Assembly (NCBI RefSeq): GCF_008795985.1
Contig: NZ_VMHP01000002.1
Coordinates: 1,116,001 to 1,180,000, forward strand
Reading direction: 5' to 3'
DNA: 64,000 nucleotides
Origin: Marinobacter halotolerans
Lineage (GTDB): Bacteria > Pseudomonadota > Gammaproteobacteria > Pseudomonadales > Oleiphilaceae
This document shows positions 1 to 64,000 of this stretch, piece after piece; the stretch's first letter is position 1, and each line of letters starts with the position of its first letter. The translations under genes and the position numbers were made by a program. Under the pieces are notes generated by a model, which worked only from the letters and a program-made list of their open reading frames with translations, had not been told where the DNA came from and made no database searches.

Positions 1-1
1 G

Positions 2-1021
2 CGTCAGAGCCGCCTTTCGCCTCCGGCCTTCCGCTATCAACTTTCCGAGCGTGCAAGGGCGGCCAACAAGCGAATCGTACTGCCGGAGGGAAGCGAACCC
101 AGAACCGTTCAGGCTGCGATTATCAGTCACAAACACAAGCTTGCCCGGTGCGCGTTGATCGGCAATCCGGCTGAAATCCGCCGGGTGGCAGATTCCCAGG
201 ATCTGGAACTACCTGAGGACATCGAAATTATCGACCCCGCCGAGGTTCGCCAGCGTTATATCGATCCAATGGTGAAGCTCAGAAAGAACAAAGGCCTGGC
301 ACCGGATATGGCGGAAGCCATGCTGGAAGACAATGTGGTGCTCGGCACCATGATGGTCGCTTTGGACGAAGCTGACGGGCTGGTGTCCGGCGCTATTCAC
401 ACCACCGCCAACACGGTGCGCCCTGCCCTGCAGCTGATCAAGACCCACGACCACGCCAAAGTGGTGTCATCCGTTTTCTTCATGCTCTTACCTCAGCAGG
501 TGGTGGTGTACGGCGACTGCGCCATCAATCCGGACCCGAACGCGGAGGAACTGGCGGATATCGCAATCCAGAGTGCCGAATCCGCTGAGGCCTTCGGTAT
601 TGATCCCGTGGTCGCGATGATCAGCTACAGCACGGGAGAATCAGGAAGTGGGCAGGATGTGGATAAGGTCCGGGAAGCAACCCGCATTGCCCGGGAGCGA
701 CGCCCGGACCTGCTGATCGACGGTCCTCTGCAGTACGACGCCGCCGCTATCGAAAGCGTTGCCAAGAGCAAGGCCCCGGACAGCAAGGTTGCCGGCAAGG
801 CAACGGTGTTTGTGTTCCCGGATCTGAATACCGGCAACACCACCTATAAGGCAGTCCAGCGCAGCGCCAACGTGGTCAGCATCGGCCCGATGCTGCAGGG
901 GCTTCGAAAACCAGTAAACGACCTGTCACGGGGCGCGTTGGTGGAAGACATTGTCTTTACCATTGCGCTGACCGCTGTACAGGCCAAACAGGTTGAAGAT
1001 GCGGGGCTGAGCAAGAGCTAG
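2..1021 (+). CDS. pta: Phosphate acetyltransferase, C-terminal part (cut by window start)
   Basis: The reading frame is open from base 2 and ends at TAG 1019-1021, so the true start lies before the window. The first visible residues include [15 protein letters not shown] and SEPRTVQAA, typical of the phosphotransacetylase catalytic domain. Motifs [26 protein letters not shown] and IGPMLQGL follow in family order. The enzyme interconverts acetyl-CoA and acetyl phosphate in the cytoplasm and works with acetate kinase. About 339 residues are visible, one whole PTA_PTB domain; whether the long N-terminal DRTGG/AAA-like extension of the proteobacterial form is present cannot be seen. It converges on der with a 4-base overlap. 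Confidence 0.95.
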
Positions 1022-2439
1022 CGCTTGAGACTCTTCTGGCGCTTTTTCTTGGGGGCTGGCCCTTGCTTCTGGTCGTTATCCTTTTTCACCTTCTGACGCG
1101 GTGTCAGACGATCGACCTTCTTGGCGTAGGGGTTCTCGCCGGATTTGAACTCGAAGCGGATGGGTGAACCACTCACCTTCAGCACCTTGCGGAAGGTATT
1201 CTCAAGGTAACGCTTGTAGGCGCCCGGAAGGGAGTCCACCTGGTTGCCGTGAACCACAATCACCGGAGGATTGGAGCCACCCTGGTGGGCGTAGCGCAAT
1301 TTGATACGGCGGCCCTGAACCAGTGGGGGCTGATGCTGGGCGGTTGCATCCTGCAGAATGGCTGTCAGCCGGTTGGTCGGCCACTTGGCCATGGCCGATT
1401 CGTAACAGGCCTCCACCGATTCATACATGACACCAACACCGGAGCCGTGCAGCGCCGAAATGTAGTGCTTGTCGGCGTAATCCAGAAAATCGAGGCGGCG
1501 GGCGACCTGTTCTTTCACTTTTGCCCGGTCGTCCGGGTCCATGCCGTCCCACTTGTTCACCGCAATAACCAGTGAGCGGCCAGCGTCCAGAACAAAACCG
1601 ATAAGATGCAGATCCTGATCCACCAGCCCTTCCCGGGCATCAATCACCAGGATGACCACGTGGGCGTCTTCGATGGCTTTCAGGGTCTTGATGATCGAGA
1701 ACTTCTCCACCACCTCGCTGACGTTCTTGCGACGACGAACACCGGCTGTATCAATCAACGTATATTGCTTGTCGTGCCTTTCATAAGGCACATAAACGCT
1801 GTCACGGGTGGTGCCGGGCATATCAAACACAATGACCCGCTCTTCGCCCAGCATGCGGTTGACCAGCGTGGACTTGCCAACGTTCGGGCGCCCGACAATA
1901 CCTATACGGATTCCCGGATACTGATCGGCACGGTCCTGCTCGGCGCCATCTTCAAGGGCCGGTAGCAGAACCTCAAGCATGGAACGAATGCCCCGATTGT
2001 GGGAGGCGGCAATCAGGAAAGTGGACTCAAAACCCAGACCGTAAAAATCAGAGGCCGCAATGTCCGGGTCCTGGCCGTCGGTCTTGTTCACCACCAGGTG
2101 AGCGCGCTTGCCGGTCTTTCGCAGATGGCTTGCGATGACTTCATCGCCGCCGTTCAGGCCCGCCTTGCCATCCACCAGGAACAGCACAATATCGGCCTCT
2201 TCAACGGCCAGCATGGACTGCCGGGCCATTTCCGCATCCAGGCCTTCTTCATCGCCTGTCAGACCACCGGTATCAATGGCGATAAAACGCTGTCCCTCGT
2301 AATTGCCTTCGCCGTACTTGCGATCACGGGTGAGGCCAGGGAAATCCGCAACCAGCGCATCCCGCGAACGGGTCATCTGGTTGAACAGCGTCGACTTGCC
2401 AACATTGGGCCTTCCGACCAGAGCAATTACCGGTGTCAT
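1018..2439 (-). CDS. der: Ribosome biogenesis GTPase Der (EngA)
   Basis: A protein of 473 residues with the tandem G domains that define Der. The first P-loop GRPNVGKST is at residues 9-17 and the second identical one at about 183-191. Each is followed by switch and base-recognition motifs ([17 protein letters not shown]). A KH-like domain and a Lys/Arg-rich tail close the protein. Der binds the 50S subunit and is needed for its late assembly. It is the last gene of the minus-strand block, and its ATG overlaps the end of bamB by 4 bases, which suggests translational coupling. Confidence 0.97.
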
Positions 2440-3602
2440 TTAGTTTCGCCGCGCTTTTTAATGGTGAACGCACTCATCTCGCCACTGTTGCCATAGACAA
2501 GCAGACGCTCACCCGACATCAGTTTGATCGGTACCCGTAGGCCTTCATCATCAAACTCGAGTTGCCCCAGCAAGGACCCATCCTCCAGCGACAGGATGTG
2601 GATGTATCCCTCGAAGTCACCAACAAACAGATGATCGCCGAGGACAATAGGCTGGGTCGGCTGTCGCCAGGCCAGTTTTTCCTGCCGCCAGAGCTCGCGG
2701 CGATCTGAACCCCTCAGTTTGATGATGTCGCCGTTGGACGCGGCAAGAAAGATATTACCGTTACCGATCATCGGCGAATGCAGACTGGACGCGCCACGGC
2801 TCCAGATTTCCCGGCCGGACTGAATGTCGATCAGGGCCAGTTTGCCCTGGTAACCAACCACCATGGCGGCGCTATCAATAATCAGAGGTTCACCGGCAAC
2901 GTCCACAAGCCGCTCGAGTTCGGTGCGCCCGGTTGGCTCGGCTACCTGATATTGCCAGACCGGCTGTCCTGTTTCCGTGCTCAGGGCCATCAGCCGGCCG
3001 TTAGCCAGGGCTGCCAGCACAAGATCCGCGCCGACTAGAGGAGAAGCCGCAGCCCTCAGGGAGAGGGCCGGTACGGCGCTGTCGTACTGCCAGAGTTTTT
3101 CTCCGCTACCGGCATTGAACGCATGTACCTTGCCATCGATGCTCTGAGCCACCACCATTGCGCCGTTGGACCGCGGCGCTGCCAGCGCCTCGTTAGGCAA
3201 TGTAGCACTCCAGATCTGCTCGCCGTTCTCTCGGGACAGCGCAAGCAACTCGGCGTCGCGGGTCACCAGATAGATTCGTGAGCCGTCGCCGCCAACCCCG
3301 GCCATCAGCTGACGGTCCATGTCCTTTTCCCAGACAACCTTACCGTTTTCCGGGTTCACCGCGTAGACTTCACCGTCAGCTGACGCGGCATAGACCATGT
3401 CGCCGGTGTATAGCGGCTCCAGGTACAGAAAACTGCCATCGTGCCCGTCTCCTACCTGGATATTCCAGACTTCTTTCAATACGACCTTCGACACTACTTC
3501 CGGCACCGGTGCCGGCTGTTCAAAGGTGTCAGTAGAGCTGCAGGCTGCAAGCAGGGTAATCAGCCCTACCGCAGCCAAAGATTTCAGAGTCTGCAGGTTC
3601 AT
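2436..3602 (-). CDS. bamB: Outer membrane assembly lipoprotein BamB
   Basis: This is the beta-propeller lipoprotein of the BAM complex, which inserts beta-barrel proteins in the outer membrane. From ATG 3602 the protein starts [14 protein letters not shown] and reaches the lipobox LLAAC, so it is exported and lipidated. PQQ-like blade repeats follow, such as [16 protein letters not shown] and [17 protein letters not shown] chose ATG 3602 because it places the signal peptide at the N-terminus and has GAAGG upstream. An in-frame ATG at 3641 would overlap the yfgM stop. The order yfgM-bamB-der is conserved in gammaproteobacteria. Confidence 0.95.
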
Positions 3603-3640
3603 TGCCTTCAGCGCTTGCGCTTTCAGGAGCTGCACCGGCA

Positions 3641-4297
3641 TCAAGCCCCACCCCCGACACCAAGATCCGCAAGTTTAAGTTCCAGCACACCACTGCGCTG
3701 AGCACTGCTCTGCTCACGGGCGCTCACGTAAGCCTTCCGGGCCTCGTCAGTATTGCCCTGGGCCAGCAGAATATCCCCACGAAGCTCGGAGAAAATCGCG
3801 TCAAAGCTGCCGGCTTCCTGAGCAGATTCGATAGTACTCAACGCCGCGTCATACTGCTGCGCGTCGAACTGTGCGCGAGCCAGCCGGCTACGGATAACCA
3901 GAGAAAGCGGGCCGCTCGGGTCCGCTTTGCTATTAGCCCATTCCAGAGTCGCGATGGCGGCTTCAGCATCGCCCTGGTCCATCAACTGCTGCTTGGCCAG
4001 AATCAGGCTGCCGTAGATCGCATAGGCACTGTCGGAATAATCCTCACGGAGGGTCTCGGCAACAAACGCCACAGTCTCGGCGCTGTCTTCCTGCGATGCA
4101 TCGCCATACGCGTTAATCAGGTTCGCAAACTCCGACGCGGCTTCGGTGCGGTGCTGCATCTGCTGGTTCTGCCATGCCTGCCAACCGAAAACGATCGCCA
4201 GCGCCGCAGCGATACCGATCAGCAATGAGCTGCCGTTCTTTTTCCACCATTGTTTGATGGCTTCGACCTGCTCTTCGTCAGTGCGTATTTCTGCCAT
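3641..4297 (-). CDS. yfgM: YfgM-like TPR membrane protein (SecYEG-associated)
   Basis: A protein of 218 residues with a short cytoplasmic start, a single membrane segment at about 23-42 (SSLLIGIAAALAIVFGWQAW), and a periplasmic TPR-like helical domain with alternating small residues (YAIYGSLILAKQQLMDQGD, GDILLAQGNTDEARKAY). This is the architecture of YfgM, a periplasmic chaperone found at the SecYEG translocon with PpiD. The position between hisS and bamB matches the family. The molecular role is inferred from E. coli. Confidence 0.9.
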   Translation of the reverse strand: MAEIRTDEEQVEAIKQWWKKNGSSLLIGIAAALAIVFGWQAWQNQQMQHRTEAASEFANLINAYGDASQEDSAETVAFVAETLREDYSDSAYAIYGSLILAKQQLMDQGDAEAAIATLEWANSKADPSGPLSLVIRSRLARAQFDAQQYDAALSTIESAQEAGSFDAIFSELRGDILLAQGNTDEARKAYVSAREQSSAQRSGVLELKLADLGVGGGA

Positions 4298-4351
4298 GAT
4301 GACTCCCGTCTAATACCCTGTTTTGTTTGTAATCTGTCGGCGGCCTCAGCT

Positions 4352-5629
4352 TCAGGCCAGCATACCCTTGAGCACCGAAGCCAGCTCGGTCATACCGATA
4401 TCCCGCTGATCTTCGTTCGACCGCAGGGGCTTGAGCCCCACGGTTCCCGACGCGACCTCGTTTTCGCCGAGTATGACTGCATAGCGTGCGCCGCTTTTGT
4501 CAGCCTTCTTCATCTGGCTCTTGAAACTGCCGCCGCCGCAATGGCTGATCACGACCCGACCGTGCAACGCGCTTCGCAGTGATTCCGCCACCGAGAACGC
4601 TGTTGCCATTGTGCTTTCGCCCATCGCAGTAACGTAAACATCGGCATCGCCATTAACCGACTCCGGAATCAGGTCCAGTGTTTCCAGAAGCAGAATCAGC
4701 CGTTCGAGCCCCATGGCAAAACCAACGGCTACAGTGGGCTTGCCGCCAAGCTGCTCAACCAGACCGTCATAACGGCCACCGGCACAGACGGTGCCCTGGG
4801 CCCCCAGACTGTCGGTAATCCATTCGAAAACGGTCTTGCCGTAATAATCCAGCCCCCGAACCAGCCGAGGATTCACCGTGTACTGAACTCCCGCGGCTTC
4901 AAGAAGCGACCGCAGGGTTTGGAAATGCTCCTTTGATTCGTCATCCAGATAGTCATCGAGCGCCGGGGCCTGCTGCAGAATTTCCTGGGTGCGGGCGTTT
5001 TTGCTGTCCAGGATGCGCAGCGGGTTGGATTCGAGACGGCGCTTGCTGTCGTCGTCCAGCTCGTCCACAAAATCGGAAAGGTATTCAACCAGTGCCGAGC
5101 GAAAGCTCCGACGCGCCTCGGCCGTACCGATGGAATTAATTTCCAGACGAGTATGCTCAGCCAGACCCAGGGCCTGCCAGAGCCGGGCTGTCAGAATCAG
5201 AAGCTCCGCATCAATGTCCGGACCGGCCATGCCGAAGCATTCCACACCAATCTGGTGGAACTGGCGATACCGACCTTTCTGCGGGCGCTCATGGCGGAAC
5301 ATCGGGCCGGTGTACCACAGCCTTCGCGTCTGGTTAAACAGCAGGCCATGCTGCTCGGCCGCACGCACGCAGCCAGCTGTGCCTTCCGGGCGAAGGGTCA
5401 GGCTGTCGCCATTACGATCGTCAAAGGTGTACATTTCCTTTTCGACAATATCCGTCACTTCGCCGATGGAACGTTTGAACAGCTCGGTCTGCTCGACCAC
5501 CGGCATCCGGATCTCCTGGTACCCGTACTGGGACAAGACCTTTCGGACCGTATCTTCTACATACTGCCAAACCGGCGACTGCTCGGGCAGGATATCGTTC
5601 ATCCCGCGGATTGCCTGGATCTTTGCCAA
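4352..5629 (-). CDS. hisS: Histidyl-tRNA synthetase
   Basis: A 425-residue class II aminoacyl-tRNA synthetase of normal length. It has class II motif 2 ([14 protein letters not shown]), the histidine-specific [13 protein letters not shown] stretch, and motif 3 around [11 protein letters not shown]. The C-terminal anticodon-binding domain includes [20 protein letters not shown]. The enzyme charges tRNA-His in the cytoplasm. It is co-directional with ispG upstream (54-base gap) and yfgM downstream. Confidence 0.97.
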
Positions 5630-5684
5630 TGTAAAACCTTTCCCTTAATTAAATTCCCGACGCCATTTCACACTGCAGTGGAGG

Positions 5685-6803
5685 TCAATCCACCGAGCGG
5701 GTAATGATCGACTCTTCCCGTTCCTGTTTGCGAGCAACCTCTTCGCGAATCAGCCGCTCAAGGTCATCGGTCAGGGTGGCATTGTCCAGTTTCTGGTTGG
5801 GCTTGCCAGACATATACAGGAGGTTTTTCGGGCTGCCGCCGGTCAGGCCCATATCGGCGACCTTTGCTTCGCCTGGACCGTTAACGATACAGCCGATAAT
5901 CGCCACATCCAGGGAGGTGTTAACGTCCTCAAGCCTGGCTTCAAGATCGTTCATGGTCTGGATAACATCGAAATTCTGGCGCGAACAGCTCGGACAGGCC
6001 ACAAAGTTTATGCCCCGGCTGCGCAGGCGCAGACTCTTGAGGATGTCGAAACCCACTTTCACTTCCTGGACCGGGTCCGCCGCAAGAGAAACGCGTATGG
6101 TGTCACCGATACCGTCCATCAGCAGCATGCCCAGACCAATGGATGACTTGACCGTGCCCGAGCGCAGACCACCTGCCTCGGTGATACCAAGATGCAGGGG
6201 CTGTTCAATCTGCCGGGCGATCTTGCGGTAAGCCTCTACCGTCATGAACACTTCAGAGGCTTTGAGGCTGACCTTGAAGTCCTGGAAATCGTGCTTGTCC
6301 AGAATATCAATGTGTCGCATGGCCGATTCCACCAGCGCGTCTGCGTTAGGCTCGCCATACTTGCGCTGCAGTGCCTTTTCCAGAGAGCCGGCGTTCACGC
6401 CGATGCGAATGGGGATATTGCGATCCTTGGCCGCACTGATCACTGCGCTCACGCGGTCGTCGCGGCCGATATTGCCCGGATTGATGCGCAGGCAGTCCAC
6501 ACCCAGCTCTGCGACTCTCAGGGCAATCTTGTGATCAAAATGGATATCCGCCACCAGTGGCACAGAAACCCGCGAGCGGATCTTTCCGAAAGCTTCTGCA
6601 GCATCCATGGAAGGCACGGAAACCCGGACAATGTCTGCACCGGCAGCCTGAATGGCTTCTATCTGCGCGACCGTGGCGTCCACATCGCAGGTTTCGGTAT
6701 TAGTCATACTTTGGACTGCAATCGGAGCATCGCCGCCCACGGGCACATCACCCACCATGATCTGACGGGACTTGCGTCTAACGATTGGAGATTCCTGTTT
6801 CAT
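5685..6803 (-). CDS. ispG: (E)-4-hydroxy-3-methylbut-2-enyl-diphosphate synthase IspG
   Basis: A 372-residue iron-sulfur enzyme of the non-mevalonate isoprenoid pathway that converts MEcPP to HMBPP. It has a TIM-barrel part ([33 protein letters not shown]) and a C-terminal 4Fe-4S domain with [11 protein letters not shown] and [10 protein letters not shown] supplying the cluster cysteines. It therefore depends on Fe-S assembly, which matters because the nearby isc locus is reduced. It lies in the conserved rodZ-ispG-hisS order with short gaps. Confidence 0.97.
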
Positions 6804-6836
6804 AGCCTTTTAACCGCGGAATAGGTTTTCAGAATG

Positions 6837-7880
6837 TCAGAGCGTAAGGGTTAATTCAGTACGGTTGTTGGTCACCCGGGACCTTCTTACATTTACCGGC
6901 TCGCCGTCAAAGGTCATGCTACTGACGGCATCTACGGCACCGATAACAACCTTAAGCGGCGCCTCGCCGGACACATTAAGCTGGTCGCCAGCTCGCTGAA
7001 GAGAGGCAACCAAACGAGTGCCTGTGGCATCGGTTACCTGCACCCAGCAGTTTTCGATAAACGACATGGTGAGGACAGCTTTCGGTAACCCTGGTTCGGT
7101 TGCCTCAGCATCCCCGGCAACCACTGTCTCGACGTCATCGCCCACCACAACGGTAGGATCTGAGGGCGATTGGGCAGTATTTCCGGGCTCGGGTTCGACC
7201 GTCAGATCAGTGCTCTGCCCAGGCACCTCGGACTCGTTGACAGCCAAAGTTTGTTCGGTCACCGGCGCCTCGGCGGAAACCTCGGTCGCTGGTGCAACGT
7301 CACTACCGCTTTCAGCCAACTCCTGAGCAGATTGGCTCTGTGGCTCGGATTCCACCTCCGGAGTCTGCTCTTCAGACTCGGGCAACTGTTCTTCAGGCTG
7401 AGGCTGTTGCGTTTCAGGCTGAGGCATCGTCGCTTCGGGCTGGGAAGGAACGTCCTGGCCTGGTGCCAGAACCATCTTCCACGCGGCGAACGCAATGCCG
7501 CAAAGTACCGCAACGATCAATAGCGCCTTGGCCACCTGACGCTTCTTCCGACGACGACGCTCAATATCAATCAGCGGATTTTCCTGTTCCTGTTTTGCTC
7601 TCTCCTCGCGCAACGGCGCCAACTCAACGTCCAGCGATTCAATCATCGCATTGGCATCGGCCTTTACCTGCTTCGCATATCCTCGGACATACCCTTTCAG
7701 GAAGAGTTCACTGTCGATCTGCTCGTACGCGCAATCTTCAATCGCCTGAATAATGGAAACACGCAAATGCTGGGCATCAGCGACATCTTTCTGGCTCAGA
7801 CCAAGCTGCTCCCGGGCCTTCCTGAGCTGTTGCCCGACAGGCTCGCCTGCGGCAGGCTGTTGTGGATCGTCACTGTCCAT
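6837..7880 (-). CDS. rodZ: Cytoskeletal protein RodZ
   Basis: A 347-residue bitopic membrane protein that links MreB to the cell-wall machinery. Residues about 17-80 form a Xre-type helix-turn-helix domain (LRKAREQLGLSQKDVA). A basic stretch (RRRRKKRQ) precedes one membrane helix (ALLIVAVLCGIAFAAW). A long linker rich in Glu, Gln, Pro and Ser follows, then a C-terminal beta domain (DUF4115). The start overlaps the end of pilF by 11 bases. The low-complexity linker is usual for the family. Confidence 0.93.
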   Translation of the reverse strand: MDSDDPQQPAAGEPVGQQLRKAREQLGLSQKDVADAQHLRVSIIQAIEDCAYEQIDSELFLKGYVRGYAKQVKADANAMIESLDVELAPLREERAKQEQENPLIDIERRRRKKRQVAKALLIVAVLCGIAFAAWKMVLAPGQDVPSQPEATMPQPETQQPQPEEQLPESEEQTPEVESEPQSQSAQELAESGSDVAPATEVSAEAPVTEQTLAVNESEVPGQSTDLTVEPEPGNTAQSPSDPTVVVGDDVETVVAGDAEATEPGLPKAVLTMSFIENCWVQVTDATGTRLVASLQRAGDQLNVSGEAPLKVVIGAVDAVSSMTFDGEPVNVRRSRVTNNRTELTLTL

Positions 7881-8682
7881 CGGCTATCAACACCTTGTAT
7901 TGTTGGTATTCTAAGGAGTCAGGGAAATCGCTCTTCAAAAGCAGACCAAGACTGGACACCCGGTTCTGGTCGCCAAGGTGATACGCAATCCTGATTCCCG
8001 TAATCAGGCTCTGGGGAGAATGTCGGAGATTGGGGTTTTTGTCCATTAAATCCATAAGATAGCTGTAATAACGGGACGCTTCCGCGTAATCACCGCTGTT
8101 GGCCAGAGCACGGGACAGGGCCAGAATGGCTTCAGTATTGCCACGGGACAGATCCAGTGACCGCTTGTAGGCTGTCGCAGCCTCGGCGGGCTTCTCGAGC
8201 TCTTCGTAGGTCCGCCCCAGATTGTAAAAAACCGACGCCCGGTCTTTGTATTCCGTATCCCGCGACGCGGCGGCGAACTGAACGCGGGCTTCCTCGAATC
8301 GCCCCCGGCTAAACAGAAAGGCACCGTAGTAAACCCGCCCACGGGTGTACCCCTCGTCGTTATCGATGGCTTCCCGGTAGGACCGCTCTGCCAGTTCCGC
8401 TTCACCCTCAGCCTGCAGAACCAGGCCCCTGGTGGCCAGCACTTGAGGATTCTCCGGTGCTATTTTCGTGGCCCTTTCCAGGTGAAACCGGGCACGATCG
8501 AGATTATTCTGACCAATGTAGGCCGTTGCCAGTTGAATATAGTTTTCAACGATCTTTATTTTGTCAGCCTCACGGGCAAAACGGCTGTCGGTGGTAGTGA
8601 CACAACCTGCAAGCAGCGCAATAGCGAGGGCTGCGACCAACCAGCATGAACCTTTACCTGACAGCCGCGCTGCTGTTATCAC
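7870..8682 (-). CDS. pilF: Type IV pilus assembly lipoprotein PilF/PilW
   Basis: A TPR lipoprotein that acts as pilotin for the outer-membrane secretin of type IV pili. It has a signal peptide ending in the lipobox LLAGC, then repeated TPR units (NLDRARFHLERATKIAP, YKDRASVFYNLGRTYEEL, PAEAATAYKRSLDL) filling the rest. I chose GTG 8682 because GAGAGG lies six bases upstream and it places the signal at the N-terminus. An in-frame TTG at 8718 would add 12 residues and overlap the rlmN stop. The rlmN-pilF-rodZ order is as in Pseudomonas. Confidence 0.88.
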   Translation of the reverse strand: MITAARLSGKGSCWLVAALAIALLAGCVTTTDSRFAREADKIKIVENYIQLATAYIGQNNLDRARFHLERATKIAPENPQVLATRGLVLQAEGEAELAERSYREAIDNDEGYTRGRVYYGAFLFSRGRFEEARVQFAAASRDTEYKDRASVFYNLGRTYEELEKPAEAATAYKRSLDLSRGNTEAILALSRALANSGDYAEASRYYSYLMDLMDKNPNLRHSPQSLITGIRIAYHLGDQNRVSSLGLLLKSDFPDSLEYQQYKVLIADGQ

Positions 8683-8714
8683 CGGAAACCTCTCTAAAGA
8701 TTGTCTGCTATGAA

Positions 8715-9827
8715 TCAAGTAGCAACCTGCTGAACCTGAATATACCGCTGGCTGCGTTTGGTACGATCTTCCACGCGCCCGACCAATTGCCCACAGGCCG
8801 CATCAATATCGTCGCCGCGGGTCGTGCGAATGGTCGCAACGTAACCGGCTTTGTTCAGTACGTCCTGAAATCTGCGGGTCGCATTCATGCTAGGCCGACG
8901 GAAATCGCTTTCCGGGAACGGGTTGAACGGAATCAGATTGATCTTGCACGGCAGATCTTTCAACAACACGGCCAACTCCCGGGCATGCTCCGGCTGGTCG
9001 TTCATCCCTTCAATGACGGTGTACTCGATGGTCGCCTTGCGCTTCTCCGGCAAACGGTCAAAGTATCGCCTGGTAGCGGCCAGCAGCTCCGCAATCGGGT
9101 ACTTTTTATTCAATGGAACCAGCTTGTTACGCAGTTCATCATTCGGGGCATGCAGTGAAATGGCCAGTGAAACATCGGTAACTTCTGCCAGGCGGTCCAT
9201 GGCCGGCACCACACCCGATGTGCTGAGCGTCACCCGACGCTTGGAGATACCGTAAGCCAGGTCCTCCATCATCAGGTTCATGGCATCCACTACATTGTCG
9301 AAATTCAGCAGCGGCTCACCCATTCCCATCATCACCACATTGGTGATGGGTCGGTCCGGGCCTGGCTCAAACGGCATGAAGGCTTTCCGGGCAACCCACA
9401 CCTGGCCGATAATCTCGGCGGCGGTCAGGTTCCGGTTAAAGCCACGCTTCCCGGTGGAACAGAAAGTGCAATCCAGGCTGCAACCAATCTGGGAGGACAC
9501 ACACAGGGTGCCGCGCTCTCCGTCGGGAATGAGCACTGTTTCAACGCTGTTGCCGTTGTCCATCCGCATGACCCACTTCCGCGTACCATCTTTGGACGTC
9601 TCGTCAAGGACAACGTCCGGTCCGCGAATTTCAGCAACCGCTTTCAGCTTCTCGCGTAGCGCCTTGCTCATATTGGTCATTTGATCGAAGTCATCGGCGC
9701 CACGCTGGTGAATCCACTGAAGCACCTGAGTTGCGCGGAAACGCTTTTCCCCCAGGGAATCAAAAAACGCCTCAAGCTTTGCTTTGGGCATTCCCAGCAG
9801 GTTGGTTTTTTCCGCAACATCCGTCAT
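8715..9827 (-). CDS. rlmN: 23S rRNA/tRNA adenine-C2 methyltransferase RlmN
   Basis: A radical-SAM enzyme that methylates C2 of A2503 in 23S rRNA and A37 in some tRNAs. The radical-SAM motif CSLDCTFC is visible, with the methyl-carrier cysteine in AACGQL near the C-terminus. Other family blocks are [13 protein letters not shown] and [16 protein letters not shown] 9827 is taken as the start (MTDVAEKT) because it has GAGG upstream; an upstream extension of 14 residues is possible. It needs a 4Fe-4S cluster. Confidence 0.96.
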
Positions 9828-9853
9828 GTAATAACCTCGATCAGATAACCAAT

Positions 9854-9882
9854 TCGGACCAGGCGACAACCGCCTGGTCCGA
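9854..9882 (-). terminator. Perfect 12-bp stem-loop between ndk and rlmN
   Basis: Bases 9854-9865 and 9871-9882 are perfect reverse complements around a 5-base loop. On the minus strand the stem falls just after the ndk stop and before rlmN. Only a weak T stretch follows, so it could be a partial terminator or an mRNA processing or stabilising hairpin rather than a full stop. Confidence 0.55.
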
Positions 9883-9892
9883 TACGACCGAA

Positions 9893-10321
9893 TCAGCCCC
9901 GCGGGCAGATTTCGTTGTCGTTGAAAAAGTAAGCAATTTCACGTTCTGCAGACTCGGCAGAGTCCGAACCATGAACCGCATTGGCGTCAATGGAAGACGC
10001 GAAATCAGCGCGGATGGTGCCGGCATCGGCGTCTTTCGGGTTGGTAGCACCCATCAGATCACGATTCTTCAGGATGGCGCCTTCGCCTTCCAGAACCTGA
10101 ACGACAACCGGACCGGAGGTCATGAAAGCAACCAGATCGTTAAAGAACGGACGCTCTTTGTGCTCTGCGTAGAAGCCCTCAGCCTGCTCCTGGGTCAGGT
10201 GCATCATTTTTGCTGCAACGATGTTCAGGCCAGCTTTCTCAAAACGGGAATAGATTTCACCGATCACGTTTTTTGCTACCGCATCGGGCTTGATAATCGA
10301 GAGCGTGCGCTCATTTGCCAT
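9893..10321 (-). CDS. ndk: Nucleoside diphosphate kinase
   Basis: A 142-residue cytoplasmic enzyme that moves the gamma phosphate between nucleoside triphosphates and diphosphates. The protein starts [15 protein letters not shown] and contains the catalytic histidine in NAVHGSDS, with the usual C-terminal block [15 protein letters not shown]. The start at 10321 matches the family; an upstream in-frame ATG would add eight residues with no homology. In related genomes ndk closes the isc operon; here it follows iscS directly. Confidence 0.97.
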
Positions 10322-10389
10322 GATATTTCTCCGGTTGGTTTCCAATAAAAATTCAGGGTTGGGATTATACGCAGTCCGGGGCCTACTGC

Positions 10390-11550
10390 CTACCGCACAG
10401 CACGCAGGCGCGTCACTACGTCAACAATCCGGGACACAGCAAATTCAACATCTTCCGGCTGCGTGTAACGTCCGAAGGAAAAGCGCAGTGCCTGATGGGC
10501 ATGGCGCTCATCAAGCCCTATGCCTCGAAGCACATAGGAGGGCTCAACCGCTGCGGAAGAACAGGCGGACCCGGAGGACACCGCCAATTCCCGCAGCCCA
10601 AGCATCAAAGATTCCGCATCGACTCCATCAAAGGACAGATTGATAATGCCTGGCACACGGTATTCCGTGCTGCCGTTAACTGATACGCCTTCGAGCGCGC
10701 CAAGACCCTCGAAGAGCCGTTCTCGCAGGGATTCAAGGCGGACAGGTTCTTCTTCAATCAGTCCGGCTGCAATCTCAAAGGCCTTTCCCATCCCCACAAG
10801 CTGGTGAGTGGGCAAAGTACCCGAGCGCATACCGCGCTCGTGGCCGCCGCCATGAATCTGCGCCGCCACCCGCACCTCCGGTGCCCGCCGGACGTAGAGC
10901 GCACCGACGCCTTTCGGACCGTACACCTTGTGGCCAGACAGCGACAGCAGATCCACCTTCAACTGGCCAACATCCACCGCCATTTTGCCCGCTGCCTGGG
11001 CTGCATCCACATGAAACAACACGTCGCGTTCCCGCAACAGGTCGCCTATGGCTGCAACATCCGTCACACAGCCGAGCTCATTGTTCACCAGCATAAGGCT
11101 CACCAGGATCGTATTGTCCCGCAGCGCCTCCTGGACCTGCCTGGGGGAAATACGGCCATCGGCAGACGGGGCGAGCCAGGTAACCTCAACGCCCTGTTTT
11201 TCAAGCCACTTACAGGTATCGACCACGGCCTTGTGCTCGATCAGCGACGTGATTATGTGGGCCTGACCAGGGCGCTCAACAGCGGCTTCGACGACTCCCT
11301 TGATCGCCAGGTTGTCGGATTCGGTTGCACCGGAAGTCCAGACAATTTCCCGCGGATCGGCGTGAATGAGATTCGCCACCTGGCGCCTGCTCTTCTCGAC
11401 GGCGGCCTCGGCCTGCCAGCCGAATCCGTGGGACCGGGACGCCGGATTACCATAGACCCCGTCCGACGTGAGGAACTTGATCATTTCGTCAGCAACAGAC
11501 GGATCGACGGGGGTTGTTGCCGCATAATCCAGGTAGACAGGATTCTTCAT
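10390..11550 (-). CDS. iscS: Cysteine desulfurase IscS, lacking the C-terminal tail
   Basis: A 386-residue PLP enzyme that takes sulfur from cysteine for Fe-S clusters and tRNA thiolation. It has the PLP lysine in [27 protein letters not shown], and the active cysteine in [17 protein letters not shown]. The protein ends RLRAVR. E. coli IscS (404 residues) continues about 20 more residues here with SPLWEMYKQGVDLNSIEWA, a tail known to contact IscU. No iscU lies downstream; ndk follows after about 70 bases. Loss of the tail and of its partner gene appear together. Confidence 0.93.
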
Positions 11551-11588
11551 GAGGTTGTCAGAACTATACTCGGAAATGGTTCGGGCAT

Positions 11589-12086
11589 TCAGGCCGGAGC
11601 CTGGTTGGTAAGGCGCTCGGTGTTGATGGCCTGCGAATCCTGCTCGGCCTGGCGGAGATTCTGCCGGGCGGCCACTACCTGAATTTCACGCTTCTTCATT
11701 AGGTCTCCGAGGCTGATGTCGCTCAGAAACTGATGAATCTGGTCACTCAGATCCGACCAGAGATGGTGGGTAAGACATTTCTCACCATTCTGGCAGTCGC
11801 CTTTGTTCCCGCAGCGGGTTGTGTCCAGAGATTCGCTGACCGCATCCACAACTTCGGCAATGAACACCGCATCGGCACCACGGCTTAACTGATAACCGCC
11901 GCCGGGGCCTCGGATACTGGACACGAGCTGCTTTCGCCTTAGCCTTGAAAAGAGCTGCTCAAGGTACGAAAGCGAGATGCCCTGACGCTGGGATATATCA
12001 GCAAGACTGACCGGACCCTGGTCTCCGTGAAGAGCCAGATCAAGCATTGCTGTTACCGCATAGCGGCCTTTGGTGGTCAGTCTCAT
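11589..12086 (-). CDS. iscR: Fe-S cluster-sensing regulator IscR
   Basis: A 165-residue Rrf2-family regulator. It has an N-terminal winged helix ([18 protein letters not shown]) and the three cluster cysteines in [13 protein letters not shown] followed by LTHHLW, as in E. coli IscR. It normally represses the isc operon when it holds a 2Fe-2S cluster. It is followed by iscS with a 38-base gap. All ligand residues are kept, so sensing is expected to work. Confidence 0.95.
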
Positions 12087-12129
12087 AGAGTCAGCACCGC
12101 TCCGGTTTTATCGCAAAAATACAGGTTCG

Positions 12130-12158
12130 AGTATGAATTGACCCAGTATTTCAGTCAA
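12130..12158 (-). promoter_or_regulatory. Probable sigma-70 promoter of iscR with an IscR-like half site
   Basis: On the minus strand, TTGACT (12153-12158) and CATACT (12130-12135) are separated by 17 bases, about 45 bases upstream of iscR. ATACTTGACT at the -35 matches the left half of the type-1 IscR motif (ATA..YYGACT). The right half does not fit the consensus spacing, so autoregulation is plausible but not shown. Confidence 0.6.
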
Positions 12159-12162
12159 GTAT

Positions 12163-12936
12163 TCACCGCTGGGGCGGTTCATCATCCCGGACACAGTCAA
12201 AGTCCTCTTCTTCCAGCGGTGGAAGTGCGCCGTTCTGGTACTCGCTGTTCACTTTCCTGAGTGCCTTGCACATGTTCTCGATCCGATCGTCCACGACGTG
12301 CATATGATCCAGCAGGCTGCGCATGGCGCGGGCAACCGGGTCCGGCATCTCCTCGGTGACGCCATAGGCATCGAAGCCCATGCGCTCTTCCATCTCTTTA
12401 CGGCGTTGATCGTCTTCACCCTTGCGCTTGGCCACGATGCGGCCGGGGATGCCCACAACGGTAGCGCCCTCCGGCACCGCCTTGGTCACCACCGAGTTGG
12501 AACCGATCTTCGCGCCGGCCCCCACTTCAAAGGGGCCCAGGATTTTCGCACCGGCTCCGACCACCACACCATTACCCAGCGTTGGATGGCGCTTGCCCTT
12601 GTTCCAGCTGGTTCCACCCAGGGTAACGCCCTGGTAAAGCGTTACATCGTCGCCGATCACCGTGGTTTCACCAATAACCACGCCCATACCGTGATCAATG
12701 AAAAAGCGTCGACCGATGGTAGCGCCAGGATGGATCTCGATGCCGGTAATCCAGCGGGCAAGAGTAGAAAAGGTTCGGGCAAGCCATTTAAGCCCCAGGC
12801 CCCAGAGCCAGTGCGAAAACCGGTGACACAGCAGCGCGTGGAGTCCGGGATAGTTGGTCAGCACCTCAAACGTATTTCTGGCCGCCGGATCGCGATGAAA
12901 CACGCTTCTCACATCTTCCCTCAAGCGCTCAAACAT
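12163..12936 (-). CDS. cysE: Serine O-acetyltransferase
   Basis: A 257-residue left-handed beta-helix acetyltransferase making O-acetylserine, the first step of cysteine synthesis and thus sulfur supply for IscS. The N-terminal helical part includes HRFSHWLW. Hexapeptide repeats carry [32 protein letters not shown] and [14 protein letters not shown]. The start at 12936 (MFERLRED) fits the family. The C-terminus carries an acidic extension. It overlaps neither neighbour and lies between trmJ and iscR, the usual place. Confidence 0.95.
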
Positions 12937-12940
12937 AATG

Positions 12941-13786
12941 TTATTCCTGTTCACCTGGGATTGTTTTCACCCGTGAGCCGTTTCCGGGCCCGCCTGCGGA
13001 TTTCTGAACGGCCGTCAGGATACCCCGGAGTATGTTGATTTCCATCTGGTCCATCTGAGCCCGCTGAAAAAGCCGGCGCAAACGGGTCATTAGCTGGCGG
13101 GGTTTCTCACGACGATGGAACTCCACGTCCACCAACACCTGCTCCAGATGCTCGAAAAAGCTCTCGACATCCTGAACCGGCGCCGGAGAAACATCCCAGC
13201 CCGGATCGCTCGGGGCTACCATTGGCCTTAAATAGGGGCTCTGCTCCCCTCCTTCAACGCCGCGAAGAAAATACATTCGTAATTCGTAACACACCACCTG
13301 CACAGCCATGGACAGATTCAACGAGCTGTAGTCCGGATTCGAAGGGATATGGATGTGAAAATGGCACCGCTGTAGCTCGTCATTGCTCAGCCCGTGATTC
13401 TCCCGCCCGAAGACCAGCGCAACCGGCCCGGCAACGGACTGCTCAAATGCCTTTGCAGCGGCATCCGGGGGCGCAATGACCGGCCAGGGCACTTTTCTTC
13501 CCCGGGCGCTGGTACCCATCACGCAGACGCAGTCTGAAATAGCCTCATCAAGGCTTTCACACACACGGGCGTTGTCCAGCACATCAGACGCGCCGGCAGA
13601 GCGTGCATATGAGGCTTCATCCGGAAAGGAAGCCGGATTGACCAGATACAGATTACCCAACCCCATGTTTTTCATTGCGCGGGCGACTGCGCCAATGTTG
13701 CCGGAATGAGAGGTTTCAACCAGAACAATGCGAATCTGGTCGGTAAACCCGCGGTTGCTGTCCTGAGGCAATGCAGACTTGTGCAT
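12941..13786 (-). CDS. trmJ: tRNA (Cm32/Um32) 2'-O-methyltransferase TrmJ
   Basis: A 281-residue SPOUT-class methyltransferase that methylates the ribose of residue 32 in several tRNAs. It has [20 protein letters not shown] at the N-terminus and the knot motifs [16 protein letters not shown] and [17 protein letters not shown]. The C-terminal helical part ([13 protein letters not shown]) is typical of TrmJ. It is divergent from suhB and upstream of cysE, as in E. coli and Pseudomonas. Confidence 0.94.
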
Positions 13787-13859
13787 GTGAAGACGATCTC
13801 TGTTTGCGTTTGGAAAAGGCGGCCAGCATACCAGATTTGCCCTTTACACGGTCCCCCGG

Positions 13860-13891
13860 GATAACACCGACACGCAGCAGTCGGTGTTATC
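13860..13891. repeat. Perfect 12-bp inverted repeat between trmJ and suhB
   Basis: GATAACACCGAC (13860-13871) and its exact complement (13880-13891) flank an 8-base loop in the divergent trmJ/suhB region. No T run follows on either strand. It could be an operator for a dimeric regulator or a leader hairpin. Confidence 0.6.
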
Positions 13892-13971
13892 GCGCATGTT
13901 AAAACCATACAAGGGGGTTTGGTTTTTGTTATGCTATGCGCCCTTCACACACCTGGGAAATGATCACTCAG

Positions 13972-14769
13972 ATGCAACCAGCGATTAAAATGGCCCTCCG
14001 CGTAGCACGACAGGGCTCCGATTACCTCAAAGCACATTTTGAACGCCAGGAACCCAATGGCGACAGTGATGACCGTGCAAAGCAGCTTGAGCGAGTGGAA
14101 CAGTCGGTTTACGACAACTTTTCCGAACAGCTCGAGAAGGCCTATAAAGACCACACCATTGCCGCTCTGAACGAGTCTGATGCCGGGCAGAGCGAGAAGA
14201 GCTGGCATATCTTCCCCGTTCTGGGTCGCCAAAACTTTCTGCGAGGCATTCCCGACTTTGCGTTGGCCCTGGTACAGAAGCGGAACAATCGCACCGAAAA
14301 CCTGTTGCTGATCAATCCGGTCACCGGCGAGGAATACTCGGCCAGTCGCGGACATGGCGCGGCGTTGAACAGCCGTCGGGTTCGGACCAGTGAAACCAAG
14401 CACGCAGACCGGGCTGCCATTGTCAGCAACCTGCTGGACCAGACCCGCCGTGGCGATGACCCGCTGATCTGGGGTGAAATGGCGTCGATGCTGGCAAAAG
14501 ACAGCAGCATGTTCAGAACCGCAGGCTGTGTTGCGCTGGATGTCGCCCGAGTGGCGTCCGGCCACCTTGACGCCGCTGTCATCTTCCGCCCGGAACCGGC
14601 TGATCTGGCTATCGGCGTCACACTGGCGATGGAATCCGGTGCACTGACCGGCGATTTCTCCGGCAACCCGTTTACCGACAAAGCCAAACAACTGGTGGTG
14701 GCCAATCCGAAGCTCTTCCGCGAAGTTCTGAAAACACTTCATCCCTTCCGTGGCCGCCTCCCCCAGTAA
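13972..14769 (+). CDS. suhB: SuhB-like inositol monophosphatase family protein, degenerate active site
   Basis: A 265-residue member of the inositol monophosphatase fold in the conserved place next to trmJ. It aligns with E. coli SuhB along its length (MQPAIKMALRVARQG, FRTAGCVALDVARVASGHLD). Active-site blocks are altered: EESGE is replaced by NESDAG, the DPLDGT metal motif by FPVLGRQN, and WDFAAG by PADLAIG. Phosphatase activity is therefore doubtful. E. coli SuhB also acts in rRNA antitermination, a role that does not need catalysis, so a pseudoenzyme is reasonable. The start at 13972 matches the family N-terminus; upstream ATGs at 13936 and 13960 are alternatives. Confidence 0.85.
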   Translation: MQPAIKMALRVARQGSDYLKAHFERQEPNGDSDDRAKQLERVEQSVYDNFSEQLEKAYKDHTIAALNESDAGQSEKSWHIFPVLGRQNFLRGIPDFALALVQKRNNRTENLLLINPVTGEEYSASRGHGAALNSRRVRTSETKHADRAAIVSNLLDQTRRGDDPLIWGEMASMLAKDSSMFRTAGCVALDVARVASGHLDAAVIFRPEPADLAIGVTLAMESGALTGDFSGNPFTDKAKQLVVANPKLFREVLKTLHPFRGRLPQ

Positions 14770-14810
14770 AGACAGGTAAGATCCCGGAAAAGATGGCCGA
14801 CCAATAAAAA

Positions 14811-14840
14811 AGCCGCTTCCTTAACAGAAGCGGCTTTTTT
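14811..14840. terminator. Bidirectional rho-independent terminator, suhB/secF
   Basis: AGCCGCTTC (14811-14819) pairs with GAAGCGGCT (14827-14835) over a 7-base loop. A T run follows on the plus strand and an A run precedes it, so it can serve suhB and secF from both sides. Confidence 0.93.
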
Positions 14841-14858
14841 GTGCCCGTCAGGCGAACC

Positions 14859-15815
14859 TTACATGCGGTTCAGCCATTCCGGCGGCTCTTCAGTCTCTTC
14901 CTCGCTTCCCGCCAGGCCTTCCTTCGGCGGAACAACCAGGTCTTCCCTGTCGACGCCCATGGCAACCAGCAGGTTGGCCGATACGTAGATGGAGGAATAG
15001 GTACCTACCAGAACACCGATAATCAGCGCGATGGAAAAGTTGTTGATCGCTTCGCCGCCCAGAAAGAACAGAGCCAGAAGCACAACCAGCGTGGTACCAG
15101 ACGTATTAAGAGTCCGGGTAATGGTCTGGTGAATGGATTCGTTGATAACGTGTGAAGAATCACCCTCGCGCATTTTACGAAAGTTTTCACGGATACGGTC
15201 CGCTACAACGATGGTGTCGTTGAGCGAGTAACCGATAACCGCTAGCAAGGCTGCCAACACACTCAGGTCGAAGGTCCACTGGAACAGCGAGAATACGCCC
15301 AAAACAATAATCACATCGTGGGCAAGCGGCACGACCGACGCGATGCCGAATTTGAACTGGAATCGCATACCGACGTAGATCAGAACCACTGCCAGAGCTA
15401 TGAGCAGCCCCAGGCCACTGTCCTCTTTCAGCTTATCGCCAACCTGGGAGCCTACGAACTCGGAGCTCACCAGCTCAAGCTGATCTCCTCCGGCCTTTAG
15501 CGCCTCGACAACCTGGGGAGCCAGTTTGTCATCAGATGCCTCTGCCATGCGGACCAGCACAGTAGTATCAGCGCCAAAGTTCTGAACCACGAACTGCTCG
15601 TAGCCGGCCTCGTTGAGGGTTTCCCGGATATCGTCCAGCTCCGGAGAAACTTCGTACTCCAGCTCGACGGACGTGCCACCGGTAAAGTCCAGGCCATAGT
15701 TCAAGCCCCGTACGGCGAGCAGAGCGATGGAAATGACCACCAGGGCAATGGACAGAACGGAAGCAATTTTCCGAAAGCCCATGAAATCAATGGGTTTCTT
15801 GTCAACTTCAGACAT
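14859..15815 (-). CDS. secF: Protein translocase subunit SecF
   Basis: A 318-residue inner-membrane protein that works with SecD to use proton motive force in late Sec export. It has the SecF signature in GLNYGLDFTGGTSVELEY at the first membrane helix, and the C-terminal helices (VGMRFQFKFG, YSLNDTIVVADRIREN). ATG 15815 (MSEVDKKPIDF) is taken as the start and overlaps the end of secD by 8 bases. An upstream in-frame start would lie well inside secD. Confidence 0.95.
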   Translation of the reverse strand: MSEVDKKPIDFMGFRKIASVLSIALVVISIALLAVRGLNYGLDFTGGTSVELEYEVSPELDDIRETLNEAGYEQFVVQNFGADTTVLVRMAEASDDKLAPQVVEALKAGGDQLELVSSEFVGSQVGDKLKEDSGLGLLIALAVVLIYVGMRFQFKFGIASVVPLAHDVIIVLGVFSLFQWTFDLSVLAALLAVIGYSLNDTIVVADRIRENFRKMREGDSSHVINESIHQTITRTLNTSGTTLVVLLALFFLGGEAINNFSIALIIGVLVGTYSSIYVSANLLVAMGVDREDLVVPPKEGLAGSEEETEEPPEWLNRM

Positions 15816-17685
15816 TGGCTTGCTTCCCTCCAATCGAGAGCTTCTTGATGGTTCGACCGCCGTACACAAGATTGACAATGCTTCTACTGACCATCAACCC
15901 GGAGAACATGGACGTAAGGATACCGATGGACAGAGTAATGGCGAACCCTTTCACCGGGCCAGAGCCCATGGCGAAAAGAATCACAGCAACCAGAAGCGTC
16001 GTAATGTTGGCATCGACAATCGAGACAAAGGCCCGGGAGTAGCCCGCATTGATAGCCGATTGCGGCGGCACGCCGGTTTTCAGCTCCTCTTTTATCCGCT
16101 CGAATATCAGAACGTTGGCGTCCACCGCCATACCTACCGTGAGAACGATACCGGCAATACCCGGAAGCGTCAGAGTCGCCGACAGGATGGACATGCAGGC
16201 AATCAGCAACATCAGGTTAAGGGTAAGCGTGACACTGGCGATCAGACCGAAGCCACGGTAGTAGACCAGCATATAAGCCAGCACCAGGGCGAAGCCGAGA
16301 ATGACCGACATCAAACCAGCATCGATATTTTTCTGGCCAAGGCTCGGTCCGATGGTGCGTTCCTGTACAAAGTACATGGGTGCCGCAAGCGCACCGGCCC
16401 TCAGCAGCAGCGCAAGCTCAGATGCTTCGGTGACTGAATCCAGTCCGGTAATCCGGAAACTTGAGCCCAGTGCCGACTGAATGGTCGCCAGACTGATGAT
16501 GCCCTTCTCGACCACCCGCTCCTCGACGGTGCGTGACTCGCCATCCACCATGACTTCTTCGGTTTCGGTGCGGTATTCGATAAAGAGAACGGCCATTCGG
16601 CGGCCAATGGCATTGCGGGTCGCCCGGTTCATCAGGTCACCGCCAACGGAATCCATGGTGATGTTGACCTGCGGCTGCCCGTTCTCGTCAAAGGCCTGCT
16701 GGGCGTTTGACACGTTATCGCCGGTCACGATCACTTCCTCGTCCAGGCGCGCGGTCCGGTTCGGGTTATCGCGGAACGGGAACACCTCGACCTCGCTGGA
16801 AGCGGCATCCTGGCGTGCTTCCAGGCGGAATTCCAGGTTCGCCGTCGCGCCAAGTACCCGTTTCGCGGCGGCTGTATCCTGAACACCCGGCAGCTCGACA
16901 ATGATCTTGTCTGCACCCTGACGCTGGACCAGCGGCTCGGCAACACCCAGTTCGTTGACCCGGTTGCGGATGGTCGTCAGGTTCTGTTGCAAAGCGTAGT
17001 CCTGGATTGACTGGACTTCGGCTTCGGACAGGGTCAGTTCAAGCTCAAATCCACCCTCTTCGGTCTCGTTCTCGTCGATCTGGAACTGAATGAATTCATC
17101 GCGGATCAGACTGAGGGCCTCCGCCCGATCTTCAGCATCGCGGAAGGTAAAGGCAATGGAACGACTGCCTTCGACCTCACCACCACGGTAGCGGATGCGC
17201 TCATCACGCAATTGGCGCTTGATCTGGCCGGCAACGGCTTCGAGACGCTGCTCGAGGGCGGTTTCCATATCCACTTCCAGCAGGAAGTGAACACCACCAC
17301 GAAGATCCAGGCCCAGCTTCATCGGGCCGGCGCCCAGGGCACGCAGCCAGTCTGGCGTGGATGCCGCCATGTTCAGAGCCACCAGATAGTCACGTCCGAG
17401 CGCCTGCTGAACCACGGGGCGCGCCCGAAGTTGCTGTTCAGCGGTAGTAAAACGGATCAGTGCGTCCCGCTCCTGGAGACTGGAGCTCTTGACCTCTATA
17501 CCTTCGGCTTCAAGTGCATCAACCGCGCGCTCAAGAATGCGCTGATCAACAACCGTGGTGCTTCTGGCACCGGTGATCTGTACGGCGTAGTCATCGGGGA
17601 ACAGGTTCGGTAAGGCATAAATAAACCCGATCACCAACGCAAACACGATGATCAGATTTTTCCAGAGCGGATACTTGTTCAGCAT
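15808..17685 (-). CDS. secD: Protein translocase subunit SecD
   Basis: A 625-residue inner-membrane protein with six predicted helices. The first helix is near the N-terminus (NLIIVFALVIGFIYALP), followed by a large periplasmic P1 domain and a block of five helices (GLMSVILGFALVLAYMLVYY to FSGLMVSRSIVNLVY). Family motifs LGLDLRGGVHFLLEVD and GMAVDANVLIFERIKEE are present. It sits between yajC and secF as in most proteobacteria. Confidence 0.97.
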   Translation of the reverse strand: MLNKYPLWKNLIIVFALVIGFIYALPNLFPDDYAVQITGARSTTVVDQRILERAVDALEAEGIEVKSSSLQERDALIRFTTAEQQLRARPVVQQALGRDYLVALNMAASTPDWLRALGAGPMKLGLDLRGGVHFLLEVDMETALEQRLEAVAGQIKRQLRDERIRYRGGEVEGSRSIAFTFRDAEDRAEALSLIRDEFIQFQIDENETEEGGFELELTLSEAEVQSIQDYALQQNLTTIRNRVNELGVAEPLVQRQGADKIIVELPGVQDTAAAKRVLGATANLEFRLEARQDAASSEVEVFPFRDNPNRTARLDEEVIVTGDNVSNAQQAFDENGQPQVNITMDSVGGDLMNRATRNAIGRRMAVLFIEYRTETEEVMVDGESRTVEERVVEKGIISLATIQSALGSSFRITGLDSVTEASELALLLRAGALAAPMYFVQERTIGPSLGQKNIDAGLMSVILGFALVLAYMLVYYRGFGLIASVTLTLNLMLLIACMSILSATLTLPGIAGIVLTVGMAVDANVLIFERIKEELKTGVPPQSAINAGYSRAFVSIVDANITTLLVAVILFAMGSGPVKGFAITLSIGILTSMFSGLMVSRSIVNLVYGGRTIKKLSIGGKQANV

Positions 17686-17697
17686 GGGGTCCCTTTA

Positions 17698-17717
17698 AGC
17701 CGGCCGGGAGGCCGGCT
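17698..17717. repeat. 8-bp GC-rich hairpin between yajC and secD
   Basis: AGCCGGCC (17698-17705) and GGCCGGCT (17710-17717) flank a 4-base loop directly upstream of the secD ribosome-binding site. No T run follows on the minus strand, so it is more likely an intercistronic stability or translation element than a terminator. Confidence 0.55.
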
Positions 17718-17778
17718 GTATTTCTCAGCTTGGCAACGAAAGATCAGGCCCGCCTGGGCCAACCATCAGATGTTATTC

Positions 17779-18144
17779 TCAGACGTCTTTCAGGGTGCCT
17801 TTAGGAAGAGCGGCTGCAACAGCTACTTTCTGAACTTTCACTTCAACGTTGTCAGAGATTTCCAGAGTGATGAAATCATCAGCAACCTTGGTGATTTTGC
17901 CGGCAACGCCGCCAGACGTGACCACTTCGTCACCCTTGTTCAGGCCTTCCATCAGTGCTTTATGTTCTTTGGTGCGCTTGGACTGGGGACGCCAGATCAG
18001 GAAATAGAAAATCAGAATGAAGCCGGCAAAGAAAATCACCTGCCCCATAACGCCCATACCCTGGCCGGCTGGTGCGCTTTGAGCCAGGGCGAGTGCCGGC
18101 ATTACGGCAAGAAAAGCGGCAACAAGCAGCTTGATAGATTTCAT
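17779..18144 (-). CDS. yajC: Sec translocon accessory protein YajC
   Basis: A 121-residue small membrane protein of the SecDF-YajC complex. It has an N-terminal hydrophobic leader ending ALALAQ, one helix (VIFFAGFILIFYFLIWRPQ), and the conserved RPQSKRTKEH followed by a small cytoplasmic beta domain (GDEVVTSGGVAGKI). I chose ATG 18144 because it has GGAG upstream; a start seven codons earlier is possible. Confidence 0.95.
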   Translation of the reverse strand: MKSIKLLVAAFLAVMPALALAQSAPAGQGMGVMGQVIFFAGFILIFYFLIWRPQSKRTKEHKALMEGLNKGDEVVTSGGVAGKITKVADDFITLEISDNVEVKVQKVAVAAALPKGTLKDV

Positions 18145-18206
18145 GGTTACATCTCCGTTGGTCATTAGATTCGGATAGCTAAGACACCCGGCTGCCAGAG
18201 GCCATA

Positions 18207-20374
<2,168 letters not shown>

Positions 20375-20450
20375 GGGCACAGTTGCACAAGCATGTTGGC
20401 TGGAAACGTGGTGGCCGGAGACCTGGCTGGGGAAAATCTGCTTTCTCTGG

Positions 20451-20537
20451 TGGTAGCGGAGGCCGGACTCGAACCGGCACGCTCTTGCGAGCAAGGGATT
20501 TTGAATCCCTCATGTCTACCAATTTCATCACTCCGCC
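20451..20537 (-). tRNA. tRNA-Leu (anticodon CAA)
   Basis: The minus strand folds into a class II tRNA of 87 bases. The anticodon arm is AGGGA-TTCAAAA-TCCCT, giving CAA. There is a long variable arm (TGCTCGCAAGAGCG), the T arm GCCGGTTCGAGTCCGGC, and an encoded CCA. The acceptor stem pairs fully with a G-U at the first position. Confidence 0.95.
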
Positions 20538-20583
20538 AATTCTAGAGTGCTGGCGATTATACTGACGTGGAGTGCGAAAGCAA

Positions 20584-20605
20584 TAACCGGCGCATCAACC
20601 GGTTA
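20584..20605 (-). terminator. Possible terminator after flgL
   Basis: TAACCGG (20584-20590) and CCGGTTA (20599-20605) form a 7-bp stem with an 8-base loop just downstream of flgL on the minus strand. The following T stretch is weak (TTGCTTT), so it may end the long flagellar transcript only in part. Confidence 0.5.
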
Positions 20606-20620
20606 ACCATCCTCAGCCGA

Positions 20621-21838
20621 CTACAACTGATCAAACAGGGACAACCCTGAGACCCGGGCAAAAGATTGTTGAGCAGCCTGCAGAACAAAGCTCTGAAAGC
20701 TAAGATTGCTGATGGCTTCGGCGTAATCAACATCCCTGAGTTCGGAACGTATTTCCTCGCTATACACCGACGAATCCTCGAGAAACCCCCTGGTGGATTC
20801 CACGGCATTCAGGCGGCCGCCCAGTTCAGTCTGTTTCAAAACCACACTTTCCTGAGCGTTATCGAGGTTGGCCAGGCTGTTGGCAATCAGATCGTTGTAT
20901 TCATCCTGGCCAGCTGGCGTGCCTTTGTTGATGCTGTCGAGCCCGGCAATGAGCTTTTCGATTGTACCAAAAACCGACTGTCTTCCAGCGGTGTCGATCG
21001 TAAACTGGTCGCCAACTGCTTCATCACTGATGGTTGCTCGAACCCCTGCAATTTCAAATGGTTCGCCACTAGTGTAAGGCACTGGTGATCCCGGGAGCGG
21101 GTTGCCGGTGCGGCTGTTGGTCACCGTCAGCGAACCAAGGCCCGCATCAACGGTAATCACAATATCGTCCGGAGCTACTGTGGAATAGAGTTCCTGATCG
21201 ATCACTTCAACACTGTTAATTCGCCCATCAGTTAGCGGTGCCGTTGGGGTAGTGTTCTCTCCGGAAACGGCAGCCGATATCGTTGAAAATATCCCTTTCC
21301 CGTGATCACTAATGGGCACGGTCACCCCATCATCAATCTCCAGTGACCGCTGGCCCTCATCTCCCTGATAGACCCAACTCCCGCTGGCATTCTGTGCAAA
21401 CGCCGGCGTGTCGCCCTGGAATCCACTGAATATATACTCTCCGGACGCATCCCGGGTGTTGGTAATATCCGCCAGCTGTCCCAGCCGTTCTTTCAGTTCC
21501 GCAGAAATGGACCTGCGGTCGTTCGGGGACAGGGCCCCGCTACCAGCCTGTACGGTCAGTTCGCGGACCCGCTGGATAACGTCAACGGATCGTCCCAGAG
21601 CGTCCTCCTCCTGTTCCAGACGGTTCTCCGCAAGGCTCACATTGCGCTGGTAGGTATCGATGCGCTGCAGTTCCTGGTCCAGCTTCAGGATGCGGGCAGC
21701 CGCCACCGGGTCGTCAGACGGTCTGTTCACCCTCTTACCCGTTGAAATCTGCTCCTGGGTCTGCGCCAGGTTACTGTTAAGATCCTGCAAACGGTTAATA
21801 CCGCCTGAAAAAATCTGCTGTGATGATACCCTGATCAT
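20621..21838 (-). CDS. flgL: Flagellar hook-filament junction protein FlgL (HAP3)
   Basis: A 405-residue flagellin-like junction protein. The N-terminal D0/D1 part is MIRVSSQQIFSGGINRLQ with QISTGKRVNRPSDDP, and the C-terminal coiled part is QESVVLKQTELGGRLNAVE to ARVSGLSLFDQL. It is longer than the 317-residue E. coli protein because of an expanded middle region. It joins the hook to the filament after FlgK. It is the last gene of the flgB-L run. Confidence 0.94.
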   Translation of the reverse strand: MIRVSSQQIFSGGINRLQDLNSNLAQTQEQISTGKRVNRPSDDPVAAARILKLDQELQRIDTYQRNVSLAENRLEQEEDALGRSVDVIQRVRELTVQAGSGALSPNDRRSISAELKERLGQLADITNTRDASGEYIFSGFQGDTPAFAQNASGSWVYQGDEGQRSLEIDDGVTVPISDHGKGIFSTISAAVSGENTTPTAPLTDGRINSVEVIDQELYSTVAPDDIVITVDAGLGSLTVTNSRTGNPLPGSPVPYTSGEPFEIAGVRATISDEAVGDQFTIDTAGRQSVFGTIEKLIAGLDSINKGTPAGQDEYNDLIANSLANLDNAQESVVLKQTELGGRLNAVESTRGFLEDSSVYSEEIRSELRDVDYAEAISNLSFQSFVLQAAQQSFARVSGLSLFDQL

Positions 21839-21867
21839 GTCAGTTCACCTCTCGTATCAACCGTCAT

Positions 21868-23916
21868 TTAACGGAAACTCTGCAGCAACGTGTTGAACAA
21901 ATCCTGGGCGACGCTCATGACCTGCGCCGAAGCGTTATAGGCGGCCTGATACTGGATCAGCCGGCCCGCCTCCTCGTCCATATTCACACCGGAAACCGAT
22001 TCTCTTTGATTCTTTGACTGTTCCAGCAGTGTTTGCCCTGAATCCTTGTCCAACTGGCTCTGCCGGGTTTTCACACCGATCTCGCCGACCAGGCTGGAAT
22101 AGCCCTCGGAAAAACTCTGGTTGCCGTTGTTGAGGGTATTTTTCGTGCCCAGCGCAGCCAGCTTTTCGGCATTACGGTTGTCAGAAATGCCATTGGTGTT
22201 GTAACTGATGTTGAAAGAATCGCCGGGGCTGGGCCTGCCGGAGATTTCAAACTGGAAACCATAATAATCGGGCGAGCGCGGATCTTCGGTGAACAACTTG
22301 TTCGACGTACCCGGCTGGAACACGTTGACCGGCGGCACCGCCGCGGCATCGCCTGCCTGCAGAACCGCGCCGGAACTGGCGTTGACCACGTCATACACCA
22401 GCTGGCCGCCATCTTCGCGGAACTGAATCTGCAAAGGCGGCGAAAGCTGCCCTGCCTGCCGGAAGTTCGGTAGCAGAGAGTTGGTGAACGGGTCGCGAAC
22501 ATTCAGCATGCTGCCCTGGGTAATGACCCCGTCACCACCATTGCTGCTGCTTGCCTCGGCCCGCACCGGGCTGGCAAAGGCGATGTCTTCCTCGCGATTG
22601 ATCGCCAGGTCAAGATTGGCCGCAGCCTGTCGGGTGGGTTCAATCAGGAAGCTGTCGCCAGCGTTGAATGTGCCGCCCTCAATCCGGATATTGAAACCGG
22701 GCATCGAGATCTCGGACTGCACCGGGTCCGGCAACCGACCCTGGTTCACCACTTTGCCAGAGGCGCGATCAATCAGTTCGAAATCCCGGCCATCGCCGCC
22801 AAACTGCAGTGACCAGCTTCCGCCCGGCAGTTTGGAGCTGTCAATAATCTCTACCGCCAGCTGGGCGTTTCCGGGCGCGGCGTTATTGGCGTTCGGCACC
22901 ACACGTCCCCGCTCGGCTGCCAGGCTGTTAATGTCCGAAAAGAACTGCCCGCCCAGGTCTCCTTCGAGATCCATCCCGATCTCATGCTGGTGGTTGACAG
23001 TATCCGCAAGGGCAATCGCAATACGCCCAAGTTCAGCTGCTGCAGGGCGCAGGCCTTCCTCGGCAAAGCGTCGCAAACCGCCGAGCTTGCCACCATTAAT
23101 CTGTTCATCAACACCGAGGGTTCGACCGCCACTGGTCAGGGTGAATTCCAGATAGTTCGGGTCTTCAGCATTGTCCCTGGTCCCCAGTTTGGCCGCCGTG
23201 GACTCCAGAACAAGGGACTGCCCGTTCTGTAGAGACACGTTGACCTGACTTCCCTCGGCTGCCACCACGCGGATACTCACAAGCTCGGAAAGTTCACGGA
23301 GCTTTTCATCCCGTTGGTCCAGCAACGCATTGGGTTCCTTGCCCTGAGCCAGCCCAGGGGACTGGGCGATCGCCCGGTTAAGGTCGGCAATACTCTGGAT
23401 CAGCGTGTTTGCGTCATCGACGCCCTGGCGCATCTGGGTCTTGATGGACTCCCGCTGCTGGGTGAACTCGCTGTTAATACCCTGAAACCGGTTAATAATC
23501 TGTTGCGCTTCGCTAAGCACCAGCTGGCGTTGTGGCAGCGATGTCGGGTCTTCCGCTGCATTCTGCAAACTGGAAAAGAAATTGTTCAGGGCATTGCTCA
23601 ACCCCGTGGCGTTGCCGCCCAGCAGGTTATCCAACCGGTTGAATTCCGAGTTCAACGCGTCCTGCTCACCGAACAGGGAGCTGTCCTCCCGGATCTGTTG
23701 GGTCATGAATTCGTTCGCCAGCCGGCGCACGTCGGTTATCTGGACACCCGAACCAATATAGCCGGCGCCCGTATTCTGGCCGGGCTGGGTCTCGAACTGA
23801 ACTTCCTGACGGCTATAGCCCGGGGTATTGGCGTTGGCGATGTTGTTGCCGGTGGTGTTCAACGCGGATTGATGCCCAAGCACACCCGTCAGACCAATAT
23901 TGATCAAACCTGCCAT
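21868..23916 (-). CDS. flgK: Flagellar hook-associated protein FlgK (HAP1)
   Basis: A 682-residue junction protein, longer than the 547 residues in E. coli. The N-terminus has the rod/hook family motif LNTTGNNIANANTPGYSRQ, and the C-terminus has VSGVNMDEEAGRLIQYQAAY followed by AQVMSVAQDLFNTLL. The middle region is variable. It forms the first junction layer on the hook. Only four bases separate it from flgJ upstream. Confidence 0.95.
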   Translation of the reverse strand: MAGLINIGLTGVLGHQSALNTTGNNIANANTPGYSRQEVQFETQPGQNTGAGYIGSGVQITDVRRLANEFMTQQIREDSSLFGEQDALNSEFNRLDNLLGGNATGLSNALNNFFSSLQNAAEDPTSLPQRQLVLSEAQQIINRFQGINSEFTQQRESIKTQMRQGVDDANTLIQSIADLNRAIAQSPGLAQGKEPNALLDQRDEKLRELSELVSIRVVAAEGSQVNVSLQNGQSLVLESTAAKLGTRDNAEDPNYLEFTLTSGGRTLGVDEQINGGKLGGLRRFAEEGLRPAAAELGRIAIALADTVNHQHEIGMDLEGDLGGQFFSDINSLAAERGRVVPNANNAAPGNAQLAVEIIDSSKLPGGSWSLQFGGDGRDFELIDRASGKVVNQGRLPDPVQSEISMPGFNIRIEGGTFNAGDSFLIEPTRQAAANLDLAINREEDIAFASPVRAEASSSNGGDGVITQGSMLNVRDPFTNSLLPNFRQAGQLSPPLQIQFREDGGQLVYDVVNASSGAVLQAGDAAAVPPVNVFQPGTSNKLFTEDPRSPDYYGFQFEISGRPSPGDSFNISYNTNGISDNRNAEKLAALGTKNTLNNGNQSFSEGYSSLVGEIGVKTRQSQLDKDSGQTLLEQSKNQRESVSGVNMDEEAGRLIQYQAAYNASAQVMSVAQDLFNTLLQSFR

Positions 23917-23920
23917 ATCA

Positions 23921-24910
23921 TTACTCCCCGTTGCCGCTCAGGCCCATGGACACCGTGTCCATGGTGTCGGTATTCAGGATACGGCGGATCTTCTCGCCAT
24001 AGTTCGGATCGGTGGCATATCCGGCTTCCTGCAGTCTGTCGGTGAACAGCTCCGGGTCATCCGCCGCCGCCAGCACATCCCGGTAACGGGGGTTCGATTC
24101 CAGGAAAGACACATAGTCCCGGAAGCTGGATTCATAATCCGGATAGGACCGGAAGGACGCCCGCTCACTCATGGGCACGCCTTCGCGGAATTCCGTGGTG
24201 GCAATATTGACCGAATCACCGGACCAGCGCTGATCGGCCTTGATGCCAAACAGGTTGAAGCTAGGGGAACCGGACTGCCCTTCAATCATGTGTCGGCCCC
24301 ACCCGGTTTCCAGAGCGGCCTGGGCGACCATCACCCGGGGATTGATTCCGGTGGACGCTGCGGCACGCTCGGCCATCGGCAACAGATGACGCACAAACGA
24401 CTCGGGTGAATCGAAGCGCGCCGGTAGCGCTGGCACTTCGTCTTTTAACGAGGAAGAGCTGACGGACTCGGCCACAGCGTTCACCTTGTCTACCTGCTCC
24501 GGCAACCGCCTGGTGAGCACTGGCAGGCTCCGGTCGTAGTCTCTCAGTTCCGCTTTGTGAGATGCCATCGGGCTGCCCTCGACATCCATGCCGGGAATCT
24601 GCCGGCTGAGCTGGCGCACCAGCGCTTCCGCAAGGCCCGTGCCCTGCTTCTGGGACATGCTCAGGCTCAGCTGGCTATCAAACATTTCCTGATAGAATTT
24701 TGACTGGCTGCTGTTCAGGTAATTGCCCTCAGCAAACACATCCCCTGCCTTACGCATGGACTTGACCATTTCCGAGAGAAACAGGCCTTCAAACTGCTCC
24801 GCGACTTCCCGCAGCGCGCCCTGCTTGTCGGTGCGCGCCTGGGTTTTGAGCCGGTTCAGGCCTTCAAACTCGGTATAGATCTGTGCTTTCTGAACGCTGA
24901 AGTCCTGCAT
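23921..24910 (-). CDS. flgJ: Peptidoglycan hydrolase and rod-cap protein FlgJ
   Basis: A 329-residue two-domain protein. Residues about 25-105 form the rod-binding domain (REVAEQFEGLFLSEMVKSM, LSMSQKQGTGLAEALVRQL). The C-terminal half is a glucosaminidase-type domain with AQAALETGWGRHMI, whose glutamate is the expected catalytic residue, and FGIKADQRWSG. It digests peptidoglycan locally so the rod can pass. It has the dual-domain form usual in gammaproteobacteria. Confidence 0.95.
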   Translation of the reverse strand: MQDFSVQKAQIYTEFEGLNRLKTQARTDKQGALREVAEQFEGLFLSEMVKSMRKAGDVFAEGNYLNSSQSKFYQEMFDSQLSLSMSQKQGTGLAEALVRQLSRQIPGMDVEGSPMASHKAELRDYDRSLPVLTRRLPEQVDKVNAVAESVSSSSLKDEVPALPARFDSPESFVRHLLPMAERAAASTGINPRVMVAQAALETGWGRHMIEGQSGSPSFNLFGIKADQRWSGDSVNIATTEFREGVPMSERASFRSYPDYESSFRDYVSFLESNPRYRDVLAAADDPELFTDRLQEAGYATDPNYGEKIRRILNTDTMDTVSMGLSGNGE

Positions 24911-24918
24911 CGCCGCAC

Positions 24919-26016
24919 CTATATAACAATCAGCTCGGCACGAAGCGCGCCGGCCTGCTTGAGTGCTTCCAGTACCGCCATCACATCCCCCGGGGCCGCG
25001 CCCACCTGGTTCACTGCCTGGACGATCTGGTTCAGGGTAACCGCGGGCCCGAACTGGAACATTCGGGCCGGCTCCTGGGTAATGGCAATCTGGGTATTGG
25101 GTTCAACCACCGCGTCGGCGTCAGTAAACGGGTTGGGCTGTTCTACTTCAGGGTTTTCCTGGATGGTCACTGTCAGATTGCCATGAGTCACCGCAGCGGC
25201 CGTCACCTGCACATTCTTGCCCACCACAATGGTGCCGGTGCGGCTGTTGATGACGACTTTCGCGGCTTCCTCGGCCGGCTCAACGTTCATGTTTTCCAGA
25301 ATCGATAGAAAGCTTACCCGCTGCGACGGATCCCGCGGTGCCCTCACAGATACCGACGTGGCATCGTGGGCGTAGGCCATATCCGGCCCCAGGTTGCCGT
25401 TGATGGCCTCAACCACTCGCCGGGCCGTGGTGAAATCCGGGCGCAGCAGGTTAAAAGTGATGGTGTCGCCCTGAGCGAACACCGAGTTGACCTCACGTTC
25501 AATGGTTGCACCGTTGGGAATACGACCGACACTGGGGATATTCACGGTGATACGCGAACCGTCGGCACCGCCAGCCCCGAAGCCGCCAACCAGAAGGTTG
25601 CCCTGCGCCATCGCATAGACCTGGTTGTCCGCGCCTTTAAGCGGCGTCATCAACAAAGTGCCGCCGCGAAGACTGTCAGCATTGCCGATGGAAGACACGG
25701 TAATATCCATTTCCTGACCGGGCTTGGCAAAAGGCGGCAGATTGGCCGTCACAGTTACCGCGGCCACGTTAGCCAGACCCAGGCTGGCGCCAGGCGGCAA
25801 AGTGATGCCGAACTGGTCCATCATGTTGCGGAAGGTCTGGTTGGTGAACGGGGCGGAGTCCCCTGTGCCGTCAAGGCCCACCACCAGGCCGTAACCGACC
25901 AGCTGGTTGTTACGCACACCCTTGATGCGTGCCAGGTCTTTCAGGCGGTCCGCCAGCACCGGCGCGGCAATCACCGACAACATAATCAGGGCAACAAAAA
26001 ACCGAAGTGTTTTCAT
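24919..26016 (-). CDS. flgI: Flagellar P-ring protein FlgI
   Basis: A 365-residue periplasmic protein forming the P ring around the rod. It has a Sec signal peptide ([13 protein letters not shown] to AAPVLA) followed by [20 protein letters not shown] and [11 protein letters not shown], both hallmarks. ATG 26016 overlaps the flgH stop as ATGA; a GTG four codons upstream is also in frame. Confidence 0.96.
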
Positions 26017-26717
26017 AGCGGGAACCACTCGCTGTTAAAGAAGCGTGCCAGCCAGCCCATCTGATTGGCCTGGTCGAAATCACCGGTACCGCCGTAGGCA
26101 ATACGGGCGTCGGCTATGCGATTCGAAGCCACCGTATTGTCTGGCTCAATATCCTGCGGGCGCACAAGCCCTGTCAGGCGAATGTATTCATCACCATTGG
26201 TCAACGACAGCCATTTCTCGCCACGAACCCGAAGTACGCCGTTGGGCAGAACCTGGGTAACGGTCACAGTGATACTGCCGTCCAGGCTGTTGCTCTGATC
26301 CGCTTCCGCCGAGCCTTCAAAATCCCGTTCCATATTCGCCTCTGTTGCCACGCCCAGATTGGAGCGGTTCAGAATCTGAGGATTGGGCAGGGAAATCTCG
26401 TTGTCCTTGGTAATACTGCTTTCGGCATTCTTGCTGGCCTGGGTGGACTCCTGAAGCTCTACCGTCAGGATATCCCCCACATTCAAAGCCACCGTATCGC
26501 CATACAGGCTGAAATTGCGGGAAGGCTGGTAGATCGCGCCGGAGTCCGGGTCGCGCTGCATCATGTTGTCCGCAACCACCGGCGCATAAGCCGGGTCATT
26601 GGGCATCGGCCGTTCACGGTTCAGCGCGGTGCAGCCCTGCAGCAGCGCGAGGCCGCAGATCAGCAATAGGGTGCCAACCCGGCGATCGCTTCTGGATGTG
26701 AATATGATGAACGTCAT
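26013..26717 (-). CDS. flgH: Flagellar L-ring lipoprotein FlgH
   Basis: A 234-residue outer-membrane lipoprotein. The signal peptide ends in the lipobox LLQGC. Family blocks are [43 protein letters not shown] and [18 protein letters not shown]. It forms the L ring that works as a bushing for the rod. ATG 26717 is chosen because it places the signal peptide correctly. Confidence 0.96.
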
Positions 26718-26744
26718 AACCTGTCCCCCGGCCGCCACTCAGTG

Positions 26745-27533
26745 CTAGCCGATATTATTCGTGATGAACTGAAGCATCTGGTCAGTGGCAGACACCACCT
26801 TCGAGTTCATCTCGTAGGCCCGCTGCGTGGTAATCATGTTGACCAGTTCTTCCACAACCTCGACGTTTGAGGCTTCAACCATGCCCTGCTCGAGCGAACC
26901 CAGGCCTGAAAGACCTGGCTCGCCTTCGGTGGGGTCACCGCTGGCGTTGGTGGCCTTGTAAAGGTTGTTACCAATGGCCTGCAAACCCTGGGGATTAATG
27001 AAATCCACCAGCGTAATCTGGCCCAGGTTCTGGGGCGCGGACTGATCATCAGTGATGGCCGTTACCGTTCCATCCTTGCCGATGGTGATCGTGGAGGCGT
27101 TCTCCGGGACGTTGATATTGGGCTCAAGGGGGTAACCGGACGGACTCACAATGTCGCCATCGGAGTTCAGCTGAAACTGACCATCCCGGGTATAGGCAAT
27201 CTGCCCATCCGGCTGCAGCACCTGCATAAAGCCCCGGCCATCAATCGCCAGGTCCAGCGGCTGCTCTGTCACCTCCAGATTGCCCTGGGAAAACTGCTTT
27301 GCCGTTCCCACGATGCGCACACCGGTACCCAATTGCAGCCCCGATGGCAGTTCGGAATTCTGGGTATTCAGGCCGCCCGGTTGACGGTCGATCTGATAAA
27401 GCAAGTCCTGGAATACCGCCCGGTCCCGTTTGAAACCCGTGGTGTTTACGTTGGCCAGGTTGTTGGAAATGGTGGCCATGTTGGTATCTTGGGCGCTAAG
27501 CCCGGTCTTGCTGACCCAAAGTGCTGGATGCAT
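26745..27533 (-). CDS. flgG: Flagellar distal rod protein FlgG
   Basis: A 262-residue rod protein of the usual length. The N-terminus is MHPALWVSKTGLSAQDTNMA, then ISNNLANVNTTGFKRDRAVF, and the C-terminus is ASNVEVVEELVNMITTQRAY followed by EMNSKVVSATDQMLQ. It builds the distal rod that crosses both rings. It lies between flgF and flgH as normal. Confidence 0.97.
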   Translation of the reverse strand: MHPALWVSKTGLSAQDTNMATISNNLANVNTTGFKRDRAVFQDLLYQIDRQPGGLNTQNSELPSGLQLGTGVRIVGTAKQFSQGNLEVTEQPLDLAIDGRGFMQVLQPDGQIAYTRDGQFQLNSDGDIVSPSGYPLEPNINVPENASTITIGKDGTVTAITDDQSAPQNLGQITLVDFINPQGLQAIGNNLYKATNASGDPTEGEPGLSGLGSLEQGMVEASNVEVVEELVNMITTQRAYEMNSKVVSATDQMLQFITNNIG

Positions 27534-27615
27534 GTTCTTCTCTCCTTGCCGAGGCGTTCAGACAGCGGCCAGAATTTGCCGCTTCAGCCCGCCCGGCCGA
27601 GTTTCGATCGGTTTA

Positions 27616-28368
27616 TCAGAGGTTCTGCAACAGTCGTGCCGAAGCCTCGGAATTCTCGTTTGCCGTGGTCATAACCTTCACCTGCATTTCGTACTGCCGT
27701 GACAACTGGAGGTTGGAGATCATTTCCTCTACCGCGTTAACGTTGGAACTTTCAAGAAAGCCAGACACCACACGCTGGTCGCCCACTGCTGGCTCCGGGC
27801 CATCAATCGCCTGGTCGGGTTTGCGCTGAATAAAGCCCTCCAGTCCCTTTTCCAGAGCCTCGCGGGGTGGATTCACCAGTTTCAGGCGATCCACTTCCAC
27901 CAGCTGGTCTGGCGGACCGCCTACTGGCACAACCGAGATGGTGCCGTCAGAGCCAATCTGGACGTTGTCAAAGGGAGGGAGTGCAACCGGACCACCGTTG
28001 CCGAGAACCATTTCGCCGCTGGAAAGGCGCACCAGGCCGTTAACATCTACCTGCAAGCTGCCGGTACGGGTAAAAACCTCTTCACCCTGCTGGTTCTGAA
28101 CCGCCAGCCAGCCTTCACCGTCTACCGCGATATCGAGCTTGCGGCCGGTATCCTGAAGGGCACCTGCTGACAGATCGGTACCCGGGCGTTCGGACATGGC
28201 ATAGGCGCGGGTCGGATGATGTTCGCCGAACACCGGCATACTCCGGGCCTGGGCGAAGTCCCGCTTGAAACCGGTGGTGCTGACGTTAGCCAGGTTGTTG
28301 GCATGGGCGCGCTGGGACAGCATGTTCTGCTTGGCGCCGGACATTCCAATATAGAGGGCTTTATCCAT
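27616..28368 (-). CDS. flgF: Flagellar proximal rod protein FlgF
   Basis: A 250-residue rod protein. MDKALYIGMSGAKQNMLSQ and ANNLANVSTTGFKRDFAQA form the family N-terminus; SSNVNAVEEMISNLQLSRQY is the C-terminal motif. The 82-base gap to flgG is one of the larger ones in the operon. Confidence 0.95.
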   Translation of the reverse strand: MDKALYIGMSGAKQNMLSQRAHANNLANVSTTGFKRDFAQARSMPVFGEHHPTRAYAMSERPGTDLSAGALQDTGRKLDIAVDGEGWLAVQNQQGEEVFTRTGSLQVDVNGLVRLSSGEMVLGNGGPVALPPFDNVQIGSDGTISVVPVGGPPDQLVEVDRLKLVNPPREALEKGLEGFIQRKPDQAIDGPEPAVGDQRVVSGFLESSNVNAVEEMISNLQLSRQYEMQVKVMTTANENSEASARLLQNL

Positions 28369-28452
28369 GGGAAAACTCCTGCCGGAATATTGACTGTTTC
28401 CAGTCCTTTTATCCTATTCCTGCAGGAGTTGTGCCAGATTTCGTTTCAGGTG

Positions 28453-30369
28453 TTATCTGAGGTTGATAATGGTCTGGGTCACCGCATCGGACGTCTCGAT
28501 GGTCTTGGCATTCGCCTGATAGTTTCGCTGGGCGATAATCAGGTTAACCAGTTCCGCCGACAGATCCACGTTGGATTCTTCCACCGAGCTTGCCTTGATC
28601 GCACCCAGGGTGCCGGTGTCAGGCGCGCCGATAATCGGCTGACCGGACTCGAAGGTTTCAACCCAGGCGGTATCCCCTACCGGCGCCAACCCGTTGGTGT
28701 TGCTGAACGAAGCCAGCGATACCTGTCCCAGGGACGTGGACTGTCCGTTGGTGTAGCGGGCGAACAGCACGCCCTCACCGGAAACGTCCAGGCCTGACAG
28801 CCGACCGGTGGTGTAGCCGTTCTGCTGCTGATCCGTCACCCCGAATTCACTGCCGTACTGGGTCGTCTCTGACAGGTTCAGCACGAAAGCGGATGTGGTT
28901 GGCGGCTCCGGAATCGGAGTGGTGATCGGGTTGCCAGGCGCAGGTGGGCCGTCAGCCCCGTTGGGGGTTCCATCCGCGCTTTTCGGGACCCAGTCATCAA
29001 TCAGGATTTCGCCACTGGGATCTCCGTTTATAGACTGCAGATTACCATCCTGGTCAAACCGCGCCTGATACGGATTAGTGTCGGTACCACCAACGAATTC
29101 CCCGTCAATCTGCAGGTAAATCGACCACTCACTGACGCCTATTCCATTGCCGGGTGCCGGCTGCTTCACGTAAAACTGGCTGATCTCGTGGGAGTTGCCA
29201 AGACTGTCGTAGATTGTCGTCGTGGTGGCGTGGTTATAGGTGCGCTGATCGTTCGGGTTGAACTGGTTGGTGATATTGATCGAGCGGCTTGTCCAGGAAT
29301 CAGCAAGGTTGGTACTGCCGGCCGTCGAGACAATGTTGGTAATCTCGCGGTCCGCCTGGGGACGCACAGTGCCTACGGTAGTTTCCGGCGCCTGAGTCAG
29401 GCCGGTGCTTGAGAAGCCTGCTGTCAGGTTGTTGCCGCGATTATCCACCAGACGCAAGTTGCCACCTACCAGGGAAGCGTTAATGGTCGGCGCCTGGGCG
29501 GTGTTGATAGCGTTTACCAGAGACTGGGCGTCGGTCACGCCCACGGTGTCCACGGGCACGTTCACATTACCGACAGCCAGATCGAACGAGAAGCTTCCCG
29601 AGCCAATCGCAGTGTTCAGATCAGCCTCGCTGATACCTTCGTACTGGGTGGTAGCCGAAGCCGACAAGCCGTCCACACCGTTGAGTACATCCACAACATC
29701 TGACGCAGAGTAGTCCGCCACGTTGGCCGGATTAATGGTGGTCGTTACCGTCGATCCGTCATCATAGGTGATCTCAAACGTTTCCTGAGGAAGTCCCGCC
29801 GTTGACGGCGTTGTCGCTGGTACCGTGAAACCGCCGAAATCGCCCATGTCTGCGACGCGACGCTCCAGGACCGTCTCTCTTGAATCTAGGTTGAGATCGG
29901 ACTGTAATTCAGTGGTGCGACGTGGCGCCAAGTTGCCGGATTCAATCTGCAGGTCACCACGAACACCGGACAGGTTGCCGTCTTCATCTGCCGTAAAACC
30001 CTGGAGCCGCATGTTCTGGTTGTTGGTGATAAACCCTTCTTTATCGAGGCCAAACTGCCCAGCGCGGGAATAGCGAACTTCGCCACCGTTGCTTAGCGTA
30101 AAGAAGCCGTCGCCGTTGATAGCCATATCAAGGCCGCTATCAGTGAAGCTGATGTTGCCCTGACTGAACGATTGCTTGACGTCCTGCACCCGCACACCAT
30201 CGCCAATATTCGCGTTGCCGGAGCTAAGAAACCCGCTGGCGTAGAGATCGCCAAACTGGGCCTTGCTGCCCTTGAACCCCACGGTACTGGCGTTCGCAAT
30301 ATTATTACCGGTAACGTCAAGATCAACCGACGCTGCCCTTAATCCACTAAGACCCGTGTTAAAAGCCAT
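28453..30369 (-). CDS. flgE: Flagellar hook protein FlgE, enlarged
   Basis: A 638-residue hook protein, about 230 residues longer than E. coli FlgE. The N-terminus (MAFNTGLSGLRAASVDLDVT, NNIANASTVGFKGSKAQF) and C-terminus (ESNVDLSAELVNLIIAQRNY, QANAKTIETSDAVTQTI) are conserved. The extra length is in the middle, surface-exposed domains, which are rich in Thr, Asn and Val. Long FlgE forms are common in marine relatives. Confidence 0.95.
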   Translation of the reverse strand: MAFNTGLSGLRAASVDLDVTGNNIANASTVGFKGSKAQFGDLYASGFLSSGNANIGDGVRVQDVKQSFSQGNISFTDSGLDMAINGDGFFTLSNGGEVRYSRAGQFGLDKEGFITNNQNMRLQGFTADEDGNLSGVRGDLQIESGNLAPRRTTELQSDLNLDSRETVLERRVADMGDFGGFTVPATTPSTAGLPQETFEITYDDGSTVTTTINPANVADYSASDVVDVLNGVDGLSASATTQYEGISEADLNTAIGSGSFSFDLAVGNVNVPVDTVGVTDAQSLVNAINTAQAPTINASLVGGNLRLVDNRGNNLTAGFSSTGLTQAPETTVGTVRPQADREITNIVSTAGSTNLADSWTSRSINITNQFNPNDQRTYNHATTTTIYDSLGNSHEISQFYVKQPAPGNGIGVSEWSIYLQIDGEFVGGTDTNPYQARFDQDGNLQSINGDPSGEILIDDWVPKSADGTPNGADGPPAPGNPITTPIPEPPTTSAFVLNLSETTQYGSEFGVTDQQQNGYTTGRLSGLDVSGEGVLFARYTNGQSTSLGQVSLASFSNTNGLAPVGDTAWVETFESGQPIIGAPDTGTLGAIKASSVEESNVDLSAELVNLIIAQRNYQANAKTIETSDAVTQTIINLR

Positions 30370-30395
30370 ACTTCACCTCTTGATCTGTTCCGGTA

Positions 30396-31070
30396 TTAGT
30401 TAATCTGTTGAACTTCAGACAGGGCGATCGAGCCCATGCCTGCCAGATTTAGCGTGACACTGCCACCCTGCCCCAGCGACACACTGTCAACGTTCGCACT
30501 TACCATGGTGCCCAGCTGCTGCTGGCCATCCGGGTAGGAGGCTTCGGCAACAATCCGGTAAGGCCCGGGCGGCAAACTGTTGCCGTTACCGTCCTTGCCA
30601 TCCCAGTCGAACCCGGCAACCCCCGGCTGCTGTGCTCCCAGATCCATCTGTCGCACTCTTTCACCGGCGCTGTTCTCGATGGAAACCCGAAGCCCTGACG
30701 TAGTGGCCGGCACCTGGACGTTACCGGAGATCTGTCCCTCCGGGCCCAGAATGCCGATCTGCGATGGCGCCAGAACCGTTCTGCCAACCATTGCTGAAGC
30801 CTGCAGTGCCTGGGTTGACCGGAACTGACTGACGACGTCATCAACGCTGCCGGAAAGCTTCTGCATCTCTTCAAGAGAGCTGAACTCCGCCAGCTGGGAA
30901 ATAAATGCTCCGTTATCCTGGGGCTTGAGCGGATTCTGATTCTTGAGCTGGGCAATCATCAGCTCCATGAACTCGTTCTTGCCAAGCGCATTCTTGTCGC
31001 CGGCCTTGTCCTGGTCCAGCCGGTACTTGCTCAGCACATCCGAGGCGTCTGTCGGGTTAATGACACTCAT
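30396..31070 (-). CDS. flgD: Flagellar hook-capping protein FlgD
   Basis: A 224-residue hook cap scaffold. The N-terminal block is LGKNEFMELMIAQLKNQNPL with FISQLAEFSSLEEM; the C-terminal FlgD Ig-like and Tudor-like part contains GFDWDGKDGNGNSLPPGPYR. It assembles FlgE subunits and then leaves the structure. Confidence 0.95.
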   Translation of the reverse strand: MSVINPTDASDVLSKYRLDQDKAGDKNALGKNEFMELMIAQLKNQNPLKPQDNGAFISQLAEFSSLEEMQKLSGSVDDVVSQFRSTQALQASAMVGRTVLAPSQIGILGPEGQISGNVQVPATTSGLRVSIENSAGERVRQMDLGAQQPGVAGFDWDGKDGNGNSLPPGPYRIVAEASYPDGQQQLGTMVSANVDSVSLGQGGSVTLNLAGMGSIALSEVQQIN

Positions 31071-31088
31071 AGGGAAATCCTCGCTCGA

Positions 31089-31547
31089 TTATTGCTGACC
31101 CAGGGTCAGGATGCGCTGCATCATGGTCTTGGCGCTGTTCATGATATCCACGTTCATTTGGAAGCTACGGGACGAGGACATCATGTCTGCCATTTCCTCA
31201 ACCACGTTGACGTTGGGGTAGAAAACATAGCCGTCCTCGTTAGCCGCCGGATGGTCGGGCTCGTAGCGCATCTGCAGTTCGGCGTTGCTTTCCACAATGC
31301 CGTCAACCTGGACACCGGCTCCCGGCCCTTCGCGCTCACTGGCAAAGGCCAGATTCTGTTGGGACGGATTCATCAGGGACTGCTGAATCGCGGAGAAAAC
31401 CGGCTTGCGAGCCCGATAGGTCTCATCGGTGCTGGAACTTGCGGTTTCCGCGTTGGCGATGTTGGATGCGGTCGTGTTCAGTCTCAGTGACTGGGCCGTC
31501 ATGCCGGAACCCGCGATGTCGAAAATGTTACCCAGAGACATTGTCAT
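31089..31547 (-). CDS. flgC: Flagellar proximal rod protein FlgC
   Basis: A 152-residue rod protein of the expected size. It has FDIAGSGMTAQSLRLNTTAS with NIANAETASS at the start, and YPNVNVVEEMADMMSSSRSF followed by QMNVDIMNSAKTMMQ at the end. ATG 31547 or 31541 may be the start. Confidence 0.96.
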   Translation of the reverse strand: MTMSLGNIFDIAGSGMTAQSLRLNTTASNIANAETASSSTDETYRARKPVFSAIQQSLMNPSQQNLAFASEREGPGAGVQVDGIVESNAELQMRYEPDHPAANEDGYVFYPNVNVVEEMADMMSSSRSFQMNVDIMNSAKTMMQRILTLGQQ

Positions 31548-31575
31548 GCTCCCTATTCAAAAGATCGCGGTCCGA

Positions 31576-31980
31576 TTACTGACCGGAAATGGCCTTCTTC
31601 AGCCCGTTAATTTTGCCGTTGAGAAACTCAAAACTGGCCTGGTAATCCATGGCGTTGCGCATGAACCTTGCCTGCTCCTGCTGGGCATCCACGGTATTGC
31701 CATCGACTGATGGCTGATGCGGGACGCGGTACAGCAGTTCACTGGGCATTCCCGTGGAGCCAGATGACGTATCCATGTGGCGCGCGTGGGTTTTTTCCAT
31801 ACCAACCCCGCCCATAGCATGCTTCGCCTGGTCCACCATCGAACTGAAGTCGATGTCCCGCGCCTTGAAGCCCGGGGTATCAGCGTTTGCAAGATTGTTG
31901 GCCAGCACCTCAGCACGCTTTACCCGCGCATTCAGTGCCTGTTCGTGAATTCCCATTGCGCTGTCGAGGGAGATCGCCAT
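31576..31980 (-). CDS. flgB: Flagellar proximal rod protein FlgB
   Basis: A 134-residue rod protein and the first gene of the minus-strand flg operon. It has RVKRAEVLANNLANADTPGF, KARDIDFSSMV, and the C-terminal block NAMDYQASFEFLNGKINGLK. A sigma-54 type promoter lies about 70 bases upstream. Confidence 0.96.
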   Translation of the reverse strand: MAISLDSAMGIHEQALNARVKRAEVLANNLANADTPGFKARDIDFSSMVDQAKHAMGGVGMEKTHARHMDTSSGSTGMPSELLYRVPHQPSVDGNTVDAQQEQARFMRNAMDYQASFEFLNGKINGLKKAISGQ

Positions 31981-32047
31981 AATTCCTCCAGATCCTGAGC
32001 ATACCGGCAGAGTTGTTGTTGCCGGTTTTCCGCTTTGAAGAGGTCAA

Positions 32048-32063
32048 AGCAAGCAGGATGCCA
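32048..32063 (-). promoter_or_regulatory. Sigma-54 (RpoN) promoter of the flg operon
   Basis: On the minus strand TGGCATCCTGCTTGCT matches TGGCAC-N5-TTGC with GG and GC at the exact -24/-12 spacing. It lies 68-83 bases upstream of flgB. Class II/III flagellar genes of polar flagellates use RpoN with FleQ/FlrA or FlrC-type activators, so the placement fits. The site was read by eye. Confidence 0.8.
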
Positions 32064-32076
32064 GTTTGGAGATTAT

Positions 32077-32096
32077 CCCCGGTTGTTGATCCGGGG
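32077..32096. repeat. Short inverted repeat upstream of the flgB promoter
   Basis: CCCCGG and CCGGGG (32077-32082, 32091-32096) flank an 8-base loop between the nitroreductase stop and the sigma-54 site. No T run follows on the minus strand. It may be a weak terminator or part of an activator region. Confidence 0.35.
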
Positions 32097-32218
32097 CCGC
32101 CCGGGACGGGCGTTTCAGGGCGTACTTATAAGAACAAGACGGGGTTTGGCGGCAAGCTGGCAGGATAGCCAGCGGGCAGAAGCGGCAATAGATTTCCCCA
32201 GGGTGGCCTGGGGCAAGA

Positions 32219-32773
32219 TCAGCCCGGCCAGCGCTGCACAAAGCTGGCCTGGTCGGGCCTTGGCACGGCGGCTTTTTCACTGGCCACGGTTCCCACATAC
32301 AGAAAGCCGGTAATCAATTCGTTACTACCCAGGCCAAGGCCAGCCGTTACGGTCGGATGGTAGGCCATGGCACCGGTCCGCCACATGCCACCGAAACCGG
32401 CAGACTGAAGTGCCAGCAGCATATAGCCCAGGCCGACCGCCGCAGACATCGTCTGCTCTAGCTCCGGCACTTTCGGGTGGGACTGATGGCAGGCAATACC
32501 GACAATGACCATCGGAGCGCGCAGTGGAGACTGCAACAATTTGTTCCGCTCTTTCTCTGTTGCGTCCGGCCCGCAGGTTGAAGCAAAAAGCTCACCCAGG
32601 GACTTCAAGCCTTCACCTTCTACCACCAGATAGCGCCAGGGTCGAAGAAGAGCGTGGTCTGGCGCGCGGGCCGCACAATCAAAGGCCTGGCTCAAAGTTT
32701 CGGGGTCGGGTGCAGGTGCTTCCAGCCTGGGTTCGGAAGAGCGTTTCAGAAGCGCATCTATTACAGCCGTCAT
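32219..32773 (-). CDS. Nitroreductase family protein (YdjA-like)
   Basis: A 184-residue FMN-dependent nitroreductase-fold protein. The family start is AFDCAARAPDHALLRPWRYL; the block QTMSAAVGLGYMLLALQSAG and FGGMWRTG are typical of the small YdjA type. Such proteins reduce nitro compounds or quinones using NAD(P)H; the natural substrate is unknown. It is upstream of flgB on the same strand but separated by about 240 bases that hold a separate promoter, so it is probably its own unit. Confidence 0.88.
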   Translation of the reverse strand: MTAVIDALLKRSSEPRLEAPAPDPETLSQAFDCAARAPDHALLRPWRYLVVEGEGLKSLGELFASTCGPDATEKERNKLLQSPLRAPMVIVGIACHQSHPKVPELEQTMSAAVGLGYMLLALQSAGFGGMWRTGAMAYHPTVTAGLGLGSNELITGFLYVGTVASEKAAVPRPDQASFVQRWPG

Positions 32774-32841
32774 AGGATCTCTCTATTGCCGTTGCCAGAG
32801 TGTTTATTATGCCCTGCCTGATCGCAAAGCATGGTTTATTA

Positions 32842-32857
32842 TGTGAATTGTGACACA
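32842..32857 (+). promoter_or_regulatory. CRP/Vfr-like site upstream of the adenylate cyclase gene
   Basis: TGTGAATTGTGACACA fits TGTGA-N6-TCACA with one mismatch. It lies about 105 bases before the cyaB-like start in an AT-rich gap. A cAMP receptor site here would suggest feedback on cAMP synthesis. This is one site read by eye. Confidence 0.45.
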
Positions 32858-32961
32858 AACTGTTTACTGTTAGTCTTTAGTCGTAGTCTATTAATAAATA
32901 GTGAAGTAAGAGAAAACTTCTTCTAATAAAAAGACTGTTTTTCGGCCATGTCAGACATTGA

Positions 32962-34395
32962 ATGATGAACGCACCTGTTGAGCTCCGGAGCGCCAGCTCC
33001 AATACAAGCAAAAGCGCTGTTCTGGACTCTCAGAACAACCCGGTGGCCATACCGCCGATGCCGGACTATAACGGCAGAATTCTGGCCTATACCGCCACCG
33101 GAAGCGTCATCGCAGCCGGCCTGGCCCAGGGGCTGTTCGCCGGCTGGATGATATGGACCCTGGTTGCCGCCCTGATCTGGCCCCACGTTGCCCACCAGTT
33201 AACCCGTCGTACTTTTCTGCGCCATTCAAATCGCATCCGACAGAAAATGCTGCTAGTGGACTGTGCCATTGGCGGCGGGTTTATAGGAACCATCGGTCTG
33301 GTGGTCATCCCGTCTATATCCGTTCTGCTGATGCTGATGTTCAGCTGCCTGATCATCGGTGGTGTGCGCCAATGGGTCTTCGGCAGCCTGATCACCATTG
33401 CCGCCGCCGGAGCGGCCGTATCGGTTGTCGGGCTTGCACCCTCACCCCAGTCGCCTTTGCTGACCAGCATCATCGCGATTCTGGCCACCGGGTGCTACAT
33501 CTGCGTGACCGCCTTCTATTCCCATCAGCAGGCCCGTGCGCTGATGCTGGCAAAGACCCAGATCCAGAACCAGCGGGAACAATCGATTGCGCTTTCCCAC
33601 AAGCTGTCAAAGTACCTTTCGCCCCAGGTCTGGCAATCCATCTTTACCGGCGAGCGGGATGTCCGTCTTGAAACCCAGCGTAAAAAATTGGCGGTTTTTT
33701 TCTCCGACATCAAGGGCTTTACCGAACTCTCCGAGGAAATGGAGCCGGAAGCCCTGACCGAGCTGCTGAACCACTACTTTAACGAAATGTCGGAAGTAGC
33801 CCTCAAATACGGCGGCACCATCGACAAGTTCGTGGGTGATTCCATCATGATTTTCTTTGGTGACCCCACCAGTGAAGGCCAGAAACAGGACGCCCTTTCC
33901 TGCGTGTCCATGGCCATTGATATGCGCAAGCATATGAAGATCATGCGCCAGAAATGGAGAAGCCAGGGCATCAAAACGCCTCTGGAGATCCGCATGGGCA
34001 TCAGCACCGGCTACACCACCGTTGGCAACTTCGGCGCCGAAAACCGGATGGATTACACCATCATCGGCAAGGAAGTGAACCTTGCCAGCCGGCTGGAATC
34101 CCTGGCCGAACCCGGAGAGATCCTGATTTCCTACGAGACCTTCTCCCTGATCAAGGACCGGATCATGTGCCGCGACAAGGGCGAAATAACAGTCAAGGGC
34201 TTTGGCCGCCCGGTGCCCATCTATGAAGTGGTGGATTTCCGGCGCGACATGGGGCCCCACCGCAGCTTCCTGGAACACGAACACAGCGGCTTCGCCATGT
34301 ATCTGGATTCGGACAAGATCACCGAAAAAGAGCGGGAATCCATTCTTCTTGCCCTGGAAGACGCCGCCGACCGGCTGCGTCGCGAGGAAGAATAA
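32962..34395 (+). CDS. cyaB: Membrane-bound class III adenylate cyclase, CyaB-like
   Basis: A 477-residue protein. Residues about 40-195 hold several membrane helices with MASE2-like character (KMLLVDCAIGGGFIGTIG, MLMFSCLIIGGVRQWVFG). The catalytic domain starts near 235, with VFFSDIKGFTELSEEM carrying the first metal aspartate, DKFVGDSIMIFFGDP the second, and MGISTGYTTVGNFGAENRMD plus GKEVNLASRLE near the C-terminus. It makes cAMP at the inner membrane. Pseudomonas CyaB has the same layout and feeds Vfr. Its stop is immediately followed by the convergent queF. Confidence 0.9.
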   Translation: MMNAPVELRSASSNTSKSAVLDSQNNPVAIPPMPDYNGRILAYTATGSVIAAGLAQGLFAGWMIWTLVAALIWPHVAHQLTRRTFLRHSNRIRQKMLLVDCAIGGGFIGTIGLVVIPSISVLLMLMFSCLIIGGVRQWVFGSLITIAAAGAAVSVVGLAPSPQSPLLTSIIAILATGCYICVTAFYSHQQARALMLAKTQIQNQREQSIALSHKLSKYLSPQVWQSIFTGERDVRLETQRKKLAVFFSDIKGFTELSEEMEPEALTELLNHYFNEMSEVALKYGGTIDKFVGDSIMIFFGDPTSEGQKQDALSCVSMAIDMRKHMKIMRQKWRSQGIKTPLEIRMGISTGYTTVGNFGAENRMDYTIIGKEVNLASRLESLAEPGEILISYETFSLIKDRIMCRDKGEITVKGFGRPVPIYEVVDFRRDMGPHRSFLEHEHSGFAMYLDSDKITEKERESILLALEDAADRLRREEE

Positions 34396-35217
34396 TTACT
34401 GCCGGATCAACCGCGGACCGGGGCTGGCATCCGGTACGGTACTCCGCAGCGGATTGATGTCCAGCCCGCCCCGGCGGGTGTAACGCGCGCATACCGTCAG
34501 GTGCTCCGGCCGGAACCTGGCCATCAGATCCGTAAAAATCGTTTCCACACAGTGCTCGTGAAAATCCTGCGTCTGGCGGAAACCCACCACGTACCGCAGC
34601 AATGACGCCCGGTCGATCGCCGGGCCAGTGTATTCCACCAGCAAGGTCGCCCAGTCCGGCTGGCCGGTAACCGGGCAATTGCTTTTCAGCAAGTGGGAAC
34701 AGAGCCGTTCGGTAACGATCTCATCAGAGGCCTGGCCAAGCACCCCCGGGTCGTACTCGTATCCAATTTCATCAACAGATTCGTTGTCAATCAGCACGAA
34801 ACCTTCCGGCCGGCCCGCCAGTCGCACCCCCTCGTCGACACTGTGAAGCCGCACCGAAACCGCTGCGCCACTGGCGCTGGACAGATCCTGGGCAATCACC
34901 TCACCCACTCGCTCGGCAGAGGAAAATACCGCCTGATTCAGCGAGTTCAGATAAAGCTTCATGGACTTGGATTCGATGATCGACGGTGACGCCGCGGGCA
35001 CCAGGATTTCTGCCCAGGCCACGGCCGGCACTCCGTCAGAACGCAACCAGGAAATCTCCCAACCCTGCCACAGGTCCTCTCCGAACCAGGGCCAGCGGCC
35101 ATCCTCAAGCCCGATCTTGCGACGGTTGACGTCACGGGCCACAGGGAACAGCAGCGCCGGGTCGTAGCTGTCCGGGTATTCGCTGGATTTGCCCAATGGT
35201 GCATTGATTAACGACAT
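34396..35217 (-). CDS. queF: NADPH-dependent 7-cyano-7-deazaguanine reductase QueF
   Basis: A 273-residue long-form (YqcD-type) tunnelling-fold enzyme that reduces preQ0 to preQ1. ESKSMKLYLNSLNQ is the NADPH motif, SNCPVTGQPDWATL carries the catalytic cysteine, and DFHEHCVETIF the zinc/substrate glutamate region. It supplies preQ1 to the Tgt and QueA enzymes encoded near 18-20 kb. Confidence 0.96.
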   Translation of the reverse strand: MSLINAPLGKSSEYPDSYDPALLFPVARDVNRRKIGLEDGRWPWFGEDLWQGWEISWLRSDGVPAVAWAEILVPAASPSIIESKSMKLYLNSLNQAVFSSAERVGEVIAQDLSSASGAAVSVRLHSVDEGVRLAGRPEGFVLIDNESVDEIGYEYDPGVLGQASDEIVTERLCSHLLKSNCPVTGQPDWATLLVEYTGPAIDRASLLRYVVGFRQTQDFHEHCVETIFTDLMARFRPEHLTVCARYTRRGGLDINPLRSTVPDASPGPRLIRQ

Positions 35218-35241
35218 AAGCGGCCCCCGGCCCGTAAAAGA

Positions 35242-36015
35242 CTAGCTGCGGATGCCCTTGCCACGCTCCAGCATGCGAAGCGCTACCGCAGAAAAGAGCG
35301 TAATAAACACCAGAATCATTCCCAGGGCAATATAGGGATTAACGTCAGACACCCCAAGAATGCCATAGCGAAACGCGTTCACCATGTACAGGATCGGATT
35401 GATCATCGACACGCCCTGCCAGAAGGCCGGCAGCATATCGATGGAGTAGAACACCCCGCCGAGATAGGTCAGCGGCGTCAAGACGAAGGTTGGCACAATC
35501 GAGATATCGTCGAATTTGGTGGCCAGCATCGCATTGATAAAGCCGCCTACTGCAAACAGCGCCGACGTCAGAAACACCGTCAGAATAACCATAGGCAGGT
35601 TGTGAATCGACAGATCGGTAAACGCCAGGGACACCAGGGTGACGATCAGACCGATACCCAGCCCTCTTGCCATACCGCCGGCCACGTAGCCGGCCAGAAT
35701 GATCCAGTTGGGCACGGGCGACACCAGCAGTTCTTCAATGCTGCGCTGGAACTTCATGGAGAAGAAAGACGACACCACGTTGGCGTAGGAGCTGGTAATC
35801 ACGGCCATCATGATCAGCCCGGGAACAATGAACGCCATATAGTTGAAGCCGCCCATCTCACCAATGCGCGAACCGATCAGGTTGCCGAAGATAATAAAAT
35901 AGAGGGTCATGGTGACCGCCGGCGGCAGCAGTGTCTGCGGCCAGATCCGGGTAAAGCGTCGCACTTCCCGCAGAACAATGGTGTTGAACGCGGTAAACAT
36001 GGCGTCTGTTCTCAT
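35242..36015 (-). CDS. ABC-2 type transporter permease (YadH-like)
   Basis: A 257-residue inner-membrane protein with six predicted helices and the ABC2 signature TLYFIIFGNLIGSRIGEMGG at the first helices, then SIEELLVSPVPNWIILAGYV and TPLTYLGGVFYSIDMLP. The protein pairs with the ATPase upstream through an ATGA overlap. E. coli YadGH is the nearest known pair; its cargo is not settled. Confidence 0.92.
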   Translation of the reverse strand: MRTDAMFTAFNTIVLREVRRFTRIWPQTLLPPAVTMTLYFIIFGNLIGSRIGEMGGFNYMAFIVPGLIMMAVITSSYANVVSSFFSMKFQRSIEELLVSPVPNWIILAGYVAGGMARGLGIGLIVTLVSLAFTDLSIHNLPMVILTVFLTSALFAVGGFINAMLATKFDDISIVPTFVLTPLTYLGGVFYSIDMLPAFWQGVSMINPILYMVNAFRYGILGVSDVNPYIALGMILVFITLFSAVALRMLERGKGIRS

Positions 36016-36968
36016 GCCACACCCTCCCGGGCCGGTTTGGGCTGCCGGGCGTTGGCGTTCTCTTCAACCATGCGCAGGAACAGCTCTTCCAGGCGGTTGG
36101 CCTTGGTTCTCATGCTCACCACGCGAATGCCCTGGGACTCCAGTTCGATAAACATGCCATTCAGGCTGTGGCCTTTCTGGACTTCCACCAGCAAGGCGCC
36201 TTCGGAATCCAGCCGGCCGTCGAAGTTTTTGAGCTTGGGCGCTTCCGTCAGTGGCTTGTCTGTGTCCAGCACAAAGGTTTCCACGCTCAGCTGCTGAAGC
36301 AGCTCGCGCTTGCTGGTGTGCTTGAGGATCTTGCCATGGTCGATGATGGCAATGTTCCGGCACAGGGCCTCGGCTTCTTCCAGGTAATGAGTGGTCAGAA
36401 TAATGGTGGTGCCCTGACGGTTCATTTCCTGCAGGAAGGTCCACATGGAGCGGCGCAGTTCGATATCAACACCGGCCGTGGGCTCGTCCAGAATCAGCAA
36501 CTTGGGCTCATGCACCAGTGCGCGGGCAATCATCAGTCGTCGCTTCATGCCGCCGGAAAGCATCCGCGCGGGCGAATCCCGCTTGTCCCAAAGGCCAAGT
36601 TTGCGAAGGTACTTCTCTGCCGACACCGCCGCCTTTTTTAGCGGTATGCCGTAATAGCCCGCCTGGGTGGTGACAATGTCGAACACTTTTTCAAACTGGT
36701 TGAAATTGAACTCCTGGGGCACAACCCCGAGGTTCAGCTTGGCATCGGAAAGATGGGTATCAATGTCAGACCCGAACACGCGGACCTTGCCCGAGGTCTT
36801 GTTAACCAGCGAGCACACAATGCCCAGGGTGGTGGATTTGCCGGCGCCGTTGGGGCCCAGCAGGGCAAAGAAGTCCCCTTCCGCCACGTTCATGTTGATG
36901 CCTTTCAAGGCTTCAAAGCCATCCCCGTAGGTCTTTACAAGGTTCTCTATCTCAAGTGCGTTGGTCAT
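36012..36968 (-). CDS. ABC transporter ATP-binding protein (YadG-like)
   Basis: A 318-residue ATPase. It has Walker A LLGPNGAGKSTTLGI, the signature MLSGGMKRRLMIARAL, Walker B KLLILDEPTAGVD and the H-loop TTHYLEEAE. The open frame runs further upstream to 37163, but homology begins at MTNALEIENLVKTYG, so I take ATG 36968. A C-terminal extension of about 80 residues follows the ATPase core. It couples to the permease gene. Confidence 0.93.
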   Translation of the reverse strand: MTNALEIENLVKTYGDGFEALKGINMNVAEGDFFALLGPNGAGKSTTLGIVCSLVNKTSGKVRVFGSDIDTHLSDAKLNLGVVPQEFNFNQFEKVFDIVTTQAGYYGIPLKKAAVSAEKYLRKLGLWDKRDSPARMLSGGMKRRLMIARALVHEPKLLILDEPTAGVDIELRRSMWTFLQEMNRQGTTIILTTHYLEEAEALCRNIAIIDHGKILKHTSKRELLQQLSVETFVLDTDKPLTEAPKLKNFDGRLDSEGALLVEVQKGHSLNGMFIELESQGIRVVSMRTKANRLEELFLRMVEENANARQPKPAREGVA

Positions 36969-37203
36969 AGCCATTCCATCTGGAACCGAACATCGGAAAA
37001 CCACTTGATGGCGGCCGAGCGGGGAAATTTCAAGTACAGCCGGACATTCGCGCCCGCCAGCCAAAAGCTGAAACTGCGACAGGTTTCCCGATATGCTCGA
37101 ACGACCATCCCTATAATGCCGGTTACAACAATTTACAAACGGTTCTGCAGCCACCTGTTGCAAGGCTCACCGCAGGATCCGAAGCAGGGATGTACGCGCA
37201 ATC

Positions 37204-38337
37204 ATGAGATCCGTTCACCTGAAAACAGGCTATTTTCTGCTGATGTCCACGTTTGTGCTGGCAGGCTGTCTGGGCGGCGACGGAAACGGCGGCAGAGGTG
37301 ATGGATCAAAAGTCGGCCAGATCACCCCTACCGGCATTTCCGGCCTCACCTACCAGACCGCCAGCCGCAGTGGAACCACCGGCGAGGAAGGGCAATACCG
37401 CTATTTCCCCGGAGAAGAACTGTCCCTTTTAGTTGGCGACCTGTCCCTGGTGAGCGGCGTACCGGTAGAGCCCGTCGTCACCCCCCTGGAATTCTTCGAA
37501 CCCGAGCGGGACGCCCTGAAAATTGCAGGTACCACAGAGGAAGGCCTGCAAAGCCATCGAATCACTGAACAGCAGCTGATCCAGACATCCGATTCCGTCA
37601 TCAACCTGACCCGGTTTCTTCTGGCCCTGAACTGGCGTCTGAGAGTGTCCGACGGTAACGGTGTCGAGATACGCCAACGTGTCATCGACCAGTTGAACGC
37701 TACCCTGCCCACGCTTCCGGAACCTATCGATTTCAATGTATCCAGAGGGGAGTTTGCCTTTGAAGAGGAAGACGCTCTTTCCCCTGCGAACCAGCTGCTG
37801 GCGGAAATCTGTTTCTATCCGCCGGGGGATGAGCTGTGCGAGGAACCACCAACACTGGAACGAATCGAGAACGCGCCGCCCCGGCCGGAAGATCCGGAAG
37901 ACCGGGACCCCGAGGTCGAGTACAGCGAGGATCTGCAGGCAAAGCGGGACCGGATTCTGAAGTCAATCCGCAGCATCGACAGCGTAGATGTGGAAACGGC
38001 GGAAGGTTACCTCACCCGGGAACTGGACATCATCAGCACCGAACTGGGCAAGCGTTACTATCTGAAAGAGTTTGTGGCGCAATTTCCTGAATCGGATACA
38101 TCCATCAAGACCGTCAGGGTAAGAAAGATTGCCGGCACGCCTGAGCTTGCGGATATTGAAGCGATAAGTACCCGGCCAGACGATGTGGAGGTGCACTCGT
38201 TCGGCTGGCAGTCCGCATCGGTGGAATACTTTCTGGCAGGCGAGGCACCCGGCGAATCGGAACTTCTGATCAATTTCAAACCCGATGACACTTACCGCTG
38301 GGTGAAGAAATCCCTGCGGGTTGTCATCACGCCCTGA
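37204..38337 (+). CDS. Uncharacterised lipoprotein, 377 residues
   Basis: The N-terminus MRSVHLKTGYFLLMSTFVLA with lipobox LAGC marks a secreted lipoprotein. A Gly-rich spacer (GGDGNGGRGDG) follows. No family is recognised. The mature part has an early beta-like region (GEEGQYRYFPGEELSLLVGD), a helical middle (NLTRFLLALNWRLR) and a proline- and acid-rich segment at about 215-240. The 3' end overlaps the convergent HD-GYP gene by 11 bases. Confidence 0.85.
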   Translation: MRSVHLKTGYFLLMSTFVLAGCLGGDGNGGRGDGSKVGQITPTGISGLTYQTASRSGTTGEEGQYRYFPGEELSLLVGDLSLVSGVPVEPVVTPLEFFEPERDALKIAGTTEEGLQSHRITEQQLIQTSDSVINLTRFLLALNWRLRVSDGNGVEIRQRVIDQLNATLPTLPEPIDFNVSRGEFAFEEEDALSPANQLLAEICFYPPGDELCEEPPTLERIENAPPRPEDPEDRDPEVEYSEDLQAKRDRILKSIRSIDSVDVETAEGYLTRELDIISTELGKRYYLKEFVAQFPESDTSIKTVRVRKIAGTPELADIEAISTRPDDVEVHSFGWQSASVEYFLAGEAPGESELLINFKPDDTYRWVKKSLRVVITP

Positions 38338-39634
38338 TCAGGCGGGAAAACGCCCAGCGGGATTCTGCGCCGGTTACGTCGTAATGCTCCGGGTGCAGCC
38401 CCTCTGTTCCGGCGGGCAGGCATTCGGCAATCGAGACCGTTTCCTCAGGCATCTTGCCTTCGTTATACCGGGCCAGGTCAATAATGCGCGCTGCCTTTAG
38501 CGGCTTTCTGGCACGGTCAGTCATTACCATCACCTTCGGCCACAGACGCCGTTCGGCAGAGTGGGACACCACAACACCGCGCTGGCCGTCGTTCAGTTCC
38601 ACCAGGCTGCCGGTCGGATACACCCCAACCGCCGCGATGAACTTTTCCACCAGATCTTCCTGGAATTCAATATTCCGAAGCTCATACAGCAGGCTTACGG
38701 CGCGGGCGGGCGTCATTGCCGCCGCCGAATCCCTCGGACTGACCAGCGTCTCGAAATACTCTGCTAGCCCGGCAACCTTGCCCAGCAGCGGAATCCTGTC
38801 GCCGCGGATACCCTCGGGAAAGCCGGAACCGTTGTGCCGCTCGCGATGATTCTGCACAACACTGACAACTGCTCGGGACACACCGGAATCTTCCAGGCTA
38901 TGAACGCCCTTCTCCACATAGGAGCGGTAGAGCGCAAAGTCATCGGAGTCCAGGCGCATCTCGTTTTCAATCAGCTTGCGCGGAAGCAGCAGCTTGCCCA
39001 CCTGTGACAGCAGACAGCCCATGCCCAGGTGGTTCAGCAGCCCTTCGTTCAGGCCCAGTTCGCGGCCACACACCAGCGCCCACACGGCGGTGTTCAGGGC
39101 ATGCTGGTAGGTGAAGTCGTCATGTTGACGGGTACGGCTCAGCCACAATACAGCGTCCGGATTTCGAACAACGCTGGACACCATGCTGCGGGTGACCCGG
39201 GCGACCTCCGTAAAGTCCGGCACCTGATGATCGCGGATGCTCTGGAAAACCCTGTGAAGAGAAGCGTCCGCGTCGAGCATCAGCTTGCGGGACACCTTCA
39301 ATTCCTTGCGCAGGGAAGACACTTTCGGGTGCTTCACCGGCTCACGGATATTAAGCGGAGGCAGTTTCACCTCCTGGCGTTTTTTGGCTTCAGAGGATTT
39401 GAAGCGCCCGAAAACCAGCTTGCTGTTACCGGAGCTATCGATTGAGTCGCGGGTTTCTGCAACATCCACCGACACCCACTTGCAATGGCTCATCAGTGCA
39501 CGGATGTCATCCTGGGACCGAATGTGAAAACCCTGGATCGGAAACGGGGTCTGGTGCCACGGACGATCCAGGTCAGACACAAACATGCCTAACTCCAGAT
39601 CATGCACAAATACTTTCTTCTGTTGGACTCCCAC
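38327..39634 (-). CDS. HD-GYP domain protein with degenerate HD motif
   Basis: A 435-residue protein with an N-terminal DUF3391-like region (VFVHDLELGMFVSDLDRPW) and a C-terminal HD-GYP domain. HD-GYP proteins normally hydrolyse c-di-GMP. Here the first histidine is kept (YQHALNTAVWAL), but the HD pair in LLHDIGK is replaced by LLSQVGK; HNGSGFPEG keeps most of the GYP loop. Catalysis is doubtful and a c-di-GMP-binding role is possible. I chose GTG 39634 because GAGAGG lies six bases upstream; six codons further up are also open. A PilZ gene nearby fits c-di-GMP signalling. Confidence 0.85.
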   Translation of the reverse strand: MGVQQKKVFVHDLELGMFVSDLDRPWHQTPFPIQGFHIRSQDDIRALMSHCKWVSVDVAETRDSIDSSGNSKLVFGRFKSSEAKKRQEVKLPPLNIREPVKHPKVSSLRKELKVSRKLMLDADASLHRVFQSIRDHQVPDFTEVARVTRSMVSSVVRNPDAVLWLSRTRQHDDFTYQHALNTAVWALVCGRELGLNEGLLNHLGMGCLLSQVGKLLLPRKLIENEMRLDSDDFALYRSYVEKGVHSLEDSGVSRAVVSVVQNHRERHNGSGFPEGIRGDRIPLLGKVAGLAEYFETLVSPRDSAAAMTPARAVSLLYELRNIEFQEDLVEKFIAAVGVYPTGSLVELNDGQRGVVVSHSAERRLWPKVMVMTDRARKPLKAARIIDLARYNEGKMPEETVSIAECLPAGTEGLHPEHYDVTGAESRWAFSRLIRA

Positions 39635-39813
39635 GGGGCACCTCTCAATCACAACTATGAGACAGTTCCATTCTGACGCAACCGCCGCCAGAGTCCATTA
39701 CATTTCTGTAGTACCTGGTAACCCGAAAGGCACAATCAGTAACCAAAACTATCAACGGGCAACAAATTGTAGTGTTGTGACACTCCGCACAAACAGAACT
39801 GGTCCGTTGCTGG

Positions 39814-40404
39814 TTATTCCTCGTCACAGACCGAATCGTCAAACTCCGGCGGCTTGCTGGCCAGCCGGCCCCGCGGGCCTTTCCGACTGTAAACCGTATA
39901 GGGAACCGGCGAGGCCCGCAGATAATCAATGTTCTGGGTCTCCCCTCCACTCTTTCGGGCGGTTTGAGCCGGACGACAGTTCACCAGCAGTTCCAGGGAA
40001 GATGAAAGTTCTGTCACGAGGGCGTCAGTATCAGAAGGATTGACCCGGATACAGGCCCGCTCGTCAAAATCCGTACTGCCTTCAGTGGCTACCACATCCA
40101 TGCCTTTCGTGCCGCAGGCGCGAATGCCGGGCGCACAGGATTCTGCCGCAGCACCGGAGTGGGTACGGTCCACAATTCGCCATTCCCGCTCGCTGCACTG
40201 GGCTGACAAGGTAATGGGCGTGGACTTGTCTTCAGCGATCCACCAGCCCGGGTAGTCGGCGGTTTGCCAGGTCATTTTGAACTGCCGGTCTTCGCCGGCG
40301 GAATTCTGGGCGGGAAACATGGCGTAATGGGTGTAATAAGACGCGCAACCGGAAAACAGAACGGGAATGACTGCAATCAGTCCTTTTGCAATAGCTGGGT
40401 TCAT
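39814..40404 (-). CDS. Uncharacterised lipoprotein, Cys-containing
   Basis: A 196-residue protein with a signal peptide (MNPAIAKGLIAVIPVL) ending in lipobox FSGC, so a lipoprotein. The mature part has several cysteines (QCSERE, SCAPGIRACG, ACIRV, NCRPAQ), possibly disulfide-bonded in the periplasm. No family is recognised. It is downstream of and co-directional with the PilZ gene with a 62-base gap. Confidence 0.75.
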   Translation of the reverse strand: MNPAIAKGLIAVIPVLFSGCASYYTHYAMFPAQNSAGEDRQFKMTWQTADYPGWWIAEDKSTPITLSAQCSEREWRIVDRTHSGAAAESCAPGIRACGTKGMDVVATEGSTDFDERACIRVNPSDTDALVTELSSSLELLVNCRPAQTARKSGGETQNIDYLRASPVPYTVYSRKGPRGRLASKPPEFDDSVCDEE

Positions 40405-40466
40405 TGTCGTGCTGTGCCTGCAGATTTTGGTAGTAGTCAATCGATCGTGGGCTGTGAGCGGCCCCG

Positions 40467-40739
40467 TTATTCGTCGGCAAACTGAAGGCCGAACCCGTCG
40501 ACGGTTTTGCGGACAACCACCATCTCAAGAACCGGTGCCGGAATCGGCAAGCCCTGAACCTGAACCTGGATTTTGTCGCCGATAGCCGGCTCAAAAGGCT
40601 CGGTGTCCACCACAATGAAAACGCCGCCGTCGGAAATGTCCCTTGTGGAGAATACAAATTCGCCCAGGGTTTCGTGGGTCACTTTCACTTTTGCACTCAT
40701 AGCAGTGCGGGTATGTATACGTCGATCGTTATCAGCCAT
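40467..40739 (-). CDS. PilZ domain protein
   Basis: A 90-residue single-domain PilZ protein, which binds c-di-GMP. The RxxxR motif is in DRRIHTR near the N-terminus and the DxSxxG motif is in TRDISDGGVFI. Both required motifs are present, so binding is likely. The partner is unknown. ATG 40739 starts MADNDRR. Confidence 0.9.
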   Translation of the reverse strand: MADNDRRIHTRTAMSAKVKVTHETLGEFVFSTRDISDGGVFIVVDTEPFEPAIGDKIQVQVQGLPIPAPVLEMVVVRKTVDGFGLQFADE

Positions 40740-40825
40740 AGTGCCGGCGCTCACCACTTTTTTGCATAGTTTTTATAGTCTTCCGAAGCATAGCACTATT
40801 TCAAAGAGAAGTTTGCCGCAAGCGC

Positions 40826-40864
40826 TTGACACGGAATACAACAGTAATGAGAATAGTTGCGTTT
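40826..40864 (+). promoter_or_regulatory. Promoter with Fur-like box for the iron-binding protein gene
   Basis: TTGACA (40826-40831) and GAGAAT (40849-40854) are 17 bases apart. AATGAGAATAGTTGCGTTT overlaps the -10 and matches the left half of the Fur box (AATGAGAAT-N-ATTCTCATT); the right half is weak. An iron uptake gene follows, so Fur repression is likely. Confidence 0.6.
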
Positions 40865-40872
40865 TATAATAT

Positions 40873-40903
40873 AATTACAGAGCGAAATACTCGTTCTGTA
40901 ATT
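40873..40903. repeat. Stem-loop in the leader of the iron-binding protein gene
   Basis: AATTACAGA (40873-40881) and TCTGTAATT (40895-40903) are exact complements, and CGA/TCG extends the stem after one mismatch. The element lies between the predicted start of transcription and the start codon at 40939. No T run follows. Confidence 0.55.
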
Positions 40904-40938
40904 GCCATGAACCCTGACCATCAGATCAAAGGCTGACT

Positions 40939-41955
40939 ATGAACCGCATGAAGCTTGCTAGCATTTTCACTGCTGCCGCACTGACCCTTCCGATGACCGC
41001 CAGCGCCGAAGGCGACGTGAATATCTATTCCTATCGCCAGGCCTACCTGCTCGAACCACTGCTTGAAGCCTTCGAAAAAGAAACCGGCATTGAAAGCAAT
41101 GTGGTCTTCGCCAAGAAAGGCCTGGCTGAGCGTCTGGAGCGCGAAGGCCGTAACAGCCCCGCCGACGTGGTAATGACGGTAGACATCTCCCGCCTGAGCG
41201 AACTGGTTGACCGTGACCTGGTCCAGGCCGTTGACAACAAGGTGCTGGAAGACAACATCCCGCAGAACCTGCGCCACCCTGATGGCAAGTGGTTCGCCCT
41301 GACCACCCGCGGTCGCCTGATCTACGCATCCAAAGAGCGTGTAGAGCCCGGCGAAATCACCACCTATGAAGAACTGGCAGACAATAAATGGAATGATCGC
41401 ATTTGCACCCGCAGCGGCCAGCATCCCTATAACATTGCCCTCTTCTCCTCCATGATTGCCCATCATGGAGGAGAAGACGCCGAGCAGTGGCTGGAAGGCC
41501 TGAAAGACAACCTGGCCCGCAAGCCCCAGGGCGGCGACCGTGACCAGATCAAAGCCATCCACGCCGGTGAGTGTGATATTGCCATCGGTAACAGCTACTA
41601 CTACGGCAACATGCTGCAGGACGAAAACCAGCGTGAAGCCGCCGAGTCCGTGCGCCTGATCTTCCCCAACAACGACGGTCGTGGCACGCACATCAACATC
41701 AGCGGCATTGCCCTGACCAAAAGCGCACCGAACCGCGACAACGCCGTGCGCCTGATGGAGTTCCTGAGCACGCCGGAAGCCCAACGCATCTACGCCGAGG
41801 CCAACACCGAATATCCGGCCAATCCGGCGGTAGAACCGTCCGGCATGGTCGCCGAATGGGGCGACATCAACCCGGATGACCTATCCCTGCAGAAGATTGC
41901 AGACCTCCGCGACGAAGCGGTGAAGATGGTCGACCGGGTCGATTACAACAACTGA
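40939..41955 (+). CDS. Iron(III) ABC transporter substrate-binding protein
   Basis: A 338-residue periplasmic protein of the FutA/FbpA type. It has a Sec signal peptide ending TASAEG, then VNIYSYRQAYLLEPLLEAFE as in FutA. The tyrosine cluster NSYYYGN is the expected iron site, and HINISGIALTKSAPN is a family block. It binds ferric iron and delivers it to the inner-membrane permease encoded next. A 16-bp perfect hairpin lies within its coding sequence. Confidence 0.92.
   Translation: MNRMKLASIFTAAALTLPMTASAEGDVNIYSYRQAYLLEPLLEAFEKETGIESNVVFAKKGLAERLEREGRNSPADVVMTVDISRLSELVDRDLVQAVDNKVLEDNIPQNLRHPDGKWFALTTRGRLIYASKERVEPGEITTYEELADNKWNDRICTRSGQHPYNIALFSSMIAHHGGEDAEQWLEGLKDNLARKPQGGDRDQIKAIHAGECDIAIGNSYYYGNMLQDENQREAAESVRLIFPNNDGRGTHINISGIALTKSAPNRDNAVRLMEFLSTPEAQRIYAEANTEYPANPAVEPSGMVAEWGDINPDDLSLQKIADLRDEAVKMVDRVDYNN
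41441..41477. repeat. Perfect 16-bp inverted repeat inside the iron-binding protein gene
   Basis: Bases 41441-41456 and 41462-41477 are exact complements around a 5-base loop (TGCCC), within codons for LFSSMIAHHGGEDAE. It is among the strongest hairpins I saw in the window and is unusual inside a coding region. Confidence 0.75.
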
Positions 41956-41970
41956 TCCGGACAGGCAAAA

Positions 41971-41992
41971 GCCCGCGGAACATTGCGGGCTT
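41971..41992 (+). terminator. Weak terminator/attenuator between the iron transport genes
   Basis: GCCCGC (41971-41976) pairs with GCGGGC (41985-41990) after the substrate-binding gene; only two T bases follow. It may reduce expression of the permease relative to the binding protein, a common arrangement. Confidence 0.55.
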
Positions 41993-42062
41993 GCGCCTAC
42001 CACACTAGAATCAGCCCTTCGTTTGACCACCGTCCTTTTTCACGCTGTTACGAAGGAAGATC

Positions 42063-43763
42063 ATGTCCGAGGCGAGCACTGCCAGCCAGACCGTCAGCCA
42101 GCAAGAAGCCGGTTCGGTCCTGCTGTCAAAGCGAACCTCGAAACCCTGGGTCATTACCGCCGCGATAACCACGGCCATTGTGGCACTGCCGGTATTGTCG
42201 GTCCTGTTTCTGGCATTGTCGCCCGAACAGAACGTCTGGCCCCATCTGATCAGCACCACCCTTCCCCGCTACGTCTTTACTACCCTACAGTTAATGCTGG
42301 GAGTCTCGATACTGACTCTGCTTATCGGGCTTTCCACCGCCTGGGCGGTGACTACCTGTGAATTCCCCGGCCGCCGGTTCTTCGAATGGGCGATGCTGTT
42401 GCCCTTCGCCGTGCCTGCCTATGTGATTGCCTATGTCTACACCACACTGCTGGATTATGCCGGCCCCGTGCAGACTGCTATGAGGGACTGGTTCGGCTGG
42501 CAGAACGCCACCGACTACTGGTTCCCCGAGATCCGCACAGTGGAAGGCGCCACAGTGATGATCGGGCTGGTGCTTTACCCCTACGTTTACCTGCTGGCCC
42601 GGGCGGCCTTTATGGAACAGTCGCCGTCGCTATTTGCGGTCAGCCGCAGCCTGGGGCACTCGGCCCTCAGCACCTTTTTCCGGGTGGTGCTACCCATTGC
42701 CCGGCCAGCGGTGGCCGTTGGCCTGTCGCTGGTGCTGATGGAAACCCTGAACGATTTCGGCACCGTGGATTTCTTCGCCGTACAGACCCTCACCGCCGGG
42801 CTGTTTGATACCTGGATGGGCCTGGGTAGCCTGGGCGGCGCGGCCCAGATCGCCACGGTCATGCTCGCCTTCGTGGTGATTCTGGTCACCCTGGAACGCT
42901 ACTCCCGACGCAAGCAGCAGCAATTCGCCGCCCGGGATAACCGCGACCCGATCCGTCGTTTCCGGCTTTCACCGGCGCGCCAGGCCCTGTGCGTCGTAAT
43001 CTGCTCCGTTCCGGTGATTCTTGGCTTTGTCATTCCTGCCGCCACCCTGGGCCAGTTTGCGTGGGAATACTTTGACGAAAGCTGGAACAACACGTTTATT
43101 ACCAACACCTTCAACAGCCTGTTCCTGTCCGGCGCGGCCGCGATGACCACGCTGGTTATCGGTGTGATTCTGGCCTACAGCCGACGGCTGCACGATACCC
43201 ATGGAATGCGCGTGATGATGCGCCTTTCGAGCCTGGGATATGCCATGCCCGGTGCGGTGCTGGCTATTGGCGTGATCATTCCCCTGGCGGGCTTTGACAA
43301 CTGGCTGGACAGCATTACGCGCAGCGCCTTCGGTTTCAGTACCGGCCTGCTTCTAAGCGGCTCGGCCTTCGCCCTTGTCTTTGCCTACACAGTACGGTTT
43401 CTGGCGGTATCGGCCGGAAGCGTGGAAAGCGGACTGCAGAAAATCACCCCCAGTATGGATATGGCCTCCCGTTCCCTGGGCCACTCCCCGGGGCGAACCC
43501 TGATGCGGGTTCATCTGCCGATGTTGCGGGGCACACTGCTCACAGCGGCGCTGGTGGTATTCGTGGACGTGATGAAGGAACTGCCGGCGACGCTGATCCT
43601 GCGCCCTTTCAACTTCGATACTCTGGCCACCTATGTGTACCAGTACGCCTCTGACGAGCGTCTGGCCCGCAGCGCCCTGCCGGCGCTGGTGATTGTGCTG
43701 GCGGGTATTATTCCGATCATACTGATGAGCCGGTCAATTTCCCGGACACGGTCAATTGGTTAG
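42063..43763 (+). CDS. Iron(III) ABC transporter permease (two fused domains)
   Basis: A 566-residue inner-membrane protein with about 12 helices and two binding-protein-dependent permease domains, as in FbpB. The coupling EAA-like loops are around SRSLGHSALSTFFRVVLPIA and SRSLGHSPGRTLMRVHLPML. SD AAGGAAG precedes ATG 42063. No ATPase gene (FbpC type) is nearby, so the energy subunit must be encoded elsewhere. The 3' end overlaps the convergent thioesterase gene by 12 bases. Confidence 0.93.
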   Translation: MSEASTASQTVSQQEAGSVLLSKRTSKPWVITAAITTAIVALPVLSVLFLALSPEQNVWPHLISTTLPRYVFTTLQLMLGVSILTLLIGLSTAWAVTTCEFPGRRFFEWAMLLPFAVPAYVIAYVYTTLLDYAGPVQTAMRDWFGWQNATDYWFPEIRTVEGATVMIGLVLYPYVYLLARAAFMEQSPSLFAVSRSLGHSALSTFFRVVLPIARPAVAVGLSLVLMETLNDFGTVDFFAVQTLTAGLFDTWMGLGSLGGAAQIATVMLAFVVILVTLERYSRRKQQQFAARDNRDPIRRFRLSPARQALCVVICSVPVILGFVIPAATLGQFAWEYFDESWNNTFITNTFNSLFLSGAAAMTTLVIGVILAYSRRLHDTHGMRVMMRLSSLGYAMPGAVLAIGVIIPLAGFDNWLDSITRSAFGFSTGLLLSGSAFALVFAYTVRFLAVSAGSVESGLQKITPSMDMASRSLGHSPGRTLMRVHLPMLRGTLLTAALVVFVDVMKELPATLILRPFNFDTLATYVYQYASDERLARSALPALVIVLAGIIPIILMSRSISRTRSIG

Positions 43764-44237
43764 GCGGGAATGTATTTCCTGCACCACAAACCGGCCCTGA
43801 AAGATCGCCGCCGGCTCCGCGGATGGCGCCAATGAGGGTTTGCCACAGTAGATTTCAGCAATAAGCGACAGGCGTGCGCGCCCATGGCGGGCCAGGCTTT
43901 TGCGGAAGCGGTCCGGCACTTCCCCACCAGGCAGGCGACACAGAGCATAAAAGTCGGTGGTCACAGGCTCCAGATGCTCGATTTCGCCCACCTGAATCAC
44001 CACATTGCCCTTCAGTCCGAGGTCCCCCAGCACAAGCTCCACCAGTCCCCAGGCGGATATCACGGCCACAGAATAGACGCTGCCGCCGAAACCGGTGCCC
44101 TGATGATTACGGTTGGGTTCAAGGGGCGCGCTGACCAGTAGCGCGTGACCATCGTAAGACTCCAGGCGGACGCCCAGAGCCTCAGACAGCGGAATGATTT
44201 CGTTAATACGTTTCTGAAAACGAGCTAACTGGGGCAT
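43752..44237 (-). CDS. Thioesterase-domain protein (YiiD C-terminal-like)
   Basis: A 161-residue hotdog-fold protein. It starts at ATG 44237 behind a perfect AGGAGG. NRNHQGTGFGGSVYSVAVIS and SAWGLVELVL match the putative thioesterase domain of this family. The substrate is unknown, although the acyl-CoA synthetase gene just upstream on the same strand suggests acyl-CoA metabolism. Confidence 0.8.
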   Translation of the reverse strand: MPQLARFQKRINEIIPLSEALGVRLESYDGHALLVSAPLEPNRNHQGTGFGGSVYSVAVISAWGLVELVLGDLGLKGNVVIQVGEIEHLEPVTTDFYALCRLPGGEVPDRFRKSLARHGRARLSLIAEIYCGKPSLAPSAEPAAIFQGRFVVQEIHSRLTN

Positions 44238-44313
44238 ATTTCCTCCTGAAATCTGCCCCAGTTTATGCACTGCGCGTCTATTTCCCTATGCGACTTATGT
44301 CGGTTATTCCTAC

Positions 44314-45981
44314 TTACTCCCAGATCACCGGCTGACGCTTGGCGTACCAGGCATCCACCTTGTCCTGATAGGCGTCTTCCACCACATTCCGCTTCAGTTT
44401 CAGGGTGGGTGTCAGGAAGTTGTTCTCGATGGACCACTCATCGCTGACAACCACAATAAACGCCAGCTGTTCGTGGGGGTCGACCGTCTTGTTTACATCG
44501 GTGATAAGCTGCTTGAAGCCTTCTTCAATTTCCTTACGGAACGATGCATCGCTAATCTTCGGACGAAGCTCCTCACTCAGCATCACCAGCGCACAGGGCT
44601 GGGTCTGGTTAGCACCAGACACGCACACCATCTCGATGGCTTCGTGAGACATCAGGCGGTTTTCAATCGGTGCCGGGGCAATGTACTTGCCCTTGCTGGT
44701 CTTGAAAATTTCCTTGATGCGGCCCGTCAGCTTCAGGCGGCCCATTTCATCAATCTCGCCCTTGTCGCCGGTTTTCAGGAAACCGTCTTCGGTGAAGGTC
44801 TCTTTGGTTTTCTCTTCATCCTTGTAGTAGCCCATCATCGTCGCCGGGCTTTTCACCAGAACCTCGCCCGCGTCGCTGATCTTCACTTCAACGCCCGGTG
44901 CGGCCTCGCCCACATAACCAGTGCGCGAGCGGCCCGGCTTGTTCATGTGGGAATACGCGAAGTTTTCAGACATGCCGTAGCCTTCAAGCAGCTCCAGGCC
45001 CAGGTTGCGGTACCAGTCCAGCACATCGTGGGATAGCGGCGCGGAACCACTGCCGGCCAGCTTCACCTGATCCAGGCCCAGGCCCTTCAGAACCTTCTTC
45101 TTGATCAGTTTGTTAACCAGCGGGATCTTCAGCAGCTTGTCGAGCTTCTCTTTCGGCAGCTTCTGCAGCACGCCGTGCTGGAATTTCACCCACAGGCGCG
45201 GCACAGAAAGGAACAGCGTCGGCCGGGCCCGCTGCAGATCCTGCACGAAAGTATCCAGGGACTCGGCGAAGTACAGCTGGAACCCGTTATAGATGGAGCC
45301 CAGTTCCACAAAGGTGCGCTCGAATACGTGGGCCAGCGGCAGGTACGACAGCATGCGGTCATTCGGGCCTACGCCAAGCACTTCGGCACCACCCTCTGCG
45401 GCAAACGCCATGTTATTGAAGCTCAGCATTACGCCCTTGGGGCGACCGGTGCTGCCGGAGGTGTAAACGATGGTGGCCAGCTCGTCCGGCTCGCGCTGTA
45501 CGTTTTCCTCAAGCGGCGGATACTTGGCAATAATGTCGTCCCAGCTATCGAAATCCGTGGGCGGGCTCAGCGGGAAAGACACGCAACGCATGGATTCGGG
45601 TACACCGGGCTTCATCATGTCCCAGTCGTCCAGCTTGCCTACAAACAGCAGCTCGCACTCACTGTGGTCCAGGATGTAGCTCACCGTATCGGCGTTCAGC
45701 GTCGGGTAAAGCGGCACGGAAATGTGGCCGGCCATCCAGATCGCCCAGTCCGACATAATCCACTGGGCACAGTTCTTGGAAATAAGGCCAATCTTGCTCT
45801 TTTCAGGCAGATTCAGTGACTTCAGATAAGACGCCATGCGCCGTGCTTCATCAACGGCACGCTTCCAGGTGTACTCCACAACCTGGCCGTTGCCGACGGG
45901 CTGTGTCATGTACAGGGAATCGGGAATGGTTTTTTCCCAATGGTAAACCATATCGAGGGGCAGTTTATTGGTGGTATCCAT
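44314..45981 (-). CDS. Long-chain acyl-CoA synthetase (AMP-forming)
   Basis: A 555-residue AMP-binding enzyme that activates fatty acids to acyl-CoA. The P-loop motif is VYTSGSTGRPKGVMLSF; the adenylate block is LLEGYGMSENFAYSH; LKTGDKGEIDEMGRLKLTGR with IKEIFKTSKGKYIAPAPIE is the hinge region. Marinobacter-type hydrocarbon and wax-ester users carry many such genes. A palindrome upstream could be a lipid-responsive operator. Confidence 0.93.
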   Translation of the reverse strand: MDTTNKLPLDMVYHWEKTIPDSLYMTQPVGNGQVVEYTWKRAVDEARRMASYLKSLNLPEKSKIGLISKNCAQWIMSDWAIWMAGHISVPLYPTLNADTVSYILDHSECELLFVGKLDDWDMMKPGVPESMRCVSFPLSPPTDFDSWDDIIAKYPPLEENVQREPDELATIVYTSGSTGRPKGVMLSFNNMAFAAEGGAEVLGVGPNDRMLSYLPLAHVFERTFVELGSIYNGFQLYFAESLDTFVQDLQRARPTLFLSVPRLWVKFQHGVLQKLPKEKLDKLLKIPLVNKLIKKKVLKGLGLDQVKLAGSGSAPLSHDVLDWYRNLGLELLEGYGMSENFAYSHMNKPGRSRTGYVGEAAPGVEVKISDAGEVLVKSPATMMGYYKDEEKTKETFTEDGFLKTGDKGEIDEMGRLKLTGRIKEIFKTSKGKYIAPAPIENRLMSHEAIEMVCVSGANQTQPCALVMLSEELRPKISDASFRKEIEEGFKQLITDVNKTVDPHEQLAFIVVVSDEWSIENNFLTPTLKLKRNVVEDAYQDKVDAWYAKRQPVIWE

Positions 45982-46374
45982 GGACCTTCCTTGCTTTCTG
46001 TTTTTAGTGTTTTCTGGCTCTTTTATAGTCTTCTATGCGCCAACGCTAGCGCAACGTCTCTACCGGACGTTCAGGCACTTAAATCGAGTATTAGACTTTA
46101 GTCTGATACAGCTACTTATACTAAACCATCAAAGCATGAACAATCTAAAACTCTATCAGACAGTTGCATAAAACTACGTGCAGACGTCACTTATTTTGCA
46201 CGCATCTTTTTCCCCGGTCATTTACTGAACAATTCCTGACCACTACATGTTGTGCTTTCTAAGTAAATGGCTCAACAGCGGGATTTTACAGGCTTTCCCG
46301 CAGTTTCAAGGCTTCTGCCATTGATTTTCTTTGCAGTTTCCACCGCTATCCATAGTTCCGTTCTTATTCACAGA
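45982..46374. other. Non-coding gap upstream of the acyl-CoA synthetase gene and nrdJ
   Basis: About 650 AT-rich bases separate the divergent acyl-CoA synthetase gene and nrdJa. I see no gene in it. It holds the inverted repeat at 46090-46107 and, towards nrdJ, the NrdR boxes and promoter listed separately. The stretch 46422-46638 is a long leader for nrdJ in which I found no firm riboswitch. Confidence 0.6.
46090..46107. promoter_or_regulatory. 18-bp palindrome, possible operator of the acyl-CoA synthetase gene
   Basis: ATTAGAC (46090-46096) and GTCTGAT (46101-46107) pair with one mismatch around TTTA, about 110 bases upstream of the acyl-CoA synthetase start. The form suits a TetR or GntR family dimer such as fatty-acid regulators. 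No known consensus was matched. Confidence 0.35.
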
Positions 46375-46394
46375 ACACTATATACTGTTATACT
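46367..46394 (+). promoter_or_regulatory. Predicted nrdJ promoter
   Basis: TTCACA (46367-46372) and TATACT (46389-46394) are 16 bases apart on the plus strand, about 245 bases before nrdJa. The first NrdR box lies between them, so bound NrdR would block RNA polymerase. Confidence 0.55.
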
Positions 46395-46421
46395 CTTCGC
46401 AGATTCGCCCATATATGGTGT
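46375..46421 (+). promoter_or_regulatory. Two NrdR boxes upstream of nrdJ
   Basis: Box 1 at 46375-46390 (ACACTATATACTGTTA) agrees with ACACWATATATWGTGT at 13 of 16 positions. Box 2 at 46406-46421 (CGCCCATATATGGTGT) agrees at 11. Their centres are 31 bases apart, the three-turn spacing typical of NrdR operators. NrdR represses ribonucleotide reductase genes when dATP is high. Confidence 0.82.
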
Positions 46422-46638
46422 TTCGGGGAACCACCCCGCAACAACCGGCAACCGCAGTTTTGGTAAGCGCAGTGGGCAATACGCTTTTCCAGCCGCCTGG
46501 CAGCATTAGCGGGCCGACGGCAGAAGCCAGGCAGCAGCATTACCAGATCTAGTGGTTGATCAAACGTAAAATCAAGATAGTTTTTAAAAAAACGACACAG
46601 CTGAACATTTGAACAACATTCGAGTAAAGAGGGTGGCA

Positions 46639-48777
46639 ATGAACGCTAAAGCACAGGCCGTGGTAACGACTATTCCCATGCAGGAAGCTTCGCTGGATAT
46701 CTGGAACAGCAAGTACCAGCTTAAAACCAAAACCGGCGAACCCGTCGACAAGGACATCGAGGCGACCTACACACGCGTTGCCACCGCCCTGGCCGAAGTG
46801 GAAAACAAAGCCGACCGCGCAAAGCACATGAAAGATTTCGTCTGGGCCCTGCGCCACGGCGCCATCCCTGCCGGCCGCATTACCTCCAACGCTGGTGCTG
46901 AGGCTCACAAGCCTGCCACGTCCACGATTAACTGTACCGTGTCCGGTTCCGTTCAGGATTCCATGAACGACATCCTGGAAAAGAACCACGAAGCCGGCCT
47001 GACTCTCAAAGCAGGCTGCGGTATCGGCTATGAATTCTCGACCCTGCGCCCGAAAGGCGCCTACGTCGCCGGCGCCGGTGCCACCACATCCGGCCCGCTG
47101 TCGTTCATGGATATCTTCGACCGCATGTGCTTCACCGTGTCTTCCGCCGGTGGCCGCCGTGGCGCACAGATGGCTACTTTCGACGTTCACCACCCTGACG
47201 TCATCGACTTTATTCAGGCCAAGCGTGAAGACGGCCGCCTGCGCCAGTTCAACCTGTCGCTGCTGATCACCGAAGACTTTATCGAAGCCGTGCGCAACGA
47301 TGCCGACTGGCACCTGTCTTTCCCGGTGACTGAAAAAGAAGTGGCCGATGAAGGCATGGACCTGAACGACGCCAGCCAGTTCGTCTATCGCGACTTCCCC
47401 ATCCAGAAAGGCTACGTGGTTAACGATGAAGGCAAGGTGGCGTGCCGCATCTACCGCACCCTGAAAGCCCAGTTCATCTGGGACACCATCATGACCAGCA
47501 CCTATGACTATGCCGAGCCGGGTTTCATCCTGATCGACAAGGTCAACCAGATGAACAACAACTGGTTCTGCGAAGACATCCGCGCTACCAACCCCTGCGG
47601 CGAGCAGCCCCTGCCCCCTTACGGCAGCTGCCTGCTGGGCTCTGTGAACCTGACCATGTTTGTGGACTACCCGTTCACCGAAAAGGCCAGCTTCAACTAT
47701 GAGAAGTACCGCAAAGTTGTGGCCATCTTCACCCGCATGCTGGACAACGTGGTGGAAATCAACGGCCTGCCGCTGGAAGAACAGCGCCACGAGATTACCT
47801 ACAAGCGCCGCCATGGCATGGGCATTCTAGGCCTGGGTTCCACCCTCGCCATGCTGCGTATGCCTTACGGTTCTGCGGAATCCGTACAGTTCACCGAAGA
47901 CGTTGTGCGGGAAATGGCCGTTGAAGGCTGGCGCCAGTCCCTGGCCCTGGCCGACGAGAAAGGCCCGGCGCCGATCATGAACGACGAGTTCGAAGTAACG
48001 CCCAAGATGCTGACCAAGTGCCCGCAGCTGTCTGCCGATGGCTACAAACTGGGCGACAAGCTCAAGGGCAAGGTACTGCACGCGAAGTACAGCAAGTACA
48101 TGCAGCAGATTGGCAGCGTGGAACCAGAGCTGATTGAGCAACTGGCCGAGAAAGGTGGCCGCTTCACGCACCACACCTCTATCGCGCCCACCGGCACCAT
48201 CAGCCTGTCGCTGGCCAACAACGCCAGCAACGGCATCGAGCCGAGCTTCTCGCACCACTACGCGCGCAACATTATCCGCGAAGGGCGCAAGACCAAGGAA
48301 AAAGTCGACGTGTTCTCCTTTGAGCTACTGGCCTACCGCCACATGGTGAATGCCGGTGCCATGCCCTTCTCCGAAGAAGAAGACAAGCGTCTGCCCCACT
48401 ACTTCACCACCTCTGAAGACGTGACGCCGGCCCAGCACGTGGATATCCAGGCCGCAGCGCAGGTATGGGTGGATTCGTCCATCTCCAAAACCGCCAACGT
48501 GCCCCAGGACTTCGCGTACAAGGATTTCAAAGACATCTACATGTACGCCTACGACAAGGGCCTGAAAGGCTGCACCACCTTCCGTTTCAACCCGGAAGCC
48601 TTCCAGGGCGTACTGGTGCAACAGAAAGACCTTGAAAACACCCTGTACGAATTCACCCTGGACGACGGCAGCAAAGTGACTCTCAAAGGCAGCGAAGAAG
48701 TCGAGTACGACGGCGAACTGCATTCCGCCGCGAACCTCTTCGATGCGCTTAAAGAAGGCACCTACGGCAAGTATTGA
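46639..48777 (+). CDS. nrdJa: Adenosylcobalamin-dependent ribonucleotide reductase, large part NrdJa
   Basis: A 712-residue class II ribonucleotide reductase that makes deoxynucleotides using B12, with or without oxygen. Motifs are STINCTVSGSV with the first redox cysteine, KAGCGIGYEFSTLRPKGA, ATNPCGEQPLPPYGSC with the active cysteine and glutamate, and SIAPTGTISLSLANNASNGI. ATG 46639 follows AGAGGG. The protein ends without the C-terminal cysteine tail, which is encoded in the next gene, as in Pseudomonas aeruginosa. Confidence 0.96.
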   Translation: MNAKAQAVVTTIPMQEASLDIWNSKYQLKTKTGEPVDKDIEATYTRVATALAEVENKADRAKHMKDFVWALRHGAIPAGRITSNAGAEAHKPATSTINCTVSGSVQDSMNDILEKNHEAGLTLKAGCGIGYEFSTLRPKGAYVAGAGATTSGPLSFMDIFDRMCFTVSSAGGRRGAQMATFDVHHPDVIDFIQAKREDGRLRQFNLSLLITEDFIEAVRNDADWHLSFPVTEKEVADEGMDLNDASQFVYRDFPIQKGYVVNDEGKVACRIYRTLKAQFIWDTIMTSTYDYAEPGFILIDKVNQMNNNWFCEDIRATNPCGEQPLPPYGSCLLGSVNLTMFVDYPFTEKASFNYEKYRKVVAIFTRMLDNVVEINGLPLEEQRHEITYKRRHGMGILGLGSTLAMLRMPYGSAESVQFTEDVVREMAVEGWRQSLALADEKGPAPIMNDEFEVTPKMLTKCPQLSADGYKLGDKLKGKVLHAKYSKYMQQIGSVEPELIEQLAEKGGRFTHHTSIAPTGTISLSLANNASNGIEPSFSHHYARNIIREGRKTKEKVDVFSFELLAYRHMVNAGAMPFSEEEDKRLPHYFTTSEDVTPAQHVDIQAAAQVWVDSSISKTANVPQDFAYKDFKDIYMYAYDKGLKGCTTFRFNPEAFQGVLVQQKDLENTLYEFTLDDGSKVTLKGSEEVEYDGELHSAANLFDALKEGTYGKY

Positions 48778-48811
48778 TCTGCGATAACCGACACAGACAG
48801 GACAAGACATC

Positions 48812-49504
48812 ATGACAGTTAAAATCAGCAACAAAATCGTCGGCTACCGCGTCAAGAAAGCCGACCCCGAAGCGACCCAGGAACAGGCGGCGCCGAAGGA
48901 ACTGCAGCCGATTCAGATGAACGAATACATCGAACGGCCGGACTTCCTACTGGGCACCACCTACAAGATCAAGCCGCCGATCGCCGAGCACGCGATGTAC
49001 ATTACAATCAATGACATCCTGCTGAACGAAGGCACCGACCACGAAAGCCGGCAGCCGTACGAAGTGTTCATCAACTCCAAGTCGATGGAACACTTCCAGT
49101 GGGTTATCGCCCTCACCCGCGTAATCTCTGCGGTGTTCCGCAAAGGTGGCGACGTAACCTTCCTGGTGGAAGAGCTGCGCAGCGTGTACGACCCCAACGG
49201 CGGCTACTTCAAGAAAGGCGGCGTATTTATGCCGTCCCTGGTGGCTGAAATCGGCGCCGTAATCGAGAAGCACCTGAAGGCCATCGGCCTGATGGAAAGC
49301 GAGGAAATGAGCGAAACCACCAAGCGCATCCTCGCCGAAAAACGCGCCGAATTCGAAGCCAGCCACAGCACCGCCACCAACGACGACAAGGCCGGCGAAT
49401 TCCCGCCCAACGCCACCATGTGCGGCAAGTGCAGCACCAAGGCGGTGATTGTGATGGACGGGTGTGCGACTTGTCTGTCTTGCGGCGACAGTAAGTGCGG
49501 CTAA
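48812..49504 (+). CDS. nrdJb: Ribonucleotide reductase class II, C-terminal part NrdJb
   Basis: A 230-residue protein that completes the split NrdJ. It includes the conserved HFQWVIALTRVISAVFRKGG and VEELRSVYDPNGGYFKKGG, and ends with the Cys-rich tail MCGKCSTKAVIVMDG and CATCLSCGDSKCG, the redox or zinc part that re-reduces the active site. The 34-base gap to nrdJa includes a stop and a fresh start codon, so the two are separate proteins that must assemble. Confidence 0.94.
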   Translation: MTVKISNKIVGYRVKKADPEATQEQAAPKELQPIQMNEYIERPDFLLGTTYKIKPPIAEHAMYITINDILLNEGTDHESRQPYEVFINSKSMEHFQWVIALTRVISAVFRKGGDVTFLVEELRSVYDPNGGYFKKGGVFMPSLVAEIGAVIEKHLKAIGLMESEEMSETTKRILAEKRAEFEASHSTATNDDKAGEFPPNATMCGKCSTKAVIVMDGCATCLSCGDSKCG

Positions 49505-49530
49505 GGTGAAAACAGCAAGGTGAGAAAACG

Positions 49531-49560
49531 GGCCCGGGGTGCGAACTTCGGGCCTTTTTT
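49531..49560 (+). terminator. Rho-independent terminator after nrdJb
   Basis: GGCCCG (49531-49536) pairs with CGGGCC (49549-49554), followed by TTTTTT. It closes the nrdJ operon and marks the left edge of the cassette region. Confidence 0.93.
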
Positions 49561-49783
49561 GTTTGGGGCGATGGATTTGGTCGTTGCGATCGAAAAGCGC
49601 CGAATATTGTGGAAAAGGGTCTTGGTGACAGGTTTTGCTGGTCAATTCGGTTTAATACTTGAAGCTAAAGTATTGAATGAAGGACTTTTCTTTTTCGGTT
49701 TACAGGATTGCCATTTGGAAAGTTAGTCGTGAAAGCGATCAACAGGACGGCTATACAAATGTTATGAGTTCTGAGTGGTGCAG
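49561..49783. other. Gap between nrdJb and the first cassette gene
   Basis: I see no gene, attI site or integrase here. GATCAACAGGACGGC near 49738-49752 resembles the left arm of the downstream attC (GGTCAACGGGACGCC), and GTTATGA follows at 49761, but no full inverted repeat can be built. It may be a decayed attC. Confidence 0.4.
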
Positions 49784-50290
49784 ATGTTCAAAGCTTACGA
49801 TGAGCTAATTGAGAGCAGTGAATACGTCTCAATTGATGAGCTGCTGGCTCATGGTTTTGATCCCGGCCAGCCGGATAACGATGGTCTATTTGTCCTTGAG
49901 CCTGTGTGCCGGGCGCTAGACCTGGATTTAGCCCGTGAATTGATTAGGGCCGGAGCGGATGTGAATTCAAGAGGCAGCACTGGATTTACTCCTCTGCTCT
50001 CAACAATTGACTGCGCCAACCAAGACCCAAAGAAAGCTGTTCAGCTTGTCGAGCTATTGCTGGAACAAGGTGCCAACATCGAGGGAAGAGGTGATTGGGA
50101 TAAAACGCCCTTTCTCAAATCCTGCACGCGAGGCGTCGCCGAGTTAACACGGCTGCTTGTATCTAGAGGTTGCGACATACATGCAACCGCTGCTGAAATT
50201 GGGGGCAATATGGGAGCTATGGAATTCGCTGACACGCCGTCAAACAGTAGGGAATTTCGGCAATATGTCGGTAGTTTGTTCCACTCATAA
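49784..50290 (+). CDS. Ankyrin-repeat protein (cassette 1)
   Basis: A 168-residue protein with about three ankyrin repeats: LARELIRAGADVNSRGSTGF, VELLLEQGANIEGRGDWDK and LTRLLVSRGCDIHATAAE, each with the GAD/GAN turn. No signal peptide or membrane segment, so it is probably cytoplasmic and binds another protein. I chose ATG 49784; GTG codons at 49775 and 49778 are in frame. It ends inside the first attC-like site, as cassette genes usually do. Confidence 0.8.
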   Translation: MFKAYDELIESSEYVSIDELLAHGFDPGQPDNDGLFVLEPVCRALDLDLARELIRAGADVNSRGSTGFTPLLSTIDCANQDPKKAVQLVELLLEQGANIEGRGDWDKTPFLKSCTRGVAELTRLLVSRGCDIHATAAEIGGNMGAMEFADTPSNSREFRQYVGSLFHS

Positions 50291-50356
50291 CAAGGTGGTC
50301 AACGGGACGCCAACTACGCTGCGCTCCGTTGCCGCCCATTACCACTGGCGTTAGGA
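50285..50356 (+). repeat. attC-like recombination site 1
   Basis: TCATAAC (50285-50291) and GTTAGGA (50350-50356) bound an imperfect inverted repeat. The left arm AACAAGGTGGTCAACGGGAC pairs with the right arm CATTACCACTGGCGTT with a few unpaired bases, as expected for attC recognised as a folded single strand. Length 72 bases. Confidence 0.8.
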
Positions 50357-50374
50357 CATGAGCTCGAGGTACGT

Positions 50375-50707
50375 ATGTCGGTGATTTCGATTACAGTTCT
50401 TGGTGGCTCCAAATCGGGAGCTGTCGTGAAGGCAGTCCGATGTCTGACTAAGGCAAGCATCGCTGAAGTCACCTGGGCCCTCGAAACCGAGGCGCCTGTT
50501 TTCGAGCGTGAGATTTTTGACAATGAGACTGAAGAAACTTTTGCTCTAGTAAGGGGCTTGCTGGATCAGTCAGAGAACTTGAACCTTTCGCTGGCTATCA
50601 AAGAGGACGGTGTGGAAATCTCACCGCAGATCCTTCGCAACATAATGTCATCTTCCGATGAGATCGGACTTGAGGTGCGACGACTTGATGAATTCGGGCA
50701 TAGTTGA
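50375..50707 (+). CDS. Uncharacterised 110-residue protein (cassette 2)
   Basis: A single small gene between two attC-like sites, with GAGG upstream of ATG 50375. The start MSVISITVLGGSKSGAVVKA suggests an alpha/beta fold, followed by acidic helices (ETEETFALVRGLLDQSENL). No signal peptide, no membrane helix and no family recognised. Its isolated position in a cassette is the best support that it is real. Confidence 0.75.
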   Translation: MSVISITVLGGSKSGAVVKAVRCLTKASIAEVTWALETEAPVFEREIFDNETEETFALVRGLLDQSENLNLSLAIKEDGVEISPQILRNIMSSSDEIGLEVRRLDEFGHS

Positions 50708-50710
50708 TTG

Positions 50711-50794
50711 TCCTAACCATCGCAGGCACGGCGACGGCTTTTCCATTGCGGCTTCGCCTCCATTCCAAAGCCGCGCATGCTGCGGGCGTTAGAC
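50711..50794 (+). repeat. attC-like recombination site 2
   Basis: TCCTAAC (50711-50717) and GTTAGAC (50788-50794) are the outer boxes; the latter fits GTTRRRY exactly. The arms pair as CTAACCATCGCAGGCAC with the complement of GCGCATGCTGCGGGCGTTAG, with an inner pair GCGGCTTCGCC. Length 84 bases. This is the clearest site of the array. Confidence 0.9.
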
Positions 50795-50818
50795 GCTGGG
50801 TTCGAACAAGGAGAGGAA

Positions 50819-51247
50819 ATGAGCACAAGACAGATCCACGTTTTCATCAGTCACGCCTGGAAATATTCAGGACATTACAAAACACTTGCAAGTTGGATCT
50901 TCGAAGAAAACTGGAGTGTGGGTCAAGCGTCCCTGGACTTTCGGAATTATTCTGTACCAAAGGATAATCCAATTCACAATGCACCTAACGACAAGCAGCT
51001 CAAACAAGCGATATTAAAACAAATTGCTATGAGTCACGTGATAGTGATTCCGACAGGGATGTATACCGGATATAGCAAATGGATCGCAAAAGAAATCCAA
51101 GGTTCTACCGACTACGGCAAGCCAATTTTAGCAGTTAACCCACAAGGTCAACGTCGCACCTCGGGCGTGGTAGCTAATGCATCATCGATGTCGGTTGGCT
51201 GGGCAAAAAAATCCGTAATTGGAGGGATCTGGGAGCTGTACAAGTAA
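50819..51247 (+). CDS. TIR-like (Thoeris ThsB / MTH538) protein, cassette 3
   Basis: A 142-residue protein starting at ATG 50819 behind GGAGAGG. The N-terminal strand and loop IHVFISHAWKYSGHY (6-20) is the TIR-like start seen in ThsB and MTH538/DUF1863 proteins. KQAILKQIAMSHVIVIP (62-78) is the next helix-strand pair, and W88 and E92 in KWIAKEI fit the TIR W-x3-E catalytic position. KPILAVNP follows. ThsB-like TIRs use NAD+ to make cyclic ADP-ribose signals upon phage infection. Its stop overlaps the next ATG as TAATG, so the two are made together. Function here is inferred. Confidence 0.82.
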   Translation: MSTRQIHVFISHAWKYSGHYKTLASWIFEENWSVGQASLDFRNYSVPKDNPIHNAPNDKQLKQAILKQIAMSHVIVIPTGMYTGYSKWIAKEIQGSTDYGKPILAVNPQGQRRTSGVVANASSMSVGWAKKSVIGGIWELYK

Positions 51248-52131
51248 TGGCCTCTATCGATATCGACTCAGAAGATTTACCTGGACTATATCAATCAGCT
51301 AATCAGGCGTCACTTAGCTCGCAGAATGTCTACTACACCGGTTTGAAGTGGTACCTTTTTCTGTTAGTGCTTGCAGCATTCGTTTCGTACTTGCGCCCAA
51401 CTGATGCTGTGGGAGCATTAGTTTCGGCAAGCCTCTTCCTGATTACGCTCGGAATACTCATTTTCATCCGGGTTAAAAGACCCGATGACGTTTGGTACAA
51501 CGGTCGCGCGGTTGCGGAATCGGTCAAAACTATCGCTTGGCGCTGGATGATGAGGGCCGAGCCATACGAAGACGATGAGAACATCGAAATTGTATCTCGA
51601 ACATTTCTAAGTGACCTCAAGACGATACTAGATCAGAACAAAAGTCTTTCTCATTCACTTCAGGCAGGAATTGCCTTAAATGACCCAATATCTGAAAAAA
51701 TGCGAGAGGTCAGAAAGCTCCCAGTTGCGGATAGGTTGCTTGTCTACGTGAACCATCGGGTAACCGACCAAGCGAACTGGTATTGGATGAAATCGCGGTT
51801 CAATAAGCGCCGTGCTCAACAGTGGTTCTGGGTATCTGTCGTGTTGCACTCCGCCGCGATCCTTATGCTGCTTTACAGAATCAAAGATCCTTCCTTGGCT
51901 CTTCCCGTTGAAGTATTAGCGACCGCTGCTGGTGCCGTACTAACTTGGCTTCAGGCTAAGAAGCACAATGAATTGAATTCTGCATACGCATTAGCCGCCC
52001 ATGAGATTGTAATAATCAAAGGTGAGTCCACGTCGGTGCATGATGAAGGGCAACTGTCCGAGTTCGTAACCAATAGTGAATCAGCATTTTCAAGGGAGCA
52101 TACACAGTGGGTCGCACGCAAGGGAGACTAG
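51247..52131 (+). CDS. SLATT/DUF4231 four-helix membrane protein, cassette 3
   Basis: A 294-residue protein with two pairs of membrane helices: about 35-49 and 55-76, then about 183-200 and 210-226. After the first pair comes WYNGRAVAESVKTIAWRWMM followed by RAEPYE, the hallmark of SLATT domains (SMODS- and SLOG-associating two-helix effectors). The second half (VNHRVTDQANWYWMKSRFNK before helix three) fits a second SLATT unit. SLATT proteins are predicted pore-forming effectors of nucleotide-signal defence systems. Translational coupling to the TIR gene suggests it is the effector of that signal. Confidence 0.82.
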   Translation: MASIDIDSEDLPGLYQSANQASLSSQNVYYTGLKWYLFLLVLAAFVSYLRPTDAVGALVSASLFLITLGILIFIRVKRPDDVWYNGRAVAESVKTIAWRWMMRAEPYEDDENIEIVSRTFLSDLKTILDQNKSLSHSLQAGIALNDPISEKMREVRKLPVADRLLVYVNHRVTDQANWYWMKSRFNKRRAQQWFWVSVVLHSAAILMLLYRIKDPSLALPVEVLATAAGAVLTWLQAKKHNELNSAYALAAHEIVIIKGESTSVHDEGQLSEFVTNSESAFSREHTQWVARKGD

Positions 52132-52132
52132 C

Positions 52133-52234
52133 CCCTAACAAGGCGCATCAATACGCGGCCCGTCGCCGCCGGACGCCCTTTTCATTTCGGCTGCGCCTCC
52201 ATTTCAAGAGCGCCGTTGTGCGCTGGCGTTCAAA
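52133..52234 (+). repeat. attC-like recombination site 3
   Basis: CCCTAAC (52133-52139) and GTTCAAA (52228-52234, one mismatch to GTTRRRY) bound a 102-base imperfect palindrome. Left arm AACAAGGCGCA and right arm TGCGCTGGCGTT pair, as do GGACGCCCTTTTCATTTCGG and the CATTTCAAGAGCGCC side. The arrangement matches long Pseudomonas/Vibrio-type sites. Confidence 0.88.
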
Positions 52235-52268
52235 GTCTTTTTCTGTCGCGCTCTGAGAAAGGAAATTG

Positions 52269-52793
52269 ATGAATTTCATTCGGGAAGTAGTTTGGGGAGT
52301 CCTCGGTTGGGTCTGGCTTGTGTTAACTGGCTTGGCGTCAATAGCTAGCTGGCTTGGGCTTCCTTCAGGTATCAGTGATCGTGAACGAGTCCTCGCCGTT
52401 GTAGCTCTAGCGTCTGCATTGGCAGCGGTGATGCTCCTCTACAGGTGCCATCAGATTTATGCTCAAGTGAGAGCGCCGGTGACGGTTCGAAAGATTGCGG
52501 ACGGCAAACATCATTACCTCGGGTCGATGGTTCTCATACTTGACCGATCAAACTGGATTCATGCGGAGCAAATATTGGTACTTCTCCAAACGACAGACGA
52601 CGTTCAGACACCCATCGCCTTGTTAAGAGTCGAAACGTTTACAACCAAAAAGTTCCCCCAATGTGTGGTGCTGAGGTCATTAACTAACGAATATCTAAAA
52701 GATTATTTGTCAGACCCGTCTCGTTGGGCAAGCATGAGTGTAGTTCCAGAGATACGGTCCCGGTTTCTAGAGGATAATGCAGATGTCGAATAA
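52269..52793 (+). CDS. Uncharacterised two-helix membrane protein (cassette 4)
   Basis: A 174-residue protein. Two membrane segments lie near the N-terminus (VVWGVLGWVWLVLTGLASIA, VLAVVALASALAAVMLLY), then about 120 cytoplasmic residues with beta character (GSMVLILDRSNWIHAEQILV, FPQCVVLRSLTNEYLKDYL). GAGAAAGGAAA precedes ATG 52269. No family recognised. It overlaps the next gene by 11 bases, which points to a two-protein unit. Confidence 0.75.
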   Translation: MNFIREVVWGVLGWVWLVLTGLASIASWLGLPSGISDRERVLAVVALASALAAVMLLYRCHQIYAQVRAPVTVRKIADGKHHYLGSMVLILDRSNWIHAEQILVLLQTTDDVQTPIALLRVETFTTKKFPQCVVLRSLTNEYLKDYLSDPSRWASMSVVPEIRSRFLEDNADVE

Positions 52794-53160
52794 GCAAACT
52801 GAAGCCGATGATGTTGTTTTTGAGGGTCGCATCGCTCAAATCATTGATGATCATCGGATCGTTCTTAACAAAGGCCGCGAGCATGGAGTCCGAATAGGGC
52901 AGCGTTTCCTGATTTTGGCAATCGGTGATGAGATATTTGATCCGGAAACGCATGAAAGCCTGGGTCAGGTCGAAGTCGTCAAAGGAAGAGGCGAAGTTAC
53001 TCACGTGCAAGAGAAAATGTCGACTCTCCAAACAACGGAAACCCATGAAATTAGGCGGAAACCATCTACATTGTTTGCACTAACTCAAGGAGCTGAGGTC
53101 GCCCACGAGCCAAAAGCGTTTATCGACCCAGAGATAGGCGATATTGCGCGGCGCCTCTAA
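52783..53160 (+). CDS. Uncharacterised small beta-rich protein (cassette 4)
   Basis: A 125-residue protein starting at ATG 52783 with AGAGG nine bases upstream. The middle (GRIAQIIDDHRIVLNKGREH, GVRIGQRFLILAIG) resembles small beta-barrel modules such as those at the end of FlgT, where a KG..GV.VG..F pattern recurs; this is a fold-level resemblance only. It has no signal peptide. The coupling to the membrane protein upstream suggests they act together. Confidence 0.72.
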   Translation: MSNKQTEADDVVFEGRIAQIIDDHRIVLNKGREHGVRIGQRFLILAIGDEIFDPETHESLGQVEVVKGRGEVTHVQEKMSTLQTTETHEIRRKPSTLFALTQGAEVAHEPKAFIDPEIGDIARRL

Positions 53161-53216
53161 TGGATTTGCACAAGTCGCTGTTGTCGGACAATTTTCCCCG
53201 CCGCTTCGCGTTAGTT
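53155..53216 (+). repeat. attC-like recombination site 4 (short, weak)
   Basis: CTCTAAT (53155-53161) and GTTAGTT (53210-53216) bound 62 bases containing CAAGTCGCT, TGTCGGACA and CGCCGCTTCGCGTTAG, a layout seen in short attC sites. Pairing of the arms is less complete than at the other sites. It falls exactly between two cassette genes. Confidence 0.6.
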
Positions 53217-53226
53217 GGAAGAGTAC

Positions 53227-53835
53227 ATGGAGCATGTCGTAAACATCATAAATGCATTAGCTTGGCCAGCCGCAGTTATCTGGCTGGGCTACCTCTTCCG
53301 TTCGGATCTTCGAAAACTACTTGGCCGCGTGACATCTCTGAAATACAAGGATGTCGAAGCAAACTTTGAAAAAGAGCTCGCTGCAGCAGAGGAAGAGGCA
53401 AGAAAGGTGTTACCGCAGAAAGAGAAACCGTCATGTCCTGCCGACGAGGAACCCGTTTATCCTCCCCCCTACGATGAGCGGTATGAGCGTTTGCTTCGCA
53501 TCGCCGATGAGTCGCCTCGCGCGGCTTTGCTCGAGGCATGGGTTGAGGTGGAGGCATCTCTTTCCGAAGCCGCAGAGAGAAACGGTATCCAAAACTCTCG
53601 CAGGATTTCGGCTCGAAAGGTTGTACTCGAGCTAATAAATACCGGAGGTTATGCGAAAACATTGCTTCCGTTTTTTGAGGATCTAAGAAGATTACGCAAC
53701 GAAGCTGCTCACGCTCCCCATTTTGTGCCTACGAGTAAACAGACTCGCAGGTATCTGCAAATGGCGATTGAACTTGCTCTCACATTGCAGAATCCTTTGG
53801 AACCGACTAACCAGTCACGTATGGCGGACGCATGA
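53227..53835 (+). CDS. Membrane-anchored HEPN/DUF4145-like protein (cassette 5)
   Basis: A 202-residue protein from ATG 53227, with GGAAGAG just upstream. An N-terminal membrane helix (about 5-25) is followed by a charged coiled linker (VEANFEKELAAAEEEARKV) and a C-terminal helical domain. That domain holds R157-N-x3-H162 in LRRLRNEAAHAP, the Rx4-6H motif of HEPN RNases and DUF4145 proteins. HEPN domains often act as RNA-cleaving toxins in defence. Membrane attachment is unusual for a free RNase. An attC overlaps its last codons. Confidence 0.75.
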   Translation: MEHVVNIINALAWPAAVIWLGYLFRSDLRKLLGRVTSLKYKDVEANFEKELAAAEEEARKVLPQKEKPSCPADEEPVYPPPYDERYERLLRIADESPRAALLEAWVEVEASLSEAAERNGIQNSRRISARKVVLELINTGGYAKTLLPFFEDLRRLRNEAAHAPHFVPTSKQTRRYLQMAIELALTLQNPLEPTNQSRMADA

Positions 53836-53869
53836 GACGCGCCGCTTCGTTCAACGTTGTCTATTAGGG
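53805..53869 (+). repeat. attC-like recombination site 5, overlapping the upstream gene end
   Basis: GACTAAC (53805-53811) and ATTAGGG (53863-53869) bound 65 bases. CTAACCAGTCACGTATG pairs with the complement of CAACGTTGTCTATTAG with few gaps, and GGCGGACGC lies opposite GCGCCGC. About half of the site codes for the last residues of the HEPN-like protein. Confidence 0.65.
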
Positions 53870-53874
53870 GTCTT

Positions 53875-54402
53875 ATGAAGATTTTTAGGTTTTTGCCGCT
53901 GCTTTCCTTGGTTTTACTACAAGCCTGCGCAAACCCGTCAATTGTAAATGTTCGTGAGCATATGGTCTCGGACATCCCACCTGAGGCGGTAATTTTTGTC
54001 CCGAGATTTGAGGGTAACCCGAATTTCGTTGAGGAAAGTACCGATTATTATGTATCCCGACTCGAGAGCTCTATAGATAATCGCGTTGTTCAAGGAAGTG
54101 TGTTGAGGCAAGAATCGACAGATATCATTTCGGGGGGCAATCTGGCTCCTGTTGAAATCGCCCTGAAAGTATCTCGCGGACAGAACTATGACTTACTAAT
54201 CATGGGCAAGGTCACAAGCCATAGCACAATGGGCACTTTGAATGGTTTCTCGACAGTCAGAGTTTATGATGTGGCGACAGGAGAGCGCATCGCAAATTTC
54301 CACCGCCCTAGCGGTCTGCTGATGGCCTACAGCGAGCACCAATGTGTAATGGCAGCTGTCGAGAGAACAGCGGAGGATTCTGCTTCTATTTTTAATCGGT
54401 AG
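53875..54402 (+). CDS. Uncharacterised lipoprotein (cassette 6)
   Basis: A 175-residue protein with signal MKIFRFLPLLSLVLL and lipobox LLQAC at residues 14-18. The mature part (AVIFVPRFEGNPNFVEES, GQNYDLLIMGKVTSH) has alternating strands. No family recognised. ATG 53875 lies six bases after the fifth attC-like site. The aspartate expected for inner-membrane retention is absent after the lipidated cysteine, so outer-membrane sorting is likely. Confidence 0.75.
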   Translation: MKIFRFLPLLSLVLLQACANPSIVNVREHMVSDIPPEAVIFVPRFEGNPNFVEESTDYYVSRLESSIDNRVVQGSVLRQESTDIISGGNLAPVEIALKVSRGQNYDLLIMGKVTSHSTMGTLNGFSTVRVYDVATGERIANFHRPSGLLMAYSEHQCVMAAVERTAEDSASIFNR

Positions 54403-54408
54403 AACCAG

Positions 54409-54493
54409 ATACAACGAGGCAATCAAATTCTTTCCAGCCTACGGCCTCCACCGGACGCTCTTGTCATGGCGCCGTTTGTTGCTGGCGTTATCT
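54409..54493 (+). repeat. attC-like recombination site 6 (last of the array)
   Basis: ATACAAC (54409-54415) and GTTATCT (54487-54493) bound 85 bases. GATACAACGAGGCAATCAAA pairs with the complement of GTTTGTTGCTGGCGTTATC with few gaps, and GGCCTCCACCGGACGC forms the inner part. Confidence 0.78.
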
Positions 54494-54520
54494 GAATCGA
54501 TACCCCAGAGAGATAGAAAA

Positions 54521-55144
54521 ATGCTAGTCCCCAGCCATTTTAAAGAAGAAAACCAGGAACAACTTCAGCAGTACATCAGGGACTATAGTTTTGGTGTGCT
54601 GGTGGTTGCGGACGGCAATGGTATCGACGCAAATCACCTGCCCTTCCATTTCAGTTGCGACGAAGACCGGCCACTTGGAACGCTGAGATGCCATGTCGCC
54701 CGTGTGAATCCTGTTTGGCAGCGAATTGAGAACGGCGCTTCGGTTCTGGCCATTTTTCAGGGGCCGGATGCCTATGTATCACCGTCCTGGTATGAAACCA
54801 AAGCCGAAACGGGTCGGGTTGTGCCAACATGGAACTATCTGGCTGTCCATGCGCAAGGCAAGGGTTTAATCTTTCAGGAACACGCCTGGCTTACCGAGCA
54901 TCTCCATCAGTTAACGGATCTTCACGAGTCCGGTAGAAAAAATCCCTGGTCTGTAGACGATGCACCTTCCGAGTTCACCAGTCGCCTGGTTAAGGCCATT
55001 GTCGGTATCGAGATCAGAATTGAAACGCTCACAGGACAGGTCAAGGCAAGCCAGAACCACCCTGAGCGCAATAGAGCCGGTGTGAAGGCTGGCCTTGCAG
55101 ATGGCTCTGCCAGTGATCAGGCAATGTCTGAGTTTATCAGCTAA
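54521..55144 (+). CDS. PaiB-like FMN-binding protein
   Basis: A 207-residue split-barrel flavin-binding protein of the PaiB family, annotated as transcriptional regulators. Blocks are MLVPSHFKEENQEQLQQYI, NHLPFHFSCDE, AIFQGPDAYVSPSWYETK, VVPTWNYLAVHAQGKG and IVGIEIRIETLTGQVKASQN. The start is only 28 bases after the last attC, the usual cassette spacing. No attC is seen after it, so it may be a cassette that lost its site or a resident gene at the array edge. Confidence 0.88.
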   Translation: MLVPSHFKEENQEQLQQYIRDYSFGVLVVADGNGIDANHLPFHFSCDEDRPLGTLRCHVARVNPVWQRIENGASVLAIFQGPDAYVSPSWYETKAETGRVVPTWNYLAVHAQGKGLIFQEHAWLTEHLHQLTDLHESGRKNPWSVDDAPSEFTSRLVKAIVGIEIRIETLTGQVKASQNHPERNRAGVKAGLADGSASDQAMSEFIS

Positions 55145-55280
55145 CAATACCTGGCACTCTGCCTTTAACTTGCGCTGGCTTCCTCGAAAATGCGCTTCGG
55201 CAATCTCTTCAGGCTTCTGTATTCTGAGCGCTATCCACTCATCCCAGGAAAATCTATCAACCAAGAGCTACCCAACACCC

Positions 55281-56258
55281 ATGACAAGAAAGACATTAGG
55301 CTTAACCCGAAAACCAGCCAAAAACGCCAAACCAGAGTCTGAGGAAGTCGGGGCTGCGGTTGATGTTGAAGTTGAGACTGATCCGCAAAAACGTTTTCTA
55401 AACGGTGTGGCCATCAATCCCGCGCCGGGGATTCGCCTGGAGTCTGGTTCAGACAAACTCACGGTGCGCGCGATGGATTTGATCACGCCGATTGGAGTGG
55501 GGCAGCGCGGTTTGATCGTTGCACCGCCGGGGTCTGGAAAATCGACCATTTTAAAAGATATCTGCCAGGCGGTGGGAAAGGCGTATCCCGAGATTAAGCT
55601 TTACGCGTTATTGATTGATGAGCGCCCCGAAGAGGTCACTGATTTCAAGCGCAGCGTCCCGGCTGAGGTACACGCTTCTTCTTCGGATGAAAGCTATGCC
55701 AATCACGCCCGCGTGGCCGATGAGCTTCTTGATACCGCTCGCCAACAGGCTGGCGAGGGTCATAACGTCATGATTGTGATTGATTCTCTTACCAGGCTTG
55801 CGCGTGTGCACAATGCCGAGCGAAAGAGCAGCGGTCGTACTATGTCGGGCGGGGTTGATGCTCGGGCGATGGAGATCCCGCGGAGGTTGTTTGGCTCTGC
55901 ACGAAACCTTGAGAACGGCGGCTCGCTTACCATTCTGGCCACCGTACTGGTGGATACCGGCAGCCGTATGGACCAGGTGATATTTGAGGAATTCAAGGGC
56001 ACGGGCAACATGGAGCTGGTGTTGTCCAGAGAGGTCGCGAATCAGCGCATCTTCCCCGCCCTGGATATTTCCAAAAGCAGCACACGCCGTGAAGAGCTGC
56101 TGCTGGAACCGAAGGATTTAGATCAAATTAGAGCGTTGCGCCGGGCGCTTGGCGGCCTCAAACCGCTAGAGGGCACAACAAAGCTGGTTGAGCTGCTTGA
56201 AAAGTACCCGACCAATGCCGAGCTTCTGCAAAACATTCCGGGGGCGCCCATCAATTGA
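55281..56258 (+). CDS. Short Rho-like ATPase (Rho paralogue without N-terminal RNA-binding domain)
   Basis: A 325-residue protein matching the ATPase core of transcription terminator Rho: LIVAPPGSGKST (Walker A), LLIDERPEEVTDFKRSVPAE, VMIVIDSLTRLARVHN (Walker B), SGGVDARAMEIPRRLFGSAR, ILATVLVDTGSRMDQVIFEE and FKGTGNMELVLSR (R loop region). E. coli Rho has 419 residues; the cold-shock RNA-binding and helical N-terminal domains are missing and replaced by about 40 charged residues (KPAKNAKPESEEVG). It is thus unlikely to be the main Rho. The start at ATG 55281 has no clear SD. Confidence 0.88.
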   Translation: MTRKTLGLTRKPAKNAKPESEEVGAAVDVEVETDPQKRFLNGVAINPAPGIRLESGSDKLTVRAMDLITPIGVGQRGLIVAPPGSGKSTILKDICQAVGKAYPEIKLYALLIDERPEEVTDFKRSVPAEVHASSSDESYANHARVADELLDTARQQAGEGHNVMIVIDSLTRLARVHNAERKSSGRTMSGGVDARAMEIPRRLFGSARNLENGGSLTILATVLVDTGSRMDQVIFEEFKGTGNMELVLSREVANQRIFPALDISKSSTRREELLLEPKDLDQIRALRRALGGLKPLEGTTKLVELLEKYPTNAELLQNIPGAPIN

Positions 56259-56307
56259 ACCCGCGCTGCGGCGGCAGGGTTTTGATCGTTTACTTGAGGA
56301 ATAGATT

Positions 56308-56712
56308 ATGAAGCTTGCAGGTGGGTGTCATTGCGGCGGTGTCCGCTACGAAGTTGAGGGAGAGCCATACACTCATGCGCTCTGTCATTGCTCGGATTGC
56401 CGGCGTCATGCTGGCGCGCCAATGGTTGGGTGGACCATGTATCCCCAGGAGGCTCTGAGCATCACCAAAGGAACACCAAAGGTTTATGAATCGTCTGAGC
56501 ACGGAAGGCGACAGTTCTGCCCGGATTGTGGGACCGGTCTGTTTTATTCCAATGCCAGGATGCTGCCCGGCCTGATCGATATTCAGAGCGGTACCTACGA
56601 TACGCCGGGAGAGATCCCGGCGAGGATTCATATTCAGGTCGCGGAGAGAATAAGCTGGATGGAGCGGGTTCACGAACTGCCGGTATTCGATCGGTTCCCG
56701 CCGACTGAGTAA
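56308..56712 (+). CDS. GFA/CENP-V family zinc protein
   Basis: A 134-residue protein with zinc ligands in GGCHCGGVRYEV, HCSDCRRHAGAP and CPDCGTGLFY. The fold is that of glutathione-dependent formaldehyde-activating enzyme, but most members have no proven activity. It stands alone on the plus strand. Confidence 0.9.
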   Translation: MKLAGGCHCGGVRYEVEGEPYTHALCHCSDCRRHAGAPMVGWTMYPQEALSITKGTPKVYESSEHGRRQFCPDCGTGLFYSNARMLPGLIDIQSGTYDTPGEIPARIHIQVAERISWMERVHELPVFDRFPPTE

Positions 56713-56765
56713 GTCAATGAAGCTCAGCCCCGGTTGTCCATATCAGCCCAAGAACTTATCGGCTC

Positions 56766-57413
56766 TTAAGCTCTGCGACGCAGAGCAAGGCCGATAATGC
56801 CTGAGAGCAGCAAGATAAAGGTGCCTGGTTCCGGCACACGCGCAACAAACATCTCACCAAAGAATTCATTATCAATGCCGCCGGTGGTTTCCGTGACGGT
56901 GACCGAATCGAAGGTCTGGTTAAGGATGGCGCCGAAGAAATTCAGTTTGTCCTTTGCTGCCACTAAATTGACGTCGTCGACGTAGCTTCCACCCAGTGAA
57001 AACTCGAGATTGAAGATGGAGTCCACGCAAGTCGCGTTGCAGCCATCCAGCTGCGCAGAACTTTGGCTGGGCTCGTGGAAATAAAAACCAAACGCAGTCG
57101 ACGCTCCGGTGTTAATTGAAATACCCAGGTTTTCCTTACCGCTGATGGCGATCGCATTTCCACCAGGCATGAGGCTGGACCAGCCACTGCCAACGAAGAT
57201 TGTATTGCCTGCCGTCAGCGTTGCGCCGCCCAAAGTAACAGACGTACCCTGGGCGCCCAGATTCGGGAGTGCGCCGGTCAGGCTCGTGGCGCCGGAAGCG
57301 GCGGCGAATGCGCCGTCATTCACGTAGGCACTGAATGTAACAATGCCAGCGTTCGCCAATGAGCTGAACGCCACTAAGGTGATCGCTGCAAACCAGGTTC
57401 CCATGGTCTTCAT
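56766..57413 (-). CDS. PEP-CTERM sorting-signal protein
   Basis: A 215-residue exported protein. The signal peptide is MKTMGTWFAAITLVAFSS to ANA. The C-terminus is a classic PEP-CTERM tail: VPEPG, a hydrophobic helix (FILLLSGIIGLAL) and RRRA. EpsH/exosortase cleaves such tails and links the protein to exopolysaccharide export. The middle part is Gly-, Ser- and Thr-rich with two cysteines (CNATC). A good AAGGAG precedes ATG 57413. No exosortase gene is in the window. Confidence 0.9.
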   Translation of the reverse strand: MKTMGTWFAAITLVAFSSLANAGIVTFSAYVNDGAFAAASGATSLTGALPNLGAQGTSVTLGGATLTAGNTIFVGSGWSSLMPGGNAIAISGKENLGISINTGASTAFGFYFHEPSQSSAQLDGCNATCVDSIFNLEFSLGGSYVDDVNLVAAKDKLNFFGAILNQTFDSVTVTETTGGIDNEFFGEMFVARVPEPGTFILLLSGIIGLALRRRA

Positions 57414-57448
57414 GGTTTCCGCTCCTTTTGAATATGTCTCAGAGAAGA

Positions 57449-57464
57449 AGCAATTAAAGGACCA
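57449..57464 (-). promoter_or_regulatory. Candidate sigma-54 promoter of the PEP-CTERM gene
   Basis: On the minus strand TGGTCCTTTAATTGCT keeps GG at -24 and TTGC at -12 with exact spacing, 36-51 bases upstream of the start codon. PEP-CTERM genes are often under PrsK/PrsR with RpoN, so the site fits the gene type. Confidence 0.6.
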
Positions 57465-57573
57465 TGATTATTTTTTGACTTGTTTTTATGACTTTGAGCG
57501 TTTTGTATCGACAATAATCTTTGAAAAGCGTAAAGGAACCTGACGCCAAATCGTGGCGTTCAGAAGGCTCTGG

Positions 57574-57813
57574 CTAATCCCCCAACGTAATCACGGAACC
57601 ATTGTTAGCCGAGCCTTCAATGATCACCGGCACGTCGTTGTCGAGGCGCACTACCCGGATCTCTGCCAGGTCTACGCTGAACTGCGCCCCGGCGCTGGTG
57701 TCCGGACCGTCAGACGACCCACCGCCGCCACAGCCGCCCAGCAATACGAGGACGGCTAGCGCAACGCTCTGTCGACTGAGGCTCGTTGCTATTCGAGTGC
57801 TGAATGTTGCCAT
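57574..57813 (-). CDS. Small lipoprotein
   Basis: A 79-residue protein with signal peptide and lipobox LLGGC followed by a Gly-Ser spacer (GGGGSSDG). The rest is a single beta-like segment (AEIRVVRLDNDVPVIIEGSA). It starts 10 bases after the large LamG gene and is probably in the same operon. No family recognised. Confidence 0.72.
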   Translation of the reverse strand: MATFSTRIATSLSRQSVALAVLVLLGGCGGGGSSDGPDTSAGAQFSVDLAEIRVVRLDNDVPVIIEGSANNGSVITLGD

Positions 57814-57822
57814 GGGCGTCTC

Positions 57823-60800
57823 CTAGAAATCGTATCCGACGAGGTAATGGCTGGTTCCCAACGGCAGCAGGAAAAGCTCCTGTGATTTCAGGTTCAGTTC
57901 GCCGTTGTCCTGGTTGAAGCGGCCATTGCCGAGCTGTGTATCCTCCGGATCAATGGCGCCGTTGTTGTTGGTGTCGTGCCAGAAACGCACAGCGCTGATA
58001 GCCGCGGCGTCGTTTCCGCTGCCCCTGGCTCTGAGTACGATTTCCTCCAGCCTGCTGCCGGCATAATTGTTGTCGATGGCGAATTGCAACGCGACGACGT
58101 TCTGGCTGCCTTTTCGGCTGGATTGATTGCTCTGGTCGACGGCTGCAAGCAACACTTTTGGCGGGCCAGAGCTGTCAGTGCAGGCATTGCCCACCCCATC
58201 GGCGTCGCTGTCCTGCTGCCCTGGATTGGCAATGAGCGGGCAATTGTCGACCAGATCGCAGATACCGTCGGCATCCTCATCCGCCACCGGTGAGGCAATA
58301 CAGGGATCGACAAGCAGCGCCCTGGGGTAACCCGGCAGGCCGCCCACACCGATGCGAAGGGGCGAGGTGGTCTCCACCCCGACCCCCATTGCCATGTGAT
58401 AGCTGTTCGCGGAACTGTCGACGGCGAGCATGGTGTCTCGCTCGTCAAATCGCCAGTAGCCCAGAAGGGTCGATGGGAAGAGCGTAAGCGGTGCATCAAA
58501 GTGATCCGCGATGTCGCCTGACGTACGGGCCGTCGACCAGAGGCGGACGTCATCAAGGGCGCCCATCAGATCTTTGCCCAGCACAATCTCGTCCCGTTCA
58601 ATGTCTGTGTCTCCCAGGGTTCCACTGGCTGCATTCTGAAAGACTGGTTGGCCGTTCAGATAAAGAGTGACTCCGTCACCTGTGCCGTCATAGGCCATGG
58701 CCACATGGCTCCATTGCTCTGTAGGCACCTCCACACTGCTGTCAATCAGGGCCCAGCCGGGGTTGGCAGTGGCGAGCTCGTAGGTCAGTGTGTTGCCCGG
58801 GGAAAGGCCAAGGGAGAACACGCCACTGTTGCTGGCCAGCGTAGCGGCAGGTGCGCCCTGGTCCACCCAGATCCATGCCTCAAGGGTGAAGGTGTCGCTG
58901 TTGTCCAGGCTTGCCAGAAGGAGGTTGTCATCAGTGCCGAGATGCATATCACCGTCAAAGCGGATGGCCCCGGAGGTCAGTCGGTTGCCGTCCGCTACCG
59001 CCGGCGTGGCAGTTGTCGATACGCTGTTCAACAGGATGTCGAATTCAGCCGAATTGGCCAGTGCCACGCCGTTATCGAGCTCCTCGAACTGCCAACGGGC
59101 AACTAACCCCGGCAAAGGTGCAATGCCACCATCCAACACCTGCTGTATCTCCGTTGGCGTCAGGGACCGCGACCAGACCTGAACATCGTCAACGCGACCC
59201 TTGTAGGTGGTAGATCCGGAAAGCCGCTGACGCCCGCCAATATGGAAATCATTCTGGGTAGAGTGGAAATCGCCGATAGGGCCAACGCCATCCAGTACAT
59301 GCAAAAGCCTGCCGTTGACGTAGGCCCGCTGGTTGTCGGACGGGCCAAACTGGTTCTGGTAGGTAACCGCCACGTGGGTCCACTGGTCAGGTTTCGGGAA
59401 ATACCCGGTCTGAATCCAGGTACTCCAGCCCGGATCGGTGTTGGCGATTGTGTAGGAAAGCTCGCCGTCAATCATTGCCAGTTGGTACTCACCTTCCTTG
59501 CTGATGAAAGAGGTGTTGCCATCATTGTCTGAGGGGTTGATCCAGGCGGCAACGGTCAGCGCATCAGTCTGTCTCAGTGCGGCCAGCGCGGTTGGGTCGC
59601 GCAACGCAATCTGGTCGTTGTCACCATCAAAATAGACCGCGCCCTTGCCTGTTGGTATGCCGGTGGCCGGGTCCGGCGCCGGTTGTGGCGGAGGTATAAG
59701 AACGGCTGCCGAACCAGCGCCGGACACATCCAGCTCATCCACCGTTGTAGTACACATGGCGATACCACCGGCAACGGGCAGAGGGCTGGGAAGGCCCAGG
59801 CCAAACGCATCTGCCGTGCCAATCAGCCTGGCCGGTGAATCAACCGACACCGTCACCTTTGCCCCACCGGTAGGGTCGGGTATCTGAGTGCCCGCAAGAA
59901 TCTGGGAGGTATTGAAAGACACCACTTCGAACGCAGACACACCCTGGAAGATATTGAACGACGCACCAGCAACGTCGGTGAAAAAGTCGTAAAAGCCGAT
60001 GGCACCATAGACATTGGCACCGAGATCAAGGCCGGCAGTGTTGCACTGCGTGCGGTAGCAGCCGTATTCCCCAAGCGGGCTGTACACCGTACCAACTTCC
60101 AGTGAAAAACCTTCGCCAGCCGCAATGGCGCTACCCGATCCGTAGGTTTGTGTCAGGGGGAAAGACTCGTCGGTACTCATTAGCTGCCGCCGGATGGCCG
60201 GCGAGAACAGCTCTTGGCACTGCTGCGCGGTAATCGCGCCCTCGTTCGGGTTGGGGAAACACTGGAACGGCGCGTTGCAGCCTTCCGTAAAACAGGCCTC
60301 GCAAGAGGTGCCGCTGACACAGGGATTGAAAGCGGAACAGCCCTCGCCTACTACCCTGCGGGCAACACACCGTTGTGGCAGCCCCGGCTGACAGAACAGG
60401 CCGTCGCCGCAGGGGTTGAACGCGTCGCAGGTCTGGCCGAGCCGTGCGGGTGAATTGGAGCATTCCAGTGCACCCGTGCAGGACAGGCCGTCTTCGCAGC
60501 CCACGAAGGGGTTAACGCAGGATTGACCGGCTTTGGCTTTGCCGACGCATTGGAGCCGGCTTTCATCACAGGTAAGCCCGTCCTTACAGGGGAAACCCGG
60601 CGCACAGCTGGCCCCGAGATTGCCCGGGGGAATGCCTGCCAGGCCCACTGTGCCGCATAGCTGCGTTGTCTTGTTGAGTTTGAGGCCGCTGTCGCAACCT
60701 ACCGGGCAGAAGGCAGCCGCTTCGACAGGACAGGGCACCTGACCGGAGGCGCTGCAGTCGTTACAGGACGGGCGCCTATCGTAGCAACCAGCCGTGATGG

Positions 60801-61056
60801 TTTGATCGGGAATGGGCCAGGGGCAGTTGATTTTGACGTTGATGCCGTAACTGTTGAAACCGGCGTCACAGATGGAGCCACTGGTGCATTGGGGCTCCAG
60901 GTGCCCACCACAGGCGCGTTTGACGACACCGCAGAAGGTTCGGGTTCGATCTTCCGGTCCGGCCACCGCTTCAGTGACCGCGGTGGTAGCCAGCGCTGTA
61001 ACAAAGAGCATTATCAAGATTCGGGCTGGACAGAGCAAAGACAGTGCAGATGACAT
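57823..61056 (-). CDS. Large secreted protein with Cys-rich, LamG-like and thrombospondin-3-like parts
   Basis: A 1077-residue protein. It has a signal peptide (about 1-33, ending EAVAGPED); a Cys-rich region to about 290 built of units such as GQTCDAFNPCGDGLFC; a middle domain with one disulfide-like pair; and two LamG/concanavalin-like domains (LTVAAWINPSDNDGNTSFIS, FTLEAWIWVDQGAPAATLAS). Calcium-binding repeats DEDADGICDLVDNCP and DSDADGVGNAC follow, then DTNNNGAIDPEDTQLG. The protein is probably extracellular and binds carbohydrate or matrix. GGAGG precedes ATG 61056. No sorting tail is seen at the C-terminus. Confidence 0.88.
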   Translation of the reverse strand: MSSALSLLCPARILIMLFVTALATTAVTEAVAGPEDRTRTFCGVVKRACGGHLEPQCTSGSICDAGFNSYGINVKINCPWPIPDQTITAGCYDRRPSCNDCSASGQVPCPVEAAAFCPVGCDSGLKLNKTTQLCGTVGLAGIPPGNLGASCAPGFPCKDGLTCDESRLQCVGKAKAGQSCVNPFVGCEDGLSCTGALECSNSPARLGQTCDAFNPCGDGLFCQPGLPQRCVARRVVGEGCSAFNPCVSGTSCEACFTEGCNAPFQCFPNPNEGAITAQQCQELFSPAIRRQLMSTDESFPLTQTYGSGSAIAAGEGFSLEVGTVYSPLGEYGCYRTQCNTAGLDLGANVYGAIGFYDFFTDVAGASFNIFQGVSAFEVVSFNTSQILAGTQIPDPTGGAKVTVSVDSPARLIGTADAFGLGLPSPLPVAGGIAMCTTTVDELDVSGAGSAAVLIPPPQPAPDPATGIPTGKGAVYFDGDNDQIALRDPTALAALRQTDALTVAAWINPSDNDGNTSFISKEGEYQLAMIDGELSYTIANTDPGWSTWIQTGYFPKPDQWTHVAVTYQNQFGPSDNQRAYVNGRLLHVLDGVGPIGDFHSTQNDFHIGGRQRLSGSTTYKGRVDDVQVWSRSLTPTEIQQVLDGGIAPLPGLVARWQFEELDNGVALANSAEFDILLNSVSTTATPAVADGNRLTSGAIRFDGDMHLGTDDNLLLASLDNSDTFTLEAWIWVDQGAPAATLASNSGVFSLGLSPGNTLTYELATANPGWALIDSSVEVPTEQWSHVAMAYDGTGDGVTLYLNGQPVFQNAASGTLGDTDIERDEIVLGKDLMGALDDVRLWSTARTSGDIADHFDAPLTLFPSTLLGYWRFDERDTMLAVDSSANSYHMAMGVGVETTSPLRIGVGGLPGYPRALLVDPCIASPVADEDADGICDLVDNCPLIANPGQQDSDADGVGNACTDSSGPPKVLLAAVDQSNQSSRKGSQNVVALQFAIDNNYAGSRLEEIVLRARGSGNDAAAISAVRFWHDTNNNGAIDPEDTQLGNGRFNQDNGELNLKSQELFLLPLGTSHYLVGYDF

Positions 61057-61428
61057 CCTGGTGCCTCCGGTGACTGGCGTACATGGCCCTGTCGGAGATT
61101 CCCCTCATCGACTGCTTGCAGCTCAAACTGGCGGGGGCGCCCCAATTCATTCGACTGGTTCTTGCGCGCAATAGTTTGATACGTTTCAGGCGGACACAAA
61201 TCCGGTTGAATTGGCCGCATACGATGTGCCATTCAGACCTTTTCAAATGGATTACAGTGTGTTGTTGCGGCGGATCACGGGAATAACGGGCGGTCAGTCA
61301 CCCGTGGTGTCAATTTTTCCGACACCTTTAGCACATCCTTTCAGCCCGGGGTTCATCCTTTGATGCCCGCATAATGTACTATCGATTGGTGACGAACCTT
61401 ATTCACGAACCCGGAAACGTGACCTCAC
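61057..61428. other. Non-coding region between the LamG gene and the MDR oxidoreductase gene
   Basis: A 372-base divergent region. I see no gene. It contains a sigma-54-like site for the minus-strand gene (61216-61231). No clear promoter for the plus-strand gene was found. Confidence 0.55.
61216..61231 (-). promoter_or_regulatory. Candidate sigma-54 promoter of the LamG-protein gene
   Basis: On the minus strand TGGCACATCGTATGCG has a perfect TGGCAC at -24 and ATGC (for TTGC) at -12 with exact spacing, about 160 bases upstream of the start. With the similar site before the PEP-CTERM gene it suggests shared RpoN control of exported matrix proteins. Confidence 0.55.
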
Positions 61429-62559
61429 ATGCCTGATCTAACCTACCTCCGCCCTTTCGATCCCTCCCGGTTCAATCTTCGCGTCGACCAACCAACGATG
61501 AAAGCGGTGGTCACCACCGGCAACGGCGGTTATGAAAAGCTGGAATACCGCGATGTTCCCATTCCTGTGCCAGCACCGGGAGAGGTGTTGCTGAAGGTGT
61601 TAGCGGCCGGGGTCAACAATACGGAGATCAATACGCGGCTTGGCTGGTATTCATCTTCGGTTGAAGGAGGAACCGAGCAACTATCGGAAACCGAGGATGA
61701 GCCCGCGGTTGAGGACGGCGGCTGGAACGAATCCACGCCCTTCCCGTTCATTCAGGGCACCGACTGTTGTGGGGAGGTTGTGGCCTGGGGCGAAGGTACG
61801 CAGGGGCCGGCTATTGGCAAACGGGTGCTTGTGCGGGCCTGCATGCGCCTTAACGGCTTTGATTCGCTGGATAACATCTGGATGGCGTCGGATTTTGACG
61901 GCGCCTTTGCCCAGTACGTGACGGTGCCCGCCAGCGAGGTATTTGAGATTGATTGCGACTGGAGCGACGTGGAACTTGCCACTATCCCCTGCGCGTATGG
62001 CACGGCAGAGAACATGTTGCACCGGGCAGGCGTTACAAACGTTAGCCGCCTGTTGGTTACCGGAGCATCTGGCGGGGTCGGTTCTGCGGTCGTCCAGCTG
62101 GCCAATCGCCGGGGTGCCTATGTGATTGCCGTAGCCGGCGAAAGCAAGCTGGATTTGGTCAGGAGCCTGGGGGCGGACCAGGTGGTTGCCCGTGGACAGG
62201 ACCTGTCTGCTGAAATTTCGGATTCGTCAGTGGATGTGGTGATCGACAATGTCGCCGGTGACCAGGTGGGAACGCTGTTGAAGCTGATGGCCCGTGGTGG
62301 CCGCTATGCTTCCTCCGGCGCCATTGCCGGGCCGATCACCACCATCGATATGCGCGATTTTTACCTCAAGGATCTGACGCTGATTGGATGTACGGCCTGG
62401 GATGAACCGGTCTTTCCGAACCTTATCGGGTACATTGAAAAGGGTGAGATCCACCCGTTGGTTGCAAAGACCTTTGAGCTGAAAGACATTGCCACGGCTC
62501 AGCAGGAATTTCTCAGAAAGACCCACTTTGGAAACTTTGTTCTGGTGCCACCGCACTAA
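61429..62559 (+). CDS. MDR-family (zinc-type alcohol dehydrogenase-like) oxidoreductase
   Basis: A 376-residue medium-chain dehydrogenase/reductase. It has the GroES-like domain (YRDVPIPVPAPGEVLLKVLA, GTDCCGEVVAWGEG) and the Rossmann motif VTGASGGVGSAVVQLA. The quinone-reductase-like block SSGAIAGPITTIDM follows. The usual lobe-binding zinc cysteines are not evident, so it is closer to quinone oxidoreductases than to zinc alcohol dehydrogenases. The substrate is unknown. ATG 61498 is an alternative start. Confidence 0.88.
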   Translation: MPDLTYLRPFDPSRFNLRVDQPTMKAVVTTGNGGYEKLEYRDVPIPVPAPGEVLLKVLAAGVNNTEINTRLGWYSSSVEGGTEQLSETEDEPAVEDGGWNESTPFPFIQGTDCCGEVVAWGEGTQGPAIGKRVLVRACMRLNGFDSLDNIWMASDFDGAFAQYVTVPASEVFEIDCDWSDVELATIPCAYGTAENMLHRAGVTNVSRLLVTGASGGVGSAVVQLANRRGAYVIAVAGESKLDLVRSLGADQVVARGQDLSAEISDSSVDVVIDNVAGDQVGTLLKLMARGGRYASSGAIAGPITTIDMRDFYLKDLTLIGCTAWDEPVFPNLIGYIEKGEIHPLVAKTFELKDIATAQQEFLRKTHFGNFVLVPPH

Positions 62560-62632
62560 AAGCATCGTTTGAGTGCAAAGGCTTAGATGCTACATTTCAG
62601 TTAAACCCCTATTCCAGACATCGGAGGGCACT

Positions 62633-62899
62633 ATGGCAGGTGGATGGTCCCGCGATGGCGCGGTTCAGGATCAGATCGACGCAAGCGTTGAGGATGAGGT
62701 TCAGCGGGCCCGCAGCCAGCTGACCAGCGGCGATAGCCTGAAGGAATGCGAGGAGTGTGACCGCCCTATTCCGGAAGCCCGTCGCAAGGCGATTCCAGGC
62801 GTCCGGCTTTGCGTCGAGTGCCAGGCTGCGCTTGAGCAGCAGAACAGCCAGTCCGGCGGCATCAACCGCCGTGGCAGCAAAGACAGTCAGCTGCGCTGA
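62633..62899 (+). CDS. DksA/TraR-family zinc finger protein (YbiI-like)
   Basis: An 88-residue protein behind GGAGGG. The C4 zinc finger is CEECDRPIPEARRKAIPG with CVECQ. The coiled-coil part of true DksA is missing. Short members such as YbiI may bind RNA polymerase, but this is unproven. It converges on the thioredoxin-like gene with a 13-base overlap. Confidence 0.88.
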   Translation: MAGGWSRDGAVQDQIDASVEDEVQRARSQLTSGDSLKECEECDRPIPEARRKAIPGVRLCVECQAALEQQNSQSGGINRRGSKDSQLR

Positions 62900-63216
62900 A
62901 TCTGCGCCAGGCCGGTGGCAATATCCTCACTGTTTTCAGGGCGGACCAGGCGTGTGACTTCCTCCCCGTCCTCCAGAAAAATCAGCGTCGGCCAAAGTTT
63001 GACGCCAAAAGTCCGGCCCAGCCGGCGCCCCTTGCCATCTTCGACCTTCACATGCTCAACCCCAGAATAGCTCTCCATAGCCGCCTTGATTCGCGGCTGC
63101 GCAGCCTTGCAGAAGCCACACCAATTTGTGCCGAACTCGATCAACAACGGGCCTTTGCTGTGCGCGACCTCTTCTGGCGTTAAGGACTCGGGTGTGTATT
63201 CGTGCTTAAACGGCAT
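62887..63216 (-). CDS. Thioredoxin-fold protein
   Basis: A 109-residue protein with the redox motif WCGFCK in EFGTNWCGFCKAAQPR and a cis-proline block VKLWPTLIFLEDGEEV. No signal peptide from ATG 63216, so probably cytoplasmic. That start has GGGAA upstream; a start at 63291 would add 25 residues without an SD. It differs from the main thioredoxin, which has WCGPC. Confidence 0.88.
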   Translation of the reverse strand: MPFKHEYTPESLTPEEVAHSKGPLLIEFGTNWCGFCKAAQPRIKAAMESYSGVEHVKVEDGKGRRLGRTFGVKLWPTLIFLEDGEEVTRLVRPENSEDIATGLAQIQRS

Positions 63217-63554
63217 AGTGATTTCCCGCCAGGTGTGAGGCAACGTTAGACCATCGGAGTTGTTATGGTACCGATTTAAAGACTCAGTCATCCAGCCATC
63301 TGGCTAATACGGATATTTTCAACTCAAAACTTGCAAATATTTGTAACAGTAAAACATTGAAAAATCTATGAATTCTATTTTCAATTGTTCACTTCCAACG
63401 GTAACTTCTCTTTGGAGTCGGCCCCATTAGCTCGGCCCGAAATTTCGATTAACCCTTCCTTGGTCAGATGTTGGCGTCAGCAATGTAAGAGGTGCCCGCT
63501 GCCGCTCATTGCCCTCGCACCAAAGGCTTAAATCTCTACTGGAGTAGGTCAACA

Positions 63555-64000
63555 ATGGACTCACGCACTGATTTGCCGGTTTTAACAAAACCTGGTTTCT
63601 TTAAGCTCACGATGGGCTTGATTGTTCTCGGAACCATGACGGCTTGCGGAGGTGGTGGGAGTGGAAGTGAGTCCAGCCCCGCACCCGTTGAGAATCAGCA
63701 GAGTTTGATCATCGAAACCCAGGAAAACACCGTCGAAACACGCCAGCTCAACGGAGTTGTTGAGCCGGAATCGGTCAACCCGGTGCCGGGCTTCGACAGC
63801 CCACAAATTACAACGGACATTTCCGACGATACAGTTTCGATAACGGTGGGCGATCTCTCCAACAACTCAAGCGAACGCTTTACTCTGGTTACCGAAGCAG
63901 GCACTGAATACACCATCGTTATTAACGCTCTGAACGCCAGTGCAGAAGCGTTAGTGCAGCAAGCCGAAACACTTACCGAAATTACGTCGCCGCAGACGCT
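63555..64000 (+). CDS. Lipoprotein, cut by the window end
   Basis: The frame from ATG 63555 is open to base 64000 (about 148 residues seen). The N-terminal region MDSRTDLPVLTKPGFFKLTM is followed by GLIVLGTMTACGGGGSGSES, with the lipobox-like TAC and a Gly-Ser spacer. The mature part is Thr-, Val- and Glu-rich with a beta-like character (RFTLVTEAGTEYTIVINAL). No family can be named from this fragment. Confidence 0.75.
   Translation, partial: MDSRTDLPVLTKPGFFKLTMGLIVLGTMTACGGGGSGSESSPAPVENQQSLIIETQENTVETRQLNGVVEPESVNPVPGFDSPQITTDISDDTVSITVGDLSNNSSERFTLVTEAGTEYTIVINALNASAEALVQQAETLTEITSPQT

Follow-up and report, generated by a model that had tools for sequence, protein, structure and literature searches.

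In Thoeris, the type is set by the gene that accompanies the TIR: type I combines ThsB with a SIR2-SLOG ThsA, type II combines ThsB with a TM-macro ThsA, and type IV combines a TIR with a caspase (PMC12847820). The signals described are 3'cADPR for type I, His-ADPR for type II and N7-cADPR for type IV (PMC12847820), and type VI Thoeris signals via 2'cADPR (PMC13232231). With regard to SLATT proteins, it was reported in 2022 that TIR genes of firmicute phages typically have a 2TM SLATT gene as their neighbour, and the SLATT protein was predicted to be a membrane effector regulated by an ADPr derivative (PMC9503650). A TIR and transmembrane proteins of the P2-like phage AC1 protect E. coli against lambda, LF82_P8 and P2 (PMC9122126). 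DRT10 is composed of a reverse transcriptase, an ncRNA and a SLATT protein, the latter being required for phage defence (PMC12632851).

The locus described here lies in the window, which is the whole stretch of DNA analysed (64,000 nucleotides). An initial annotation, made from the letters alone, had read it as a candidate TIR-SLATT defence module carried as an integron cassette and knew of no two-gene precedent for such a pair. A precedent does exist in the TIR and 2TM SLATT genes of firmicute phages (PMC9503650). Table 1 collects the features of the locus.

The TIR and SLATT proteins of the window

The 142-residue TIR-like protein has all the residues attributed to it in the annotation, namely a FISHAW start (F9-I-S-H-A-W14), W88 and E92. 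It scores 61.5 bits with the Pfam family ThsB_TIR (cut-off 21.2), and 30.2 bits and below with the PADLOC ThsB models. A structure search and a catalytic glutamate had been named as points to check; the fold comparison matched the protein to ThsB, and an alignment places E92 opposite the Glu in the WVRYEI motif of ThsB 6lhy. Moreover, Glu is kept at this position in 65 of 67 SLATT-adjacent TIRs. As judged from its sequence, the protein has both marks of a Thoeris sensor, a ThsB-family TIR and a Glu at the catalytic position. In the TIRs of two loci (L059 and L087) the conserved Glu is replaced by Lys or Gln, and such TIRs may be partners without activity or second subunits. The TIR and SLATT reading frames overlap by one base, the A at 51247 of the TAATG that had been annotated.

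The assignment of the second protein as SLATT with two membrane helix pairs also held. The only families above the Pfam cut-off are SLATT_3 (residues 12-163, 139.1 bits, cut-off 26.3), SLATT_1 (residues 167-288, 115.2 bits, cut-off 26.3) and an overlapping DUF4231, and NCBIfam agrees (SLATT_3 155.1 bits, SLATT_1 106.3 bits). Hydropathy indicates four membrane segments, two in each half, and the predicted model is all helical (pLDDT 91.8). Across 76 aligned sequences the number of hydrophobic peaks is similar (four in 65, three in 10 and five in one), and 28 positions of the tandem SLATT are invariant. Thus, curated cut-offs are passed and paired membrane helices are predicted, as expected for a SLATT protein. 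No PADLOC model matched it, and no solved structural relative was found by sequence or fold. With its 28 invariant positions and no solved relative found, the tandem SLATT would be a good target for SLATT structure. A related SLATT gene (L027:5001-5882) is broken by an in-frame stop.

Table 1. Features of the TIR-SLATT locus (positions in the window unless a contig is named).
Feature	Position	Strand	Details
Attachment-like site (attC) between two upstream cassettes	50285..50356	+	By eye; ends GTTAGGA
5' attC site	50711..50794	+	Crossover G50788 (GTTAGAC); hairpin, plasmid matches, own-genome copies
Mobile cassette unit	50788..52230	+	Block boundaries in relative G072
ThsB-type TIR gene	50819..51247	+	142 aa; AAGGAGAGGAA precedes start codon
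E92 codon, presumed catalytic glutamate	51092..51094	+	Conservation and alignment with ThsB
SLATT_3-SLATT_1 tandem membrane protein, presumed effector	51247..52131	+	294 aa; Pfam, NCBIfam
Predicted membrane helix pair 1 (residues 31-49 and 56-74)	51337..51468	+	Hydropathy peaks 1.64, 2.49
Predicted membrane helix pair 2 (residues 194-212 and 217-235)	51826..51951	+	Hydropathy peaks 1.77, 1.73
3' attC site, this cassette's own	52133..52234	+	Directly after SLATT stop
Extra attC-like clusters, own genome	C1:1456164-1459614 and C1:1971360-1977714		Five sites in all

An attC-flanked integron cassette

The annotation had placed both genes between two attC-like sites in one cassette, and this was borne out by matches to the sites and by a block present in a congeneric genome (G072). 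The 5' site folds into a long hairpin with paired arms (-33.4 kcal/mol) and matches 13 plasmid records with 82-94% identity over 66-86 bp; 11 of the 13 matches have no annotated feature beneath, and one falls in the gap that separates a small-efflux-pump gene from the gene after it. The 3' site has 83.5% identity over 85 bp to a class 1 integron site of an E. coli plasmid, which spans CACTAAC to GCGTTAGAT between aadA1 and qacEdelta1 and is the last attC before the 3' segment with qacEdelta1. The site at 50285..50356 shares just 7-9 bp matches with the other two, its evidence being weaker than theirs.

In G072, window positions 50788-52230 are present as a 1443-bp block with 97.2% identity, whose ends are on both sides the GTT crossover points of attC; the 3' attC is 96% identical over 102 bp, the identity ending at GTT. 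In both genomes the cassette adjoins a gene for an adenosylcobalamin-dependent ribonucleotide reductase (NrdJ_Z, 566 bits), a flank that is 85.9% identical between them. The two upstream cassettes are absent from G072, where the gap from flank to cassette is 200 bp versus 1.2 kb in the window's own genome. The sequence beyond the cassette also differs, positions 52231-54400 being absent from G072 save for a 52-bp match elsewhere. Since identity begins and ends at the GTT points of attC, the TIR-SLATT block is one cassette, and its being more alike than its surroundings is as expected from recent transfer. The block is an integron gene cassette, flanked by attC and mobile as one unit.

No integron integrase (TIGR02249) scored over the cut-off in the window's own five-contig genome (best 85.6 versus 265 bits); G072 has one with 413.6 bits. 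This integrase (L106, G072:C1:658409-659338) spans nearly the whole family model and lies on a contig different from that of the cassette. The own genome contains five more attC-like copies with 76-93% identity to the 5' attC, in two clusters on contig C1. With regard to the genes around the cassette, the upstream cassette gene at 49775-50290 encodes a 171-aa ankyrin-repeat protein that matches the PADLOC candidate family PDC-M72A (44.8 bits), and the second upstream cassette (50375-50707) encodes a 110-aa protein with no Pfam match. The three short genes (52266-53835) that follow the last attC recognised have no Pfam match over the cut-off, the third giving a weak PADLOC CARF-HEPN match (14.7 bits).

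Similar sites were found at other TIR-SLATT loci. In Salinivibrio siamensis (L085, SLATT 40% identical), attC-like stretches recognised by eye flank the pair and end GCGTTAGAC just before the TIR and GCGTTATAG just after the SLATT; a third site, 88% identical to the window's, lies more than 4 kb upstream. In Halomonas salipaludis (L102, SLATT 37% identical), a site with 78% identity to that of the window starts at the SLATT stop, the upstream attC side being less clear. At the remaining 78 loci of the 80 compared, the attC similarity search found none; as it detects only sites closely resembling the three of the window, this is not a count of cassettes. Taken with the window, these sites indicate that TIR-SLATT pairs adjoin attC in three genera with well separated SLATTs, which is new as far as we have searched.

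Linkage and exchange of TIR partners across genomes

The annotation had also proposed surveying how often the two genes occur together. A SLATT profile of seven proteins (the window's and six plasmid relatives from the SLATT hit list) was searched against contigs from one genome per species, giving 373 relatives, and the best 80 were retrieved. TIRs were called with a TIR profile refined on the retrieved loci, adjacency being defined as within 250 bp of SLATT. Seventy-seven loci had 600 bp or more upstream and could be tested, the other three being cut by a contig end. Among these best 80 of 373, a same-strand TIR ends at most 250 bp upstream of SLATT in 69 of the 77 loci, and a TIR lies within 250 bp on either side in 72 of the 77, bearing out the co-occurrence. 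In two of the 72 (L025 and L046) the TIR is a portion of a long protein. The loci without an adjacent TIR are L034 and L062, which have ordinary neighbours, L063, L089 and L064, the last with three TIRs 1.3-2.2 kb upstream of SLATT. More than one TIR is present at 29 of the 80 loci. As an independent check, Pfam ThsB_TIR matched all 70 TIRs scanned, which were 66 of the 69 upstream TIRs, the window's and three from plasmids.

Matches were also paired by their coordinates in 369 genomes sampled from the same class, the window's own genome among them; this sample gave 17 SLATT_3 and 70 ThsB_TIR matches. A TIR match lies within 2 kb of 6 of the 17 SLATT_3 matches (3 of 12 over the Pfam cut-off and 3 of 5 below). 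Of the 70 TIR matches, 7 have a SLATT_3 match close by. SLATT_3 scores highest in two proteins, one with 147.5 bits and the window's with 141.1 bits, and each of these directly adjoins a TIR match. Together, survey and sample indicate that SLATTs near the window's are nearly always with a TIR and that weaker SLATT_3 proteins are often without one. The sample also indicates that most ThsB-type TIRs have partners other than SLATT. The pairing of TIR and SLATT is not due to chance, their co-occurrence being far above it.

The arrangement of the genes varies. TIR and SLATT are convergent on Vibrio vulnificus and Salmonella plasmids, a Rhizobium TIR lies 349 bp downstream of SLATT, a Neorhizobium SLATT has TIRs on both sides, a convergent TIR of another annotation is beside SLATT in Rhodococcus, and the nearest annotated TIR in Agrobacterium is almost 3 kb away. 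Relatives of the window's TIR also occur with other genes: one from Thiolapillus (40% identical) adjoins a caspase-family gene, one from Rhizobium rhizogenes (66% identical) is next to a second TIR with a caspase-family gene nearby, and one from Synechococcus (45% identical) neighbours a short unnamed protein. Rhizobiaceae plasmid clusters (L014, and also L009 and L011) have SLATT near TIRs and variously contain a DNA lyase, a QueC-like protein, a TRAFs-binding protein and a carbohydrate kinase. At L025, where SLATT has no upstream TIR, it is followed by an 885-aa frame (L025:5954-8608) with a TIR-like domain first and then an apparent NTPase part (the latter by eye).

Among 13 SLATTs that are 61-67% identical to the window's, 12 are paired with TIRs that share just 17-37% identity with the TIR of the window, the partner of the remaining one being 64% identical. 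Conversely, TIRs 63-64% identical to the window's are found at L086 and L099 with SLATTs of 38-39% identity. Pairwise TIR and SLATT distances over 64 pairs are weakly correlated (Spearman 0.17; 1000 permutations peaked at 0.136). The 67 TIRs were classed by residues 9 and 12 into 30 FH (the window's included), 27 FF, with one Ile row (L087), and 10 Y. On a SLATT tree of the 64 pairs, these classes change 14 times, the least possible number being 2 and the shuffled value 27.4; the starred branches alone require at least four changes for the Y class. This is a quick tree, with 18 of its 61 forks weak. The intermediate number of changes shows that TIR classes cluster and have yet been repeatedly exchanged. 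Of the two partners, the SLATT protein stays constant and the TIR varies.

It has been reported for 426 ThsB proteins that a tyrosine beside the catalytic glutamate in the active site occurs just in those with TM-macro effectors, Phe or Ala being usual at that position in NADase TIRs (PMC11204291). Our position 9 was equated with the tyrosine site from the alignment with EcThsB2 (TYVAF over vFisF) and from the nucleoside hydrolase fold, no residue number being stated. In this alignment, 10 of the 67 partner TIRs have a tyrosine-type site and the other 57, the window's included, a phenylalanine-type site, with one exception. Both kinds of active site therefore occur with SLATT effectors, and the repeated swapping of TIRs of different active-site types on one tandem-SLATT family is, as far as searched, new. 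If the Y-type changes on the SLATT tree are taken as they stand, either the signal that activates SLATT was switched several times among the SLATT clades, or SLATT recognises a portion shared by all ADP-ribose signals. It is possible, and we propose it only tentatively, that one tandem-SLATT effector family serves different TIR chemistries, a form of plug-in immunity whose units travel as integron cassettes. The signal read by SLATT is then possibly one not yet described.

Proposed function and comparison with known systems

We consider it probable that the cassette is a compact Thoeris-like module for abortive infection, in which the TIR makes an NAD-derived signal and the SLATT protein breaches the membrane. 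The observations behind this reading are the domains, the linkage, the conserved Glu, the TIR fold match, cassette mobility and TIR exchange. The TIR would act as a sensor activated on phage infection, and E92, as family and residue suggest, would drive the conversion of NAD+ into an ADP-ribose-derived signal. This signal would bind the conserved helical part of the SLATT protein outside the membrane. SLATTs are predicted to form pores (PMC12632851), and the protein would then assemble or open and breach the membrane, so that the infected cell would stop growing and phage spread would be prevented. From sensing and signal to pore and phage defence, these steps are what we infer. As to the identity of the signal, the annotation had stated that ThsB-type TIRs make cyclic ADP-ribose, which stands for some types and fails for others such as type II with its His-ADPR (PMC12847820). 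The Phe-type site hints against type II chemistry for the window's TIR, and the caspase partner of the 40% identical TIR hints at N7-cADPR as one candidate. The Thoeris-like reading given in the annotation is supported by the ThsB-family TIR, its conserved Glu and the pairing with one effector gene.

A small-molecule link, unlike contact between fitted partners, would explain how different TIRs can serve one effector, and this bears on an alternative in which the phage-activated TIR binds the SLATT protein and clusters it at the membrane, NAD cleavage being incidental or absent. The tight operon with its overlapping genes is in line with such contact, as is the loss of Glu in two TIRs of the set. 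However, contact tailored to one partner should not allow 12 of 13 close SLATTs to have divergent TIRs, nor the close TIRs of L086 and L099 to sit with distant SLATTs, and Glu is retained in nearly all the TIRs; we regard direct contact as unlikely. Integron arrays are known to contain toxin-antitoxin cassettes, and the pair could be such a unit stabilising the cassette, or the TIR could itself be the NADase killer with SLATT as its anchor, regulator or immunity partner. TIRs are indeed able to act as NADase effectors (PMC12847820), but a constant SLATT with a variable TIR is the opposite of a conserved killer, SLATT is also found with no TIR nearby, and it is a required partner in DRT10 (PMC12632851). 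A killer TIR or toxin-antitoxin unit is thus quite improbable.

A role of the pair in stress or housekeeping signalling, unrelated to phage, is very improbable. No phage assay of a TIR-SLATT cassette was found in the literature searched, and the TIR-less SLATTs of L034 and L062 have ordinary-looking neighbours, both of which fit such a role. Against it, the distribution is patchy (2 of the 195 relatives sampled, counting the own genome), which together with mobility is typical of defence. Moreover, the two nearest unrelated neighbours per locus (136 proteins) matched 81 PADLOC families over E 1e-8, including TIR effectors, restriction enzymes and others, versus 40 for 136 control proteins, which were taken from ten same-class genomes (18 stretches). 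Families and not proteins are counted here, and because the control is not phylum-matched, this enrichment is supporting colour and not a test. The commonest Pfam family among the 136 neighbours is that of TPR-S sensor proteins (nine), and MAP3K_TRAF_bd occurs in five.

If the Thoeris-like reading is true, bacterial TIR signalling gains a membrane-breaching SLATT effector, encoded in a TIR-SLATT unit of 1.4 kb that is mobile as an integron cassette. Since TIRs are recurrently exchanged and the effector is conserved, it also becomes testable which ligand SLATT domains read and how far sensor and effector parts are interchangeable in TIR immunity.

The cassette has in common with the firmicute phage loci a TIR gene linked to a SLATT gene, but theirs is a 2TM SLATT in phages and here a two-times-2TM SLATT_3-SLATT_1 protein is carried in an integron cassette (PMC9503650); a phage collection searched with the window's SLATT gave no matching record. 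The AC1 system likewise has a TIR with membrane partners, but it has three genes, and the likeness is drawn from its description (PMC9122126). DRT10 also includes a SLATT protein, needed there for defence, but a reverse transcriptase with its cDNA takes the place of the TIR (PMC12632851). Neither a CD-NTase nor a reverse transcriptase, as in CBASS and DRT10, was found by Pfam, PADLOC or NCBIfam in the pair and five surrounding window proteins. Type VI Thoeris and the systems of a 2025 preprint by Yirmiya et al. are based on TIR signalling, as the cassette pair would be, and this preprint, which deals with the systematic discovery of such systems, may well contain TIR-SLATT. With Thoeris itself the locus shares a ThsB-family TIR with a conserved glutamate beside one effector gene, and the presence of several TIRs per locus in many of the SLATT relatives (29 of the best 80 of 373). 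Unlike in types I, II and IV, the effector is a tandem SLATT protein; Pfam found no SIR2, SLOG, macro or caspase domain in the pair, and SIR2_2 had no match in the own genome. These three types are ruled out by the effector, just SLATT_3, SLATT_1 and DUF4231 being present in the partner. The cassette is thus Thoeris-like by its sensor and layout, and by its effector it is not type I, II or IV.
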